In this document: one piece after another, positions 1 through 64,000 of the stretch
Layout of the letters: every line of letters starts with the position of its first letter
Numbering within the stretch: position 1 is the stretch's first letter
NCBI RefSeq assembly: GCF_000313135.1
Contig: NW_004457442.1
Coordinates: 1,611,669-1,675,668 of the forward strand
Direction: 5' to 3'
Length of the DNA: 64,000 bases
From: Acanthamoeba castellanii str. Neff
Taxonomy: Eukaryota; Discosea; Longamoebia; Acanthamoebidae
The notes under the pieces: generated by a model
Database searches by the model: none
What the model was told of the DNA's origin: nothing
What the model saw: the letters and a program-made list of their open reading frames with translations, nothing else
Translations under genes and position numbers: made by a program

Positions 1-780
1 TCACCTGCCGAGAGAAGGACCGCCTCATCCCGCTCACCGCCGGCCGCCTCGATCTCATCAACGCCGACGGTATCGCACACGCACATGCACACGACACACG
101 ACACACGACACACGACACACGACACACGACACACGACACACGACACACACCGCACACACTCGATCGCACTCACATGCTGGCCGATGGGTGCAGAGGTGTA
201 TTCGCTGCACGATTTGGTGGAGGCGCAGAGCGGGCGGTTGGCCGCGTTCCTGGGGGAGGTGGCCAGCGGGTGGCTGCAGCACATCGCCCGCTGCGAGCTG
301 TGTCGGGGCAAGGGCAGCTTCTGTGAGGTGTGCAACAGCGACCGACCCATCTACCCATTCCAGGTACTCCCTCCCCCACACATACGACACACTCATACGA
401 CACACGCGACACACGACACACGCGACACACAACACACGACATTCCTCACTGCGGGTGTTGCTCGTCGGCAGCTGCGTACGACGACCAAGTGCGCTCGTTG
501 CCACGCGCTGTTCCACCAGGCGTGCTTCGACCCGCAGCGCTGCCCCAAGTGCGCGCGCCTCACCGCGCGCAAGCTCACCCTCCACAGCAGCCGCTCCCTC
601 AACTCCTCGCCGGCTTCCTCCTCGCCCGTCGTCGGCCACCGACCACCTTCCTCTTCTTCCTCATCCACCTCCGCTTCCTCCTGGTCCTCTTTCCCCACTT
701 CGTCGTCGCCATCGGCCTGGTCGTCCCCGTCGTGGTCCTCTTCGTCTTCGTCAGCTCGGGGGCCACCCAAATACACGTAG
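1..780 (+). CDS. PLEKHM/DEF8/Rubicon-type zinc-binding (RH) domain protein, 5' partial
   Basis: The gene enters from the left edge, so only its C-terminal part is seen. Exon 1 (to about 69) encodes TCREKDRLIPL; exon 2 (about 192-363) encodes YSLHDLVEAQSG and then HIARCELCRGKG and CEVCNSD; exon 3 (about 471-780) encodes CARCHALFHQACF and CPKCARL, then a Ser-rich tail ending at the TAG at 778-780. The pattern of CxxC pairs, His and the IYPFQ box is that of the Rubicon homology domain shared by PLEKHM1, DEF8, Rubicon and Pacer, which binds Rab7-type GTPases on late endosomes. Both introns are GT-AG and hold CACGACAC microsatellite. Which family member it is cannot be decided without the N-terminus. 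The stop lies 70 bp from that of the convergent RABGGTB gene. Confidence 0.8.
   Translation, partial: SPAERRTASSRSPPAASISSTPTVSHTHMHTTHDTRHTTHDTRHTTHDTHRTHSIALTCWPMGAEVYSLHDLVEAQSGRLAAFLGEVASGWLQHIARCELCRGKGSFCEVCNSDRPIYPFQVLPPPHIRHTHTTHATHDTRDTQHTTFLTAGVARRQLRTTTKCARCHALFHQACFDPQRCPKCARLTARKLTLHSSRSLNSSPASSSPVVGHRPPSSSSSSTSASSWSSFPTSSSPSAWSSPSWSSSSSSARGPPKYT
88..149. repeat. CACGACAC minisatellite in an intron
   Basis: Near-perfect repeats of ACACGACAC fill intron 1 of the left-edge gene. The same unit recurs at 380-440, 22729-22815 and, as its complement GTGTCGTG, in many other introns of the window. Confidence 0.85.
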
Positions 781-850
781 CGCACGTCACCATTTTTATA
801 ATTTATTGTTTTTATTTTTCCTAAAATAGAAAAAGGCAGAATTAATCAAA

Positions 851-2270
851 TTAGTTGGAGGAGTCCCAGGGGAGGGCGAGGCCGAGGCGGCGGCAGGTGC
901 GGCGGGTGAGGGCGTAGGCCGGGTCGATGCGGAGGTCGCCCTCGCCGACGTGGGCATAGCCGAGGAGCGAGAGGCCGCCGATGCCGAAGAAGGTGTGGAA
1001 GATGTCCACCATGTCGCCCGGCCGATCGGCGATGCCGCCCGACTCGACGTCCTGGCACTGCAGAATGAACCGCTCGAGCGCGCCCGCGTCGATCCACGCC
1101 AGTCGGTCGAGCAGGCACAGGGCCGACAGGACCCACCACGAGTAGCACACGTCGGCCAGCTTCTCGGGCCGCCCGTTGAGGCCGCCGTTCTCCACCTGCC
1201 GCTCGCACAGCCACCACCCGAGCTGCTCGGCGTCCATCCACTTCTCCAGCACCGCGCGGTGGTCGCCGCCCGCCGCGGGCGACTGGGCGAAGGCGGGGAG
1301 GGTGGAGGCGATGGCCAGGGCGCCGACGCAGGTGAAGGTCTGCCCGGCGTGCGACTCGGCGCCCGGCACGCACCCGAACGAGCCGTCAAAGTTGCGGCAC
1401 CGCAGCAGGTACTCGACGGCCTTCTCCACGTTCACGCCCGCGCCGCCCTGGCCCTCCTTGGCCTGGTCACAGCCCAGCGGCCCGCTGCCGGTGAGTCGAG
1501 TGGTCGCGAACGTTAGGGGAGAAAGTGGGGGGAAGAGAGTACGGGGAGACGGCCGAGAAGGGAGAGGCAGTTGAGGGCGCAGTAGACGAAGCGGGTGTCG
1601 ACTTCGCCCCACTCGTCGCCCATGAAGGCGCCGTCGGGCCGCTGCAGAGAGGCCACGTAGGCGGCCGTGCGGTCGCGGTCCACCTTGTCCAGCGCGTCCA
1701 GGATCGCCAGCACCTGCAAATAAAATATACGTAATTATTTTAATAAAAATAGTAATTTAAAACATAAAATATCGATAAGCTGAAGAATGCACAAATAAAA
1801 ATAAAATAAATAAAAAAAGATGGGCGGACCTGGATGGCGCTGAGGGTGTAGAGGAGATGGGCGTCGTGCCCGATGGAACCGCCGAAGCCGCCGTTTTCGC
1901 GCTGGCACGCCAGCACCCACGCCACCAGCTCCTTGCGCTTGGGTCCCTTTGCCTCCTCCGCCTCCTCGCCTGCACCTTCGGCGGGCGTCGACCTCTGCTC
2001 ATCTTCTGCGCCCTGCTGCTGCTCTTCCTTATTGGCAGCCTGGGCGCCACCGTCATCGTCGTCGGTGGGGAGGGCATCGAGCATGTCGAGAGCGCAGAGG
2101 CCCCAGTAGAGGCCGCTCATCTTGAGGTGCTCCGTGACCCAGTGCTCGAAGCCCTTCGTCTTGCCGCTCAGCCGACGAATGTAGCCCTTGTGCGCCTCCT
2201 CTGCCAGTCGCAGCTCCTTCTCCCCCTCCGCCTCCTTTGGCGTTGTTGTCGTTGTGGGCAGCTCCTCCAT
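851..2270 (-). CDS. RABGGTB: Rab geranylgeranyltransferase (GGTase-II) beta subunit
   Basis: Catalytic beta subunit that, with an alpha subunit and Rab escort protein, attaches geranylgeranyl groups to C-terminal cysteines of Rab GTPases. Three exons: start ATG at 2270 to about 1830, about 1716-1550, and about 1490 to the stop at 851-853. Prenyltransferase repeats are visible as [47 protein letters not shown] and [20 protein letters not shown]. Zinc-ligand positions are present as the D and C of DVCYSWW and the H of IFHTFFG; the [17 protein letters not shown] block is the family signature. An acidic Gln/Glu-rich insert (about residues 70-110) separates helices near the N-terminus and is not typical. 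Introns are AT-rich. The assignment to RABGGTB rather than FNTB or PGGT1B rests on the RPGDMVD block. Confidence 0.93.
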
Positions 2271-2667
2271 CCTCCTCGCAATCTTGTTTTTTGTTGATTT
2301 AAAAAAGTGATAGTTTCATTTTTTTTGTTTGTTTTCAGGCCTGCCACAGAAACCTTGAAAAAGACGTTCAAGGAAGATGAAGGAGAAGTGCGGTCATGAA
2401 GGGACGAGGGAAGTTCACAACAGCAGCATGGTAGGTATTACAAGGGGCACGAGAAGCAGCGCACATGCCAGCGCACATGAATGGGGGGCAGGGGGAAGAA
2501 AGAAGACCCCCTCCAGGGATGAACGATGAAGGTGATGGGGTGTGGTTGATGGTGGATAGTGGTCATGGATGTGCGGCTGCAAACCGCGAGGGGGAGAGAG
2601 AAGTCGAGCCACCGCGCGTGAGGAGCCGAGCGTGGGCGGCAGCGAGCCCGAGTTGGGGGGTGGACGA
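2271..2667. other. intergenic: RABGGTB promoter and CYRI 3' region
   Basis: No convincing coding exon. It contains the upstream region of RABGGTB (right to left) and the 3' flank of CYRI, both minus strand. T-rich tracts lie near 2285-2335. I see nothing else. Confidence 0.6.
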
Positions 2668-4093
2668 TCAGGAGGAGGCGAGGAGCTGCTTGATGTTGGC
2701 GGGGGTGTCGGGGTCGTTGAGGTGCTTTGTCGTGAAGCGAAGGGCGTTGAGGAGACCGGCCGAGGGGGACGGGGCGCTGCCAGAGCCGCCGGCCTGGGGC
2801 ACAAAGTTGCGGAGGACGGTGATGCAGCCGCGCATGTTGATGGGAGACTTCTTGTTGAAGGCGCCCTGTGGGTGGAGGTGGTCGTAGAGGATGATGGCGC
2901 CGGTCATGGCGCGCAGGCAGAACAGGTTGGTCTGGTCGGAGGAGAAGGTCTTGACCTCCACCATGTGCTGGCACACGTTGACCATCGTCGCCAGGGCGTC
3001 GGTCACGTTCTCCTTGGGCACCGTCGAGTCCTCGTTGAGGAACTTGACGGTCGTCTCCGAGAGCGAGTTCATCATCGGGGTGGGCGAGGCGAAGAAGAGG
3101 GACATGCGGTTGGCCAGCTCGTCGCGGATGGTGAGGTTCATGTCCTTCTTCGACAGCTTCATGCGGTTGAGCGTGCGCCGGTAGTAGCTGAAGTTGTTCT
3201 GGATCGCCGGGTTGACCATCTACACACCCCCACACACAAAAAGAAACACAGAGAGACACGCATCAGCCGCTGGTCATGTGTGCGAGGCGCACGGGAGTCC
3301 TGGGAGAGGGAGAAGAGGTGCACCTTGGCGTCATCGAAGCGGAGGACAAAGTCGAACACGTCGGCGAGCTGCTTGGCCAAGGCCTGCTGGTTGCCAAGGC
3401 TCTCCCTGGGCGCTTCCTTGCAGAGGGCGAGGAGCAGCTTGGGGAAGCTCTCCTCTGAAGTAGCGTGAAATCGTTGGAAGAGCGGGGTGAGAACAACAAG
3501 TACCAAAGAGCCAGAGATTCCTGGGACGGTTCCTCAAGGCTTTGATGTAAAAGGGCCTGATGTGGAATGGTACCAAGAGAAAGCGAGAAATCGTAGAATT
3601 CCTTCAGCTGATCGACGGCGGGCAGAACGGCATTCCAAGCCGCCTCCTCGTTCTCCGGGCCGGGGTTGGAAATGGCCTGATTGCGAACACAGTGGATCTT
3701 TCATCAGAACACCATTCACACGTACCAGGCGTAGTTTGCGCTAAGCCTGCTAAAAAAAAAGAAGAAGGGGCAGAGAATGCGCATGCCTTTCGAATGTACT
3801 CCTCACAACCGGGATAGGTCGAAAGCTCATCGAGAATTTGTGGGCCTTTGTTGAGCACCGCGGCTACCGCGGCGTGGATCTGCCTCTCCTCCTCGGATGA
3901 AGGCTCGGCACCTGGAACGATTAGGTACGCGTGTAAGAGGAAGGGAGAAATAGAAAGTACAACACAACATCTTTCTGAATGCAATGGTGGACCTGGCGCC
4001 CTCTACACGATTGCAAAAATTACCTTCAAAATTCAAAATAATGTCCACGCCCTTGGAGTGGTCGCCAGCGAGGAGAGAGATGAGTCCACCCAT
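2668..4093 (-). CDS. CYRI: CYRI (FAM49) Rac1-binding protein
   Basis: CYRI proteins bind active Rac1 at the membrane and oppose Scar/WAVE-driven actin assembly. The start ATG at 4093 gives MGGLISLLAG, a good N-myristoylation start like that of CYRI-B. Following exons encode SSEEERQIHAAVAAVLNKG, an ILDELSTYPGCEEYI block, KQLADVFDFVLRFDDAK and then a long last exon (about 3219-2668) with NPAIQNNFSYYRRTLNRM, ELANRMSLFFASPTPM, ILYDHLHPQGAFNKKSP, MRGCITVLRNF and LLNALRFTTKHLNDPDTPA. These match the CYRI/DUF1394 family along its whole length (about 320 aa). The Arg pair in YYRRTL lies in the region known to contact Rac1. Small exons between 3219 and 4000 are placed approximately. The gene is head-to-head with a Rac-like GTPase, 317 bp between the ATGs. 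Confidence 0.92.
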
Positions 4094-4410
4094 GTTCTAA
4101 GTTATTATCGAGGATCGAACGTTCGATCGAGTTGGAAGCTGATGATTGAGGCCGAGACCGTGAGAAGAGAAGTGAAGAAAAACGGCTTCCGCGTGGACAG
4201 CGACAGCTTGGCCCGCAATTCCCGCCTGACCAGCGCTGGCGACAGTCGCAAACTGGTCGACAGCAACCGAAAAGACCAAAGGCGACTGCATTCTTCGGCG
4301 AATTAATTGGCCGCACCACGCTGCTACTGTCGACGCCATAAACGCCATCTTGCAAAGCAACTCTCTCAATCTGTTCGCAAAAAGAGAAGGCTTCATCCCG
4401 ATCTCTACCG
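4094..4410. promoter_or_regulatory. shared divergent promoter of CYRI and Rac-like GTPase
   Basis: This 317-bp gap separates the start codons of two genes transcribed away from each other. Reading frames inside it show no similarity to either protein. It should hold both core promoters and 5' UTRs; no TATA-like box stands out. Confidence 0.55.
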
Positions 4411-5753
4411 ATGACTGAGAAGGAGGTCAAATGCGTTGTCGTCGGTGACGGCGCCGTCGGTATGTCGCGTAGTCTCCTACTGGCATCAAATTCTTCATTT
4501 CGCTTCTTTTTTAATTATTAAATTTTACGTAGTCGCCTAATCTCAATTTAAGGAGGGATCAATCAATCGCTAACGAGGGTGGGTCTGCAGGTAAGACGTG
4601 CATGCTCATTTCCTACACCGAGAATCACTTTCCTGTCGAGTACGTGCCCCCCTCTAAATTCATAAGCTTCAATCTTCAGACCCCTGCCAGTCTCATGGAC
4701 GGATTCGCACTTCGCCTCCACACGCGGCAGGTACGTGCCGACCGTATTCGATAATTATGAAGCGCAGATCCTCGTGGAGGGCCAGGAGGTGAAGTTCTCG
4801 CTCTGGGATACCGCTGGTACGTCGCCCTACACGAAATCCATTTTTCTCTGCCGCCTCCTCAAGATGGCTTCTCTATCAACGCGATCTCTTCTGCGCTCCT
4901 TCGCTCCCACTCTTCTCCTTTCTCTCCATCTACGGTGGTCTGACTGGTGGCAATGCCTGGGGCGTGTAAACGAGGGCAGGCCAGGAAGGCTATGCGCGCA
5001 TCAGGACGCTCTCGTACCCGAAGACGGACATCTTCCTCCTCTGCTTCTCCGTCGTCAACCCCTACTCCTACGAAAACGTCAAAGAGACCTGGCTCCCCGA
5101 GGTGTGCTTTCTTTCACTCCCTCCTCCTCGCACCATCGTCCCTCGCACCAACTCACGCGCGGCCATCTTCGTTCTCGCTCTCTCGCTCTCTCTCTCTCTC
5201 TCTTTCGCTCTTTCTCTCGCGCTCTCGGTCGTGTTGGGTGTTGGGCGCGATCGCGTTCTCCTAGCTGAGGCATCACTGCCCGACGACGCCGATCATTCTG
5301 GTGGGCACGAAGATCGATCTGAGAGAGGATGCCAAGACCCTCGAAGAGCTCCAAAAGAACAAGAAGGACCCCATCACGCCCGAACAAGGTGCTCCCCCCT
5401 CTCTCCCCTCTCCTTCGTGGTGATTGTGCACGCTCACGTTGGTGGTGGACATTTTACGATGGTGTGGCGCAGGCCAAAAGCTGGCCAACGAGATCAAGGC
5501 CATCAAGTACCTGGAGTGCAGCGCCCTCACCCGGCGGGGTCTCAAGAACGTTTTCGACAACGCCCTCACCGCTGTTGTCTGCGCCAAGGTACCTTTCATC
5601 GCCCACACTCGTGTGTTCGTATGCGTGTGCGGTGGTGCATGTGCGGTTGCTGTGAGACACGAGCTCACACCGCGCCACAATCATCCACTCGAGCAGCAAG
5701 AGGATTCGAGTGCGGGGTCTTCCAAGCCCAAGAAGAAGTGCAGCCTGTTCTGA
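4411..5753 (+). CDS. Rac-like Rho-family small GTPase with CAAX end
   Basis: Molecular switch of the actin system. Seven exons give a protein of about 195 residues: [17 protein letters not shown] (from 4411), [25 protein letters not shown] (switch I, canonical), [15 protein letters not shown] (G3), [14 protein letters not shown] (G4), [17 protein letters not shown] (G5, Rho type) and a last segment ending KPKKKCSLF with stop at 5751-5753. The intron at 4462-4591 splits the P-loop between GDGAVG and KT. A basic stretch followed by CSLF predicts prenylation; a terminal Phe favours geranylgeranylation by GGTase-I. The Rho-specific helix is present as [17 protein letters not shown]. Everything needed for nucleotide binding and hydrolysis (G12, T35, Q61 equivalents) is intact. 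The final intron is a multiple of three and unstopped, so its removal is inferred from microsatellite-like content. Confidence 0.93.
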
Positions 5754-6052
5754 GTCTCTCGTCCGCACCCCACTCCCGGTGCCTGTCTTTAGTTAGTTTG
5801 TTTGTTTGCCCGTCTGTTTTGTCGCCGTTGTTGTACTCCTCCTCTCACGCTCGGAGGAAAGGCTTATCTTTCCTATCCCCCAAATGTAAACACGCTTTCA
5901 CCTTCTCCCCATCTTGCTCAACTCAAACCTTGGCGCCCAGAACAGCGTAAAACAAAAGAAAAAAGCAAAAAGCAAAAAGCAAAGAGCAAAAAAAAAAAAA
6001 ACGAAACCGTAAAAGACAAGAGGCACCACTGTGATTGATTTGTTCCCCCCAA

Positions 6053-6840
6053 ATGGGTAACGCGTTGTTTGCGTCGTGTCTCCCTGACGCGCAGGCGGAT
6101 TCGCAGGCGCTTCGGGAGGCGGCGCTCAACGTGCCTCCTCCCTCTTCATCTGCAACCTCCCCCACTTCTACGCATGGGTTTTCATCTTCTGCGGATGAGG
6201 ACACAAATTCGGGGGCGGGCGTGTTCGCCTCAACCCCAACGAACAACACCACGAGCTCCTTCTCGCCCTCCTCGCCTCCCTCTTCATCCACCATCTCGCC
6301 CGGCCCTAGCGGCATCAACGTGCGTCGCGCCCCCGAGGCCGCCCCCGCCCCCCGCCGCTCTACTCCGCCTGCCGGCCACGAACGAGCCGAGGCGGCCGCA
6401 CCTGCACCCGCACCTGCGCTTGGAGGCGCCGTCAAGCCAGTCGCCAAGCCGCAGCCCCAACAGCAGCCACCCAAGAAGTACTCCTTCCGTGTCGTGTCGC
6501 GCTGCGCGTGCGCTACGTGCGAAGGGGCGACGACTTACGGCGCGTTGCATACGAACACACACAGGGTGGAGGAGGTGGACTACTTCCAGGACATGGAGCC
6601 CACCTACGTACGACCGACCATCATCCAGAAGGGTCCCGCCAAGCCACAGGCCGCCAGCCGCCTGGCCGTCGAGACCGACCCCTCCTGGGTAAGACCCCCA
6701 CGCACACGCTCACCAAAACGCACTCCCACACGCTCACCAAAACACGCTCTCACACGCTCACCTGGCGTTCGCTCATCCGGTGGCCACTACAGGAGGACGA
6801 GGCCGAAGGTGCCTGGGACGAGGACGACGGCCTGGAGTAG
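6053..6840 (+). CDS. EBAG9-like protein with acylated N-terminus
   Basis: The ATG at 6053 gives MGNALFASC, fit for N-myristoylation at Gly2 and palmitoylation at Cys9. A long Ser/Thr/Pro/Ala-rich linker follows to KPQPQQQPPKK. An intron at about 6478-6566 joins this in phase to VEEVDYFQDMEPTYVRPTI and ASRLAVETDPSW; a second intron (about 6688-6792) leads to EDEAEGAWDEDDGLE and the TAG at 6838-6840. The DYFxDMxPT motif, the SRLAxxxD box and the acidic Trp-containing end occur in the same order in EBAG9/RCAS1, a Golgi-associated vertebrate protein. Similarity is confined to these short motifs, so homology is an inference. The function in an amoeba is unknown; a peripheral membrane role is suggested by the N-terminus. 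Confidence 0.6.
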
Positions 6841-7140
6841 TGAGTAAAGATCTGCACCAACGCAAGAGAAGAAGAGGGGGAAAGGGGCGTGTCCAGCCTG
6901 GCGAACACGAACGGGAACAAGCGCGCGCGCGTGGGTTGTGAATAATTGGCCAATTATTATACGTGTGTCGTGCGTTGTGTTCTACACCAAACCCGCGTGG
7001 CACGCTCGTCTTCTCTGTGGGTGCTTTTCAAACTTTAGTTGGGCAAGACCACAGCAGGGCGGGACCAACGCGTTGGTTCGTGCCACGCGGGTTTGGGTGA
7101 TCATGCACTCGGTCTCACCCCACTCGGGGGTCTGCTTGCT

Positions 7141-10100
7141 TCAAGGCTTTCGGTCAGCTTCTCGCGAGGACTTGCGCGGCTTGCTGCCGCTGCCCGAGGA
7201 CGACGACGATGAGGCGGCGGTTGGTCGCTTGACGTTGCTGCCCAGGTCCCACTCGGCGCTGCTGTTGTTGGAGGCGATGACCGAGATGGACGACGACGTC
7301 GACGGCGACGAGCCGTCCTCGCCCTCCTCCGCCTCGCCCTCCTCCTCGTGGTTGTGGCCATGGCCGTGGCCGTGGTGGTTGTGTTCTCGCCCTTTCTCCT
7401 TCTCCTTGCCCTTGCCGCTCTTCGTTTTGCTGTCCTTGTCCTTGCGGTGCTCCTTGTCGACGCCGCTGATGCGGTCCTTCTCGTACTTCTTCTCGCCGCG
7501 CATCTTGAGCGACAGCGATCGCTTGAAGCCCGACTTTGACGACGATCCGTTTCGATTGTTCTTCTCGCGCTCGCGCTCCTTCTCCCTCTCGCGGAGTTCG
7601 CGCTCGCGCTCCTTCTTGCGCAGCCGATCGTCGTCCCACGCGTCGTGCAGGTTGAGCCGCTGCATGGTGCGCTCGAGCCGCGGGGCCAGGTGGATCATGG
7701 CGCGCGGGTCGTTCTTCATCTCGGCCATGAGGAGGTCGAGCTGCGTGACCGACGCCGACTTGTGGAGCTTCGCCTGGTGGCTCGAGTCGACGCCCACCAG
7801 GCCCACGCCGCCCATCCCGCCACCACCCAGGCCCACGCCGCCCGCCAGCGAGGGCGAGGGCGCCGCCGACGCCGCCAGCTGGTCCATGTTTGGCGCTGGG
7901 TTGATCGACTGTCGCAACGGAACCTGTCGTGTCGTGTCGTGGTGAGCGAACGGGGAGGGGTGGAAGGAATGTGCGGAACGTACCTGGGCGAGCGGGTTCT
8001 GGGTGGTGCGCGTGGGTGTGGTCTCGGCGGCCACAGTGGCGTCCGAGAGCCGGCGGCCCATGGGCAGGATGCGGCCGAGTCCCGCTCGCTTACTACCCGC
8101 CGGCTTCTTTTTCTTCTCTTTTCCCTCTGCGCGCGCGCGACCGCAACAACCCATCCGACGTCAGCTCTCTCTCACTCCCCATTTCCGTGCCGTGTGCTGT
8201 GAGCCGTGTGCCGTGTGTGCCGTGGGCGAGCGTGTGCGGAGGAGTACTTTTGTTGAGGTTGGAGGGCACGGCCGAAGAGCGCGAGTGGCGGAGGTACTGG
8301 AAGTACTCGTCCTTGCGCAGCTGCATGATGCCCAACAGTTCGCGATGCACCACCTGCTTCCTCTCCTCCACTACACAGGCGCCCGCACACGTCAGCGTTA
8401 AGCCCCCCAATAACAATTGTTGTGGGTTGTTGCCATGCAACCACGCTCTTGCCAGGTTGGTTGGAAATAAATGGATAGTGATACAACTAATAGTCATAGT
8501 AAATAGATAAACAGATACAGTGATAATAGAGAATGGATAGCGGGGGTGGATGGATGGACAGAGCGGGGCGCGCCAATAGGGATGGATATATGTATACCTG
8601 GCTGGGAGGACCTTTTGGGTTTACCTATGCGCAGATAGTGCTTGGAGACGGTGTCGTCGATGCACGAGTACAGGTCCTGCAGCCACGACTTGCGCTCCCG
8701 CGCACTGTGTGCCACCAGCAGCACCGGCGTCGCGCCGGTCGTGCCCCGCACCATGTACATCCCGTAGTCATCCTGTCATCCACAACGACACGACACACGA
8801 CACGACCGGTTGGTGAGCAATTACAAACTGCTGGGCCAATGGAGAGCGCGGGAGTCGGTCGGAGTTGATTACCTCGGCGTCGGGGTGGTTGTAGGCGAGG
8901 GGCACCTCGGAGACGGTGAGGTGGACGAGGTCGTCGATCATCTCGACGTTGTATCTGGTCTCCGATGTCAGCGCCGACGACGACCCGGACGACACGGCAG
9001 CGACGACCGCCGAAGCCGAGCGGGAGAGCGGGATCTCCGAAGAAACGAATATGGAGGAAATGGAAGACCGGCTGCCGCGCCGCGGCGACGTGGTCGGCGA
9101 CCGGCCGCCGGAAGACGACGAGGCCAGCGAGGCCGCGCCCTGCGGATTGCGCGCCGCGCCGGGCAGGGACGAGGAGGAAGCGGACGACGCAGGAGAAGAG
9201 GACGACAACGAGGAAGAAGACGATGATGATGATGAAGAGGAGGATGGGACGACCGGTCGCGTCCACAGGAGGATGTCGTTGAAGAGGAAGAGATGCCACA
9301 TGGAGTTCCTGCTGCCGTCTCGCGACACCTCCTCAATTTCGCCCTCCCGCACCAGCCGTCGCCCCAGCGTAACGATGTTCTGTTTGATTGGCGCAGCAAG
9401 GTGGTAAGAGCGTTAATTAATCAGAGAATCATCAGGAGGCGGTGAATGGGTAGTAGTACCTTGTCGGTGCCCAGGAGAGTGTTTTGGATGTGGAGGACGG
9501 TGAGGATGTGCTGGACGTCCGCACGCGAGTCCTGCACGTAGGCCGTTAGCTCCCGCAGCGAATCGCACGCTTCGGAGAGGTCGGGCCGGTCCGGATGGGT
9601 TTCCCACGTGTACCGCGCAAAGCGGTCCAGCAGGTCTCTGCATTCCATGAACGTGTTACAAATTCGATATTATTATAATAAATAAAATAATAATAAAAAA
9701 GAAATATTGCGCGGGCGATTGAGGTGGCATGAGGTCACGTACGTGTAGGCGGGGATGCGGCCCACGGGGAGTGCGAGGAAGTGTTCGAGCGTCCGGCCGT
9801 TTATAGCTGGTCCCTCGGCCACCTTTCGCAGGAATGCCACAAATCGATTATTTCTATACAGTTGACCTGTTCACACAACGAACCAAACCACGCGCGCAAC
9901 ACGACCGCGTGTGAGCAGCTTTGGGCGAATCACATGCGGAGGCCGGATCGGGCGCGTACCGAGTGTGATCAGGGCTTCTTTGTAATGTTTACAGTAGTTG
10001 GAGTAGGCTTTCAGGAAGTGGTTCATTCGTACAAATACATCGCCTGTTGCCACCGAGAACCAGAGAGCGAATGTCAGTTCTCGTTTTGTGCAACAAACTC

Positions 10101-11463
10101 GGGGAGAGAAGAGAAGAGAGCAAGCGACGAGCACCACGGGCGTACCGATTTTCTGGTAGGGTCCCCACTGGGCGTGGCGTCGAAGTATCTGCTGCAGCAA
10201 GGCCGAGTTGTAGTTCCGGATCACCTCGATGTCCGAGAACAGCGAACGCAGCGTCATCTCCGACGGCAAGATGGGCTCGTTTGTGGACAGGCTGTCGCGC
10301 AGTGGCTGAGAGGTTGTTGTTGTTGTTGTTAGGGTGAGGGGAGGCTCCGGTGGTGTGGGCTCAAGGAGCGAAAGAAGAATAGCTTACCTTGAGGTACATG
10401 TCCACGGCGAGGGTGAGATCCGCGACGTAGTCCTTCTCGGATGCGATGAGCTCGTCCACGATGGAGGCGCGCTTGCGGTTCATTCGGACTGCGAGAAGGC
10501 GGGAGGGACGGAGGGACGATAAGCAGACGCGAAGAAAGAAAGAGAAGAAGAACGAAGAGCGAAGGCGACGGTGCGCAGGCCGAGTAGGCGGTGGGGGGAA
10601 GTGCGAGGAGAGCGTACCGAGAATGCGGAAGCGCGACACACAGAGGGCGCGACGCCACAGAGCCTGGCAGGCGATGATGCGTTCCTCGCCCATAGCGTTA
10701 GAGATGGCCAGCGCCCGGTTTTCCACTTCTCGTTTTCGCTCTTCAGACCACTCTGGTGAATGAGGAGAGCGATTGAAGCAAAGCGATGGTGCATAGCAAG
10801 TAAGCAAAGGAATGCACAGAACAAGAATGGAAGTTGCAATGCAAATGGCATTCACCACAAAAATGGGTAACGCACCTTGGGTTGAGGAACGTGGTCGCGA
10901 ATTTAACATCTGGCTGGATGGGCTGCGCGTGATGATGCGCCCACTTCCCGACAAGGAAGGGCCGAGGAAGTTCCACGAGTGGTAGAGGCCGCTCCCATCT
11001 CCGGCATCGTCATCAGCGTTTTCACTACTCTCGTCAAATGACAAGTCCACTTCGTCCCCGGTGTTGTCGCCCATAATCTCTTCCTCCTCTCCATTGTCAG
11101 CCCCCTCGCTTACGCTCTCGGGCAAACTGATAGATCGCTCCGTTCTCTCTGTAAACAGAATTGGTGAGGAAAATGTGAGCTAATGTCGATGGGTAGGGCA
11201 GCTCGAGTATGATTACCGTCGGCGTGCTCTCCTTCGGAGGAGCTGCCTCGCATGAGTGGGGGATGTGATGTCAACTGGTTCCCGGCGGGAAGGCTCCTAT
11301 TGTTGCTGGTTTTGTCCTTCTTCTTCTTCTTGGTCTTGGTCTTCTTTTTGTCCATCTTCATCTTGCCTTCATCCTTGGCCTTCCCCTTCTTTTTCTTACC
11401 TTTGTCCTTATCCTTCCGCCGAGAGGAATCGTCGCCAATCAGCTTGGCGGGAGGAGCCTCCAT
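7141..11463 (-). CDS. Rho guanine nucleotide exchange factor (DH-PH) with long low-complexity arms
   Basis: Activates Rho GTPases. The likely start is the ATG at 11463 (MEAPPAKLIGDDSSRR), followed by a Lys-rich segment and an acidic segment, then an IQ-like helix (ACQALWRRALCVSRF, about 10740-10620). The DH domain runs through several exons: ASIVDELIASEKDYVADL (about 10485-10387), SEMTLRSLFSDIEVIRNYN, FVRMNHFLKAYSNYCKHY, the CR3-like LPVGRIPAY region and DLLDRFARYT. The PH domain (about 9395-8620) starts IVTLGRRLVREGEIEEVSR, contains LFLFNDILLWTRP, is split by a Ser-rich insert of about 90 residues, and resumes MIDDLVHLTVSEVPL and ERKSWLQDLYS. After it come ERKQVVHRELLGIMQ and a Gly/Ser/Lys-rich tail (8150-7141) with HGHGHGHN and KEREREL runs. 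The tail exon joins in phase through a GT-AG intron (about 8250-8133), so I treat it as the same gene. Confidence 0.85.
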
Positions 11464-11693
11464 AGTCTCCCCACCCCTCAACTGATGCCCTGTCGATCGT
11501 GTGGCCTCCCCGTGCTCCTCGGTGGTGGCAATCACCGTCCACACAACCAAACGCAAATAAATAATCTACAAAATTGTTGATAATAATTATTTTCTTACTT
11601 TGTCGGGATGGGCCGACTATCCGGGCAAAGTCAGTAACAGGGCAACATAGAAATGCCAAATCCACGCTTGCATCCAGGAAAAAAGGACAAAAT

Positions 11694-11705
11694 TTTGGCG
11701 CCAAA
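11694..11705. promoter_or_regulatory. E2F-like palindrome upstream of CKS1
   Basis: TTTGGCGCCAAA is a perfect 12-bp palindrome that matches the E2F/DP consensus TTTSSCGCSAAA. It lies 115 bp before the CKS1 start codon, a classic cell-cycle target gene. Binding is inferred. Confidence 0.6.
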
Positions 11706-11718
11706 CAGCGAACAAGAG

Positions 11719-11751
11719 TTTCGCGCCAGTTTTTGTCTTGAGTTTCGCGCC
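11719..11751. promoter_or_regulatory. two further E2F-like half sites
   Basis: TTTCGCGCC occurs at 11719-11727 and again at 11743-11751, 24 bp apart, in the same orientation and 68-100 bp before the CKS1 start codon. Confidence 0.5.
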
Positions 11752-11819
11752 CGAACAAGCCATCAAATCACTTTGCTCGTGGCCGTACCCAGTTCGCACA
11801 CGCCTCATTTTCATTCACG

Positions 11820-12151
11820 ATGTCGCAGCAGATCATCTACTCAGACAAGTACAGTGACGACGAGTTCGAGTACAGGTGCGTTATCTTTTTTCCCATCTTC
11901 ATGCAGAACTTCTGGCCGTAAATTTTAATCTTCTGTTTTCCAGACATGTGATTCTGCCCAAGCAGCTTGCAAAGAAGCTCCCTGCTCGCCTCCTCACGGA
12001 AACCGAGTGGCGGGCGCTTGGCGTGCAGCAGTCCCCTGGCTGGGAGCACTACGAGCGACACGATCCCGAACCCCACATCCTCCTCTTCCGACGGGCGCTC
12101 GACCATCCTTACGCTACCAAGCCCCCGCAAAAGGGAACCGTTGCTCACTAG
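11820..12151 (+). CDS. CKS1: Cyclin-dependent kinase regulatory subunit (CKS1)
   Basis: Small adaptor that binds cyclin-dependent kinases and phosphothreonine sites on their substrates. Two exons (11820-11875 and 11944-12151) give 87 residues, the usual length. Visible family blocks: [47 protein letters not shown] and [10 protein letters not shown]. The hinge [12 protein letters not shown] (here [12 protein letters not shown]) that governs strand exchange is intact. The 68-bp intron 11876-11943 has GTGCG and CCAG ends. The gene faces the homeodomain-ankyrin gene convergently, 289 bp between stops. Confidence 0.97.
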
Positions 12152-12440
12152 TCACCAGAATCTCAGCTTCAAATCGGCATCTTCAAAGCATTGGATGGAA
12201 CCTCCAATCCCACCCGGATGGCTGCAAGAGAAGAGAAATCTCTCGCACCACGGCCCCTTGTACCTATCCTCCCGCACACGCAGGCCGTGTTCATCTTCCG
12301 CACGACCCTTCTTCTCGTCTCCCTATCTCCATCTTCTCTTCACATCTCCCTACCCACAAAATAAACAAAAACATATATTACTCTTTGGTCTGTACACCCT
12401 TCCTCCGTCGCGGCGCTGGCCACGGACCCTACTCGTCGGG

Positions 12441-14812
12441 TCAGGCCTCATTCTCCGGTTCAAGCTCGTCCCCGTCATCGATGACCATCTCTTCCTCTTC
12501 GTCTTCTCTCTCCACCTCTTCGTCCTCGTCCTGGTCGCCCACCTCGCCACCATCCTCCTTCACCGGTGTCGCGTCTGTACCCTCCTTTTCTTTCTTGGCC
12601 CGGCAGTCGTTGTCCTGCTCTTCCGGGCCTGTCGTGTTCACGGTGCCAGTCTCTGTCGCGGCCGCGGAAGAAGAAGCTGCTTCTACGACGAGCGGCGGCG
12701 AAGAGGAGGTGTGAGTCGAGTGCAGGAGGGCCTTGACGACGGCCATGTGACCTGCCCGGGCGGCGAGCTGCACGGACTTGTCGTTGCCGCCGTCCTTGCC
12801 CTCGGGATCTGCGCCGGCAGCCAGAAGCTGACGCACCACACCCAGCGAACCGGCCATGCAGGCGTGGTGTAGCGCCGTGCGGCCGTCGACGTCGCGGGCC
12901 TCCACGGTCTCGTCGTCGGCGTTCTCCAGAAGCGTGCCGACCAGCCCTTCGTCGCCGCACAGGGCGCTCAGGTGAAGCGCGGTGAGTCCCAACTGGTTGG
13001 CGCCCAGGGCGCAACCGACTGCGAGCAGACGCGAGACCACGCCCGAGTGGCCACCACGCACGGCGTAGTGGAGGGCTGTGGAGCCGGTGGCATCGCGAGC
13101 GTTGGGATCGGCGCCCTGCTGCAGCAGGAGATCGGCGATGGCATCGAAGCCGTGGAGGGCGGCCGCGTGCAGTGGCGTACGGCCTCGCTCACAACGCAGG
13201 TCTATGGTGGCGCGATGATCGACCAGAAGCCGCACCAGCGAGAGGTGGCCGTTGACCGCCGCGTGGTGCAGGGCGCTGTAGCCGCGTCGGTCGCGGGTGT
13301 CGGGTCGGGCGCCTCGGCGCAGCAGCACCAGGGCCACACCCTGGCGGCCCTTGAGGGCGGCCACATGCAACGGCGTCTCCTTCTCCAGGTCTTCGACGAC
13401 ATGCGGGTCCGCACCGGCCTCGAGCAGCAGCTCGGCGATGCGCTGATGGCCGTTCTTGGCCGAGGCATGCAGCGCGCTGTAGCCGCCCTCGTCAGCGGCG
13501 TTGGGCGAAGCGCTGCGCTGGAGGAGGCACTCGACCACACCCACGTGTCCTACAGAAGCTGCCCCGACCAGGGCCGTCTCTCGCTCCTCTTTGCCGCAGC
13601 CCAGGTCCAGCAGCTTGACCACTTCGTCCTCCCTGCCCATCACTGCAGCCTTCAACAGGGCCGCCGCAAAGTCCCCGCCGCCCTTCTTCTCTTGCTTGTC
13701 GATCGGTGGCGACGCGTTATCGCTTGAGCTGGGTTCTGATGTCTTCCTCCTCTTGTTAGCTTCGACTTCTCCCTCCGTGGTGTATGTCTCACTCTTGACC
13801 TGTGCTTGCCACATCGTTAGTCTAAGCATCACTCAGCTGCCGGTGCAGAAGGTGAGAGCGGCTTACTCGACTGTCAGAGGCCGCGGGTGTAGGAGCTCCA
13901 GTGGATGAGACCGACGAAGTGGAGGCCGAAGGCGAAGGAGCTGATGATGAAGAGCTCGAAGAGGCCGGTGGAGGAACCGGCTCTCCGGCTGAAGCGACAG
14001 CCGCCAGCTGGAAGATGGACGACAGGAGAGCTGCGTCGGCGTGCGCAGCTTCGCGGGGCTGGCCGGCGGTGTTGGATCCCAGGAGCAGTGTGGGTGTGGG
14101 AGCCACTTGGCTCTGATTGCGAGCCTTGGCGCGACGATTCTGGAACCTGGAGAGGAGGTGTGAGGGCGCCAGTCCAGTCGTGGCAGTCGGTGAGCGACGA
14201 GTACCAGATCTGTACACTGCGGGGAGTCATGTTGAGCTGGGTAGCGAGCTGGTTGCGCATCCCGAGGCTCGGGTGCTGCTCCATGTTGAAGGTGGTCTCG
14301 AGCACGTGCAACTGCTCGGGAGACGTACGCTTCCTCTTCCGCTTGCCCGAACGCGTCAGGCCGTTGTCTCCCTCGTCCAGGTCGTCCGTTCCGATGTTGT
14401 CTGCCGAGTCATCGCTGCTGGGCGACCCCAGGCGCAAGGGTTCTAATGGTACGACTGTGGGTATGGCGGGCGGTTGCCCAGCAGGCGCTGAGTTGTGGTG
14501 CTGAAGAGGGCGAGGCTGAGGTTGGTGGACACTTGAGGGTGCAGGCGGGTAGAGGGAGGAAGAGCGCTCAAGAGGTCGTATCGCCAGAGAAGCCGTGGAC
14601 CACAGCGACTGGGCGAGGTGCGATGCAGTGGAGGCTAAGGGGGCGAGCGTGGAGAGCCGCGGCGGAGCAGCAGTGGAAGCGAAGCTGTTGGCGGGGGCCG
14701 GCGGGATAACGGCCGAGTACGGCGCTCGCTGGAAAGGAGCAACAAGAGTCGTTGCCTTAGAGGGCTGGATGGGAGTTCCAGACGCTGAAGAGGGAGAAGG
14801 TGCGGGCTCCAT
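12441..14812 (-). CDS. Homeodomain-ankyrin repeat protein, Wariai-like
   Basis: Predicted transcription regulator of 748 residues in three exons: 14205-14812, 13867-14146 and 12441-13799. The start ATG is at 14812. Residues about 1-150 are Pro/Ser/Ala-rich. A canonical homeodomain follows (about 156-215: KRKRTSPEQLHVLETTF, VQIWFQNRRAKAR), interrupted by a 58-bp intron inside the Trp48 codon. Exon 2 ends SDSR at a GTAAG donor. The 67-bp intron 13800-13866 has a CTAAC branch site and a CACAG acceptor and joins in phase to VKSETYTTEG, an NLS-like NKRRKTSE, and about nine ankyrin repeats (about residues 340-660, e.g. GYSALHASAKNGHQRIAELL). The end is acidic (EREDEEEEMVIDDGDE). Without that intron the homeobox frame stops at 13822 and overlaps the next possible ATG, so a single gene is favoured. 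Dictyostelium Wariai, which sets cell-type proportions, has the same architecture. Confidence 0.85.
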
Positions 14813-14862
14813 CTCTGTCCGAAAAGGTGAGCAATAAAATGGTAACGTTTATTGAGTGGCCG

Positions 14863-14929
14863 GTTTTGGCGTGCCGGGAAAAAGCTGGGAAGGAAAATGG
14901 CGCCAAGGAAAGTGCCCCTTCGCGCCAAA
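14863..14929. promoter_or_regulatory. cluster of E2F-like motifs in a divergent promoter
   Basis: TTTTGGCG (14863-14870), TGGCGCCAA (14898-14906) and TTCGCGCCAAA (14919-14929) lie between the starts of the homeodomain-ankyrin gene (14812, minus) and the small gene at 15012 (plus). This resembles the CKS1 promoter. Confidence 0.45.
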
Positions 14930-15011
14930 TGGCGTGGCCTGCGCACAAGACATCACCAAGCAAACAGCAGAAGAAGTAGAAGAACAAGAAGAAGAAGAAC
15001 AAGAAGAGAAG

Positions 15012-15455
15012 ATGGCCGATACCGAACTGCCCAAGCCCGAGATCATTGAAGTCGGTACGGACGCTTATCTCGCTTGGCATGCAAGGACTCTATCGAGCCG
15101 AGCAACCTGATGGATGCAAGCGACTGACGCATCGTTTGCAGACAAGACGCAGTTCATCCCCGCAAGGCCGAACAAGACCATAACGCCTGTGCAGGACAGG
15201 CTCCAGAACTCGCCAAAGAAGGTCTTAACGCCCGAAGTGCTCAAGGAGCGTCAGGATAAAGCTCAACAGAGGCGTCAAGTACGTTCTGCCTTCAAGTTCT
15301 AGCCTTCGATCCCTTGCTTATCGTTCTTCTATCGTACGCAACGCCAGCTGTTCGAAGAGGAGAAGGTCAGCAAGGCGCACGCCGTGGTCGAGCACGCTAA
15401 GGAGGTCAGGGAACGGGCCAAGCTGCAGCCCAAGGAAGCCCAGACCGACGCCTGA
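15012..15455 (+). CDS. Small charged protein of unknown function (95 aa)
   Basis: I do not recognise a family. Three exons (15012-15054, 15142-15278, 15348-15455) join in phase into 95 residues, starting MADTELPKPEIIEV and ending KLQPKEAQTDA. The middle part, TQFIPARPNKTITPVQDRLQ, is Pro/Thr-rich. The C-terminal half (LTPEVLKERQDKAQQRR, LFEEEKVSKAHAVVEHAK) is a predicted amphipathic, strongly charged helix that could form a coiled coil. There is no signal peptide or membrane segment. Two clean GT-AG introns and codon use like the neighbours argue that it is real. The promoter region carries E2F-like motifs. Confidence 0.7.
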
Positions 15456-15665
15456 GCGGCAGCTCCAATCCTGTAAATAGGACGTTAGAAGGTGCAGAGA
15501 CTCGCCTTTCGTCAAAGACGCATGTAGAGCTTTCTAGAGCAAGCACGAATCAAGTAACAACGAGTCGTACTCTCAGTTTTCTCGCCTCTCATTCTGCGAA
15601 GATCCTGCTTGCGAGAACAACAACTGTCTTTAGCATTGGATTAATCTATTCTAATCACTGAGAAA

Positions 15666-16857
15666 ATGCAAGCACCCAACAAAAGTACCCCGTCCACCAC
15701 GTACCGCCGAAGCATGTACACTAACCAGTGTAACGTGAAGAAGGAAAAGGCAAGGCAAGCGGCAACAAGAAAGGCCGCCCTACAACGGCGGAGCCAGCTG
15801 TGGAGCCTTTGCAGCTTCCCCTCGCACTTCCCGACGCCGACGAAGTTGATGCCATGGCCGGTGCGAACCTTCCCCCCCCCCCTAAACACCTCTCCTTGCG
15901 TGCTCACTTCGTTTTGGTGTGCAGGACCCACCGAGTGGTCGTTCTGGGTGCTCAGGGGCCAAGTGTTGGCCGGGGCCTACCCCAAGCGCCAGCACCTGGT
16001 GGCTGACCTCCTCAAGGCGGGTGCGTCCTCCTCACACTTCTGCCCGAGCATTCAACTGACGGGCCTCTTTGCTCTCTCCGTCCGGCACCTCATCAGGCAC
16101 GACAACGTTCATTTGCCTGATGACGAAAGCCGAGCTCGAGCGACAGGGACGGCCCTACTTTGAGGGCGTGCCCAAGCTTATCGCGCAGGCGCCCAGCGAA
16201 TACCCGCACCTCGCTACTCGACTCTCCTACCGCCACGTGCCCATCTATGGCACGACACGCCCGCCAAGCTGCCAACCGAGCACACCAATCTAATGGACTT
16301 CCTCTGACGGCCTTTCTTACGCCGGACCTCCTTTGTTGTGCAGATAAGGGAGTCGGCGAAGATGCAGAGGTGAACGCGCTGGTGGCGGAGATCATCGACA
16401 TGCTCAACCGCGGCGAACGCATCTACCTCCATTGTCGGTACCCGGGTCCCTTCCTTTTTGAAAAGCCGTGGTCCCTCACCTTGATTGTGTGCGCGCTCGA
16501 TCGCAGTGGCGGACATGGACGCACAGGGACCATTGCCTCACTTCTTCTGGGTATGCACTCTCGCTCCTGCATGAAGTCGATGTATGGTGGCTTGCGACCA
16601 GCTGATTGAACCCTGCAATCGCCCAAAGGCCGGCTCTACGGGCTCACGGCGTACGAGGCCCTCGAGCTGTGCAAGCGATACCACGACTGTCGGGCAGACG
16701 TCAAGGCCAAGCCCGGTACGCCGTTCTACCCAACACGTCCATTGACTTGGCAGCTGTCTCTTATGCGAACACCACGTGCACAGGGGTCTACGGCTGCCCA
16801 GAGACGCACGACCAGCGGTCACAAGTGTACCGTCTCTTGTCCGCGGCCACGCCATGA
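15666..16857 (+). CDS. Cysteine-based protein tyrosine / dual-specificity phosphatase
   Basis: The catalytic loop is assembled across an intron as HCRGGHGRTGT, a full CX5R motif. Before it come TEWSFWVLRGQVLAGAYP, TTFICLMTKAELERQ, YRHVPI and DKGVGEDAEVNALVAEIID; after it come LYGLTAYEALELCKRYHD and, on the last exon, GVYGCPETHDQRSQVYRLL with stop at 16855-16857. This is a small cytosolic phosphatase of the broad PTP/DSP fold; the substrate is unknown. The start is tentative: an ATG at 15666 followed by a 56-bp intron (15685-15740) leads in phase to GKGKASGNKKGRP and the domain. The junction after VPIY (about 16258) has no GT donor in the needed phase and would require a GC-AG intron. Confidence 0.82.
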
Positions 16858-16989
16858 AGCGTGTTGGGTCGGTTTGGTTGAGGCCTCAAGAATTAAAGAT
16901 GAATGTTTGATAGGGTTGGTGAATGTGTACATAAAGGTCATCGCCCCTATTTATTGGAGGGATGATGGCACAATCTGAATGCGACATCA

Positions 16990-17000
16990 TTCGCGCCAAA
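16990..17000. promoter_or_regulatory. isolated E2F-like motif
   Basis: TTCGCGCCAAA, identical to the copy at 14919-14929, lies between the 3' ends of the phosphatase and elongin C genes. With no start codon near, its use is doubtful. Confidence 0.25.
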
Positions 17001-17079
17001 GAGGGAAAACCCTCGCAAAGCGATACCATTGCCCTCATTGCCCCAGGCATCGCACGCAGCCATTATCACATGCTCGCAT

Positions 17080-17578
17080 TTAAGTGTCCTGTGAAAGCAC
17101 GGCGCGTAATGTCAAAACTGGATTGTGTAATTGTGATAATGGCTACGTGGCATGAATTTGAGAGGGGGCGGGTGCGCACCAAGAAGTTAGCAGCCATGAG
17201 AAGCTCCAGGGCAACTTCAGGCTCGATGGGGAACTCGGGGATCTCGGTCGTGCTGTTGGTGTAGCGCAGCTTGTAGTAGAAGTACTGGATAACCTTCTCA
17301 AGGATGGGCGTAGAGATCTCACGGAAGTTGATCTCACCCATGGCCTGCTCGGTGAACGTACCTGCATAGGGGCAAAGAGAATTGATCAACATTCACATGG
17401 TCGGATGTCGTTGGCAATGCAGTCTCACGCTCTGTCTTCCGGCTTGCAATTACTTACCAGGGCCAGACAACATGGATTTGATGGTGCCCGAGACCATGGC
17501 AGCCTTGCGATCGACAACGAACTCGTGGCCGTCGGCTGAGATGAGCTTCACCGTGTCCAATTCACCATCGTCGGCCAT
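17080..17578 (-). CDS. ELOC: Elongin C
   Basis: BTB/SKP1-fold adaptor of Cullin2/5-type ubiquitin ligases and of the Elongin transcription factor. Three exons (17458-17578, 17180-17361, 17080-17088) give 103 residues. Family blocks: [70 protein letters not shown] and ELLMAANFL. The last exon has only nine coding bases (Asp-Thr-stop); removing the intron 17089-17179 restores the ANFLDx end known from human elongin C (ANFLDC). Reading through that intron would add a spurious tail of about 30 residues. The N-terminus is shorter than in animals. Confidence 0.95.
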
Positions 17579-17826
17579 CTTGTGTGTACGCTAATCGTCT
17601 TGTCCTCCCGCCGTGAAAATAAAGCCAAAGTAATTTTCTACCTCCACCTTAACGATTGGATTTAAGTGAATAAAAACAGAGAAAATGTCTGAGTGGCCAG
17701 CGGAGGATTTCGAGGAAAGTCGGGAAATTCTGTTGAATTAAGTTAAACAGTAGTTTCATTACATTGCATCACACCGGGCCACCTGACCCGGGAGCACCCA
17801 CAAAGTGGTGTAGCTGTTGTGTTGCA

Positions 17827-18718
17827 TTAGGACAAGAGACACCCCTTCTTGTTCTTGTGCCGGACCTTGTCACCGCTCCGCACCTCCCCTTTGGGGCTCG
17901 CGCTGCTGCCCGACAGCGACTTGCTGCCGCCGCTGCTCTTCTGCTTGCTGTCCTTCTTTTGTTTGTCCTTCTTGCCGCCCTTCCTCGGCTTTGGCTTTCC
18001 CACCGCCCCACGCACCACCTACCGCCCACCCAACCAAGGCCAAGCGCTTGTCAGCTCGAACGTGTCATGTGTGCGTCGTGTCGGTGTCGTGTGCCGTGCG
18101 TGTCGTGCGTGTTCTTACCTCAGTGGCGAGGAGGTCGAGGACTTCGATCTCGGATGTGGTAATCTCAAAGTACTCGAGGGCGCCGATCTGCTGCTGCAGC
18201 TCCTGCCCTTGCTGCTCCGTCACCGGACTAAAGTTGCGCTCGGCTAGTCGTCGCAGTATGTCCGCGTCGTGTCTATGCCCCCAAAAGACACTCTTCGTTC
18301 AACTGCGCGTGTCGAAGTGTGTCATGTGTGTCGTGTGCGTACCGAAGGTCGACTTTCATGCCGACAAGTACGATGGGCGCTTTGGGGTTGGCTTGTCGCA
18401 CGCCCGGCACCCACTACACCGCCATCCCCTCGCGATCAGAACAAGCATCGCACACGGTACACACGCACACGCATCTGCAACAACACACGATGCACGTACT
18501 CGGTCGAGGACGCTGTGTACGGAGGTGGGGGAGATGATGGAGAAGCAGATGAGAAAGACATCGGCCGACGGGTAGTGCTTGGGTCCGCGCGTGTCGTGCA
18601 TCTCGCCGGGCGTATCGATCAGCCGCAAGTACACCGTCTCCTCCACCTTTTCACGGCGCAGTGCACCAAATGTCATTTGAGCGAACATGTCGCGAGTGCG
18701 GTGGCGTGTGCGTGTGCG

Positions 18719-18751
<33 letters not shown>

Positions 18752-19221
18752 CGCGCGGTGGTGCGTGTGCGGTGTGATACGTGCGTTCGTACCTCGCCGT
18801 CGTTGCCGATGAGGGGCACCTTCTTGTGGTACTCCATTCCCTGTTCGCCCCGTCCCATCCCCGAGTTGTCCTGCTCGATCGAAGCCACACCACAATTCAA
18901 TGCCGCGCGACACAAGCGTGTGCGTAAAACGGCCCGAGGTACCTTGATGGTGAGGGCCGTGAGGAGGGACGTCTTGCCCACCGCCGCTGTGACGTGCCGG
19001 CCAGTCATTTATAAATAATAAAATATAGTATTTGGCTGATAAATAAATAAATAAAATACGAACAAATAAAAGAGGTTAAAGGTACCGTCGCCGACCACGA
19101 CGCAGGTGATGGTGCGTACGGAGGCGCCCCCTGACGCCATGGCCTCGGCATCCGAGTCCTGCGAATCACGCAAGGGCGGACCACCCGACGATGATGACGA
19201 CGTCTGTTCGGGTGCCTGCAT
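17827..19221 (-). CDS. Divergent Rho-like small GTPase with CAAX end
   Basis: Several exons from an ATG at about 19221 (MQAPEQTSSSSSGG) to the stop at 17827-17829. Order of motifs: ITCVVVGD, a P-loop completed across an intron (GDAAVGKTSLLTALTIK), GMEYHKKVPLIGNDGE, MTFGALRREKVEETVYLRL, G3 as DTPGEMHDTRGPKHYPSAD, VFLICFSIISPTSV, PIVLVGMKVDLR (G4), YFEITTSE (G5), then a Lys/Ser-rich tail ending KKGCLLS. The fold is Rho-like, but switch I lacks the PTVF box, G3 is DTPGE instead of DTAGQ (the catalytic Gln is Glu), and G4/G5 are altered. CLLS predicts a prenylated cysteine, with Ser favouring farnesylation. It may bind nucleotide without normal hydrolysis; this is inference. Confidence 0.78.
18718..18757. 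repeat. (TG)n(CG)n alternating tract
   Basis: About 13 TG units run into about 7 CG units inside an intron of the divergent GTPase gene. Alternating purine-pyrimidine sequence of this type can adopt Z-DNA. Confidence 0.8.
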
Positions 19222-19402
19222 CTCCTCTCCTCTTACCTCGGCCTCAACCCAAACGCCTTCAATCAATTGATGCTATTTTTTCTATCGGTCTTCCTCAAGC
19301 CCACCAACACAAACTGCCGTACGATGAGTTTCTCGTTATTTCTTTTCTCTAATTCTTAAGGTGGCGAGCACAAACAGCTACACATCCCCTTCGCTCGCAC
19401 GA

Positions 19403-21907
19403 CTACTGGGCAGCGGTGGTGCGGTGGGAGCTGCCGCCTTCGGGGTCGATCATGTTGCTGAAGGCCTCGATCTCGATACGCGGATAGGCGTCGGCCAGCT
19501 GCTGCAGCAGCGCCTCGCTAAAGTCCGTCGCCCACAACACCTGAATTGTGCGACGCGCGTTGTACAAGAAAGAAGGTGAGCTCACCCGACACGTCCAGTA
19601 GCAGCGGCCCGAGAGAAGAAGACGAGTTTGTTGTTCAAGGTTGGCTCGCGTGGGGGCGGGAGAGGTACCAGGTGCATGAGTTGGTCGGCGGACTTGACAA
19701 GCAGGGTGAGGTCTTCGTCGTGAAGCTTCGAGAAACCTGGCACCAGCCAAAAGCAATGGCCATCAGATGAGTGATTGGGGGAGCGAGGGAGGAGGTGGAG
19801 CCGGAGGAATGGTACCGCTGAGGGTGAGACTGCGGAGGGCGGCGAATCGCTGGTTCTGGGCACACCACGAGAGGTGCTTTCGCCGAATGCCTCCACACTC
19901 ATCACTACGAAGCCACACGACACACACAACACACAAGGCCGCGCATGAGTGGACGACGTGGGAGCTAGGCGGTCTACATACATGGAAAGGACGGTGAGAA
20001 GCACGCTGGAGCAGAGCTCCATGAACCGTCTCCCGCTCACGTTCCAGCAGCCGTCGAGATTGCTGCATTTGCCATGAACGTCGCGCGCACGTAAGTGTTT
20101 TTCCCCCCCCACTAAGACCGATATGTGGGCACGCGGGAAAGGGCGCAGAAGCGGTGCCGTACAGGACTGAAAGGTGCCGGCACGCCGACAGCGGCTCTAC
20201 GTTAGTCAGCTGGCGACACCACGAGATGTCCTGCCAACCCAAAGAAGAAGAAGAAGAAGAAGAAGAAGAAGAAGAAGAAGAAGAAGAAGAAGAAGAAGAA
20301 GAAGAAGAAGAAGAAGAAGAAGAAGAAGAAGAAAGGTAGACGGTGAGACCTGAACATGAAATGAAAAAGAGAGAAAACGAAACGAAACGAAACCAGGGGG
20401 CGTACAAGCTGCTGCAGCTTGGTGAGCGAGGAGAGGCATTCCAGCGACGCGTCGGTGATGCGGTCGCAGCCCGATAGCGAAACGTTCTCGAGGTTGGGAC
20501 ACTCCGTGACCAGCTTCTCCACCGCTTGCTCCGACACCTGGGCACCCGAGCCAAGGGAGGCGTTAGCTTTGAGGCCGTCAAAGGCGATGACGAGTGAGCG
20601 GAGCGTGGGGTATGGCGTGAGGTATGACGGCGCGCGTAGCACCTTGACGCAGCCGGCGAGCGAGATGGAGCGGAGGTTGCGCCCGAGCGACGTGATGATC
20701 GAGACGACGTCCTTGTCCTCGATGTCCGGGCAGAGATCCAGGTTGATCGAATGCACGAACGGGAAGTGCTTCAAACTGCACGATCGACCGCCGGCGCAAG
20801 CCAATCTATCAGCGCGTGCGGTGGTGTGTCGTGTGTGTGTCGTGTGTGTGTCGCACCTTTTGAGGAAGGGCGAAAAGCGGATGCTGGTTCCTCGCAGCAT
20901 GAGCTGCTGGATCTGCGGGCAGGCCTCTCCGATCCCCTGCAGCCCGGTCTCCGTCACGCTCTTGCACCAACTAAGGTCTGTCTCGCGTAACATAAAACTC
21001 TATGAGCACTCGTTGTGTCGTGTGCGTGTCGTGTTGCGTGTGTCTGAGTACCGAGACGGGTGGCGGCAGAGTCGGGCGCGAGTATGTGGAGGAGGGGGTC
21101 GACGAGGAGGCTGTTGACGGTCAAATAGTTGAGCAGCCAGGCGCGCAGGTCGGCGGGCAGCACGGCGAGCTGGGACTCCATGGCGGTCCAGTTCTGGCTG
21201 ACCCACTTGCCCAGCATGTCCTTCAGGCTCCCGACCGCGTCCGCCCCCGACGTCGGGTTGTCCTTCAGCAGCTGCTGCTCCACCTGGTACTGGAGCCAGG
21301 CCATCCCATGTGAGCCAACCGCACAACACACGCGACGCGACGCGACACGCACGGCACACGACAAGCGCAACGGCGACGTACGTGGGCGTAGTTTTTGGAG
21401 AAGACGAGAGCGTCCGGTGGCTCCACGCGTCGGTAATAACTGCAGAGGTGAGAAGGGCGAGGTGAGTACCAATTGCGCGGGCCAGCGCAGGTCGTGAACA
21501 GTGGAATGCATGAATGTGGCGTGGCGTGGGGTGGTGCGTACTCGCGATCGATGCGGGTCATTTCGAAGCCGTGGCGTTTGTAGAACTCCACCTCCCGCCC
21601 GCTCTTGGACGCGATGTGAATGTAGACGTCGTTGATCCGCATCGCCTGCGCACCATGATACCACACCATGATGCAACCAACGAACATGACGTGTCGTGCG
21701 TGTCGTGTGGCATAGTGCGCAGTGGTACGCACCTCGCAGTTATCTTCGTCGTCGCTGTCGCTGTCCGAATCGGGGTTGGGGCCGTTTGTCGGCGCTCTTC
21801 CTCCCTCCGCTTCTTCTCCTCGGCCCGCTTGGCCGTCTCCTTCTCCACCCGGTGGCAATCATCAAACGCATGCCGCAGCAGCTGACCACCCACGCCCTTC
21901 CTGCACA

Positions 21908-21938
<31 letters not shown>

Positions 21939-23382
21939 GTGTTACACGAGGGTTGGTGTGGACGTGTCGGTGTGTTGTGTGTGAGCGTACCTGCGGTAGG
22001 GTCCCAGGACGCCGAGGGTCATGACGTAGTAGTTGGCCATCTTGTGTTTCTGAATTTCGGCCTCACCGGGCCGCTCCTCGGATTCGTCGTCCTCGTCCTC
22101 CGAGTCGGAGATGGGCTCGACGCGCGATGACGACGCACCGACCAGCGTGTCCCCATAATACGCTGCACACACCGCACACACCACCGCACACGCACGCACC
22201 ACCGCACACGCACACGGTGAGCTGCCCTGGTGAATGGAGGGAAGGAGGACCGTGGCGATCGGGGTGAGGTACCGAGACAGCTCAACTCGGGCGTGCGAAG
22301 GAGGATGTCGTACAGCCTGCGGAGACGGCGAGTGAGGCCCGCCTGAGCTCAGGAAAAGCCGAAGCGGCAGAGGAGGGGGGGGGGTGCGAACCGTCGGTTG
22401 TATTTGATGGGGAAGAGCGAGTCGTTCAGCACCTGGAGGTCGTCTGCGGTCTTTTCGCTCAGCCTAGGAGTAAGAAACGTAGCACGACACGCACGACACG
22501 ACACGCAACGCACGACACGACGTCAGCACGGCGATCATGGGTACAGGAAGAACGAGACCAGTGAGCGAGTGAATCGTACAGCTCGAGTCGAAGGGGAAGG
22601 ACGACATGATCCCGATTCCGCTCGCCTGCGAGCGTGATGATGGCGCAGTTGAGGGGCAGCGGAGGACAGCTCACGAAATCGGCCGGCTTCATGGGCTCCG
22701 CATTCATCGTGTCCTATGGTCGCCGACACGACACGACACGACAACGACACGCACGACACGCACGACACGCACGACACGCACGACACGCACGACACGCACG
22801 ACACGCACGACACACACCGCACACAACACAATCAGAAATGCGTTTGGGCCGCCTACACTGGCCTGATGAGGACCGCACCGAGCGTGCTCGAGGAGACACG
22901 GACTTGGCACTCGACGGCTCGGCGGTCGCAGTCGTGGTACTGGTCGTCGTTGTGGGCGGCGGGGCCTGCGCTGTCGTGGCGGGGCCGACGCTCAGGGTCG
23001 GTGCACCGTCCTCCAGGTCGGCCTCGACCGAGGTCGACGCCTGCGACAGTCGCGGCTGCGGCTGCTGACTGCTGCGCGGCGGCGGCGGCGGCGGACTAGT
23101 TCGGCGTCGTAGGACCCAGGCGAGTAGCAGGGCGGCCCCGCCCACGGCGCCTACGGTGGCCACGGCGGCGAGGGCCACGACGAGGGGTCGCGGCTGCTGC
23201 TGGCCCCAGATGGAGACTTTGTGATTATTGGAATGATTGAGGTCGTCGCCACCGCCCGAAGCCGCGCGCCAGGCTCCGCCGACCGCACGCAGGGCGGCCT
23301 GGGTGATTTGGGCCAGGCCCCATCCCGAAGCCTCCGCCACAACCACGTTGTCGCTCGAGGCGAGAGGCGGAAGTGCCGCCAT
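19403..23382 (-). CDS. Predicted fusion: membrane segment + NAA50-like N-acetyltransferase + leucine-rich repeats
   Basis: Start ATG at 23382. The first exon has a hydrophobic segment (LVVALAAVATVGAVGGAALL) followed by RRR and a Pro/Thr-rich linker. After a minisatellite intron the frame continues in phase (acceptor at 22714) into MNAEPMKPADF and a GNAT domain: LRLELLSEKTADDLQVLN, SLFPIKYNRRLYDILL, VMTLGVLGPYRRKGVGGQLL (acetyl-CoA loop), VYIHIASKSG, VEFYKRHGFEMTRID and YYRRVEPPDALVFSKNY. This follows NAA50 closely but has acidic inserts before VMTLG and after HAFDDCHR. A GTACGT donor and GGCTCCAG acceptor (about 21377-21296) join it in phase to YQVEQQLLKDNPTSG, LPADLRAWLLNYLT and LRRs such as LSWCKSVTETGLQGIGEACP and NLENVSLSGCDRITDASLEC. 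The last exons (below 20000) are uncertain. Alternative: two or three tightly packed genes. Confidence 0.6.
20242..20334. repeat. (GAA)n/(TTC)n triplet tract, about 31 units
   Basis: An uninterrupted GAA run on the plus strand lies in an LRR-gene intron. On the sense (minus) strand it reads CTT and sits just before the acceptor of the exon that begins with the DISWC residues, acting as an extreme polypyrimidine tract. Confidence 0.9.
22729..22815. repeat. 9-bp CACGACACG minisatellite in an intron
   Basis: About eight tandem copies of a 9-bp unit lie between the membrane-segment exon and the GNAT exons. It is related to the 88-149 repeat. Confidence 0.9.
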
Positions 23383-23432
23383 ATCTCGTGAGGCGATTGT
23401 GAATGTGGAAAAATCGAATGCGTTCTTGTGCG

Positions 23433-23444
23433 TTTGGCGCCAAA
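23433..23444. promoter_or_regulatory. second perfect E2F-like palindrome
   Basis: TTTGGCGCCAAA, identical to 11694-11705, sits in the 130-bp gap between the start codons of the GNAT-LRR gene (23382, minus) and TBC1D20 (23513, plus). Confidence 0.55.
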
Positions 23445-23512
23445 TAATTTTATATATTGATTTTATCTGCTTCTTTTATCGAATTGGTTTTATTTGTATT
23501 TTCTTTGCAAAG

Positions 23513-25589
23513 ATGAGGACGCGAGGGGCGGGCAACAGGGCAGATGGGAAGGCCAACACTGCAGCTTCCTCCTCCTCTTCTGCCAAACGAGCGAAGCTGG
23601 TGGCCGCACTCAACGGGGTACGTACCCCCACCATGCTCTCGAGAGCACCACCTGTGCGTGTGCGCGTGTGCACGCGTGTGTGCCCTGCGTGTGTCGTGCG
23701 GTTGTTTGTTGGGTCGAATGGGAGGCCAACGGTTGCCAAATGCAGCACCAGCAGGGCGAGGGCGAGGAGACGGTGGTGCGGCAGGCAGCCGTCGCAGGCA
23801 ATGGCGGCCTCCTCTCCGACGGCATCCGCCGCGAGGCCTGGCCCCTCCTCCTCGGCCTTTCCTCCTCCTCCTCTTCTTCCTCTTCCTCCTCGTCTTCGTC
23901 TTCACTACCCTCTTCGTCATCTTCACCATCATCCACACCCTACCCGCCAGGCACGTCTTGCTCGCGTGCGTGTGCGCGTGTGCGGTGTTGCGTGCGTGCG
24001 CTTTTGTTTGACGTGTGGCGTGTGGCGTGTGCGGCACGTGTGGAGTGCAGAGAAGGGAGACGAGCACCGGGAGAAGGAGCAGGTGCAGCGGGACGTGGAG
24101 CGTTCGTTGAACAGTTTCTTCCGGGGCTCCGAAGCCCAGCGCGAGGCCAAGCGGCAGGAGCTCGCGCGCGTAATCAACGCCATCCTCGCCACCCACCCCG
24201 ATCTCTACTACTACCAGGCACCCACTCCCGCTCTCTCACTCTCACCCGACTCTCACTCATCTGACGTGTGTTGTGTGTTGTGTGTTGCGTGTGCGATGGT
24301 CACTGGTGGTCCCACAGGGATTCCACGATGTGGCGACGGTGTTTTTGCTGCTGGCGGGGGAGGACCGCGCCTATGCCATGCTGGAGCGGGTTGCCCTCAA
24401 CCACTTACGATATCCTTTCCGCCGCGTGTGTCGTGCGTGTCGTGTGTCGTGCGTGTTGTGTGCGCGCGAAAGAGCGCCGTGTGAGAGAGGTTTTCCTTAA
24501 CGGTTGCGTACACCAGCGATGAACGCGACTCTAGAGAGCACCACCCAGCTGCTTTCGCTCCTCCCGCACCTCATCTCCTTTGCCCAGCCGGGACTACACG
24601 CCTTCCTTCTCCAATCCGGTATACCTGCGTCACCGCACACGCACGCACCACTGCACACGACCAACGACACGACACGAACGGCTGACCGCGCGTGGTTAGG
24701 GGTGGAGCCCTACTACGCGATCTCGTGGGTGCTGACGTGGTTCGCGCACGACGTGGACCAATGGTCCACCGTCACGCGCCTCTACGACGCCTTCCTGGCC
24801 GCCCACCCCATGCTCTGCCTCTACCTCGCCGCCGCGCTTGTCGCCCGCTCCTACCCGGACATCCTCCACCAGGTCCGTCGCGCGTGTCGTGTCGTGTCGT
24901 GTGTCGTGTCGTGCGGTCCAAGCTCACCTGGCTATCGCTTGTGCAGGAATGCGAGTACCCTGCGGTCCATTCTTACCTGAGCCATCTCCCCGAGCGATAC
25001 CTCGCCCAGCCGCAGGTACCCTCGACACCACACACTTCAGCTCAGCTCAGCTCAGCTCAGCTCAGCTCATCCCAGCGCTATTGGACTCACTGGAGAGTAC
25101 TGGCAGGACGTGGAGGAGCTGATCGGTTCGGCAGTCGATCTCATGCGACGATTGCCGCCCTCGGCCCTGCTCGCCCGCGCCCAAGGCTCGATCCCGCCTA
25201 AGTGCGTTACCCACCCTGACCCACCACACGCGCCATTTTGCTGATGAGTATAGTCATTATTTATGATGATACGTCGTGGTGCGTTGCTACAGCTCGCCGT
25301 TCCTGGCCTACCCGTTCCCGTGGATGAAGAACACCACCCCGCAGTGGCGGCGCTTGCTCATCGGGCGATCGCGTTCTGCCGCCCTCGTGCTTGGGTACGC
25401 ACACGACACGCAACAACACGCACCAGACCGAAGCTGACCAAGTCTACTACTATCTCGCTGGCTCGCACAACACACAGCCGATTGCTGGCGGCGGAGGTGG
25501 GAGAGGCGCTCTACAAGTACACAGCCCTGCTCGTCCTCTCCCTCTTCACCCTGCTGACCCTCTACGTCTTCCACACGAGCTTCTCCTGA
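23513..25589 (+). CDS. TBC1D20: TBC1D20-type Rab GTPase-activating protein
   Basis: Rab1-class GAP of the ER and early secretory pathway, anchored by a C-terminal membrane segment. About nine exons from the ATG at 23513 (MRTRGAGNRADGKANT). The TBC domain has the arginine finger in GGLLSDGIRREAWPLLLG, an inserted Ser run, REKEQVQRDVERSLNSFF, the glutamine finger in LYYYQ joined across an intron to GFHDVATVFLLLAGE, EPYYAISWVLTWFAHDVDQW, VTRLYDAFLAAHPML and LYLAAALVARSYPDIL. The end, ALYKYTALLVLSLFTLLTL, is a tail-anchor-like hydrophobic stretch before the stop at 25587-25589. Domain order and the tail match human TBC1D20. One intron near 25040 holds five tandem AGCTC units. Confidence 0.92.
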
Positions 25590-25674
25590 CGAGAAGAAGA
25601 TAACGAAGAAAAAAGCAAAGCCAACTCCACCCCTCGTCGACGAAAGTGGTTTCTTTTGTTGAACGTTCATTCAT

Positions 25675-27742
25675 TTATTTGTTCACGACCATGGCCTGCA
25701 GCTTCTCGAGGGTCTCCTTTTGCGTGAGGAGCTTGAGCAGCTGCTGCAGGTCGCTGTCCATCGCCGGGTTGCTGCCTTGCGGCGACGACGATGACGAGGA
25801 CGACTGATCGGGCGGTGCGGCTGCCTGCTCGCCGCTCCCCCTCTCGTCTCGGTGGTACGGCTGGGGCTCCTGTTGCATGTGGTGCGGCTGGGGCTGGGGC
25901 GGTGGCTGGCGCATCGCTTCCGCCTGGGGCACTGGCGGTGGTGCGGTGGCGCTGGTGTTGGTGGGGAGGGCGTAGGGAAGCGACGATGACGAGGGCGTGG
26001 CGGAGGCCGATGGCGACGCAGCAGCCGCGGCTGCGGTGCTGACGCCGGTGTGGGTGATGCCGCCCATGGGGTCACTGCTGCTACTGCTTGCGGTGGTCGT
26101 GGTGGTGGTCGTGGTCGTAGTTGTGTCCGCGGCGGCAGGGCTGGCGGGCGAGTCATCGACGATGGCGTCGGCGTCGGCGTCCTTGACGAGCTCCTGCTGG
26201 ATGAGCCCCTTGAGCTGCTCCAGATCGATATGCACGCTGTAGGCCTCTGTAAATCGATTGGCCACCGCACAACTCGTCAATATATCACAATGCATGTGCG
26301 CGTGCGGTGCGACACCACAGCTATCGGCCGGGGGGGGGCGACAGACGCACCGAGAGCAGCGAGGCTGGCCGAAACGGCGTCGCGGTTCTCAGGGGTGTCG
26401 AGGTCGCGCCACATCACTCCCGTAAGGCGCTAGATGGATATCAAGAGGAGAGTCAATCATCCATCGCGGGACTGTCAGAACCGAATCGGCGGCAGCTGTG
26501 TCGTGTGCGTGCGTGCGTGTGCGTGTCGTGCGTGTCGTGTGTGAAGCGCGGCGCTGGGGAAGGAGGTAGTACTCGCACGCCGCCTCCCTTCTTGGTGGTC
26601 TTGAATATCTTTTCGTTTCCGTAGAGGGGCTCCACGACCTGGCCCGATGTCTTCGACCCTCGAAACAGGTACTTCCACACTACATAGCGTGCCGCGCGTC
26701 AATCAACATTCTGGCGTTAGACCGCAAACCCAACAACAGACATCATGAAGAAGAAGAAGAAGACAGAAGACAGAAGGGCGGTGGTGGAAGAAGAAGAAGA
26801 AAGAGAAGAAGCACCTGAGCTGCGGGTGACGCGTTCTTGGGGCGCGAGCTGAGTGTTGACGAGGGAGTCGAAGACCTCGAAGACCTGGTCCTTGTTGATG
26901 CCGCGCGTCTTCTGCTTGGGCGCGGCCACGCCCTGCAGCGCTTCGGGCGTGGGCTGCGTCGCGAGCTTGGCCAGCTCGGTCACCAGCGTGCGCGCTTTGG
27001 TGTGGCGAGCCAGCCGCGTCGTGGCCCGCCCCACGCCGCCGCCAGGCCCGAAACCTCGTCCGCCTCCGCCGCGTCGCCATCTTCCTCCGCCGTGATGATG
27101 GTGGTGCATGTGGTGATGGTGATGGACTGGCGGCGGTGGGAAGGGTGGAGCAGCAGCCGAGCCGGCCGGGTAGTGGTAGGGCGCGATGGGTGCCGTCGAA
27201 ATATTGTGCATTTGTTCAGTCATCGATTCGTGCAGCGGCTCGTGATGTGGCGGGTGGTGTGGCGAATGAGGATGGAAGTGATGCGGATGGGGATGGGGAT
27301 GCGGGTAAGGATGAGGATGGGGATGCGGGTGAGAGGGTGGGTGAGGGTGCGGGTAAGGATGGGGGTGCGGATGCGGGTATGGGTGGGGTTGTGGATGATG
27401 CGGAGGGAGAGAAGGGCCACTTGGGACGGGCGTGGTGGAAGATGTGGAGGGGGCTGTTGGCCGTAATGAGGTCCATTCGGGGGAGGCGAAGAGAGGCAGA
27501 TCGGGCCGCCGCGCTTCCCACTGAAGCAGCGCATTCCATACCTCGCGCCGTCGGGCCTCCAGCGCGGCCCCCTCCCGCCACAATCGCTCCACGGGACCCT
27601 CGCCCGTCGTTTGTCCGCCATTTTCCTCTTCCATCATGCTGTCCACCAGCGATGTTGGATGGAGCGTCGGGATCGAGGCCGTGGTGTTCGGCCCCGGAGT
27701 TGCCGGCGTAGAGACCTCTTCCATTGTGTCCTCTTGCTCCAT
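25675..27742 (-). CDS. Unknown protein with His-Pro dipeptide repeats and conserved C-terminal part
   Basis: I do not recognise a family. The ATG at 27742 gives MEQEDTMEEVSTPATP. The long first exon contains VWNALLQWEARRPDLPLF, then about 60 residues of HPYPHPHP repeats, a His run and an RGFGPGGGVGR stretch, then RTLVTELAKLATQPTPEAL and KDQVFEVFDSLVNTQLAPQ. Later exons carry VWKYLFRGSKTSGQVVEPLY, NEKIFKTTKKGG, GVMWRDLDTPENRDAVSASL and YSVHIDLEQLKGLIQQEL, then a Thr/Ser/Pro/Gln-rich tail ending LTQKETLEKLQAMVVNK. No signal peptide or membrane segment is seen. The segments between the low-complexity parts look like folded domain pieces. The His-rich repeat could bind metal; that is speculation. 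Confidence 0.7.
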
Positions 27743-27821
27743 CTTTTATCTTTTTACGACAAATGCTCTGTTTTGTTTTTGTTTTTTTTTCATATAGCAA
27801 CCCGCAGGCTGTGCGCGGAGA

Positions 27822-30167
27822 TCACTCGTCGGCGGCGATGGCCATGTCCTCAAGCTCGTCGATGAGTTCGTCCACGCCGGGCTGAAGGAAGAGGCGCACG
27901 TTAGTCCAAACGAAAAGGCGGAGGTCAGGGACGGTGGAGTGGGTTAGTGGTACCTCGGGCAGATCCTCGGCCTCCTCGTCGGTCTCCATTCCACCAGACG
28001 CGGCAGGCGCGGCACCAGGTACTGCTCGCAACAACAACAACGACAACAACAACGTGAGCTCGTGACATGTTTACCATGGCAGCAACTGCTGTCACAGCCG
28101 GGATTGCATACCCTTGTAGAGGTTGAGACCAGCGCGCAGCTCGGGGTCCTCCTCGAGCTCCTGCATGAAGGTCTCGTAATCGTGGCTGTGGTCACACGTA
28201 TGGTTTGTTGTTATGATTGGTAAGCGGGCGGCGCTAGGTAGAGTGGACGTGTTCGGGGGGGGGGGAGGTGGCGAGTGCGTACTTCTGCTTGTCGGCATCC
28301 CCGCGACGGGCGTTGTCCTGCTCCTCCTTGGGCAGCTGCCTTACCTTCCAGTGGCGGTTTCGCGGCTTGCGTCGGCGGGCCGGGTACGTCTTTCGCACCA
28401 ATATCTGATCGACAACAGCACCAGCAACGTCAGTCCACGCCGCTCTGCGACGCACACGCACACGCACGACCGCACACGACTGAGAAATGACACGCACCAC
28501 GTCGGGGACCTGTCGGCCGCGGAGACCGCCAAGGTCGGCCTCGTTGAAGTTCTGGGAGGTGAGATCGTAGCCGAGCGCGTAGTCGCCGGGGTTGAGGTAG
28601 GTGCCCAGGTGAGTGCGCACGTAGAACATGGTGTCGTTGTTACCGAAATCCCGCGTGCGTGCCACTTGCACGTCAGCCAGCAGGTGCTATGTTTGGCCAT
28701 TAATGACTGTTAGAGACCCAACTACCAGTGCACGCGTGTGCGGTGGTGTACCTTTCCACGCGGCGCGCCGGAGGTGGTGATGTCGAGGACGATGAACTCG
28801 GTGAGGTTCTGCTTGGTGGAGATGGCGCGGAAAGGATCCTGCCAGTACACCGGCGCCGGGATTTCGATCACTGTGATGACACGCAGCCGGGTGTAATACT
28901 GATCAGCTCTTCTTCTTCTTCTTCTTCTTCTTCTTCTTCTTCTTCTTCTTCTTCTTCTTCTTCTTCTTCTTCTTCTTCTTCTTCTTCTTCTTCTTCTTCT
29001 TCGACAATGGAGGGACGTACTCTGGAGGGTGTTGGGGTCGATCATGTGGATCAGGTTGGACACCTTGCTGGCCAACACGAGCGGGCTGATGTTACCCAGC
29101 TGCTGGGCGAGCTTCCGGGGAAGGCATACGAGGTCGTCCCTGCAAATGGGCACGATCTCGGCCGAGAAGGTGTAGTGGTAGTTGAAGATGTTGCTCTTGG
29201 CGTCGTGCGACACTAGCTGCTCTGACGTCTTGTACCTGCAAGTGGCGACCAGGCGATGATGAGACTATGCGCGGTGTGTGTGTTTGTGGTGTGCGTGTGG
29301 GTGTGTGTGTGTCGACAAGCGTACCGCAGGGGAGTGACGGCCTGGAGGAAGTCGACGAATTTGGCGGCGTGGCTGCGGTGGCCGAAGTAGAAGTCGAGGC
29401 CGTCGGGCATCTCCTTGATGCGGATGGTGTTGGTGTGGGCGCTGTGCTTGAGGATGAGCTGCTCGAGGTACAGGAAGGTGCGCTTGTGGTCCACCTTCTG
29501 GCGCGCCTGCACGACGGCCTGCCACGTGTGATCGGTGAAGCTGGCCGCGCAGGCCGGGCACTGCATCATCTGCACGACGAACTCGATGACGAACACCTGC
29601 TGGAGGATGGTCGACGTGAAGACCTCCTTCTGCACGGTGATCTTGACCTTGAGCCGTCGCGAGTGAGGCTCAGTCCACACGAAGCCGGCGTCGATGAGCT
29701 TGACCTTGTTCATGCCCTTGATGCGCTTCAGGCAGAAGGTGAGGAGCTCGCGCGACTCCAGCTCGCAGTACACCCACGCGTTCGGCGGCACCAGGTACCT
29801 TGTATGAGGAGGAGTCGTGAGAAGATGAGCGCACGTAGAAGGCGAAAGGAAGAAAGAGAAGATGAGAAGAACGACAGTAGTATGTACCTGCCGCAGTGCT
29901 TGCAGCTGTGAATGATGATGTTCTTGGGGATGCCCTCTGTGATGTCAACCTGGCCTCGGATGCAGGTAACACACATGTTCGAGGCGTTGGGCTCGATGTT
30001 GGTGCCACAAATGCAACAAAGGCTGCATGGAGAAAATGCGTAAGATGGAAAATCGGCAAAAAAGCAGATGCAGAAAATTGAGCTAATCGCGAGATTGGAG
30101 AATCAAATTATGCATAGGTAAACGCGTACATTGTGGCGGCAACAGGAGAGGCATAGTGCCCCGTCAT
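27822..30167 (-). CDS. NMD3: 60S ribosomal export adaptor NMD3
   Basis: Carries pre-60S subunits out of the nucleus by linking them to Crm1/exportin. The start ATG at 30167 (MTGHYASPVAAT) leads across an intron to CCICGTNIEPNASNMCVTC, the first of the N-terminal zinc Cys pairs, then SCKHCGRY, WVYCELESRELLTFCLKR, DAGFVWTEPHSRRLKVKITV, FVVQMMQCPACAASF, EQLILKHSAHTNTIRIKEM, GLDFYFGHRSHAAKFVDF, HYTFSAEIVPICRDDLVCL, THLGTYLNPGDYALGYDL and PDVILVRKTYPARRRKPR. The acidic C-terminus (LIDELEDMAIAADE, stop 27822-27824) is where export signals lie in the family. One intron holds a 94-bp GAA tract. Confidence 0.96.
28909..29002. repeat. (TTC)n/(GAA)n triplet tract, about 31 units
   Basis: An uninterrupted TTC run on the plus strand lies inside an NMD3 intron. 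On the sense (minus) strand it is GAA and starts shortly after the donor. Its length nearly equals that of the 20242-20334 tract. Confidence 0.9.
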
Positions 30168-30665
30168 CTGGTGCTGTTGGCCTTGTTGATTCCACTGCAT
30201 GTCTTTGATCGTCGCGTTAACTGATGCAAATGCAGATCGAAAGATGCCTCGCGGTTGATCTCTAAAAAGAAATTGAGATCACGCCGATTGGTCTTCCGGG
30301 CAAAGAGATGAAGAAGAAATGCAGGCAAACTCAAACGCCGGAGAAGAATCGCAGAACGCAAGAGAAAAATGAGAGAAATTAATATTAGCCTATTTCTCGG
30401 GCATTTCTTGCGTTGCATGGTAACACTACGCAGGAAGAGATTTATCGAGTTTCAGTGGCGCGGGCCAAACAGCAAACAGCGCGGTCGTGCAGGGGCGGAG
30501 CGCAGTAGGGGTGAGGTGGTTCTACTGCGGTGTTGGTAACCCTGATCAGACCTCAGGCCAAGACCAATACTTGTTCCCTTCTTTCTCCCCCAAACAACTC
30601 TGTCCGACACCTCACCTTATCTACCCATCAAATTCTCTTACCCCTTTGCGAACGAAAACCAAGCA
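30168..30665. promoter_or_regulatory. divergent intergenic region NMD3 / GVP-repeat gene
   Basis: About 500 bp between outward-facing start codons. No coding exon, RNA gene or repeat is recognised. It is pyrimidine-rich near 30570-30650, just before the plus-strand start. Confidence 0.5.
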
Positions 30666-32624
30666 ATGGAGGAAGAACAAGTACCTCATGATCTGTGGAA
30701 GAGGAAGCCCAGTCCTTGCCGTACCGTCCCGGGAGGATCCGAAGATGCCCCGATGCCCCCCTCGCCCCCGGCAGCCACCAAGGCCACCATCAAGGTACCC
30801 GACCTGGGCAAGTACGACCGCATGCTACGCGCGGGCGTGCCCCTGGCCTACGTCGAGCAGAAGGCGCGCCACGACTCCGCCGCCCCCCTCGACCTGGTCA
30901 AGTACGTGCGCATGCTTCACGCGGGCGTGCCCCTGGCCGCCGTCGACCAGAAGATGCGGGTCGACTACAACTCCTCTGTGCCTGCGCCCGCCGTCGGCAA
31001 CCTGAACAAGTACGACCGCATGCTACGCGCCGGCGTGCTGCTGGCCGCCGTCGAGCAGCTGATGCGCATCGAGCTCGCTCGTGGCCCGCAAGCCGCCAAG
31101 GTCGTCGGTGACCCGGGCAAGTACGCCCGCATGCTCTCTGCGGGCGTGCCGGCAGCTGTCGAGCAGAAGATGCGCGTCGATGTCGCTCAACCCCAGCCCA
31201 ACGACGGGGCGGCTGGCAAGTACGTGCGCATGCTGTCCGTGGGCGTGCCGCCGGCAGCGGTCAAGCAGAAGATGCGCGTCGATGAGGACCGCGCGGCGAC
31301 CTGCGCCGCGGTCGGCGACAACCTGGCCAAGTACTCGCGCATGCTGCGTGCCGGGGTGCCTCAGGCAGCTGTCGAGCAGGCGCTGCGCCACGACTCCGTC
31401 CATGCGCCCAAGTGCGCGCGGCGCTCCGTCGTGCCTCAGGCGGCAGCGGCACAGAAGAAGAAGAAGATGGAGAAGAAGCTCCTCAACGACTTCGCCGTTC
31501 CCGTGGCCAAGGCCGCCAGCCTGGGCCAGTATGTGCGCATGCTGCACGTAGGTGTACCGCCGGCGGCCGTCGAGCAGAAGATGAGTGTCGACTACGCCCA
31601 ACCCGTGCCCGCTGTCGGTGACCTGGGCAAGTACCAGCGCATGCTGCACGCGGGCGTGCCCCCGGCCGCCGTCGAACAGACGATGCGCCGCGACTTCGCT
31701 CCTCCTCCCGCGCCTGCGGCCAAGGTCGGCCGCAACTTTGGCCAGTACGTGCGCATGCTGCACGCGGGCGTGCCCCTGGGCGCCGTCGAGCAGACGCTGC
31801 GCCACAATGGCTTCGCTCCCGTGCCCAGCAAGGTAGGCGACCTGGGCAAGTACGACCGCATGTTGCGCGCTGGCGTACCGCCGGCCGCCGTCCAGCAGAA
31901 TCTCGCCTCCGCGCCCACGGCCGCGGGCGGCAACTTCGGCCGTAGGCGCCAGGCGGCAGCCGTGCAGAAGAAGCGCCGCAACGGCTTCGCTCCTCCCGCG
32001 CCCGCGCCGAGGGCCACTAAGTACGCCCGCATGCTCCGCGCGGGCGTGCCCCTGGCCGCCGTCGAGCAGAAGATGCGCATCGACTATGCTCCCATCCCCG
32101 CAGCCCAGAACCTGGGCAAGTACCATCGCATGCTGCGTGCGGGCATGCCTCTGGCCGCCGTCGAGCAGATGATGTGCGTCGACTTCGCTCAGCCCGCTCC
32201 CGTGGCCATAGCCGCCGATCTGGTCAAGTACGCACGCATGCTGCACGCGGGCGTGCCTCTGGCCGCCGTCGAGCTGGCGCTGCGCAACGACCTGGCTCAC
32301 GCACCGGTGGTCGGTAACCTCGGCGTGTACGACCGCATGCTGCGTGCCGGGCTGCCCCTGGCAGCCGTCGAGCAGGCGCTGTGCCACGACTTCGCTCCTC
32401 CCGCCGCACCTACGGCCAAGGCCACCAATGACCTGAGCAAGTACGCACGCATGCTGCATGCGGGGGTGCCGCTGGCCGCCGTCGCGCAGAAGCTGCGCGT
32501 CGACAACTCCTGCAAGCCCGAGCCCGGTCTGGGCAAGTACGCGCTCATGCTGCGTGCGGGGGTGCCGCTGGCCGCCGTCGAGCAGAAGATAGCCGCCGAT
32601 GCACCGGAAGGCCGCTACTTCTAG
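30666..32624 (+). CDS. Tandem GVP-motif repeat protein (about 18 repeats)
   Basis: A single uninterrupted frame of 652 residues from ATG 30666 to TAG 32622-32624, unusual among these intron-rich genes. After a 45-residue leader it consists of 16 clear and 2 decayed copies of a unit whose core is KYxRMLxAGVPxAAVEQKMRxD, spaced 30-40 residues apart by short Pro/Ala linkers. Gly-Val-Pro and the flanking Met-Leu and Ala-Val are nearly invariant. The core resembles the single motif near the C-terminus of the WASH-complex subunit WASHC3/CCDC53 (GVPVMAIRNKM) and similar motifs beside formin-type actin regulators. No enzyme domain, signal peptide or membrane segment is visible. A role as a multivalent scaffold is inference. 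High DNA similarity between copies suggests recent duplication or conversion. Confidence 0.85.
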   Translation: MEEEQVPHDLWKRKPSPCRTVPGGSEDAPMPPSPPAATKATIKVPDLGKYDRMLRAGVPLAYVEQKARHDSAAPLDLVKYVRMLHAGVPLAAVDQKMRVDYNSSVPAPAVGNLNKYDRMLRAGVLLAAVEQLMRIELARGPQAAKVVGDPGKYARMLSAGVPAAVEQKMRVDVAQPQPNDGAAGKYVRMLSVGVPPAAVKQKMRVDEDRAATCAAVGDNLAKYSRMLRAGVPQAAVEQALRHDSVHAPKCARRSVVPQAAAAQKKKKMEKKLLNDFAVPVAKAASLGQYVRMLHVGVPPAAVEQKMSVDYAQPVPAVGDLGKYQRMLHAGVPPAAVEQTMRRDFAPPPAPAAKVGRNFGQYVRMLHAGVPLGAVEQTLRHNGFAPVPSKVGDLGKYDRMLRAGVPPAAVQQNLASAPTAAGGNFGRRRQAAAVQKKRRNGFAPPAPAPRATKYARMLRAGVPLAAVEQKMRIDYAPIPAAQNLGKYHRMLRAGMPLAAVEQMMCVDFAQPAPVAIAADLVKYARMLHAGVPLAAVELALRNDLAHAPVVGNLGVYDRMLRAGLPLAAVEQALCHDFAPPAAPTAKATNDLSKYARMLHAGVPLAAVAQKLRVDNSCKPEPGLGKYALMLRAGVPLAAVEQKIAADAPEGRYF

Positions 32625-32777
32625 ACATGCTTGCCAGCAGCCCAACACAGCCAAGCGTTGACCAGGGTTGTTTTTCGTTGACCACATTGTTTCGCCTAAA
32701 CCGACTGAACAACCCAAGTTTGCTTTATTATCAATATTATCATTTTTATTTTTTAGGTATTGAAAAGTAAGTGGAAG

Positions 32778-35572
32778 ATGGAGGCAGGCACCCCCTGGAC
32801 CTCACTGCCCTCGGGCCACCAGGCGTCGACGGTCCGCATTGTGCGCTTGCCCTCCTCCCCAGGTTGTGCGACGGACGACTGGCGGGAGCGCATCAGGGAC
32901 GAGGTGCGCCGCCACAGCTTCGCCCTCCTCAGTTTTGTCGACGACCACCACGAAGACCACGAAAAAGGAGCCGAGGAAGAAGAGCGTAAAGTACGACGAA
33001 AAAGTCTGCACCAACTGCTGGCCGACCACCGCGAGCGCGTGCGGCCGCAGTTCTTCGACCAGCCGGCCAGCGCTAAGCGGCGCCTCGACCCGGACGTCTT
33101 CGCCGCCCTCACGGCCGCGGCTGCCGAGGCAACAAAGAACGAAGGCAACGCTGCGGCGGCCCGTGGGTCCGAAAGAGCGAAGCTGACCGGCCGGCTGGGC
33201 GACACGGGCTACTGCCTGCGGGAGGGCATCAAGGAGCAGCTCCAGGTGCGTCTCGGCCAGCGCATGCCCTGGCCGACCGCCGTCAACGAAGAAGAAGAAG
33301 ACGGAAGTGGTGATGGTGGTATGATGAAGGAGGAGATGGAGGCCCTGTTCGAGATGCTCGATTGCGTGGGCCGGCGCTGTGCGTCGGCGCTGGTGGCGGA
33401 CGGCGCGAGCGCGCGGCTTCAGGCGATGCTCGACCCGTCGCCCGACCACCTCCGCGACATCCTCCACGCCGCCTCCAAAGAACGAAGCGACGAAGACGAA
33501 GGCTGCAGCGCCGACTACACGAGCTCCTCCGTGATGACCCTCACCCACTACTTCAACACCGACCAGGTGCGTTCGCTCTTCTTCGACTCGTGCGGGAGTG
33601 CATAGCATGGCATAGCAACCACGACCTATCGTGCGAGCTCGCACATGGCACGCAACTCACTGCGTGATGATTGGGTGTACGAACAGGGTCCGGAGGAACC
33701 GTGTCGGGCGCACGGGGACGCCGGCCTGCTGACGCTGGTCGTGGACCCGACGCCCGGCCTGCAGCTGTTTGACCCGTGCGGCGCCAAGTGGTTGGACTGC
33801 GCCGACCTCGCGCCGCTCGAGCAGGTGCTCCGCAACACACCCCTCCATGGATGAGAATTGAAGTGCAGACCGAACTCACGCCGTGCGAACAGGCGCAGGG
33901 CGTGCGGGTCGACGCGGTGCTGATGATCGGCGAGGCCCTCCATCGCTTCACTCAGGTACGTATTGCCTGCCCGGTGGTATGCGTGTGCGGTGGCGTGCTG
34001 AGTGCGCGCGGCGTGGCGCTGACGTCGCGATCGCACATGCAGGGAGGCGTGGGGGTGACGTCGCACCGGGTGGTGAACACCGGCCAGCCGCGCAGCTCCA
34101 CGGTCTTCAAGCTCCGGCCGCGCCCCGACGTCGTTGGACCGCGCACCGAGGCCGACTACGCCCTCCTCCTGCTCCAGCAGCCGTGCGCCTCTCCCCACCA
34201 CTAGCGCTCGCGCACGAGTCTCACGCGTGTGCGTTTGTGTGTGTGTGTGTGTGTGCGGTGACTTGTGCAGGGTGGTGACGCAGCTGAAGCGACGGGAGGA
34301 GGAGGCGGTGGCGTTGTGGCAAGAGACCGGGTTCGACGTGTTAGTCCACGTGTTGGGCTTCCTGCGGGACGAACGCGACGTCGGCCGGTGCGCCCTCGTC
34401 TCGCGCGCGTGGCGGGAGGCGGCAGACTCCCAGGTACTGTGGCGCCGCATCGTGGCCCGCCTGAGCCGCGAGCTGGGCCTCGACCTGGTTGCCCGCTACG
34501 CGGCCAAACGCGAAAGCGAAAGCGAGGACGTGGACAAGAACGAAAACGAAAAAGAAAGAGAACGCGAAAGCGAAGAGGCCGAAGTGGTCGACTACAAGCG
34601 CCTCTACGTCGAGTACGTACGGGAGTTGCAGGCCAGCGCCGGCCATCTGAAGGACATGCACGAGGCCCAAGACTTCTACCTCAACCAAGTGCATCTACCG
34701 CCACTGGGCTCGTCCTATACCTCCCTCAAGATCGTCACCGTCGGCTCTGGCGCGGTACCTCGATGCGACACGCGACACAACACACACGACACGACACGAT
34801 ACAAACACACGGACTCACCATGATGCGTGGTGCTAGGTGGGGAAGACGTCGATGCTGGTGACCTTCGCCTCGGGTTCGTTCCCACAGGAATATATCCCGA
34901 CCGTGTTCGACGAGTGGACGGGAAACCTCAGGGTTGACGGCAACGTGGTCTCCTTCGGGCTCTGGGACACTGCCGGCCAGTCCGAGTGCGTTTTCTCCGT
35001 GCGTGCCTTCTGTGCGGCGTGTGCGGCTGACAGTTGAGGGGTGTCCGCGGTCGTGCGCGCAGATACGATCGGTTGCGTCCGCTGTCGTACCCGCAGACGG
35101 ATTGCTTCTTCATGTGCTTCGCCGTCAACGACCGCGCGTCGTTCGCCGAGGCCCGCGACAAGTTCGTGCCCGAGGTGCGCCTGCATTGCCCGTCGGCGCC
35201 CATCATCCTCGTCGGCACCAAGGCCGACCTGCGCGACACCGACGACGCCCTCTCTCTCGTCCCCGTTGCCGAAGGTCCGCCCCACCGCACCACCATCAAT
35301 GCACGTCGCGTCGTGTTAATGATCGTATGCGTGCGTGTCGCGATGCAGGTGTGGCGTTGGCGCAGGAGCTGGGGCTGTTGATGTACGTGGAGTGTTCAAG
35401 CAAGGCGAACAGCAACGTGCAGGAGGTGATCCACCTGGGCATCAAGGCGCCCCTTCTCAAGGCCGCCGGTCTCCTCCGCCTCCACCACACCAACAGCGGC
35501 GGCGGCGGTGGCGGCAAGGCCAAGAAGACGAAGAAGAAGGCGGGCAAGCGCGACCAGTGCTCCATGCAATGA
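32778..35572 (+). CDS. Predicted 2OG-Fe(II) oxygenase / F-box / Rho GTPase fusion protein
   Basis: Eight exons join in phase into 740 residues: 32778-33566, 33687-33824, 33869-33955, 34043-34182, 34271-34754, 34837-34985, 35063-35274 and 35349-35572. Residues 1-384 are an isopenicillin-N-synthase-like oxygenase: the HxD of [11 protein letters not shown] (His272, Asp274), the distal His346 in TSHRVV and the RSS at 355-357 that would bind 2-oxoglutarate. Residues about 406-445 are an F-box ([30 protein letters not shown]). From about 538 comes a Rho GTPase: [55 protein letters not shown], a Gly/Lys linker and CAAX CSMQ. The key splice (34183-34270) uses GTGCGC and GTGCAG; the F-box exon has no upstream ATG in its frame. 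The alternative is that the oxygenase stops at 34202-34204 and a second gene begins. Confidence 0.8.
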
Positions 35573-35675
35573 CGCACACCCCAAGACTTGAGAAAACATG
35601 ACTCGGTTTGACAGACAACGTGTTTGAATCGCTTGACGGTTGTGGTGTCGTGTAGCGCTGCAAGAAGATGACGAC

Positions 35676-37279
35676 TTACTGGGCCGTCCAGCCACCATCG
35701 ACTGGCAGAGAGATGCCCGTGATTTGGGACGCCGCGTCCCTGTATGCGGTGGTGTGTCGCGTGTGTTGTGTTGTGTGTGTGTCGTGTGTGTGTGTGTGTG
35801 TGTTGTGTCAGAGCTTGACGACAAATGGTGCCAGCTAGAGAGTGGGGGTAAGACGTACGAGGAGAGGAAGACGGCGAGCTGTCCAATCTGGGAGGGGGTG
35901 GCGAAGGTCTCGGAGGGCTGCTTCTCGGCCAGCAGCGATCGCGAGGCCTCGTCGTACGACACGCCCAGCGACTCCGCTCGCGCCTCGATCTGCCTGCGGT
36001 CGTTGACAACGACACGGCAACCACGCACACACGACACAAGACAATTTAAGTAAGTCAAGAGCGAAAGGAAATCGGAGTCGAGGGGGGCAAGAAGAGGGAG
36101 ACGCACTTGCGGACGAGATCGGTGAGCACCCAACCGGGGTTGATGCAGTTGATCGTCACGCCCGACCCAGCGTACTCCAACGCCGCCACTGAGAAGCAAG
36201 ACACACGAGCCGAGGTTAGTGCGGTGCGCGTGCGGGGTGTGTGCGGTGTGCGTGCGTGCGGTACCCTTGGTGAGTCCCACGACGCCGTGCTTGGCAGCCA
36301 CGTACGCGGCCTTGTGCTTCGATCCCACCAATCCTGCACCCCGTTTCACGCCCCAATGAGTAATTAGTGGCCACACCAACATGTGTGTGTGTGTGTGTGT
36401 GTCGTGGTGTGTGTGTCGTGGTGTGTCGTGTGTGTCGTGTGTGTGGCACAGAGTGGTGTGCGATATATATGTGGCCGCGATATATACCGTGTACTGAGGA
36501 GATGTTGATGATGCGGCCATAGCCGCGCTCCTTCATGGCGGGGAGGGTGAGTCGCATGGTGTGGAAGACCGAGTTGAGGTTGATCTCGATGATCTGGTTC
36601 CACTTCTCCACCGGGAAGTCCTCAATCGGCGACAACTATGCAGACGCGGTGGTGAGTACGCAAACATTTAAACACACACACACACACACAACGCGCGCCT
36701 TACGTGCTGAATGCCGGCGTTGTTGACGACGATGTCGATGGGGCCGCCCAGCTTCTTCTCGCTCTCCTTGATCAGATGCTCCACGTCCTCGGCCTAATGA
36801 CCACCAGACCAGACACCACCACCACGTCAGCTTCGTCGGTCACCTGCTCTCGATCGATCATCGAGCACCCCCGGGGCCAACGCAGTAGTACTACCTTGCC
36901 GAGATCGGCGGGCACGTAGTGGACGCGGTCGTCGCCGGGGATGAGGTCGGCCAATCGCTGGCGGGTGCGCTCGACCTCGGCGGCGTCGCCGAAGCCCGTC
37001 ACCACCAGCGCCACGCCGCCCTTGCGCAGCTCCTCGGCAATACCCAGCCCAATACCTAACAAAAAACGATTTAAAAATAAATGATGTAATGTTTAAGAAA
37101 TAAAAAAACAAAAAATAAATACAGAGGGGGGTGGAACCTTGGGTGGAGCCGGTGACGAGGGCAGTCTTGCCGGTGAGGCTCAGGTGAAGGCCGGGGGTGG
37201 AGGAAGTGGCAAAGGCACGGGTGCCGGTCACGCGCGAGCCGCTCGTCGAGGCAGCAGCCAGGCCAGAACGCTCCATCAT
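35676..37279 (-). CDS. D-3-hydroxybutyrate dehydrogenase (short-chain dehydrogenase)
   Basis: NAD-dependent interconversion of 3-hydroxybutyrate and acetoacetate, probably mitochondrial. The ATG at 37279 gives MMERSGLAAASTSGSRVTG, an Arg/Ser/Ala-rich presequence. Then come the nucleotide site LTGKTALVTGSTQG + GIGLGIAEEL, DIVVNNAGIQH, IIEINLNSVFHTMRLTLP, GRIINISSVHG (catalytic Ser), AAYVAAKHGVVGLTK (YxxxK), TINCINPGWVLTDLV, a lid EKQPSETFATPSQIGQLAVF and the ending ISLPVDGGWTAQ with stop 35676-35678. All catalytic residues are present. The EKQPS and DGGWTAQ boxes are those of bacterial-type 3-hydroxybutyrate dehydrogenases rather than animal BDH1. About eight exons; introns carry CA/GT microsatellites. 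Confidence 0.9.
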
Positions 37280-38525
37280 CGCCAGCGTGCGCTGTGCCAA
37301 ATAGCGTCAATTTTTTATTGCGGTGCTGTTTTGTTTTCATTATTTATTGAATTGTAAAAAAGGCAAAAACAAAAAAGCAATTAAAAAAAAGCGAAAGGCC
37401 ACAAAAGGAAGAGGTGGCGAGGCACACCTTCATGTCTTTGTGGGGTGGAGGTACGGCGGTGGATGCAACAAAGGATTCTCGAGAAGAAGGTGGGCGGGTA
37501 CAACTTCCTTTATCGGCGCAGCATGATTGGTGGCCCAAGCGTCCCTAACCGCCGAACCAGTTTGCAAAAAAGGTGCAGGCCACGTCAGCCGACACCTTAC
37601 AAGGTCATCCACGCTGCCGGGCGGGCGTCAGCCAGAACAAGAGGCCTGCGGCTGTTTCCAGATCTGGGGAGACACTCGTCGACCGGTCACGCGCTACACC
37701 GGAAGACCTCCGGTTTTTCTTCTCTCAACTGTAAAACTGCTGCACATCTCTCCTCGGCCTGTGACGTTCCGGGGCCGCAACATGCCACCCCATGGGTCCT
37801 CCTTGTGTGCCCTACTTGACTTTGATGGTCTTTTGGTACCGCGAAGTTTCACGGCGGACCAGCGAGGTTGACCTTAGGAAAGTCGACCGGGCCAACCACC
37901 CCCTAGTTCCCAGCAACAGAGCGCCCCGTTTTTGCGCGGGGAAGGGGCGGCGCAGTGACCACCAACGACCGCCTCTTTTCTTCCCGCGGCCAAAGTTCGG
38001 GTGCAAATGCACAACCCGGCCGGGTAACGAAAACCGGCTGGCCAGTGGTGGCCTGTGTGCTTGACCTGCTGGCACCACCCGCGGCCGACAATGTCTAAAG
38101 AATGTCGGGTCAACTTAGACCCAAATTCTTTCAATTCCTAAAATCCGAAGTAGGAGCACAGGCCATGACCGCGAAAAGGGTTCTGGCGAAGGCCGTGTGC
38201 TCGCAAACCGAGGTCTAACCGACGCGCCGGTTTACCCTGGAGGACCTGTCATTCGCGCACGGTCTCCTCTGGCCACCCAAAATCGCATCATCACCCTCGA
38301 CTTCGGGTCACCCGCCGCCAAGGCACTTGCCTTTTCGCTGCCAGGCACCTCCCCGCGCGCCTATTGACCTGTTCCCGCTCGGATTGGAATTAGCCGCGCG
38401 CGTGCATAAAAAGGGCTGGCCAGGAGTAGGAATGCAGTCTATCTAACATCTCGCCCAGCGCCAACACACCTTCACACACCGAGACCAACCTCAAGTGGCG
38501 AACTACCACACCATCGACAGTCCAC
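37280..38525. other. long intergenic region before the homeobox gene
   Basis: About 1.2 kb with no supported exon. Open frames on both strands are short, mutually inconsistent and low in similarity to anything. It is GC-rich after 37500, with scattered short inverted repeats (e.g. CCCGGCCGGG at 38014-38023). It probably holds the control region of the homeobox gene at 38526. Confidence 0.5.
38406..38414 (+). promoter_or_regulatory. TATA-like box
   Basis: ATAAAAAGG (in GTGCATAAAAAGGGC) lies about 115 bp before the homeobox start codon, in an otherwise GC-rich stretch, at a suitable distance for a core promoter. Confidence 0.4.
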
Positions 38526-39323
38526 ATGTTGCCTTCCATCGCCAACCTGCTCGCTGCTGAGTCGAACGATAGCTCGTGCTTCTACAGCTCGGCTGACGAC
38601 GTGTCGTCGTCGTCCACCACCACCACAAGTCCCTACTCGCCTATGCATCACTTCTTGCACGAGGGCTTTGTCTGGGAGTCGCCATCTTCTTCTTCCTCCT
38701 CCTCGCCGTCTTCGCCCTCGTGCTCGGACTACTCTTCGTCGCCCTCTTCGCCCATCTTCGCCACGGCCACCGCCAAGTCGAAGAAGGCCTCGCTTTCGTT
38801 CATCCTCAACGACGACGCCTCGCACGACAACGACCTGGCCGCCTCCTCATTTGGTCTTCTGCTACCGCAGCGACGCACCGGCTCTGTCGCGACCACGAGC
38901 TCGTCCACCAACAACAAGCGGAAGCGATCGACCAGCAACCACCTCACGGCGCCCAACAAAGAACGAAGGACGACGGCGACGACCGGCGCGAAAGAACGAA
39001 GCCCGCTGACCGCGGCGGCGCTCACGGGCCAGCTGACCGACGACCAGCGCGCGACGCTCGAGGCCATGTTCGAGCTCGACCCGCTTCCCGGCACCTGCGC
39101 CAAGGTGCAGCTCGCCGACCAGCTGGGCGTGCCGCTCAAGAGCGTCCAGCTGTGGTTCCAGAACCATCGCTCGAAGCTGCGCAAGCGCGAGAAGAAGCGC
39201 ATCGCCCGCGCGGAGGCCGCGCGACGATCCGCCGGGAGCAAGCCGCGGTTTATCTTCCACAACATGAAGGCCAAGGCCCAGGCCAACGGGTTCCTCCAGC
39301 AATTCGTCGTCGACACCCACTGA
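38526..39323 (+). CDS. Homeodomain transcription factor (single exon)
   Basis: 265 residues from ATG 38526 (MLPSIANLLAAESNDSS) to the TGA at 39321-39323, without introns. The N-terminal 100 residues are Ser-rich. Basic patches NNKRKRSTSN and NKERRTTATT precede a homeodomain (about residues 168-227): LTDDQRATLEAMFELDP, LADQLGVPLKSVQLWFQNHR, SKLRKREKKRIARAEAARR. Asn51 of the recognition helix is kept, but the usual WFQNRR is WFQNHR, so position 52 is His. The helix spacing fits a typical 60-residue homeodomain. The short C-terminus (FIFHNMKAKAQANGF) has no known domain. Unlike the gene at 12441-14812, there are no ankyrin repeats. Confidence 0.88.
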   Translation: MLPSIANLLAAESNDSSCFYSSADDVSSSSTTTTSPYSPMHHFLHEGFVWESPSSSSSSSPSSPSCSDYSSSPSSPIFATATAKSKKASLSFILNDDASHDNDLAASSFGLLLPQRRTGSVATTSSSTNNKRKRSTSNHLTAPNKERRTTATTGAKERSPLTAAALTGQLTDDQRATLEAMFELDPLPGTCAKVQLADQLGVPLKSVQLWFQNHRSKLRKREKKRIARAEAARRSAGSKPRFIFHNMKAKAQANGFLQQFVVDTH

Positions 39324-39582
39324 AGCAAGGCCCGAGAGCCAGAACTAGACTCTTCTTTAGGCCAACAATAAAAGCCGTGTACTTTATCTATCTCCCAGCA
39401 CACCAACTGTGGTGTCGTCCATCCGATTTGTCGCTTTGTTGGCCAGTCGCGGGCCGCGGCCGCCACTTTTGTCACCAGCCGGGTCATAATTGTTCCGACG
39501 CCTGATGGAAATTTCGGAAACTCGTTTTTTGTTCCGTTTCGGTTTGGCGCACCCTTTTTCGGTCCGCCGCGCCAGGCGTTTG

Positions 39583-40469
39583 TTACCAGAGGGGCCGTGA
39601 CAGGGCGCTGGCCGCACTGCCACTGGCGGCGGGGTCGTGGGAGGTGAGGACGGCGCTGGTGACCTGCACGGCGGCGTCTTCGCAGTAGAGCCCGATCACG
39701 CCCTCCTGGTCGTAGAGGCCCGTGTGGTCGTAGGTGGCGTCCAGCACCGACACGCCGTCGATCGCCACCGTCAAGTGATAGCCGCGCTTGGTGATGGTGT
39801 ACTGGTACGGGGTGCCGAGGGCGAGGGTGGGGGTCGACGTGGTGGCGGTGAAGTTTTGGCCCAGGTCGCCGTAGGCGGTGCCCAGCTCGCACCCGTTGGG
39901 CTTGAGGATGAAGGAGTTAGTCTTCTTGTCGTTCGACGTCCCATTCCCGATCTGGACGTAGTTGAACATCACCCAGAACACCTCCTGCAACAATCACCAC
40001 GACCATCAGCGTGTGCGGCGTGTGTGTGTGTGTGTGTGTGTGGTGCGTGCGTGTGCGTGTGCGTGTGCGTACAGGGCGCATTCGCAGATCACACGCACCC
40101 ACTTCTCGGGGGTGGTCTTGAGTTGGCGGACGGTGGTGGCGTTGATGGTGAGGTCGAAGTCTCGGGCCTTGGCAAGCGACAGGACGAGCACGGCGCTCGT
40201 CCCAGCGTCGTTCTTCTGCGGCGCAAACGACACCGTCTCGTTCGAGTTCCACGTCACCTACACCACATTACGTTTTTTTCCTCATTTATTGTGTTTTTTC
40301 TTCTGTAAAATGAAGCAACAAATACAAAAAATAAATAAATTATGAAAGGTACCTCGCCGTAGCCATCGTAGAGGACGTTCCAGTGAGCCGGAGTGAGCGG
40401 GATCGTTCCGGCGCTCGCAACCACGACGAGCAGCAACCCGACCACAAATACCCTCTGCCGCGGCGTCAT
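39583..40469 (-). CDS. Secreted ConA/LamG-like domain protein
   Basis: The ATG at 40469 gives MTPRQRVFVVGLLLVVVASA, a clear signal peptide. Three exons: signal plus LTPAHWNVLYDGYGE, then TWNSNETVSFAPQKND and ARDFDLTINATTVRQLKTT, then EVFWVMFNYVQ, FILKPNGCELG, YQYTITKRGYHLTVAIDGV, GVIGLYCEDAAVQVTSAVL and the stop at 39583-39585. The layout (W-E-V-xWV, KPNGxELG, xIxVAIDG, GxIGLYxEDAxV) is that of a jelly-roll ConA-like lectin/glucanase fold often annotated as DUF1080- or LamG-related. Several NxS/T sites fit an extracellular glycoprotein. Catalytic activity cannot be judged; carbohydrate binding is a reasonable guess. Confidence 0.72.
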
Positions 40470-40588
40470 CCTCTTCTTCTGTGGAGGCTCCCAACTCCCC
40501 ACGCCTGGCCCCGATTCGCTGCACTCGAATAAATAATAAAGGTTAAAAAAAGAGAAAAACTGCGGTTATTATCTCTTTATTTCTTTGT

Positions 40589-43500
40589 TCATTTGGCGCC
40601 TTGCACGGGTACGGGGAAGGCGACTCGGTGGGCGACGGTGGTGGGCGATGACGGCGCGCCGAAGGCGGGCGAAGAGGGACGCGCCACTCGATGGGAAGGC
40701 GACGCCGGTGTTGATGACGCTGACGATGGCGATGACGAAGGAGCGGGATGGTGAGGCGGTGGTGGGTGTGAAGTGGCAGGGACAGCGATGGCGGGCGAGG
40801 AGAGGCGTCGGATGTGCGGCGAAGTCGGTGGAGACAACACCGAAGAAGAAGATGACGATGAAGGCGAAGATGGTGATGAGAGTGAAGAGGATGCGGGTAG
40901 TGGAGCGGATGACGTCCGCGCCATGTACATGGAGTGGAGCGGCGACGGCGTGGCGGCGGCTGGCGGCGAAGAGGAGGGCGAGACGAGGCCGGCGGGGATA
41001 GCGTGGACGGCGAACGTGACCGGCCGGCTCGCGCCCGACACCGTCGACGTCGAGCACGAGAGGGCGATGGACGAGAAGGAGAAGGTCGGCGATGACGACG
41101 CCTGGTGGTGGTGCTGAGACATGGACGCTGGCGACGGCGGTGTAGACAGCAGCGACGACGAGAGCGCAGACGAGGTCATCGACGTCGAGGCTGCCGAGTG
41201 GAGCGAGGTGGCGAATGGGTGGCCGAGGGCGGCCGCGGCGGCGACATTAGGCGCGGCGTAAGGGTGGTGCGGGTGGTGGTGGGTCAGATAGGGCGCGTAG
41301 TGGCTCCAGTTGGGCGGGTAGTAGTGCCGCACCGACGGCGGCGGCACCGGGTGGTACGCGGTCACGTGGGGATAGGGTCCGAGCGCAGGCGTCGTCGACC
41401 GATGAGGCGACGACGGGGCCGGGGCTGGCGCCGCCGCCAGCGTGGGCATTGCTGGTTGCAGTGATGTCGACACGGAGACGCTCGGCGTGCTGGCGGCGGT
41501 CGTGGTGGTTGTCGTTGGCACCGCTGGCGGTGCTGGAGAGTTCGGCCGCGGGGCTGACGGGAGGAGTGGGCTTGCGGGTGGAGACGGCATTGGAGCGGCG
41601 TTGGAGCGCGTCGGCGATGACGGCGGCGACGGCGACGATGATGATGGCGGGAGGGCCGGCGGTGGATGGTAGGCGGCCGGCGATGGCACGTAGGCCGACG
41701 GCGGCGGATGGCCGTGGAAGGCCACCGCCTGGTGCGGAGGCATCGAGTGAAGCGACGTGGCGGCGGGCGTGTTGGGCGTCGCCGTGTGTGCGGGCGGCGT
41801 GTGCGGATGGTGCGGCGGCAATCCCACGGGCTGGGGCTGTGGCTGTGGTGGTCGATGCTGAGGGTGCTGGGCGAAGGCAACGTAGTGGTGCGGCGATGGC
41901 GGGTAGCGGCTGGGCGGGTAGTGGCCGCCGGCTGGCGTGTAGGCGTAGGGCGGATGGGGCAACGACACGCGTTCGGCGGCGTTGCGGCTGTTGGCGGCGG
42001 CGTCAGTGTTGTCCTGGGCGGCGAGGAGCTCGTGGTTGCGACCGGGCGTGGGCGGCGGAGTGATGTCGGCCAGCAGGCGCGCGACGATCTCGATCGCTTG
42101 CTGCAGGGCGTCGGTACGGCGTGACGTAAGCACCAACGCCACCTCCCTCTCCCGCTCTTTTGCTGTCGTCGGCGTTGGCTTTTCCTCCGCCGCTTTCGCT
42201 TTCGCGTTCGTGTTCGCGTCGTTTTCGGATTGGGTCGCGGTGCTGGCTGGTGTCGTTGCTACCGCCGTCGCGGCCTCGCTGCTCGGCGTGTTCGCGTTAT
42301 TTCTCTTCTTCGATTTCTTCTTCTTTTTCTTCTTCTTTTTGTTTGTCGTCGCCACGCCGTTGGCAGTGGAGGTGGTGGAAGTGGCGGCGGCGGCGGCGGC
42401 GGCTATCGACGACCCCTTCGTGTCGTCGCTTTCATCGTCGTTGTTCGTGTGTACAGTGCCGTCGGCGACAAGACCGTTCCTCCGCTTCGCTCCACCATCG
42501 TCATTCCTCGTATCTACACCATTCTCCGTCGCTGTCGGCACACCGCCGGAGGACTCCTCAACGTCCCTCGCAGCAGCGTGGTCGTTGGTGCTCGCCGCGG
42601 CCAGCGGCGACTCCTGTGCGTACAGTGGCGCGAGGCTGTTGGGGTTGCTGGGCGTCACGCGGTAGGACCACATCGTCATGCCGTGGGTCGCCGCCGGCAG
42701 CCACGCACCCGGACCGCCCTGCCAGCCCCCGATCGCTTTCCTGTGCCACACCGCGAGCGAGCCGGGCAATGTCGCCCCACCGCTGGTGGTAAGGCCACCG
42801 GTGGTCACGCGGAGAGCGGGATAGAGAGAAAGAGAGAGAGAGACGGGCACTTACCGTTCGCGAGGCGACCGCTGGGTGGACATGAACATGTCATCGAAGA
42901 GGGGGCGCGCCGCGCAGTCCTCCCCACGATGGCCGCACATCCCACAGTTGTAGCAAAACACGTGGCTGCGTACGCACATACACACAAACATACAGACCCG
43001 AGCGGTGAGCGGTGGGCGGGGGAACAGTGCAAAGGTGTGCGACAGGGTACCCTTCGAAGCGTGGTATCACGTCGAGGCCGCTCAACAGCTCCTCGCAGCT
43101 TGTGCCCTCCATCTCTGTGGCGCGAATAAGGTTCAGGAATTTATTTAATAATAATTAAAAAACAAAACAAAACGTAAATGAAATTGATGAAGTCTGAGAT
43201 TGAAGTTGTCAATTTCTTATGAAGACAAGGAAAGAGAAGGAGGACGTACGGAAGAAGCGGAAGAGCGAGAAGTAGCGCCGCTCGGTGAATACGAATCTCG
43301 CTCGCCTCGACGCTCGCAACACGAACAGCATCCGCGCCGATGGCACCACCCTCGTGGTGTCGCGTTGACTCGCATCGCCGTCGCCATCGACGCTGGTCGC
43401 CTCGTTGTTGCTAAGAAAGAGGGCACGCCAGTCGGGCTTGAGCTTGCGTTCGTAGGTGGTCGAGCGCCACCTCTCGAATTCGTCGCGTAGCGCCATTCCA

Positions 43501-43769
43501 TCGCCCTCATCCTCTCTTCGCTCTACGCTGCTGATCGAGATCGTGACTTGGTGCTCATGGCACGGTGGGGGCAGAAGCTCCCTCTCCATGGCGCGCTGCC
43601 AGAGGGCGTCGTCGTTGATGGTCCACTCGTTCCATCGTCGGCAGACGAGCCTCGCCACCAGCAAATCGTGCGAAACGAGAAATGAAAAGATTTGCAGCAC
43701 CACGCATCTCGAATCCACCAGGATTTCTTTCGAGCCGCGATCTTTGCTGACGGCCGAACGGATTCCCAT
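40589..43769 (-). CDS. F-box and CCHC zinc-knuckle protein with large low-complexity region
   Basis: The ATG at 43769 (MGIRSAVSKDRGSKEILV) opens an exon with an F-box: VVLQIFSFLVSHDLLVARLV, CRRWNEWTINDDALWQRAM. A GTACGT/CACAG intron joins in phase to MEGTSCEELLSGLDVIPRF, then another to CYNCGMCGHRGEDC, a CX2CX4HX4C zinc knuckle that usually binds single-stranded nucleic acid, and PLFDDMFMSTQRSPRER. A fourth exon of 2.2 kb (about 42785-40589) starts GGATLPGSLAVWHRKAIGGW, has a nine-Lys run and is then almost wholly Pro/Ser/Thr/Ala-rich. The F-box suggests an SCF ubiquitin-ligase adaptor; its joining to a zinc knuckle suggests an RNA-linked substrate (inference). All three splice phases agree. 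Confidence 0.8.
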
Positions 43770-44178
43770 CGACCGACGACCGACCGGAAGCGGGTGGATC
43801 AAATCGAATGATTAAACCGGAATAAATGATTAAATAATTGCCGCTCCGTGATGCTGGAAAAAAATTGTGCGTGCTGCAGGGTCGTGGCGACCAGATGAGG
43901 AGTGAAAGAAAGGAAGGAGGAGGATGATGGAAAGAGGATGGATGAGTAATGAAAAGCTCGAAAAATGAAGCGCAAATTTTGTTTTCGCTTCGTTTTCCGC
44001 TGCCTCAACCATTTTTCCGTATTTTCTCTTGGCGCGTCCCATAATGTTTGCGGTTTGTTGTGCAGACGCACACTGGTGCATTGGTGCTTGTACGCCGTTG
44101 ACATGCAACCACATCAATGAAGCCTGGTCTGGGGTTGGCAGACACACATTTAAACTTTGACAGTAATCAAGGAGTCCG
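43770..44178. other. intergenic: F-box/CCHC promoter and VPS54 3' flank
   Basis: No coding exon seen. It includes a TTGGCGCG motif at about 44030 that partly matches an E2F half site, and A/T-rich stretches at 43800-44000. Confidence 0.45.
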
Positions 44179-47100
44179 TCACGTCTGTGTGGCTGCTGCT
44201 GGTGGCTGCTTTTGCTGTTGGGGTGGTGGTTGGCCAAAGCGGGAGGTGTAGAGGGTGATGAGCTTGGTGCCGGGGTCGAGCTCGCTCGACAGCCCGCGCA
44301 GGGCCTGCAATAAATACTCGATGTCCCCGTACAGCCTGCACGGCGGCACACAAAGTACGACACACAACGCACGGCGCAACGTGTTGGGTAATGCATGCGT
44401 GTAAGATAGGTCGGGGTGGGTGTACCTCTTCTTGCCGGCGGGCGTGAGCGATTCGAGAGTGTTGAATTGTTGTGTGAAGCGGGAGTTGAACATGTCGAAG
44501 ATGGCCGTGAAGATGTGCTGTTGGGCCGCGGGAGGGAAGCGGTTTAGGTGGACCCAGCCTGGAAGGCGAGACAATTTGAAACGACAAGGAGACTCGGGTG
44601 TACCTTGATCTCGCTCGCGGGCAGTATCTTGGAGAGGACCCGGTAGAGGGTGCTGGTCTCCTTGATCAGGGTAAGCATGTACGCCGACGTCGACTTGGCA
44701 ATGTTGGTCGTATAGTGGCGCTGGTGTACGACACGCACGAATGAGCGAGAGCGCACGCAGCTGAGCGAGTTACTGCGGCGGTGGTGGTGTGGTTACCGCG
44801 ATGCCCTGGCTGTGCACCTCCGCACGGTCCTTCATAATCATGACCACCTTCGTAAAGATCTCCTGCCGATGCTCCTTGCAGTCCTGCAATAAAGCAATCA
44901 ATAGATGAACAACGCAAACGTGTTTGATAGTTCGAAGTGTTAGGCGTGGTCGGGGCGAAGATGGTGGCGTACGCCGAGCACGCGGTCGAGGTCGTTGAGC
45001 AGGATGTGGTGCTTCTTGAGGGTAAGGTACTGCCCGATCCGCGCTTTGATGTGCGGAATCAGCGCCACCTCGACACCCACGCTCTCCGCGGCGAGCGCTG
45101 ATTTTTCGCATGAGCACCACGGCACGGCAGAGGTGAGCGTTTTTCTCTCTTCTTCGCAGAGCGGACGCGGATTCACACGAAGGAGGTCGCCTGGTGTACG
45201 TACAGAGGTGCTTGGCAGTGATGGACTTGAGACTGGCCGCCTGCATCGCGCCGGCACCCAACACCAGTCCGCACGTCCTCGAGTTGAACAGGCTGTGGGC
45301 GAGAGTGGAGGCCGCGAGAGGCGCGTTGTTTGTCGGGTCAGTCGGGCCTTGGCGACGTTAATCAGAGCGGGGAGCAAAGGGGAAGGTCAAGACGCGCACC
45401 TGAGGAGTTCGACCACCTTCTGGAGGACGTCGGTACTGAGCGATGGAATGAGCGACAGGCAGTTGAGGTACTCCCCCACCAGCTTCACCAGTATCAGCGC
45501 CGCGTTCACCTGCGCAGATTGGTTATTAGCGCGCGTGCTGAGTACCGCGGTGCAGGCGTGGTGTGTAGGTCGACAGCAGAGAAGGCACGCACCACGTGGA
45601 ACTTGCGTTCTCCGATCACGAGAGCCTCCGACACGCTGTCGCCTTGGCCCTCTGCGACCGATTCCGTTCGGGACGCCCGCCTCGCAGCCGCAGCCGATGA
45701 CGACGCCGACGCCGACGCCGCGGCCGACGTGTCCCCGGCGGGTGCGGTCGTCGATGTGGTCGTCGTCGTGGTGGTGGCCGGCTGCTCGCTCTCAGCGCCG
45801 CTGCTGCCGTTGCTCGAGCCCGCCTTGGGGCTGTTGTCGGCAAGCTGGGCCGGGTTCTGTGGGGTGCGCTTGCGGAAGTTGAGCTTGTTGAAGAGCGTCT
45901 CGCCCATGGTCAGCGGCGACCCCGACGTGGGCGACGACGACAGCGAGCCCGACGGCGACGTCGATGACGACCCGCTCGTCAGAAACGTCATGGCGGCCGA
46001 CGACAGCGTAGACGACAACCGGTCCGCCGCAGCGCTGAGCGAGCCCTCGCCGCCGCCGCCGCCGTTGGAGTTGACGTTGGTGGCCCCCGAGACTTTCTTG
46101 GGCGCCGTCGGCTCGGCTGCTGGTGGCGGCTGCGGTGTCGCGGCGTCGCCGCTTGATCTTCGCAGCTCGTTCCTTCGCTCGATGTCCCCGCGCTGTTGTT
46201 GCTGCTGCTGCTCGTGGGCTCGTCTGACCTTTTCTGACATCTGCTGCAGCCGTTGGTCCGTCGACCGTTTATTACGCGCCGCCAGGCCCTGACACCACAC
46301 CCGCGCACACGCACACAACAAAGCGTCGGTCAGGTGCGTCGTGTGCGATGGGTCGCGTGTGTCGTGTGTCTGGTGGTACCTGGAGCGCATCGTCGCCAAC
46401 AGGTGTGGCTATGTCTGTCGCGATTTGTTGGAATTCATGTGCAACCTGCGCCCGCCAACGAGGTCAGCGGCACACACACACACACACACACACACACAAC
46501 ACGCACGCACCACCGCACGCACGGTCGCACGCACTAGCTGCAACCAAATATGAGAAGAGGGGAAGAACCTGAGCCTGTGTCCACGTCTCCGACTCGAGGA
46601 TGATGGCCATCGACGATATCCGGTTGTTGTGGAACCCATCCAAAAAGACTCGCGCCTGCCCCATGTCGCAAGACGAACCACATAGCAGAGGGCAATACAC
46701 GAGACGACGTTAGTTGAGTTTGCGAACGCAAGTGAAGTCGGGGAGTGGGTGGGTGAGCCTCACCTGGCTCAGGAGCGTGTTGCGCAGGCTGAAGCACTGC
46801 TTCTTGCACAGCTTCTCGCCCTGCTGCACAAAGTGCATGGCCACGTTGTACATATCGACAAACTCGGTCGCGCTCAACCGCGCGTTGGCCTCCGACCGCT
46901 GCGCCACCACAAACACCTCACCGGTCAGCATGGTTTGTGTGTGCGTGTGCGGTGGTGCGTGTGCGGTGGTGCGTGTGCAAGGAGGCTTGCCATTTTGAGA
47001 AGACGCGCGCAACGCGAGTGGCTGATCTCGACGATGGACGAGAGGGTCTCCGAGCTGTCGAAGAGGATCTGGTTGCGGTACTCGTCGGAGATGGTGATCC

Positions 47101-49926
47101 GCGCGCGCCCCCACCACTTGCCCGACGCGCCCTTGTCCGCTGCGCCGCCGCCACCACCGTCGCCGCCGCCGCCGGTCCCGTCGCTCCTGCTGAGTGGGCG
47201 CGTAGCCGCCCCGAAATTCTGCTCCTGCTTGCCCACACCTGCCAACACGAAAGTGCGCGTGAGCGCACACAACGGAAAACGACACGACACGCGTGCGGCA
47301 GACAGACAAAGCGGAGCCGGGTGAAGGGCGACACGTACAGCTGTCGAGCACGGGCAGGAGGATGGCGTGGATGTAGGCCATGCGCTCGAGGCGCAGCTGG
47401 ACCTGCGCGAACAGCGGCTGCAGGAAGGCCACCAGGAAGGTCGACGACTCGAGGTTCGCCAGCAGCACCGATATCTCGTCGACCACCATTCCCTGGTCGT
47501 GCGCACACATGCCCGTGAGACAAGTTTCATGCGTGCGCGTGTGCGGTGGTGTGTGCCGTACCGCGCTCGCGGGGCCGGGAGGTCGAAAGAAGTTCTCGAC
47601 ATACTGAGCGGCAAGAAGAGAGGAGGGGGTTAGTCGGAGGTGCATGTAGTGAGGATCCAAAGAGAAAAGAAAGTCGGCGTACTCGGTCGATGGTGGAGGA
47701 GACTTTCTTTTGCATTTTCTCGCGATACAGCTGGAACGCCTGACGAATCTTGCCCAGTCGAAGAAGACCGAACGCCAATGGTGACAATCTGTCGCAGTCC
47801 AAGAGTGTAAGGACCCATCGCACGAAACACACACACACACGACACGCAACGCACACACACACACACACACCACACACACACACCACCACCACCACCACCA
47901 CCACCACCACCACCACCACCACCACCACCACCACCACCACCACCACCACAGGTGTTGCACAAGTTACCGTTCCTCCAAGCCCACCTCGTGAAACAATCGC
48001 TCCTTCTCCGCCTCGTCGCCCTCTGTAGGACACGCACGCATGAGGTAAACCCAGGTACGCTCATTTCAGGAATGGTGTTGGAATGTGCGCGCGAGCGGGT
48101 ACCGTGTTCCCCGCCGAGGGCGGCCCACGCCTCCGCCGCTTCCGTGATCTCGGACGTCTTGCCCAGCGCGAAGCGCAGAAAGTCGTCCTGGATCATGCGC
48201 TGGATGAGGGTCGTCATCTCCTTGAGCTGCAGCGACGTGTGCCTGCCAGAGAGCAACGGTGAGTAACAGGCAAAAGAAAAGAATCGATTAAAGAAGGTGG
48301 AGAAGATAGGTACTTGAAGCTTTGGATGCCTTGCAGGTCCGACGCCAGTATGGCCTGCGTTGTGGCAATCAAATCCAGGGCGCCCGCGAAGTCACTGCCG
48401 GCACACAGAGAGGGTGGTAAGATAGAAATTAATCGATTAATTAATTGTAACCGCCGCCTAACAAACCTGTTCGACAAGAGCAGCTGAATGGTCGGCTGAG
48501 CAGCGCGGACTCGAGCAATCAGCTTCAACTGCACAGTGCCGAGCGCGGCCGTCAAAAAACAGTGTGCAACGCAAAATCAAGTGCCGCGTGCTATGCGCTC
48601 GGTGTTGCGTGTCGTGTGTCGTCTTGTTGTGAGCGTAAACCATAGTTTACCTTTTTGTAGACAACGATGCAGTTCTGTCTCCGCCGACGCAGGGCGACGA
48701 TGTTTAGCGCCTTCTTGGCCTGTGCGTCGCTGACGGTCCTGATTGTCGGCGGGGAGGGGGGGCACGAGGTCAGACGCGAGGAATGCACCGCGCGTGGTTG
48801 GAATTGTTGCGATCGGGGCTGGGGAGGGCATGAGAGCTGTTACCCGAGGCTGTGCCGCACGGAGGAGATGGCGGTACATGTAGAGGCCACCTCGTGGTGC
48901 AGGTCCTGCAGCGTGGTGAGGGCCGTGAAGAACGAGCCGCTCCGCATAGACACCTTCGGTGTACGCGAGCGAACACAGGGTGAGAGGTTAACAAGCGAAT
49001 GCATGCAATCGAGAGACGCAGCATATTGTGAGGGAAGACAGGACAGGACAGGGCAACCGGAGATGCGCACCTGTCGAACGAGCTCGACCTCGACCACGTC
49101 GAGATAGTGCGAAAGCTGCCCAAGGCAAGGGGAAAGCGCGTGTTGTGAGCATTTCTAGAACGTGTAAAGTGTCGTGTGTGTGGGCGGGTGTCGTGTGTCG
49201 TTACCTTCTCTTGGAGGAGAACAGGGGAGGAGGATCCGAGCGCGTGGCAAGTCTGCTCGAACGTCTCCGGGTCACTTAGCGAGAAGTCCTCTTGAAAATA
49301 CACCTGTGTGGCATTCCGTTGCGTGAGAACGACATCCACGAGTAGCGCGCGATCATCACGCAAGGGAAAGGCCATTTCAACAGCGACACGGCCAACTACA
49401 CGACATCAACAGGCTGCTCGTGTTGGTTGTACCTTGGGCACGGTTTGAATGTGGTGCTGCATGCCGTGGACGGCTTCGATGGGCACTGCTGGCCCACGCC
49501 CGTCCTCTTCCTCCTCCGTTGGTGCGTGGGCACGCTGAAACTGTTCTTGCAGCTGGCAAAGAACAAGAGATGAGACATAAAAATAAAGAAAAAAACAAAC
49601 ATAAATAACGACAAGATGTGATGCGAACAATAATCAAGGATTAAATATTAAAAGATGTTTTTAAAAAAATAAAATACCTCATTGACTTCGGCGATGTAGA
49701 GCTCCAATTCTTTGGCGGTTTCCAGGGCAGAGGAGGAAAGGGTGGAGGAGGAGCTGGTGCGTGAGTGGGTTGCTGGAGCAGCTCGTGAGGCTGAGGAGGA
49801 TCGCTGTGAGGGGTCGTTCATCACAGCGCTTAGTGATTGCAGCGAGAACTTGGCAACTCGCTGCAGTTCTGTCTCCTCATCCTCGCTTCCCACATCCTCC
49901 ATCTTCTTCTTTGGCGGTTGCTGCAT
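44179..49926 (-). CDS. VPS54: GARP complex subunit VPS54
   Basis: Tethering subunit for endosome-to-trans-Golgi vesicles, acting with VPS51-53. About 22 exons from ATG 49926 (MQQPPKKKMEDVGSEDEE). Recognisable blocks: LSHYLDVVEVELVRQ, MRSGSFFTALTTLQDLHHEV, ALRRRRQNCIVVYKK, LIARVRAAQPTIQLLLSN, DFAGALDLIATTQAILASDL, QGIQSFK, LQLKEMTTLIQRMIQDDFL, KIRQAFQLYREKMQKKV, SSTFLVAFLQPLFAQVQLRL, then a low-complexity insert (45600-46300). The C-terminal VPS54 domain has LNCLSLIPSLSTDVLQKVVE, NSRTCGLVLGAGAMQAASLK, HLALASRHHILLNDLDRVL-like exons, TLIKETSTLYRVLSKILPAS and RFPPAAQQHIFTAIFDMFN. Stop 44179-44181. Introns carry (GT)n and a (TGG)n tract. Inner exon borders are approximate. Confidence 0.9.
47881..47949. 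repeat. (CAC)n trinucleotide tract, 23 units
   Basis: A perfect CAC run on the plus strand follows a (CA)n stretch within a VPS54 intron. On the sense (minus) strand it reads GTG. Confidence 0.9.
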
Positions 49927-50178
49927 TGGCTTCGCTAAGTACAAAACTAATTGATAAAAATGAGCGATTGGCGTGTAGCGTCACAAATCGCAATAATAAT
50001 CACACCAACTCAGCTTCAGCTTCAGACCAGCACATGCGCGACCAGAGGCAGGGCGACTGCGTTGAATTCAAATGGATAATCAAGATTTTCTGGTCGAATT
50101 ATGAAAAAAGAAAATAAACCCAGAAGAAAGAATCGCTCTTAATTCGAAATATTTAATTCGCCACCGACAAACAGCAAG

Positions 50179-50624
50179 ATGGGCATTGAGCATTTGGTTT
50201 TGTTCAAGCTGAAGGAGGGAACGACCGAGGAGCAGATCGCTGAGCTTGTTGCCGGCCTGCAGACCCTCGCTTCTCTCCCTGGCGTGGAGAAGATCACCGC
50301 CGGTACATCTCCTTCCGCCCTTTCATCTTCCGCAGATCATCCTGGCGCGATCCCTTGGGAAGAGATGCGATCCATCATCAACTTCGCCACCAAGTGTGGT
50401 GTGGTGCAGTTTCACTTGCACAACACTCACCACCACGCCACGACACGCGTACAGGCAAGAACTTCTCGGAGCGCTCGAAGGGTTTCAACTTCGCGTTGCG
50501 CGTGACGTTCAGCGGCCGGGCGGCGCTTGATGCCTACCTGCCCCACCCGGACCACGTCAAGGTCAAGGACCAGTTCATCGTGCCCATCACCGAAGACATC
50601 CTCGCCGTCGACTACGAGTTCTAA
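50179..50624 (+). CDS. Stress-responsive A/B-barrel (Dabb) domain protein
   Basis: Two exons (50179-50302 and 50455-50624) encode 97 residues, the standard length for a single Dabb domain: MGIEHLVLFKLKEGTTEEQI, LQTLASLPGVEKITAG, NFSERSKGFNFALRVTFSG, LDAYLPHPDHVKVKDQFIVP and ILAVDYEF. The conserved His of HLVLFKLK and the YLPHPDHVKV segment are present. These small dimeric barrels occur in plants, bacteria and protists, some induced by salt stress; no precise reaction is known. There is no signal peptide. Confidence 0.92.
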
Positions 50625-50794
50625 GTCGTGGCGACCACTTTTTCCGATCTCTGTTGGGATCCACCAAGCCAGCGTTGGAAGAGGAACAACACGCACATAG
50701 AGGATAGAAAGCTCAACACGTTTTGTCTGTGCCAATCGACCAAGAGGAGGAGGAGGAGGAGGAGGAGGCGGGGTGTGGCTATGTGGAGGCTCGG

Positions 50795-51531
50795 CTAGCG
50801 GCGGGAGGCGATGAGGTCCTTGCGGTAGAGCCAATACTTCTTGTAGGTCTGCGCCAGGTGCGATACCAGCTCCTCGCACCCCTACCCACACGCACAGGAA
50901 AACGGGCTGTCAGTCGATCGAACGACACACAACACACGCCACAGGACACACAACACCACACGACACGCGCCGCACACGGGCTACACGGGAGGGGGTGGAA
51001 GTACCTGGACGGCAAGTTCGAGGCTTTCGGGAGTGGCCTCCTCTTCCCAGATGTCGACGAGGAGGGAGAGGACGTGGGCGCACGTCGGGTAGCGCTCCCG
51101 GCACTCCAGCGCCTTTTCCTTCACGTAGGGCTGGTCCGCAAACTTGCCGCCCTTGAATATGCCCGAGAGGTAGTACCAGGGGCTCTGGTTGTTGGGTGCC
51201 CGCTGGATCCACGACAGCGCGTAGCTATTTCGCGACACGCACGACACACATGACACGCACGCACACACAACACACAACACACAACACACGTGAGCGGGAG
51301 CTGAAGAGGGAAGAGAAGAGGGGTGTGAGAGGCGCACTCGATTTCCTCCTTCTTGACTTCGGGCGAGGCGAAGCCCTTGGTGTTGGAGATGACGTAGTAT
51401 CTCTGGTTCCACGCTGAGTTGTTCCTGAAGTCCTCTGTTGCGTCCGCGTGTTGTGTGTGCGAGTGGTGCCATGGTCAGCGCTGGCTCCACAACTCGAGTA
51501 TTCCCCACGCGCGCGAAACACGAAACACGCG

Positions 51532-51562
<31 letters not shown>

Positions 51563-52433
51563 CTTTAAGAAGCTGGTGGATGTAGTCGAGTTCACCCTCC
51601 CACAGATTGAACTCCTTCAGCACCCACTGTCTGTGCGCCCACGCATGGTAGTTCTTGGAATCCTCTGCACTCGCCACCATCGCCGCCGCCACACCGTGGT
51701 CACTCATCCACAACTTCGTAGGTGGGGCCCGGATTGACGGGACAGTGCAGTCGTACCCTTGAGCATTTGGGCGATGAAGTCGAGCTCGAACGAGGGGTCG
51801 CGCGAGCGCTCCACCAACGCCTTGCGGTGGTACCTGATGAATACAGACGCCACGTTGGCAACTAAGAGGGACGCATGTGCGATCGTGCGTGCGTACCAAA
51901 TTTGATAGTTCTTGGGGTTCTCAGCGGCGATGCGATTGACCCACTGTACCTCCTCCTTGAAGTCTACGTCGAGCGCCACCAGAATCTTGCGACGGTAGGC
52001 CCTGGTCACCGCACACGCACACGCACACGCAGACACGCCACCGCACACACGAATTGGCGCATGAGCACGGAGCACATAGGTGACGAGAAGGCACTGGCTT
52101 ACCAGGCGGTGTAGTTGGCAGCGTTAAGGCGGATGACTTCATCCGTGAGGCGTAGGGCGCGATCGCTCACCTCGCTGGCCTTCACCACCGCCCTGAAATA
52201 ATCCATGGTCTCCTGGACTGGCACATCAGTAATAATCAATTGTTTAAAAAAAACATCAAATGAGAGCGTGGAATCATAAATAAAAGAAACAACAGGCCCA
52301 CGCAAGCGGGGGGGTTACACTGGGGTGAATAAGCGATGGCACAGACGCCGCCTTGAGGGCCATCATCCTGTGGCACAGGCTGCACGTCTGCCCACTCGGG
52401 CCTCTTGGCAAAGGGTACGTATTCCTCTTCCAT
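50795..52433 (-). CDS. FNTA: Protein farnesyltransferase / GGTase-I alpha subunit
   Basis: Shared alpha subunit of the two CAAX prenyltransferases. The ATG at 52433 gives [20 protein letters not shown], the family start. PPTA repeats follow, one per exon or so: [109 protein letters not shown], and the end [20 protein letters not shown] with stop 50795-50797. The Tyr/Arg/Trp residues of each repeat that line the interface with the beta subunit are kept. Length is about 320 residues after splicing. Its beta partners are not in the window, but two GTPases with CAAX ends and one GTPase-fusion substrate are. Confidence 0.95.
51528..51564. repeat. (CG)n(AC)n alternating tract
   Basis: ACACGCGCGCGCGCGC followed by about 12 CA units lies in an FNTA intron. 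It is similar in kind, with reversed order, to the tract at 18718-18757. Confidence 0.85.
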
Positions 52434-52674
52434 CTTGTATCTTGGTTGCGTCCTTTTATGTTTGTTTTTTTAATACGACAAAACACAAGAAATTGAACAG
52501 GAGGCTGAAGGGATAAATGAATTTATGGTCGCTGTGCAAAGATTGGGCGCGTCGTGTTGAAGAACCTCCTACACTCCTCCACGCCCCTCTACTTGATTGA
52601 TCAGATCCGGGGGGACATTTTGGGCATTCGGGGCCAGCTCAAAATGGTTGGTTTATTGGGACACGAATGAGCAT

Positions 52675-53194
52675 TTACCTCATCTGCGCGAATTGGAGAG
52701 GGGAAAAGGCGGTGAGAACAGGTAATCAGCACTAAGAACCGGTAAAGACATACCTTGAGGAAACCGATCTCCTCAGCGCGCTCCCTGAAGCACCTCCTGC
52801 ACATCATGAGGCCGTACTTGCGGATGAGACCGTGGTTGTTTCCGCAGCGGCGGCTGTGGAGGAAATGGGGATTAGAAGCCAGCACATGCAAGGAGAGGAA
52901 AGTAGTGATGGGCGTGTATGGCATAGGTTACTCAGTATTTGGCTATACAGTGACTTCAAGAAGGTTTCAGTCCTATCATTGCATAAAAAAATGCATCTTC
53001 GTAACCGAAATGGGAGATGGAGGTCCGATTTAGGACCTCCGTCCACAGAGGAGAGCTTGATCCATTTATGTATAGATCACGCATAGAGATGGAGATGAAT
53101 TGAAAGCGGGAGGTCGGTGGTGGACAACGTACCAGCTACGGGCATCAGGACCGAACTTGCGGGGGTGAGAGTTCCAGACGGCGGCGTGACCCAT
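52675..53194 (-). CDS. RPS29: Ribosomal protein S29 (uS14)
   Basis: Small-subunit zinc-ribbon protein. Three exons (53133-53194, 52754-52853, 52675-52683) give 56 residues, the same length as the human protein: [56 protein letters not shown]. All four zinc cysteines are present (CRRC and CRRC), the first Cys codon being completed across intron 1. The third exon holds only Met-Arg-stop after a GTATG/GCGCAG intron, so a single-frame reading would miss the true end. Confidence 0.96.
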
Positions 53195-53438
53195 GGTTGA
53201 TCTTCTTCGACAGCGAAAGAGGGAAGGCCGACGATGTGGGAGAGAAAGGAAGAAAGAACGTCGCGAGCCCCCGCCCCCTTTGTGTCCGGTCTTCTTCCCG
53301 GATAAATCCTGAAAATAACTCGTCACAAAAAGACATTTTTTTAATTGTCAAAAAATAAATAAATACGAGTGCTGCGCTATGTACAAAGACCCACCGGGGT
53401 GGTGTCCACGGCGTTCGCAACGCCTTTGGCCATGTGGC

Positions 53439-54949
53439 TCAGTGGAGCTCTTCGGTGTCGATGATGCCCACGTCGTCAATCAAAGCGTTGGCGGGCAAGA
53501 GGAAGCTGTTCTCCAGCGTCTGCGCCTTCTCCATATCGATCGCCCACAGAGCTGCAAGGGAAGCATCCGTTCTGGTCAGCCAACTGCGCAGGACATTCCC
53601 ATCATCACGAGAAGCAAAACGGAAAAGCAAAACGGCCAAGGCACCTGAGCCGATGATGTTCGTGTAGAAGAAGAGAATATTGAACACGGGAATGCTGTCG
53701 AGCAACACCGCAACCTGCGTGCACACACAGTGATCAATTAGGGGTGTACACCGTTGACAGGGAGTTACACCATCAATCAGCCTGTACCGCGCCAAAGCTG
53801 AGGTAGTCATTGAGGTGGGTCTTCACGAATTTCCACTGCTGCAGGAAGGAGAGGCCCTTGCGCTCGAAGTACACCCCCTGGAGCGCCCACGCAAACGACA
53901 CGCCTGGTCCAATCGTAGATGGGTGATACACGCAACACGAGTGTTAACGTGGGAGTCTGGGTGTGGCGCGGGGATCATGGGTGGACGTGCGCGTACCGTT
54001 CAGGCCGGCGTAACAAATGGTTCCAGCGACGGGCACGAGATTGATGGGCAGGGTGGCCACCATCTGGAAGAAGAGGAAGAGGAAGATGGCCCTCTGCGAC
54101 ACCCATTGGAAGTATGCGTTGCCTGACAAGATGGCCGACCTCACGTAAGTAGAAGCAGCAACAACAAAGACAAGACACAGATTCACTAGCTACACTGAAA
54201 CAGCACCACGACACAACACCCACGGCATACCAGTGCCCTGTATGACCCTGTCCAGGCTGGAGAATTGAAGACCGTTCAGCTCAAACACCTTGCTGGAGGA
54301 GGAAGTCGACTCGCGCAGGTGAGCTCACACAGACGGTGTCCCGCAGATCAACGACCCACGGACGCAAACGTGGGATTGGAGCGTACGCGTAGAGCCGAGT
54401 GCGGGCGTGGTCGAGGAAGAGCTGGGCGAGGATGAACGACAGCAGCACCGTCTCCAGGAACACCAACACCAGCGACAAGATCCATGCCGCCCACTACACG
54501 CCCGCTCGATTCAGTACCATTCCATCTAACAACTCACACGTCGCACACGTCGCACACGTCGCACGCACACGCCGTGACGCACACGGAGACGAGAGGGTTG
54601 CGCGTACTGGCGGCAGAGAGGTGTAGGTCAGGAAGAAGAGGGCCTGCGGGTAGAGGCCGCCGGCCATGAGGACCACGAAGGCGCCCACGCCGATGGCTAT
54701 GCTGACGACGATGGGCAACAGCACGGCGCCCCACAACTGGGAGGGGTGGTTCGCCAGGAACGAGATGCCCTTCAGCGGGTACATGTAGCTGGGTTGGGCG
54801 GCTCCGCCAAGGGCGGAGCCATGGGAACAGGCGTTCATTGGCACTGCCGTGGCTGGTGGAGACGAGGGAAGATGGGTGGGGATATAGATGGAAGAAAGCG
54901 AGGATGTGGCTCCTTCCTTGTAGTCTTCGCCAACGACGTGGTAATCCAT
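53439..54949 (-). CDS. EI24-domain multi-pass membrane protein
   Basis: The likely start ATG at 54949 gives MDYHVVGEDYKEGATSS; a downstream ATG at 54838 is possible. Exons encode MYPLKGISFLANHPSQLWGA, a long hydrophobic stretch VVSIAIGVGAFVVLMAGGLY, FLETVLLSFILAQLFLDHAR, a FAWALQGVYFERKGLSF loop, FLFLFFQMVATLPINLVPV, GTICYAGLNG and VAVLLDSIPVFNILFFYTNI, with the end DDVGIIDTEELH (stop 53439-53441). Four or more membrane segments and the YPLKGI/PQALFFL layout fit the EI24/CysZ-like family found in fungi and protists, which sits in ER or lipid-droplet membranes. The precise role is unknown. Confidence 0.75.
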
Positions 54950-55171
54950 GGATGCAGAGGGATCTTGTCAAGAAAAAAATCGTACGTGGCAAACGATACA
55001 GGCAGGCGGAGAAGAGGAGGCACAAGATGAGTCGGGCCTTGCTTGATGCACGGGGCGTTTGAGCTCGCTGCTGTAGGGTTGCGTTTTTACCGAATTTTCA
55101 CACTGAACGGTTACCGCCGCACTTTATTTTATTTCTTTTTATATTTATTTATCTGGCAAATTGACAAAGAG

Positions 55172-55886
55172 ATGAAGAGGCTCACCATCGCTCGTCGCCC
55201 CTTTACTTTTGCTGGGGCCACTCCCCTTTACCGCTCGGCGGCTCCTCTGTCGTCCCAGCAGCGCTTCCTCAAAGACATTGCCTCCAATTCGGCCAATGAA
55301 GCGCCCCCGAACACGGATGCCGCTCAGGTCCGCCTCCACATGGCGATCAAGGGCAATGCCGACGAGGTCTCCGAGGAGAGGCGCAAGAGCATCTCGGCCG
55401 TTATGGGCACCCCCGTCGAGCACCTCAAGCGCCGTGTGCGCATCTACATCCCGGCCCGGTGCACAATGCAGTCGGGCGTCCATTCCGCCACGTTTTGGAA
55501 GATTTCGTATCCCGAGGAAGAGAAGAACCATTGGGCCAACCCGCTCATGGGCTGGACCGCGACCAAGGACCCCGTCTCCAATCTCCACGTCAAATTCGAC
55601 ACCAAGGAAGCCGCCGTCGCCTTCTGCAAGCAGCACGGTACCCCCCCCCGGATTAATTCCCTCCATCATGAACACCATTTATTTATGTCTTTGTTTTCCA
55701 TTTCTTTTGCACCGTGCACGCCCCCAACCGACAATAAATAACCCAATTAAAATAAATATATACCCAGGACTGGACTACGAGATCGAGGACAGCACGACCC
55801 CGTACGAGAACATCACGCCCAACAAGGACTACGCCGACAACTTCAAGTTCAAGGTCGAGCGCAGCCTCGAGCCCGACATCTACTGA
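55172..55886 (+). CDS. NDUFS4: NADH dehydrogenase (ubiquinone) Fe-S protein 4
   Basis: Accessory subunit of mitochondrial complex I near the matrix arm. Two exons (55172-55637 and 55768-55886) give 194 residues. The first 35 residues (MKRLTIARRPFTFAGATP) form a typical mitochondrial presequence. The core is intact: LKRRVRIYIPARCTMQSG, SATFWKISYPEEEKNHWANP, LMGWTATKDPVSNLHVKFDT, AAVAFCKQHG, LDYEIED and YADNFKFKVERSLEPDIY. The intron is AT-rich with a GTACC donor and CCCAG acceptor. Stop 55884-55886. Confidence 0.96.
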
Positions 55887-56043
55887 TCCATCCGTATTCT
55901 ACCATTTCCCGCCTTTGCTCTTGTGATTGTTCGTGGCTGGGCGCCACCCATTCATACTAGACGCACACTCTTCCTCGACCCTCTCCTTCACCACGGCCAC
56001 GATGGCGCGTGAGCGTGTGTGGTACGAGTACATTACATTACAT

Positions 56044-58195
56044 TTACATTGCAGCCTCATCTGCTACATAGTCAGCGACGACGTCCATTGACATCGAGGG
56101 CGACGCGGACGCGGAAATCGACAGCGACGACAACGGCCCCGACGACGTGTCGGAGTGGGCGCGGGCCTTGCTGCGGGGCTTGAGGTGGAGTCGCCAGCTG
56201 ATCGTGGCCCCGCTGCGCTCGAGCGCCTGACACCAGTCCTCGTAGGCGTAGCGCAGGGAGCTGTCGGTCGTGATCCGTATCTTGTCGCCCTCGCTGTCGA
56301 AGTAGTGCGCGCGCATCCGCTGCCCGTAGACTCGCTCGATCGCCCTGTGTGTCATGTCGTGTCGTGTCGTGTCAGCTTCATGAGGAGGAATCACCGATGA
56401 AGAAGATGAAGAGGATGAAGGTGTACCGGTGGAGGCCAGAGAGGGAGAGGTCCGTCTCGAGGTTGAGCCGCACGAGGGAGATGTCGTCGTCGACGACACA
56501 CTTGATGGCGACCTCGCCGAACATGGAGCAGAAAGCGAGCGACGTGCACGACGTTGGCGACGCGTCCCACGTGGCCGAGATGGACGACGCGGAGTGCGAA
56601 GACGACGACGAAGATGAGGGAAACGAGAAGGAGAAGGTCGCGCCCATGTTGTTTCCCGACAAAGAAGACGATGAAGAGGAGGAAGACGACGTGGAGATGG
56701 TGGAGATGGTCGAGCCCGAGGAGTCATCGTCGCCGTCGAACAGCGTCGAGGTGCCGTGGGCCACGGCGATGAAGTTGGCCGAGTTGCTGGGCCGCTTGCC
56801 CGATGGCGAGAGCGGCGGCGACACCACCACAGCGGGCAGCGGACACGAGCCACCGCCACCATTACCGCCGTTGCCGCCGAACCCGAAGCCGCTGCCGGAG
56901 CGCCCGAGCGAAGGCGACCCTGACAATGGCGACGACGACGTGGAGGTGGAGGTGGAGGTGAGTGGGAGCGGGCTCTCGGCCGAGCGCGACCGGGGCATGC
57001 CGGTGGCCAGCCGCTCGATGAGCTTGGACCGCGTGCGCGGCCGGCCGTGAGAGGTGGCCCCGTCCCCCGCCGCCGGCGACGATGGCGATGACGTCGAAGA
57101 CAAAGTCGGTGTTGGGCCGGAGAGGAACGAGTCCGAGTCCGAGTCGATGGCCGGGAACGAAACCGAAGACGGCGCCAACGACGAAGACGACGGCGATAAT
57201 GAAGTGGCTGAGGGGGACGAGGACAGGGAAGACGGGGTGGTCGACGATCCGCTGAGGTTGTGGACGAGCCGTAGGAGTCGGTTGGGAGACGAGGCCACCG
57301 GCAGCGACGCAGTCACCGCGATCGGCGCCGAGTGGCCTCGCGGGATGGGCAGCTTGCCCGCCGCTTTTTGCTTCCGTCGCTCCTCTTCATTCTCCTCCGC
57401 GCCGTCATCGTCGTTGTTGTCGCCGTCTTCGTTCTCTCCGCCGTCATCGCCGCCGCCGTTGCTGTCGAGCATCGCCTGCCTGAGCTCGCGCTGGAGTCGC
57501 TTGAGGTGGCCCAGCTTTTTAACGCCGAGCGCGGCCAGCACCACCCCGCCGTCGGCGTGATGATCGGCGTGGCCGGCCGATGGCGAGGTGGAGAGAATGG
57601 TGTCGACCACCTTCACGAGCTGGGCGCCGTCGACCTTCTTCTTGCGTGCGGCTTTGGCGTAGTCGCCCAGCTCGATCGCCTGCAGCCACTTGGCCACCTC
57701 CTTGGGCCTCCACTCCTCCACCGGCGCCTTCTTGTGCTGTGCTGGTTCACCACTCTTCTTTTTCCATTTCCTCGTGCTTTTCTCCCTTTCTCTCTTCTCT
57801 TTCTTTTCTGTCGACGAAGCGCGAGGTCGAGTGTCTGCGGAGGAGGGCCTTCGCGGGGACAAGTGTAAGTGGGCGGGGGCGAAGGCCGGCAGGTCGCCGC
57901 TCGTGGCGCCGGTTCGCGTTCGTTCTTCGTTCTTTCGCTCGCGGAGGGTGAGGTTGGCCCGCTTGAGCCGCGCCAGCGCCTCGGACTCGTGGTGCGAGGG
58001 TGGAGAGGTCGACGGCGAGGCCATCACCAGGTACCCGCCCAGCCCCCCAGCCGTCGTCGTCGACGTAGACGTGCCGCTGCCGCTGCCGCTGCCGCTGCCC
58101 TCCCCCACGGCCAGCGGGTTCGTAGCCGCCACGTTCTCTGCGCGCGTCGACGACGTGGTGGTCGGAGTATTGCTTCGCGCTCGCTTCTCGTGCAT
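56044..58195 (-). CDS. SAM-domain and PB1-like domain protein
   Basis: The ATG at 58195 (MHEKRARSNTPTTTSS) opens a 1.8-kb exon. After a basic/Ser-rich stretch comes a SAM domain (about residues 160-240): EEWRPKEVAKWLQAIELGDY, KVDGAQLVKVVDTIL, LAALGVKKLGHLKRLQREL. A long Ser/acidic linker follows, then a second folded part split by one intron: EVAIKCVVDDDISLVRLNLE before it, and IERVYGQRMRAHYFDSEGDK, IRITTDSSLRYAYEDW after it. The Lys at the start and the acidic YFDSEGDKIRI turn are those of a PB1 domain with both basic and OPCA faces. Both are protein-interaction modules, so a signalling scaffold is likely. No kinase domain is present. Stop 56044-56046. Confidence 0.78.
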
Positions 58196-59341
58196 CGATG
58201 GTCGCGGGGGGTGAGGACACAGTGCGGAGAAAAAGGCCGCACCTTCCTCCCGCGTGAGGGCTCTCGGTCCTTTTGCTCCCGGCGTCGAGCTCTTGTCGCG
58301 GGGCGACTCACGTTGGGGGCCTCCCTGGCAGGAGCTCCTGCTGACGGTTGCTCAGCCGGGTGTTTTTGGGAGATGGTTGCTGCTGGTGGTGGTGGTGGTG
58401 TTGGCCTTATCGACTCAGCCGTGTCCTGCACAAAGAAGCAAGAAAAGCGAGAAATAGTGAGTTGGCCTTCTTCTCTTCTCTTCTCTTCTCTTCTCTTCGC
58501 TCCCTTGTCTTCTCTTCTCTTTTCTTGAAGCTTCGCCCACTTACAGGGGCAGCTCCCTTTTGGTCTCCCCTCACAGGTTCCCTTCTCCCGTCGTATCCAG
58601 GGCTACGGCCCAACCCTCCCCTTGCGAACCTGGGTAGCCGCTCGGTCTTGCTTCTCGCTCTGCTTGGTGGGTCTGTTCTGTACAGCTGGTGGTGTGAAGA
58701 AAGAACATCATCAGGGAGTGATGAGCATCACGGGGCAGTGTTGGAGGCAATAGGCGGGGCAGGTGTGGTGGCACGGTCTGTGCGTACTGCGGTGGCGAGG
58801 CAACATGCATGTCGGTTAATAGGCGCCACGCGCCCCCGCAGGGACAAACTTACGTAAGCTTGAGCGCCCAGCGACCGTTTCCCGGGACCCTCGAGCTTAC
58901 CATTATGTCGGCAAAATTGAGTAGCCAGTGAAAGTCGCGGGATGGTTATCTAGGCAGCCAATCAGGGATAAATTCGATCACGTGTCGTTCTTACCCGGCG
59001 GTCAAACACCCCAGTCAGCTTGGTCTCTTCTCCACTAACCGCGGAGTTTGCCCACACTGTCGTTAACTGTGCCCTTAGTGCACCGACCAAACAACAAACA
59101 ATCACTCGCGAGCGGGCAGGTTCTCTAACACGGCCTCTCAATTCTTGTGTGTCCGGGCTTCCGGCGAGCCGGTGCAACGCCGAAAATAAAACAAGCACCG
59201 ACAAAACGACACGCAGTGAACACTCCACGGCAAAAATAAATAATAAGGATGGCCGTAGCAGCAGAACAGGTCACACGGTTGCTGATGGGCGCTGCCGCCC
59301 GTCGATGTCGCGCCATCTGCGCTCCTGTACATCCCAGGCCA
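58196..59341. other. intergenic region upstream of the SAM-PB1 gene
   Basis: About 1.1 kb without a supported exon, RNA gene or mobile element. A TTCTC pentanucleotide tract lies at about 58469-58526. Open frames here are short and repeat-derived. Confidence 0.5.
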
Positions 59342-61802
59342 TCACCGGCTGCAGCTTCCGTTCTGCGATTGATTGGTGCGTGTTGTTGGGTGTGTTGCGT
59401 GCGTGTCGTGCCGGCATGTGCGACGGGCGCGGGTGAGCTTCCTCGGTTCCAAAAGGACCAAGGGCTCCGGCTGAGCCGAAGGCAGAGCAGCAGGACGGCG
59501 ATATGTACCCAGGGATGGGAACAAGAGGGAGGGCGTCGGGAAGGAGGGCACGCCGCCCAGAATCTCCCGGTCACGCGCGTCGAACAGGTCCGCGGGCGCC
59601 ACGCCGGGCCAGGCCACCCGCTCGACCACCGCCTGTGTGTGGCCGCCCTCGCGCCCGCTGATCGCCACCAGGCGCTGCTCGAAGGCCTCGCGAAGGTCAT
59701 CCAGCGACGTCGACCTGGCCAGCAAGTGATTCTCGTGCTCTGCGACCAACGCACACGCATGTTAGGTCATGATAGTGTCTTCTATGAAGAGGAGAGAGTC
59801 GACACGCACCGTGGAGATGCAGTCGGTTGAGCACGTTGAAGCCGCCTTCGACGAGAAAGTACTCGGCAGCGTTGGCGGCGGGGTCGGCTCTATCTTCGAG
59901 GATGGAAAAGACACGTCGCACCAGTTTGCCATAGCCACCTCGGCTCCCGCGCGACATGTACCAGTCCACCACTGCCCCGATGCGCGTGAACACGAGCCTG
60001 TGCTACTCACCGCACACGCCACCGCACGGCACAATACACGTTCAAGATTGAAGAGACGAATGACATGTTAAGTGAACCACGGGAGGTACCTGCAACTTGG
60101 TGGAGCAGTCGCTGCAGACCCATCGCCACTCCTTGTGGAGGTGCGCCCCGCCATCGCCGTGCCGCCGCGCGTGGGACGACGTCGAATCGAAGGACACCTC
60201 CTCGAGCGCGGGCGCGATGTTGACGTACTCGCCCCGCCGTCCGTCGTGCTCTCGTCCGCCATCATGCGGGTGACCCGCGATTCGGAGCACCCGGAGGGGC
60301 ATCTGGGGCTTGGTGTGGTAGGGGAGGGTGGCGACTTCGATCCATGGCAGGTTGGCCCGTCCGAGCCGGGCCTTCTTCAACGGACCGATCTGCACATGAG
60401 GGGGAGGGCGCACGACGCTCAGTGAGCCTACGTGTGCGATGTGGGTGCAGTGTGTGCTACGCGTGCGTGTGCGGCTACCAACAACGAACCTTGGATGTGT
60501 CATACACTTCGACGGCCACCACGCCCTCGACCGCCATGGCCTGTGCCGACGCCGAGCCCGTTGGATCAGGCACTCTTATGCTCCATTGATTTGGGTGGAA
60601 GGGGGGCGAGGAAGGCGGAGTACCTGGTCTTGAAGTTCGAGGCGCGGCTCGGGGAGCTTCGTCACGGTAAGCTGCCGGGTCGGGTCCCTACTGTTGGCTC
60701 GCGCCTCTGGCAGGTCCTCACTATTGTGCCCCAGCTGCAGGAAATCCGCGAACCGATGAACGATCATCCTGCGGGCATGTAGTGTTGTGAGTGTCGCGCG
60801 CGTGCCGTGTCATGTCGTGAGACTAAATGGGGAGGGCACGGACCTGTCAAACGCGGTGAGTGAATGGGGAAAGGTGTAAACGGCGTGCGCTACGGCGGCC
60901 TGACGGAACTTGACGAGGTCGGTGAACCAGTTCCGGTACTGCTCGTGTACCAATATCTCCTTGATCTTACGCTCCTCTTTGGCCCTCTTCTTCGCCGCTT
61001 CGCTCTGTGCATATTACGCAGTTCCACCCAGACCAACACCGCGTCAGCCGACGACGCACACCAACCAAGACACGCTTACCGTCAGGGCGTCGTTCAGGTT
61101 CTTGGTTTGGTTGTACGACTCGTAATTCGAGTGCTTGTATAGCAGCGCCAGATCGAGCCTTCCCACACCCTGGCCATCAGGACCCAATCAATGGCGATTG
61201 TGAAGGGGTGGCCCACAACTGTGAACGTGATGGTCCACGTACCCGAATGGTGAACTCGCTCTCGACTTCCTTCCAGCCCCTGGCCCAACCCGACACCACA
61301 CGCTCGTTGCGACATCGCCAGAACTTGCCTCCTCCTCCTATTCCGACCACATCGCCACGCCACGCAAACATACACGCATCAGGGTCCGTGAGTTAGGCCT
61401 TGACTTGGATCCGGTGACCCTCAGATGTTCAGACGTACGTCCACCCTCGTCGGTGAGGGACCCGGCGCGAGGACCGGCAGGACTGCCCCACGGACTCGCG
61501 CACGCGACCGCGACGTCAAGGCTATTCGCTGTGCTCGCACCGCATGCCACACATGCCCACGCACGCACTAGTCAGGGAGTGGTGTCGATAGCGTGCAACT
61601 TGTGAACGTACCCGAGCTTAGTAGTTGCATAAGTTTCTGCTTGGTGCGGTAGTGGGCTGGTCCTTCGTTTTTGGGGTCCCCTGCAGTGTGGAGTTCATTA
61701 GAGGAACTCGAGAACCGAACGTGGGAGGAGCTTCGCACGCTTGGTTGTTGTAGCAAGGCATCTTCTTTGGGCCGCGGACGCTCCGCCGCCCAACACCTTC
61801 AT
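59342..61802 (-). CDS. R3H-like domain protein of unknown function
   Basis: Tentative multi-exon model. An ATG at 61802 gives MKVLGGGASAAQRRCLATTT, a presequence-like start, joined in phase to HYRTKQKLMQLLSS, SPAGPRAGSLTDEGGR, KFWRCRNERVVSGWARGWKE, LDLALLYKHSNYESYNQTK, KEERKIKEILVHEQYRNWF and then YTFPHSLTAFD + RMIVHRFADFLQLGHNSE and RQLTVTKLPEP. The last two blocks resemble an R3H nucleic-acid-binding motif (RxxxH, helix, Leu-rich, HxS, basic strand). Further exons carry LPWIEVATLPYHTKPQMPL, WRWVCSDCSTKLQ, DWYMSRGSRGGYGKLVRRVF, AANAAEYFLVEGGFNVLNRL and TSLDDLREAFEQRLVAISGR. The 3' end near 59342 and some borders are uncertain. I do not recognise the rest. Confidence 0.55.
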
Positions 61803-62045
61803 AGAATGACCTGTCGCTGCACCAGCTCTGAGCGTAAGTCCCACCACCGGTCGTGGTGCACCGTTACTCCAAGCCGATAAGATGCTAAATCGCTCCGGGT
61901 GGGCACACATGCGTTGCATCTTTTGTTTTCTGTTCTGCTCCTTCTGCTAAATTCTACGTGGAAAAAGGTTTGGAATTGATGGCATGCGTTCGTTTATTGT
62001 CGACAAGCTGGCCGAGAGCCAGGCAGGTGGAGCAGATGCCACCAC

Positions 62046-64000
62046 TTACTGGCCGCCCTTCTTCTTCATGCCGGAGACCACGTCATCCACTCTAAGCAAA
62101 AGACAGGCGGCCTCGATGGCGGTCTTGATGGTCTGCGCCTTGACCGAGTAGGGCTCGAAGACGCCGAGGCCCATCATGTCGGCCAGGGTGCCCTTCACGC
62201 CGTCAATGCCCCACGACTGGTTCTTGCCCTCGGCGTGCTTGGCCCTCAGCTCCGTGAGCACGCGCACCACGCTCGCGCCGCAGTTCTCCGCCAGGGTCCT
62301 GCCGTGCGCCAAACAACGCGCGTGAGTCCAGCGCACGCAACGCACGACATGCGACCAACGACACGACGCGCTACGAAAACGGAAAGAGCGAGAGAAGAGA
62401 AGAGGAAGGAATGGTTAAGCTTACCTGGGAATGACTTCGAGAGCGTTGGCGACGGCAATGTAGGGCCACTGCTCGACACCCTCGATGGCCTTCGACTTCT
62501 CCCGGAGGGCCTGCGAGATGGTCATCTCGGAGGCACCACCGCCGGGGCACAGACGCGGGTCCAGCAGGATGTTACGGGCCACGCAGGTGGCGTCCTGAGA
62601 GAAAAGAAGAGCAGGACAAACGACGTGATGAGAACAATGGCTTTCGGCGATACTGTGATGCGTTGCAGAGTGCTGTAGCGAAGGGGGGAAGGTACCTGGA
62701 GGTTCCTCTCAACCTCCTTGAGGACGTCCTTGCTGGCGCCGCGCAACAAAATGGTGCAGGCCTTAGGCTCCTTGCAGTCCTCGATGAACGAGAAGTACCT
62801 GGATTCACGCGAGCGTTAGCCGAGCCGAGATGTGAAATGGCAAGATAACAATGAAACACTAACTAAAAGCGTGCCCAGAATGCTCAGAAATACCACTACT
62901 CGTATTGTCAAGATCATGAGATTCAGACACACAAAGCAGTCATCACAGCGCCGGGTGCACAGACGAAGACGCGAGGGGGGGGGCTAAGAGAGGGCGGGGG
63001 CTACATACTCATCACCAATCTTCCTGACCTCGAAGAGTCCGCACTTGGTACCGAGATCGGACTCCTTGGCCTCCTCGACTCTGTTCACGATGACGGCGCC
63101 GACAGCTCGGGCGATTCTGTTGTTGTCGGTCTTGCGGAGCCTGCGGAGCGCAGTGATGTTGTTCTTCACGAAGTAGTGCTGCACAAGATCTGTTGCGCGG
63201 GAAGTGCCATAAGTGAACAAACGAGGTAGTTGTTGGCGAGGGGTGCGGTCTCTGCCGTACCGGAGACACCCTTCTCCGTGATGACGAGGTCGGGCTTGAG
63301 GGCGATAATGTGGTCGCAAGTCTTCTTGACCCACTCCTCCTCGGCCCTCAGGATCGCCGTCCAGTCGCCCTCCTTGGTGACATCCATCATGATGTTGTTC
63401 TCGCCCTTCGTGTACTCGAGGGGGCAGTCGAGGAGGAGAATGCGGGGGTTCTCAATCCTGCGCTTCATCTTCGAGTGCAGCACATCCTTGTTGAGCATCA
63501 CGCCCTTGAGCACATAGCTGTCCTCCAGTTCGCCACCAGGCACCTGCGCGCGCACACACACACCAGAGGGAGGGAGGGAGGGAGAGAAAGGGCTGTTCAC
63601 CGATCGTCCAAGAGAAAGCTTGGGTGGCAAGAGGTGGATACCTTCTCAATCTTGACGTAGCGCTTGATGTCGATCTCCTTGCGGTTGCCATCTTGGTGGA
63701 CAACAGCGGAGACGGAATCGAGGGCAAGGTCGCACATAAGATCCATCCAGCGGCTGACGAATTTGGTGGAGAGGCAGCTCCTGATAATGCTCAAAAGCTC
63801 TTCACGCTTGGAAATGTCAACCTTGATGGCGAGCTTGTCGAGGGCCTCGATGGCGTCGTCCCTGGCCTTGAAGAAGCCACGGATGATGACCGTAGGGTGC
63901 ATGTTCTTCTCAAGGTAGGGCTCTGCCACGGTGAGCATCTCGCCGGCTGGAGATAGAAATCACACGATGTCAAAATTGCAATTTTAATGCCAGATGGAGG
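62046..64000 (-). CDS. CCT3: Chaperonin TCP-1/CCT gamma subunit, 5' partial
   Basis: Subunit of the cytosolic chaperonin that folds actin and tubulin. The gene runs off the right edge; its N-terminal equatorial part is missing. Exons from right to left: MLTVAEPYLEKNMHPTVIIR, ISKREELLSIIRSCLSTKFV, LALDSVSAVVHQDGNRKEID, IKRYVKIEK; GGELEDSYVLKGVMLNKDVL, RRIENPRILLLDCPLEYTKG, HIIALKPDLVITEKGVSG; YFVKNNITALRRLRKTDNNR, CGLFEVRKIGDEY; CKEPKACTILLRGASKDVLK; DPRLCPGGGASEMTISQAL, IAVANALEVIPR; TLAENCGASVVRVLTELRAK, SWGIDGVKGTLADMMGLGVF and the end DDVVSGMKKKGGQ (stop 62046-62048). The PRLCPGGGASE ATP-binding loop and the SVKAQTIKTAIEAA helix are conserved; the DDVVSG end identifies gamma. Confidence 0.95.

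Follow-up and report, generated by a model that had tools for sequence, protein, structure and literature searches.

The window, as the whole stretch of DNA analysed here is called (64,000 nucleotides from Acanthamoeba castellanii str. Neff), carries on its forward strand, at positions 32778..35572, coding sequence resembling an oxygenase, an F-box and a Rho GTPase in immediate succession. The question raised by this locus is whether the three modules form one protein and, if so, what such a protein may do. As the initial annotation had proposed, eight exons can be joined in frame across seven introns (44-120 bases, all GT-AG) into 740 residues followed by a stop codon. Exon 1 (32778..33566), which begins at the first ATG downstream of an in-frame stop, encodes the N-terminal part of the oxygenase (residues 1-263); exons 2 (33687..33824) and 3 (33869..33955) encode its core; and exon 4 (34043..34182) encodes its end. 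After the joining intron (34183..34270), exon 5 (34271..34754) carries the F-box (34335-34454), a charged linker and GSGA, half of the P-loop. The other half, VGKT, lies in exon 6 (34837..34985), which also contains switch I and DTAGQ, and the GTPase continues through exon 7 (35063..35274) into exon 8 (35349..35572), where its end is followed by a glycine run, a basic stretch, the residues CSMQ (35558-35569) and the stop codon. An Rfam search gave no match at the gathering score. The upstream neighbour on the same strand (30666-32621) encodes, in one uninterrupted frame, 652 residues in which a KYxRMLxAGVPLAAVEQKM-like motif recurs about 15 times in tandem; this motif matches the WASH-complex subunit CCDC53 (PF10152, 207 bits, 11 stretches); to our knowledge, CCDC53 is not normally a tandem repeat protein.

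The F-box and GTPase are readily recognized. In Pfam, the F-box-like profile scores 43.7 bits at residues 407-446 (cut-off 24.3) and the Ras profile 144.2 bits at residues 538-695; in NCBIfam, small_GTP lies above its cut-off and one other match far below its own. All five GTPase boxes (G1-G5) and Rac-like switches can be read (GSGAVGKT, YIPTVFD, DTAGQ, TKAD and ECSSKA), and the best PDB sequence match of the GTPase is Rac1 (E 1.8e-54). By its sequence, the GTPase is classed as a canonical Rac/Rho type whose C-terminus carries a basic stretch and the CaaX-type end CSMQ. Of the earlier description as a complete Rho GTPase with a CAAX end, the G boxes and the terminal motif stand; as to completeness, the Rho insert region is about 8 residues shorter than that of Rac1 in the alignment. 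Shorter Rho inserts have been reported in some amoebozoan Rho proteins, according to the accessible part of PMC8305917. The Pfam scan of the joined protein, read up to E 1, gave no match to a BTB or JmjC domain. Elsewhere in the window, a Rho-like stretch lies at about 4723-5149 on the forward strand (C124:1616391-1616817), with a TAA inside one matched frame, and an F-box-like match of 40.2 bits lies at about 43593-43703 on the reverse strand (C124:1655261-1655371).

A protein search with the F-box part returned three sequences that resemble exon 5 (P0006, P0007 and P0008). In P0008, a metagenome protein, the F-box continues into the GTPase without an intron, and its GSGAVGKT is identical to that of the spliced model; the join between exons 5 and 6 is therefore supported. 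An AlphaFold model of exon 5, built with four sequences, had a mean pLDDT of 51 and was discarded. Within the genome, 150 scored F-box matches out of 452 candidates were compared with at least 159 GTPase loci at a spacing of up to 1.5 kb. At no fewer than seven loci, a GTPase is preceded on its own strand by an F-box, where a uniform spread would give 0.47 for each orientation class; among the matches listed, the reverse order on the same strand occurs at none and opposite strands at one. Besides this locus, the seven comprise C79, C65, C15, C78, C101 and C189, a recurrence that the initial annotation did not describe. Since P0008 has no intron between the two domains, C79 is a standalone paralogue and the arrangement is found at seven loci, the predicted F-box-GTPase pair in one protein is regarded as secure. 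By sequence, these loci are a gene group with the order variable N-terminal part, F-box, small GTPase, of which the present locus is the oxygenase-bearing member.

C79 (L036 5628-7027) is the closest match in the genome to the F-box exon and is followed by Rho exons; it could be assembled as a standalone F-box-Rho gene of 346 residues, 42% identical to the window protein over 304 residues. Its own ATG lies 22 codons ahead of the F-box match; it ends in CSLQ and gave no match to the oxygenase query. Its model requires a GC-AG intron that interrupts the P-loop, and where switch II of the window protein is the canonical DTAGQSE, C79 has the degenerate DTPGRSE. The other members differ in front of the F-box. 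An ankyrin repeat precedes the F-box in C189 (L052; E 6.7e-9), and C101 (L051) has weak ankyrin matches at the same place (E 0.028 and 0.057, below cut-off). C65 contains a single frame of 490 residues in which the F-box is the sole Pfam match and the GTPase start was recognized by eye, with a P-loop that lacks the usual GK; Ras matches follow in the next exons. The N-terminal part of this F-box-Ras-like gene (L043 849-3258) is long and of low complexity. F-box score and spacing to the neighbouring GTPase are the same in C65 and in C128 (L044), which are perhaps haplotypes or a duplication; C128 ends shortly past the F-box. At C78 the Ras match is 24.8 bits, above cut-off; an SH2-like stretch seen by eye about 500 bases before its F-box (L050 2554-3095) may be part of this gene or of a neighbour.

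The C-terminal ends of the group are similar as well. A C-x-L/M-Q end occurs in five of the seven loci: CSMQ here, CSLQ in C79, CLLQ in C15, CVLQ in C101 and CTLQ in C189, the last three being read from the last GTPase-like frame, as full gene models were made for this locus and C79 only. No CaaX-type end was seen by eye in C65, and none was found in C78. For comparison, 12 ordinary GTPase loci were examined, these being top matches and not a random sample, with L002 and L003 near-copies; 11 had a frame, and the ten readable ends finish in F, Y or M, none of them in Q. A CaaX motif ending in Q favours farnesyl-transferase, and one ending in F favours geranylgeranyl-transferase.

The oxygenase is the more divergent module. 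Its active site had been described as complete, and direct reading of the sequence agrees: the iron triad H272-G-D274 (33711-33713 and 33717-33719, exon 2) and H346 (34064-34066, exon 4) is present together with R355-S-S (34091-34099). On the other hand, the domain search proposed earlier for the joined protein recovered the F-box and Ras domains but not the oxygenase at the required level, as 2OG-FeII_Oxy scores 18.7 bits (E 0.0022, profile positions 5-101 of 101), below the curated cut-off of 23 bits. For this reason, only the name "divergent, PF03171-like" is used for the predicted core. A six-frame search of the whole genome with PF03171 found three places, with this locus absent among them, as can be expected because a weak match is split over exons. 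The three places were considered as close relatives and rejected, since this locus alone was matched by the oxygenase query; introns disturbed their alignment, which served for motif inspection alone. A PDB sequence search with the oxygenase gave a single match at E 0.52, which is meaningless.

Whether this oxygenase is joined to the F-box depends on the intron 34183-34270. In line with the initial annotation, it has canonical ends (88 bases, GTGCGC...TGTGCAG) and is in phase 2, the codon being split after its second base. The agreement in phase was rejected as strong evidence, given that it has a chance of 1/3 and that 19 of the 36 donor-acceptor pairs tried at the join are open and in frame. 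The donor at 34183 is the sole GT between the end of the stretch resembling P0010, a metagenome sequence, and the stop codon TAG at 34202-34204, which lies in frame inside the intron; of the acceptors tried, only the one at 34270 gives an open, in-frame join with it. Around this acceptor, P0007 matches 29 of 30 codons downstream and 4 of 10 upstream, although the comparison is short.

Stronger evidence comes from P0010, a 122-residue metagenome ORF that was returned by a search with the oxygenase part together with P0009, the window's own frame. P0010 bears an oxygenase end in which the distal histidine and the R-x-S motif are also kept, and of the 30 positions that lead through LLLLQQ, 21 are identical to the window protein. 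In the window, the final codon of LLLLQQ ends at 34180, which leaves two more bases in exon 4. The same frame goes on past the oxygenase through a linker into LPKDVLLNILKLTNIATVGKSSSVC. On this tail, the F-box profile PF00646 reaches 13.2 bits (E 0.088, profile positions 3-28 of 43), below cut-off, and two unrelated Pfam families over or near the low-complexity linker do slightly better (E 0.053 and 0.073), so that the PF00646 match alone is thin. An HMM made from nine F-boxes of this genome scores the tail at 10.6 bits, a value reached by none of 5000 shuffled tails (4053 reported, best 7.5). In addition, the F-box match of P0010 ends at profile position 28, and in C101 and C189 the matches of the F-box exons end at 28-29; this common end looks like a shared intron position.

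An alternative reading is that two genes adjoin here, an oxygenase gene that stops at the TAG 34202-34204 and, behind it, an F-box-Rho gene whose 5' exon is unseen. It would account for the stop that the unspliced exon 4 frame reaches at 34204, and C79, with an ATG of its own, provides a precedent for a standalone F-box-Rho gene. Several observations are at odds with it. As stated earlier, the F-box frame contains no ATG from its stop at 34074-34076 down to the F-box, so that exon 5 needs an upstream exon. The gap that would separate the genes (34205-34270) would be 66 bases long, GC-rich and with a TG run, and its AT content of 0.394 lies within the range of the seven introns (0.322-0.455), unlike that of the gap 32625-32777 before the gene (0.608), which counts against two genes. 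Finally, P0010 passes from the oxygenase into half an F-box within a single ORF. Two separate genes are thus considered distinctly improbable, and the join of oxygenase to F-box is supported by P0010 and by the missing ATG.

It is even less likely, in our estimation, that both forms are made, with splicing of 34183-34270 giving the fusion, retention giving a free oxygenase that ends in CASPHH, and the F-box-GTPase tail serving as an optional part for localisation and turnover. The retained form would stay open for six further codons before the stop, and no sequence feature speaks against retention; these six codons, however, are not seen in P0010. The preferred reading, one three-part transcript of oxygenase, F-box and GTPase, is very probable, and the single three-module protein predicted initially is well supported by sequence comparison with P0010, P0008 and C79 and by the F-box frame without an ATG. 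When the joined protein was compared with 5.8 billion proteins and the best 7996 word-sharing candidates were scored, the trio was present in none; five proteins were returned, all with a Ras domain and covering 19-23% of the query. Protein and genome searches found no further oxygenase-F-box relatives besides this locus and P0010, three scans of viral contigs confirmed no close relatives, and the join region had no match in plasmid records.

With regard to function, we somewhat favour the view that the locus encodes a single protein of about 740 residues that acts as a membrane-placed F-box adaptor with a GTPase and a substrate-facing oxygenase. If prenylated, the GTPase end, with CSMQ and the basic stretch, would put the protein on the membrane, where the nucleotide state of the GTPase might gate or position it. 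The F-box would dock Skp1-Cul1, and the N-terminal part would face the substrate, as the ankyrin repeats would in the siblings. Because C189 has ankyrin repeats before its F-box, substrate contact may fall to the oxygenase in the window protein, and this module could also oxidise the bound substrate. The membrane-attached SCF adaptor suggested at the outset therefore fits the anatomy of the protein (F-box, GTPase and CaaX-type end), whereas GTP control and oxidation are inference only. A further step is quite unlikely, namely that a membrane-anchored SCF receptor hydroxylates its bound substrate and so triggers or times ubiquitination, the Rho switch setting where and when; it would need O2 and 2-oxoglutarate, and it would unite in one chain what the prolyl-hydroxylase/VHL system divides between proteins, within a family of F-box proteins switched by GTPases.

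The F-box could also be a self-turnover or scaffold device, in which case the protein would be a membrane-bound metabolic oxygenase without an outside ubiquitination substrate, its amount set via SCF docking and its placement via the GTPase. Many members of the PF03171 family, which the core resembles, act on small molecules, and F-box proteins are often unstable. The C189 sibling nevertheless has ankyrin repeats, which are binding modules, at the same place, and we regard this alternative as unlikely. For the adaptor reading, the group as a whole suggests that such adaptors for protein degradation, bound to membranes and controlled by a switch, form a family. A ligase adaptor, a GTPase switch and a membrane-anchor signal in one chain with exchangeable fronts would allow a direct test of a GTP-controlled SCF, and the oxygenase-bearing member would make it testable whether an oxygen-dependent enzyme licenses degradation within the same chain.

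A literature search over titles and abstract starts of open-licence papers returned neither an F-box-Rho protein nor the trio of oxygenase, F-box and GTPase, and no open-licence paper on an F-box with a Rho GTPase domain in Amoebozoa was found. In the accessible main text of a review with a tree of amoebozoan Rho GTPases, five of them from Acanthamoeba castellanii, the term F-box does not occur. The initial annotation knew of no described protein with this set, and none was found in these searches of open-licence papers and of proteins.

Several known systems share parts of this arrangement. KDM2A and KDM2B (FBXL11/FBXL10) combine a 2OG-Fe(II) oxygenase with an F-box in one protein, but theirs is a JmjC oxygenase accompanied by chromatin domains, whereas the window protein has a PF03171-like core and a GTPase. 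FBXL2, a prenylated F-box protein, likewise has an F-box and a CaaX end; it carries an LRR substrate domain and is not known to contain a GTPase, in contrast to the window protein. PhyA is similar as a 2OG oxygenase with a tie to the SCF, but it belongs to another subfamily, works on Skp1 as an enzyme in its own right and is not known to contain an F-box or a GTPase. The connection to Skp1 hydroxylation by PhyA, which the initial annotation raised while noting the difference in subfamily, finds no support in the present evidence, none of which concerns Skp1. The JmjC class of 2OG oxygenases and the alias FBXL10 for KDM2B appear in the accessible part of PMC11241480, and a PhyA-type Skp1 prolyl hydroxylase of Toxoplasma, which ties a 2OG oxygenase to SCF biology, in that of PMC11192375.

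A parallel in the GTPase is RhoBTB (RacA of Dictyostelium), which also places a Rho GTPase and a cullin-ligase adaptor domain in one chain. RhoBTB proteins carry a pair of BTB domains with links to cullin-3 ligases (PMC8305917, accessible part). There the BTB domains follow the GTPase and the partner is cullin 3, whereas in the window protein an F-box precedes the GTPase. According to the same part of that paper, RacA is without a CaaX motif, unlike the window protein with its CSMQ, and no oxygenase is mentioned for RhoBTB there, whereas one is present here. In multidomain ARF-family GTPases, an F-box is fused to a small GTPase, as in the window protein; such fusions with F-box or BTB have been reported (PMC8358228, accessible part), so that the principle of combining a GTPase with a ligase adaptor is already known. 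Those proteins belong to the ARF family, whereas the GTPases of the present group are of the Ras family (Rho type in the window protein, the others judged by eye), with CaaX-type ends and, in the window protein, the oxygenase.
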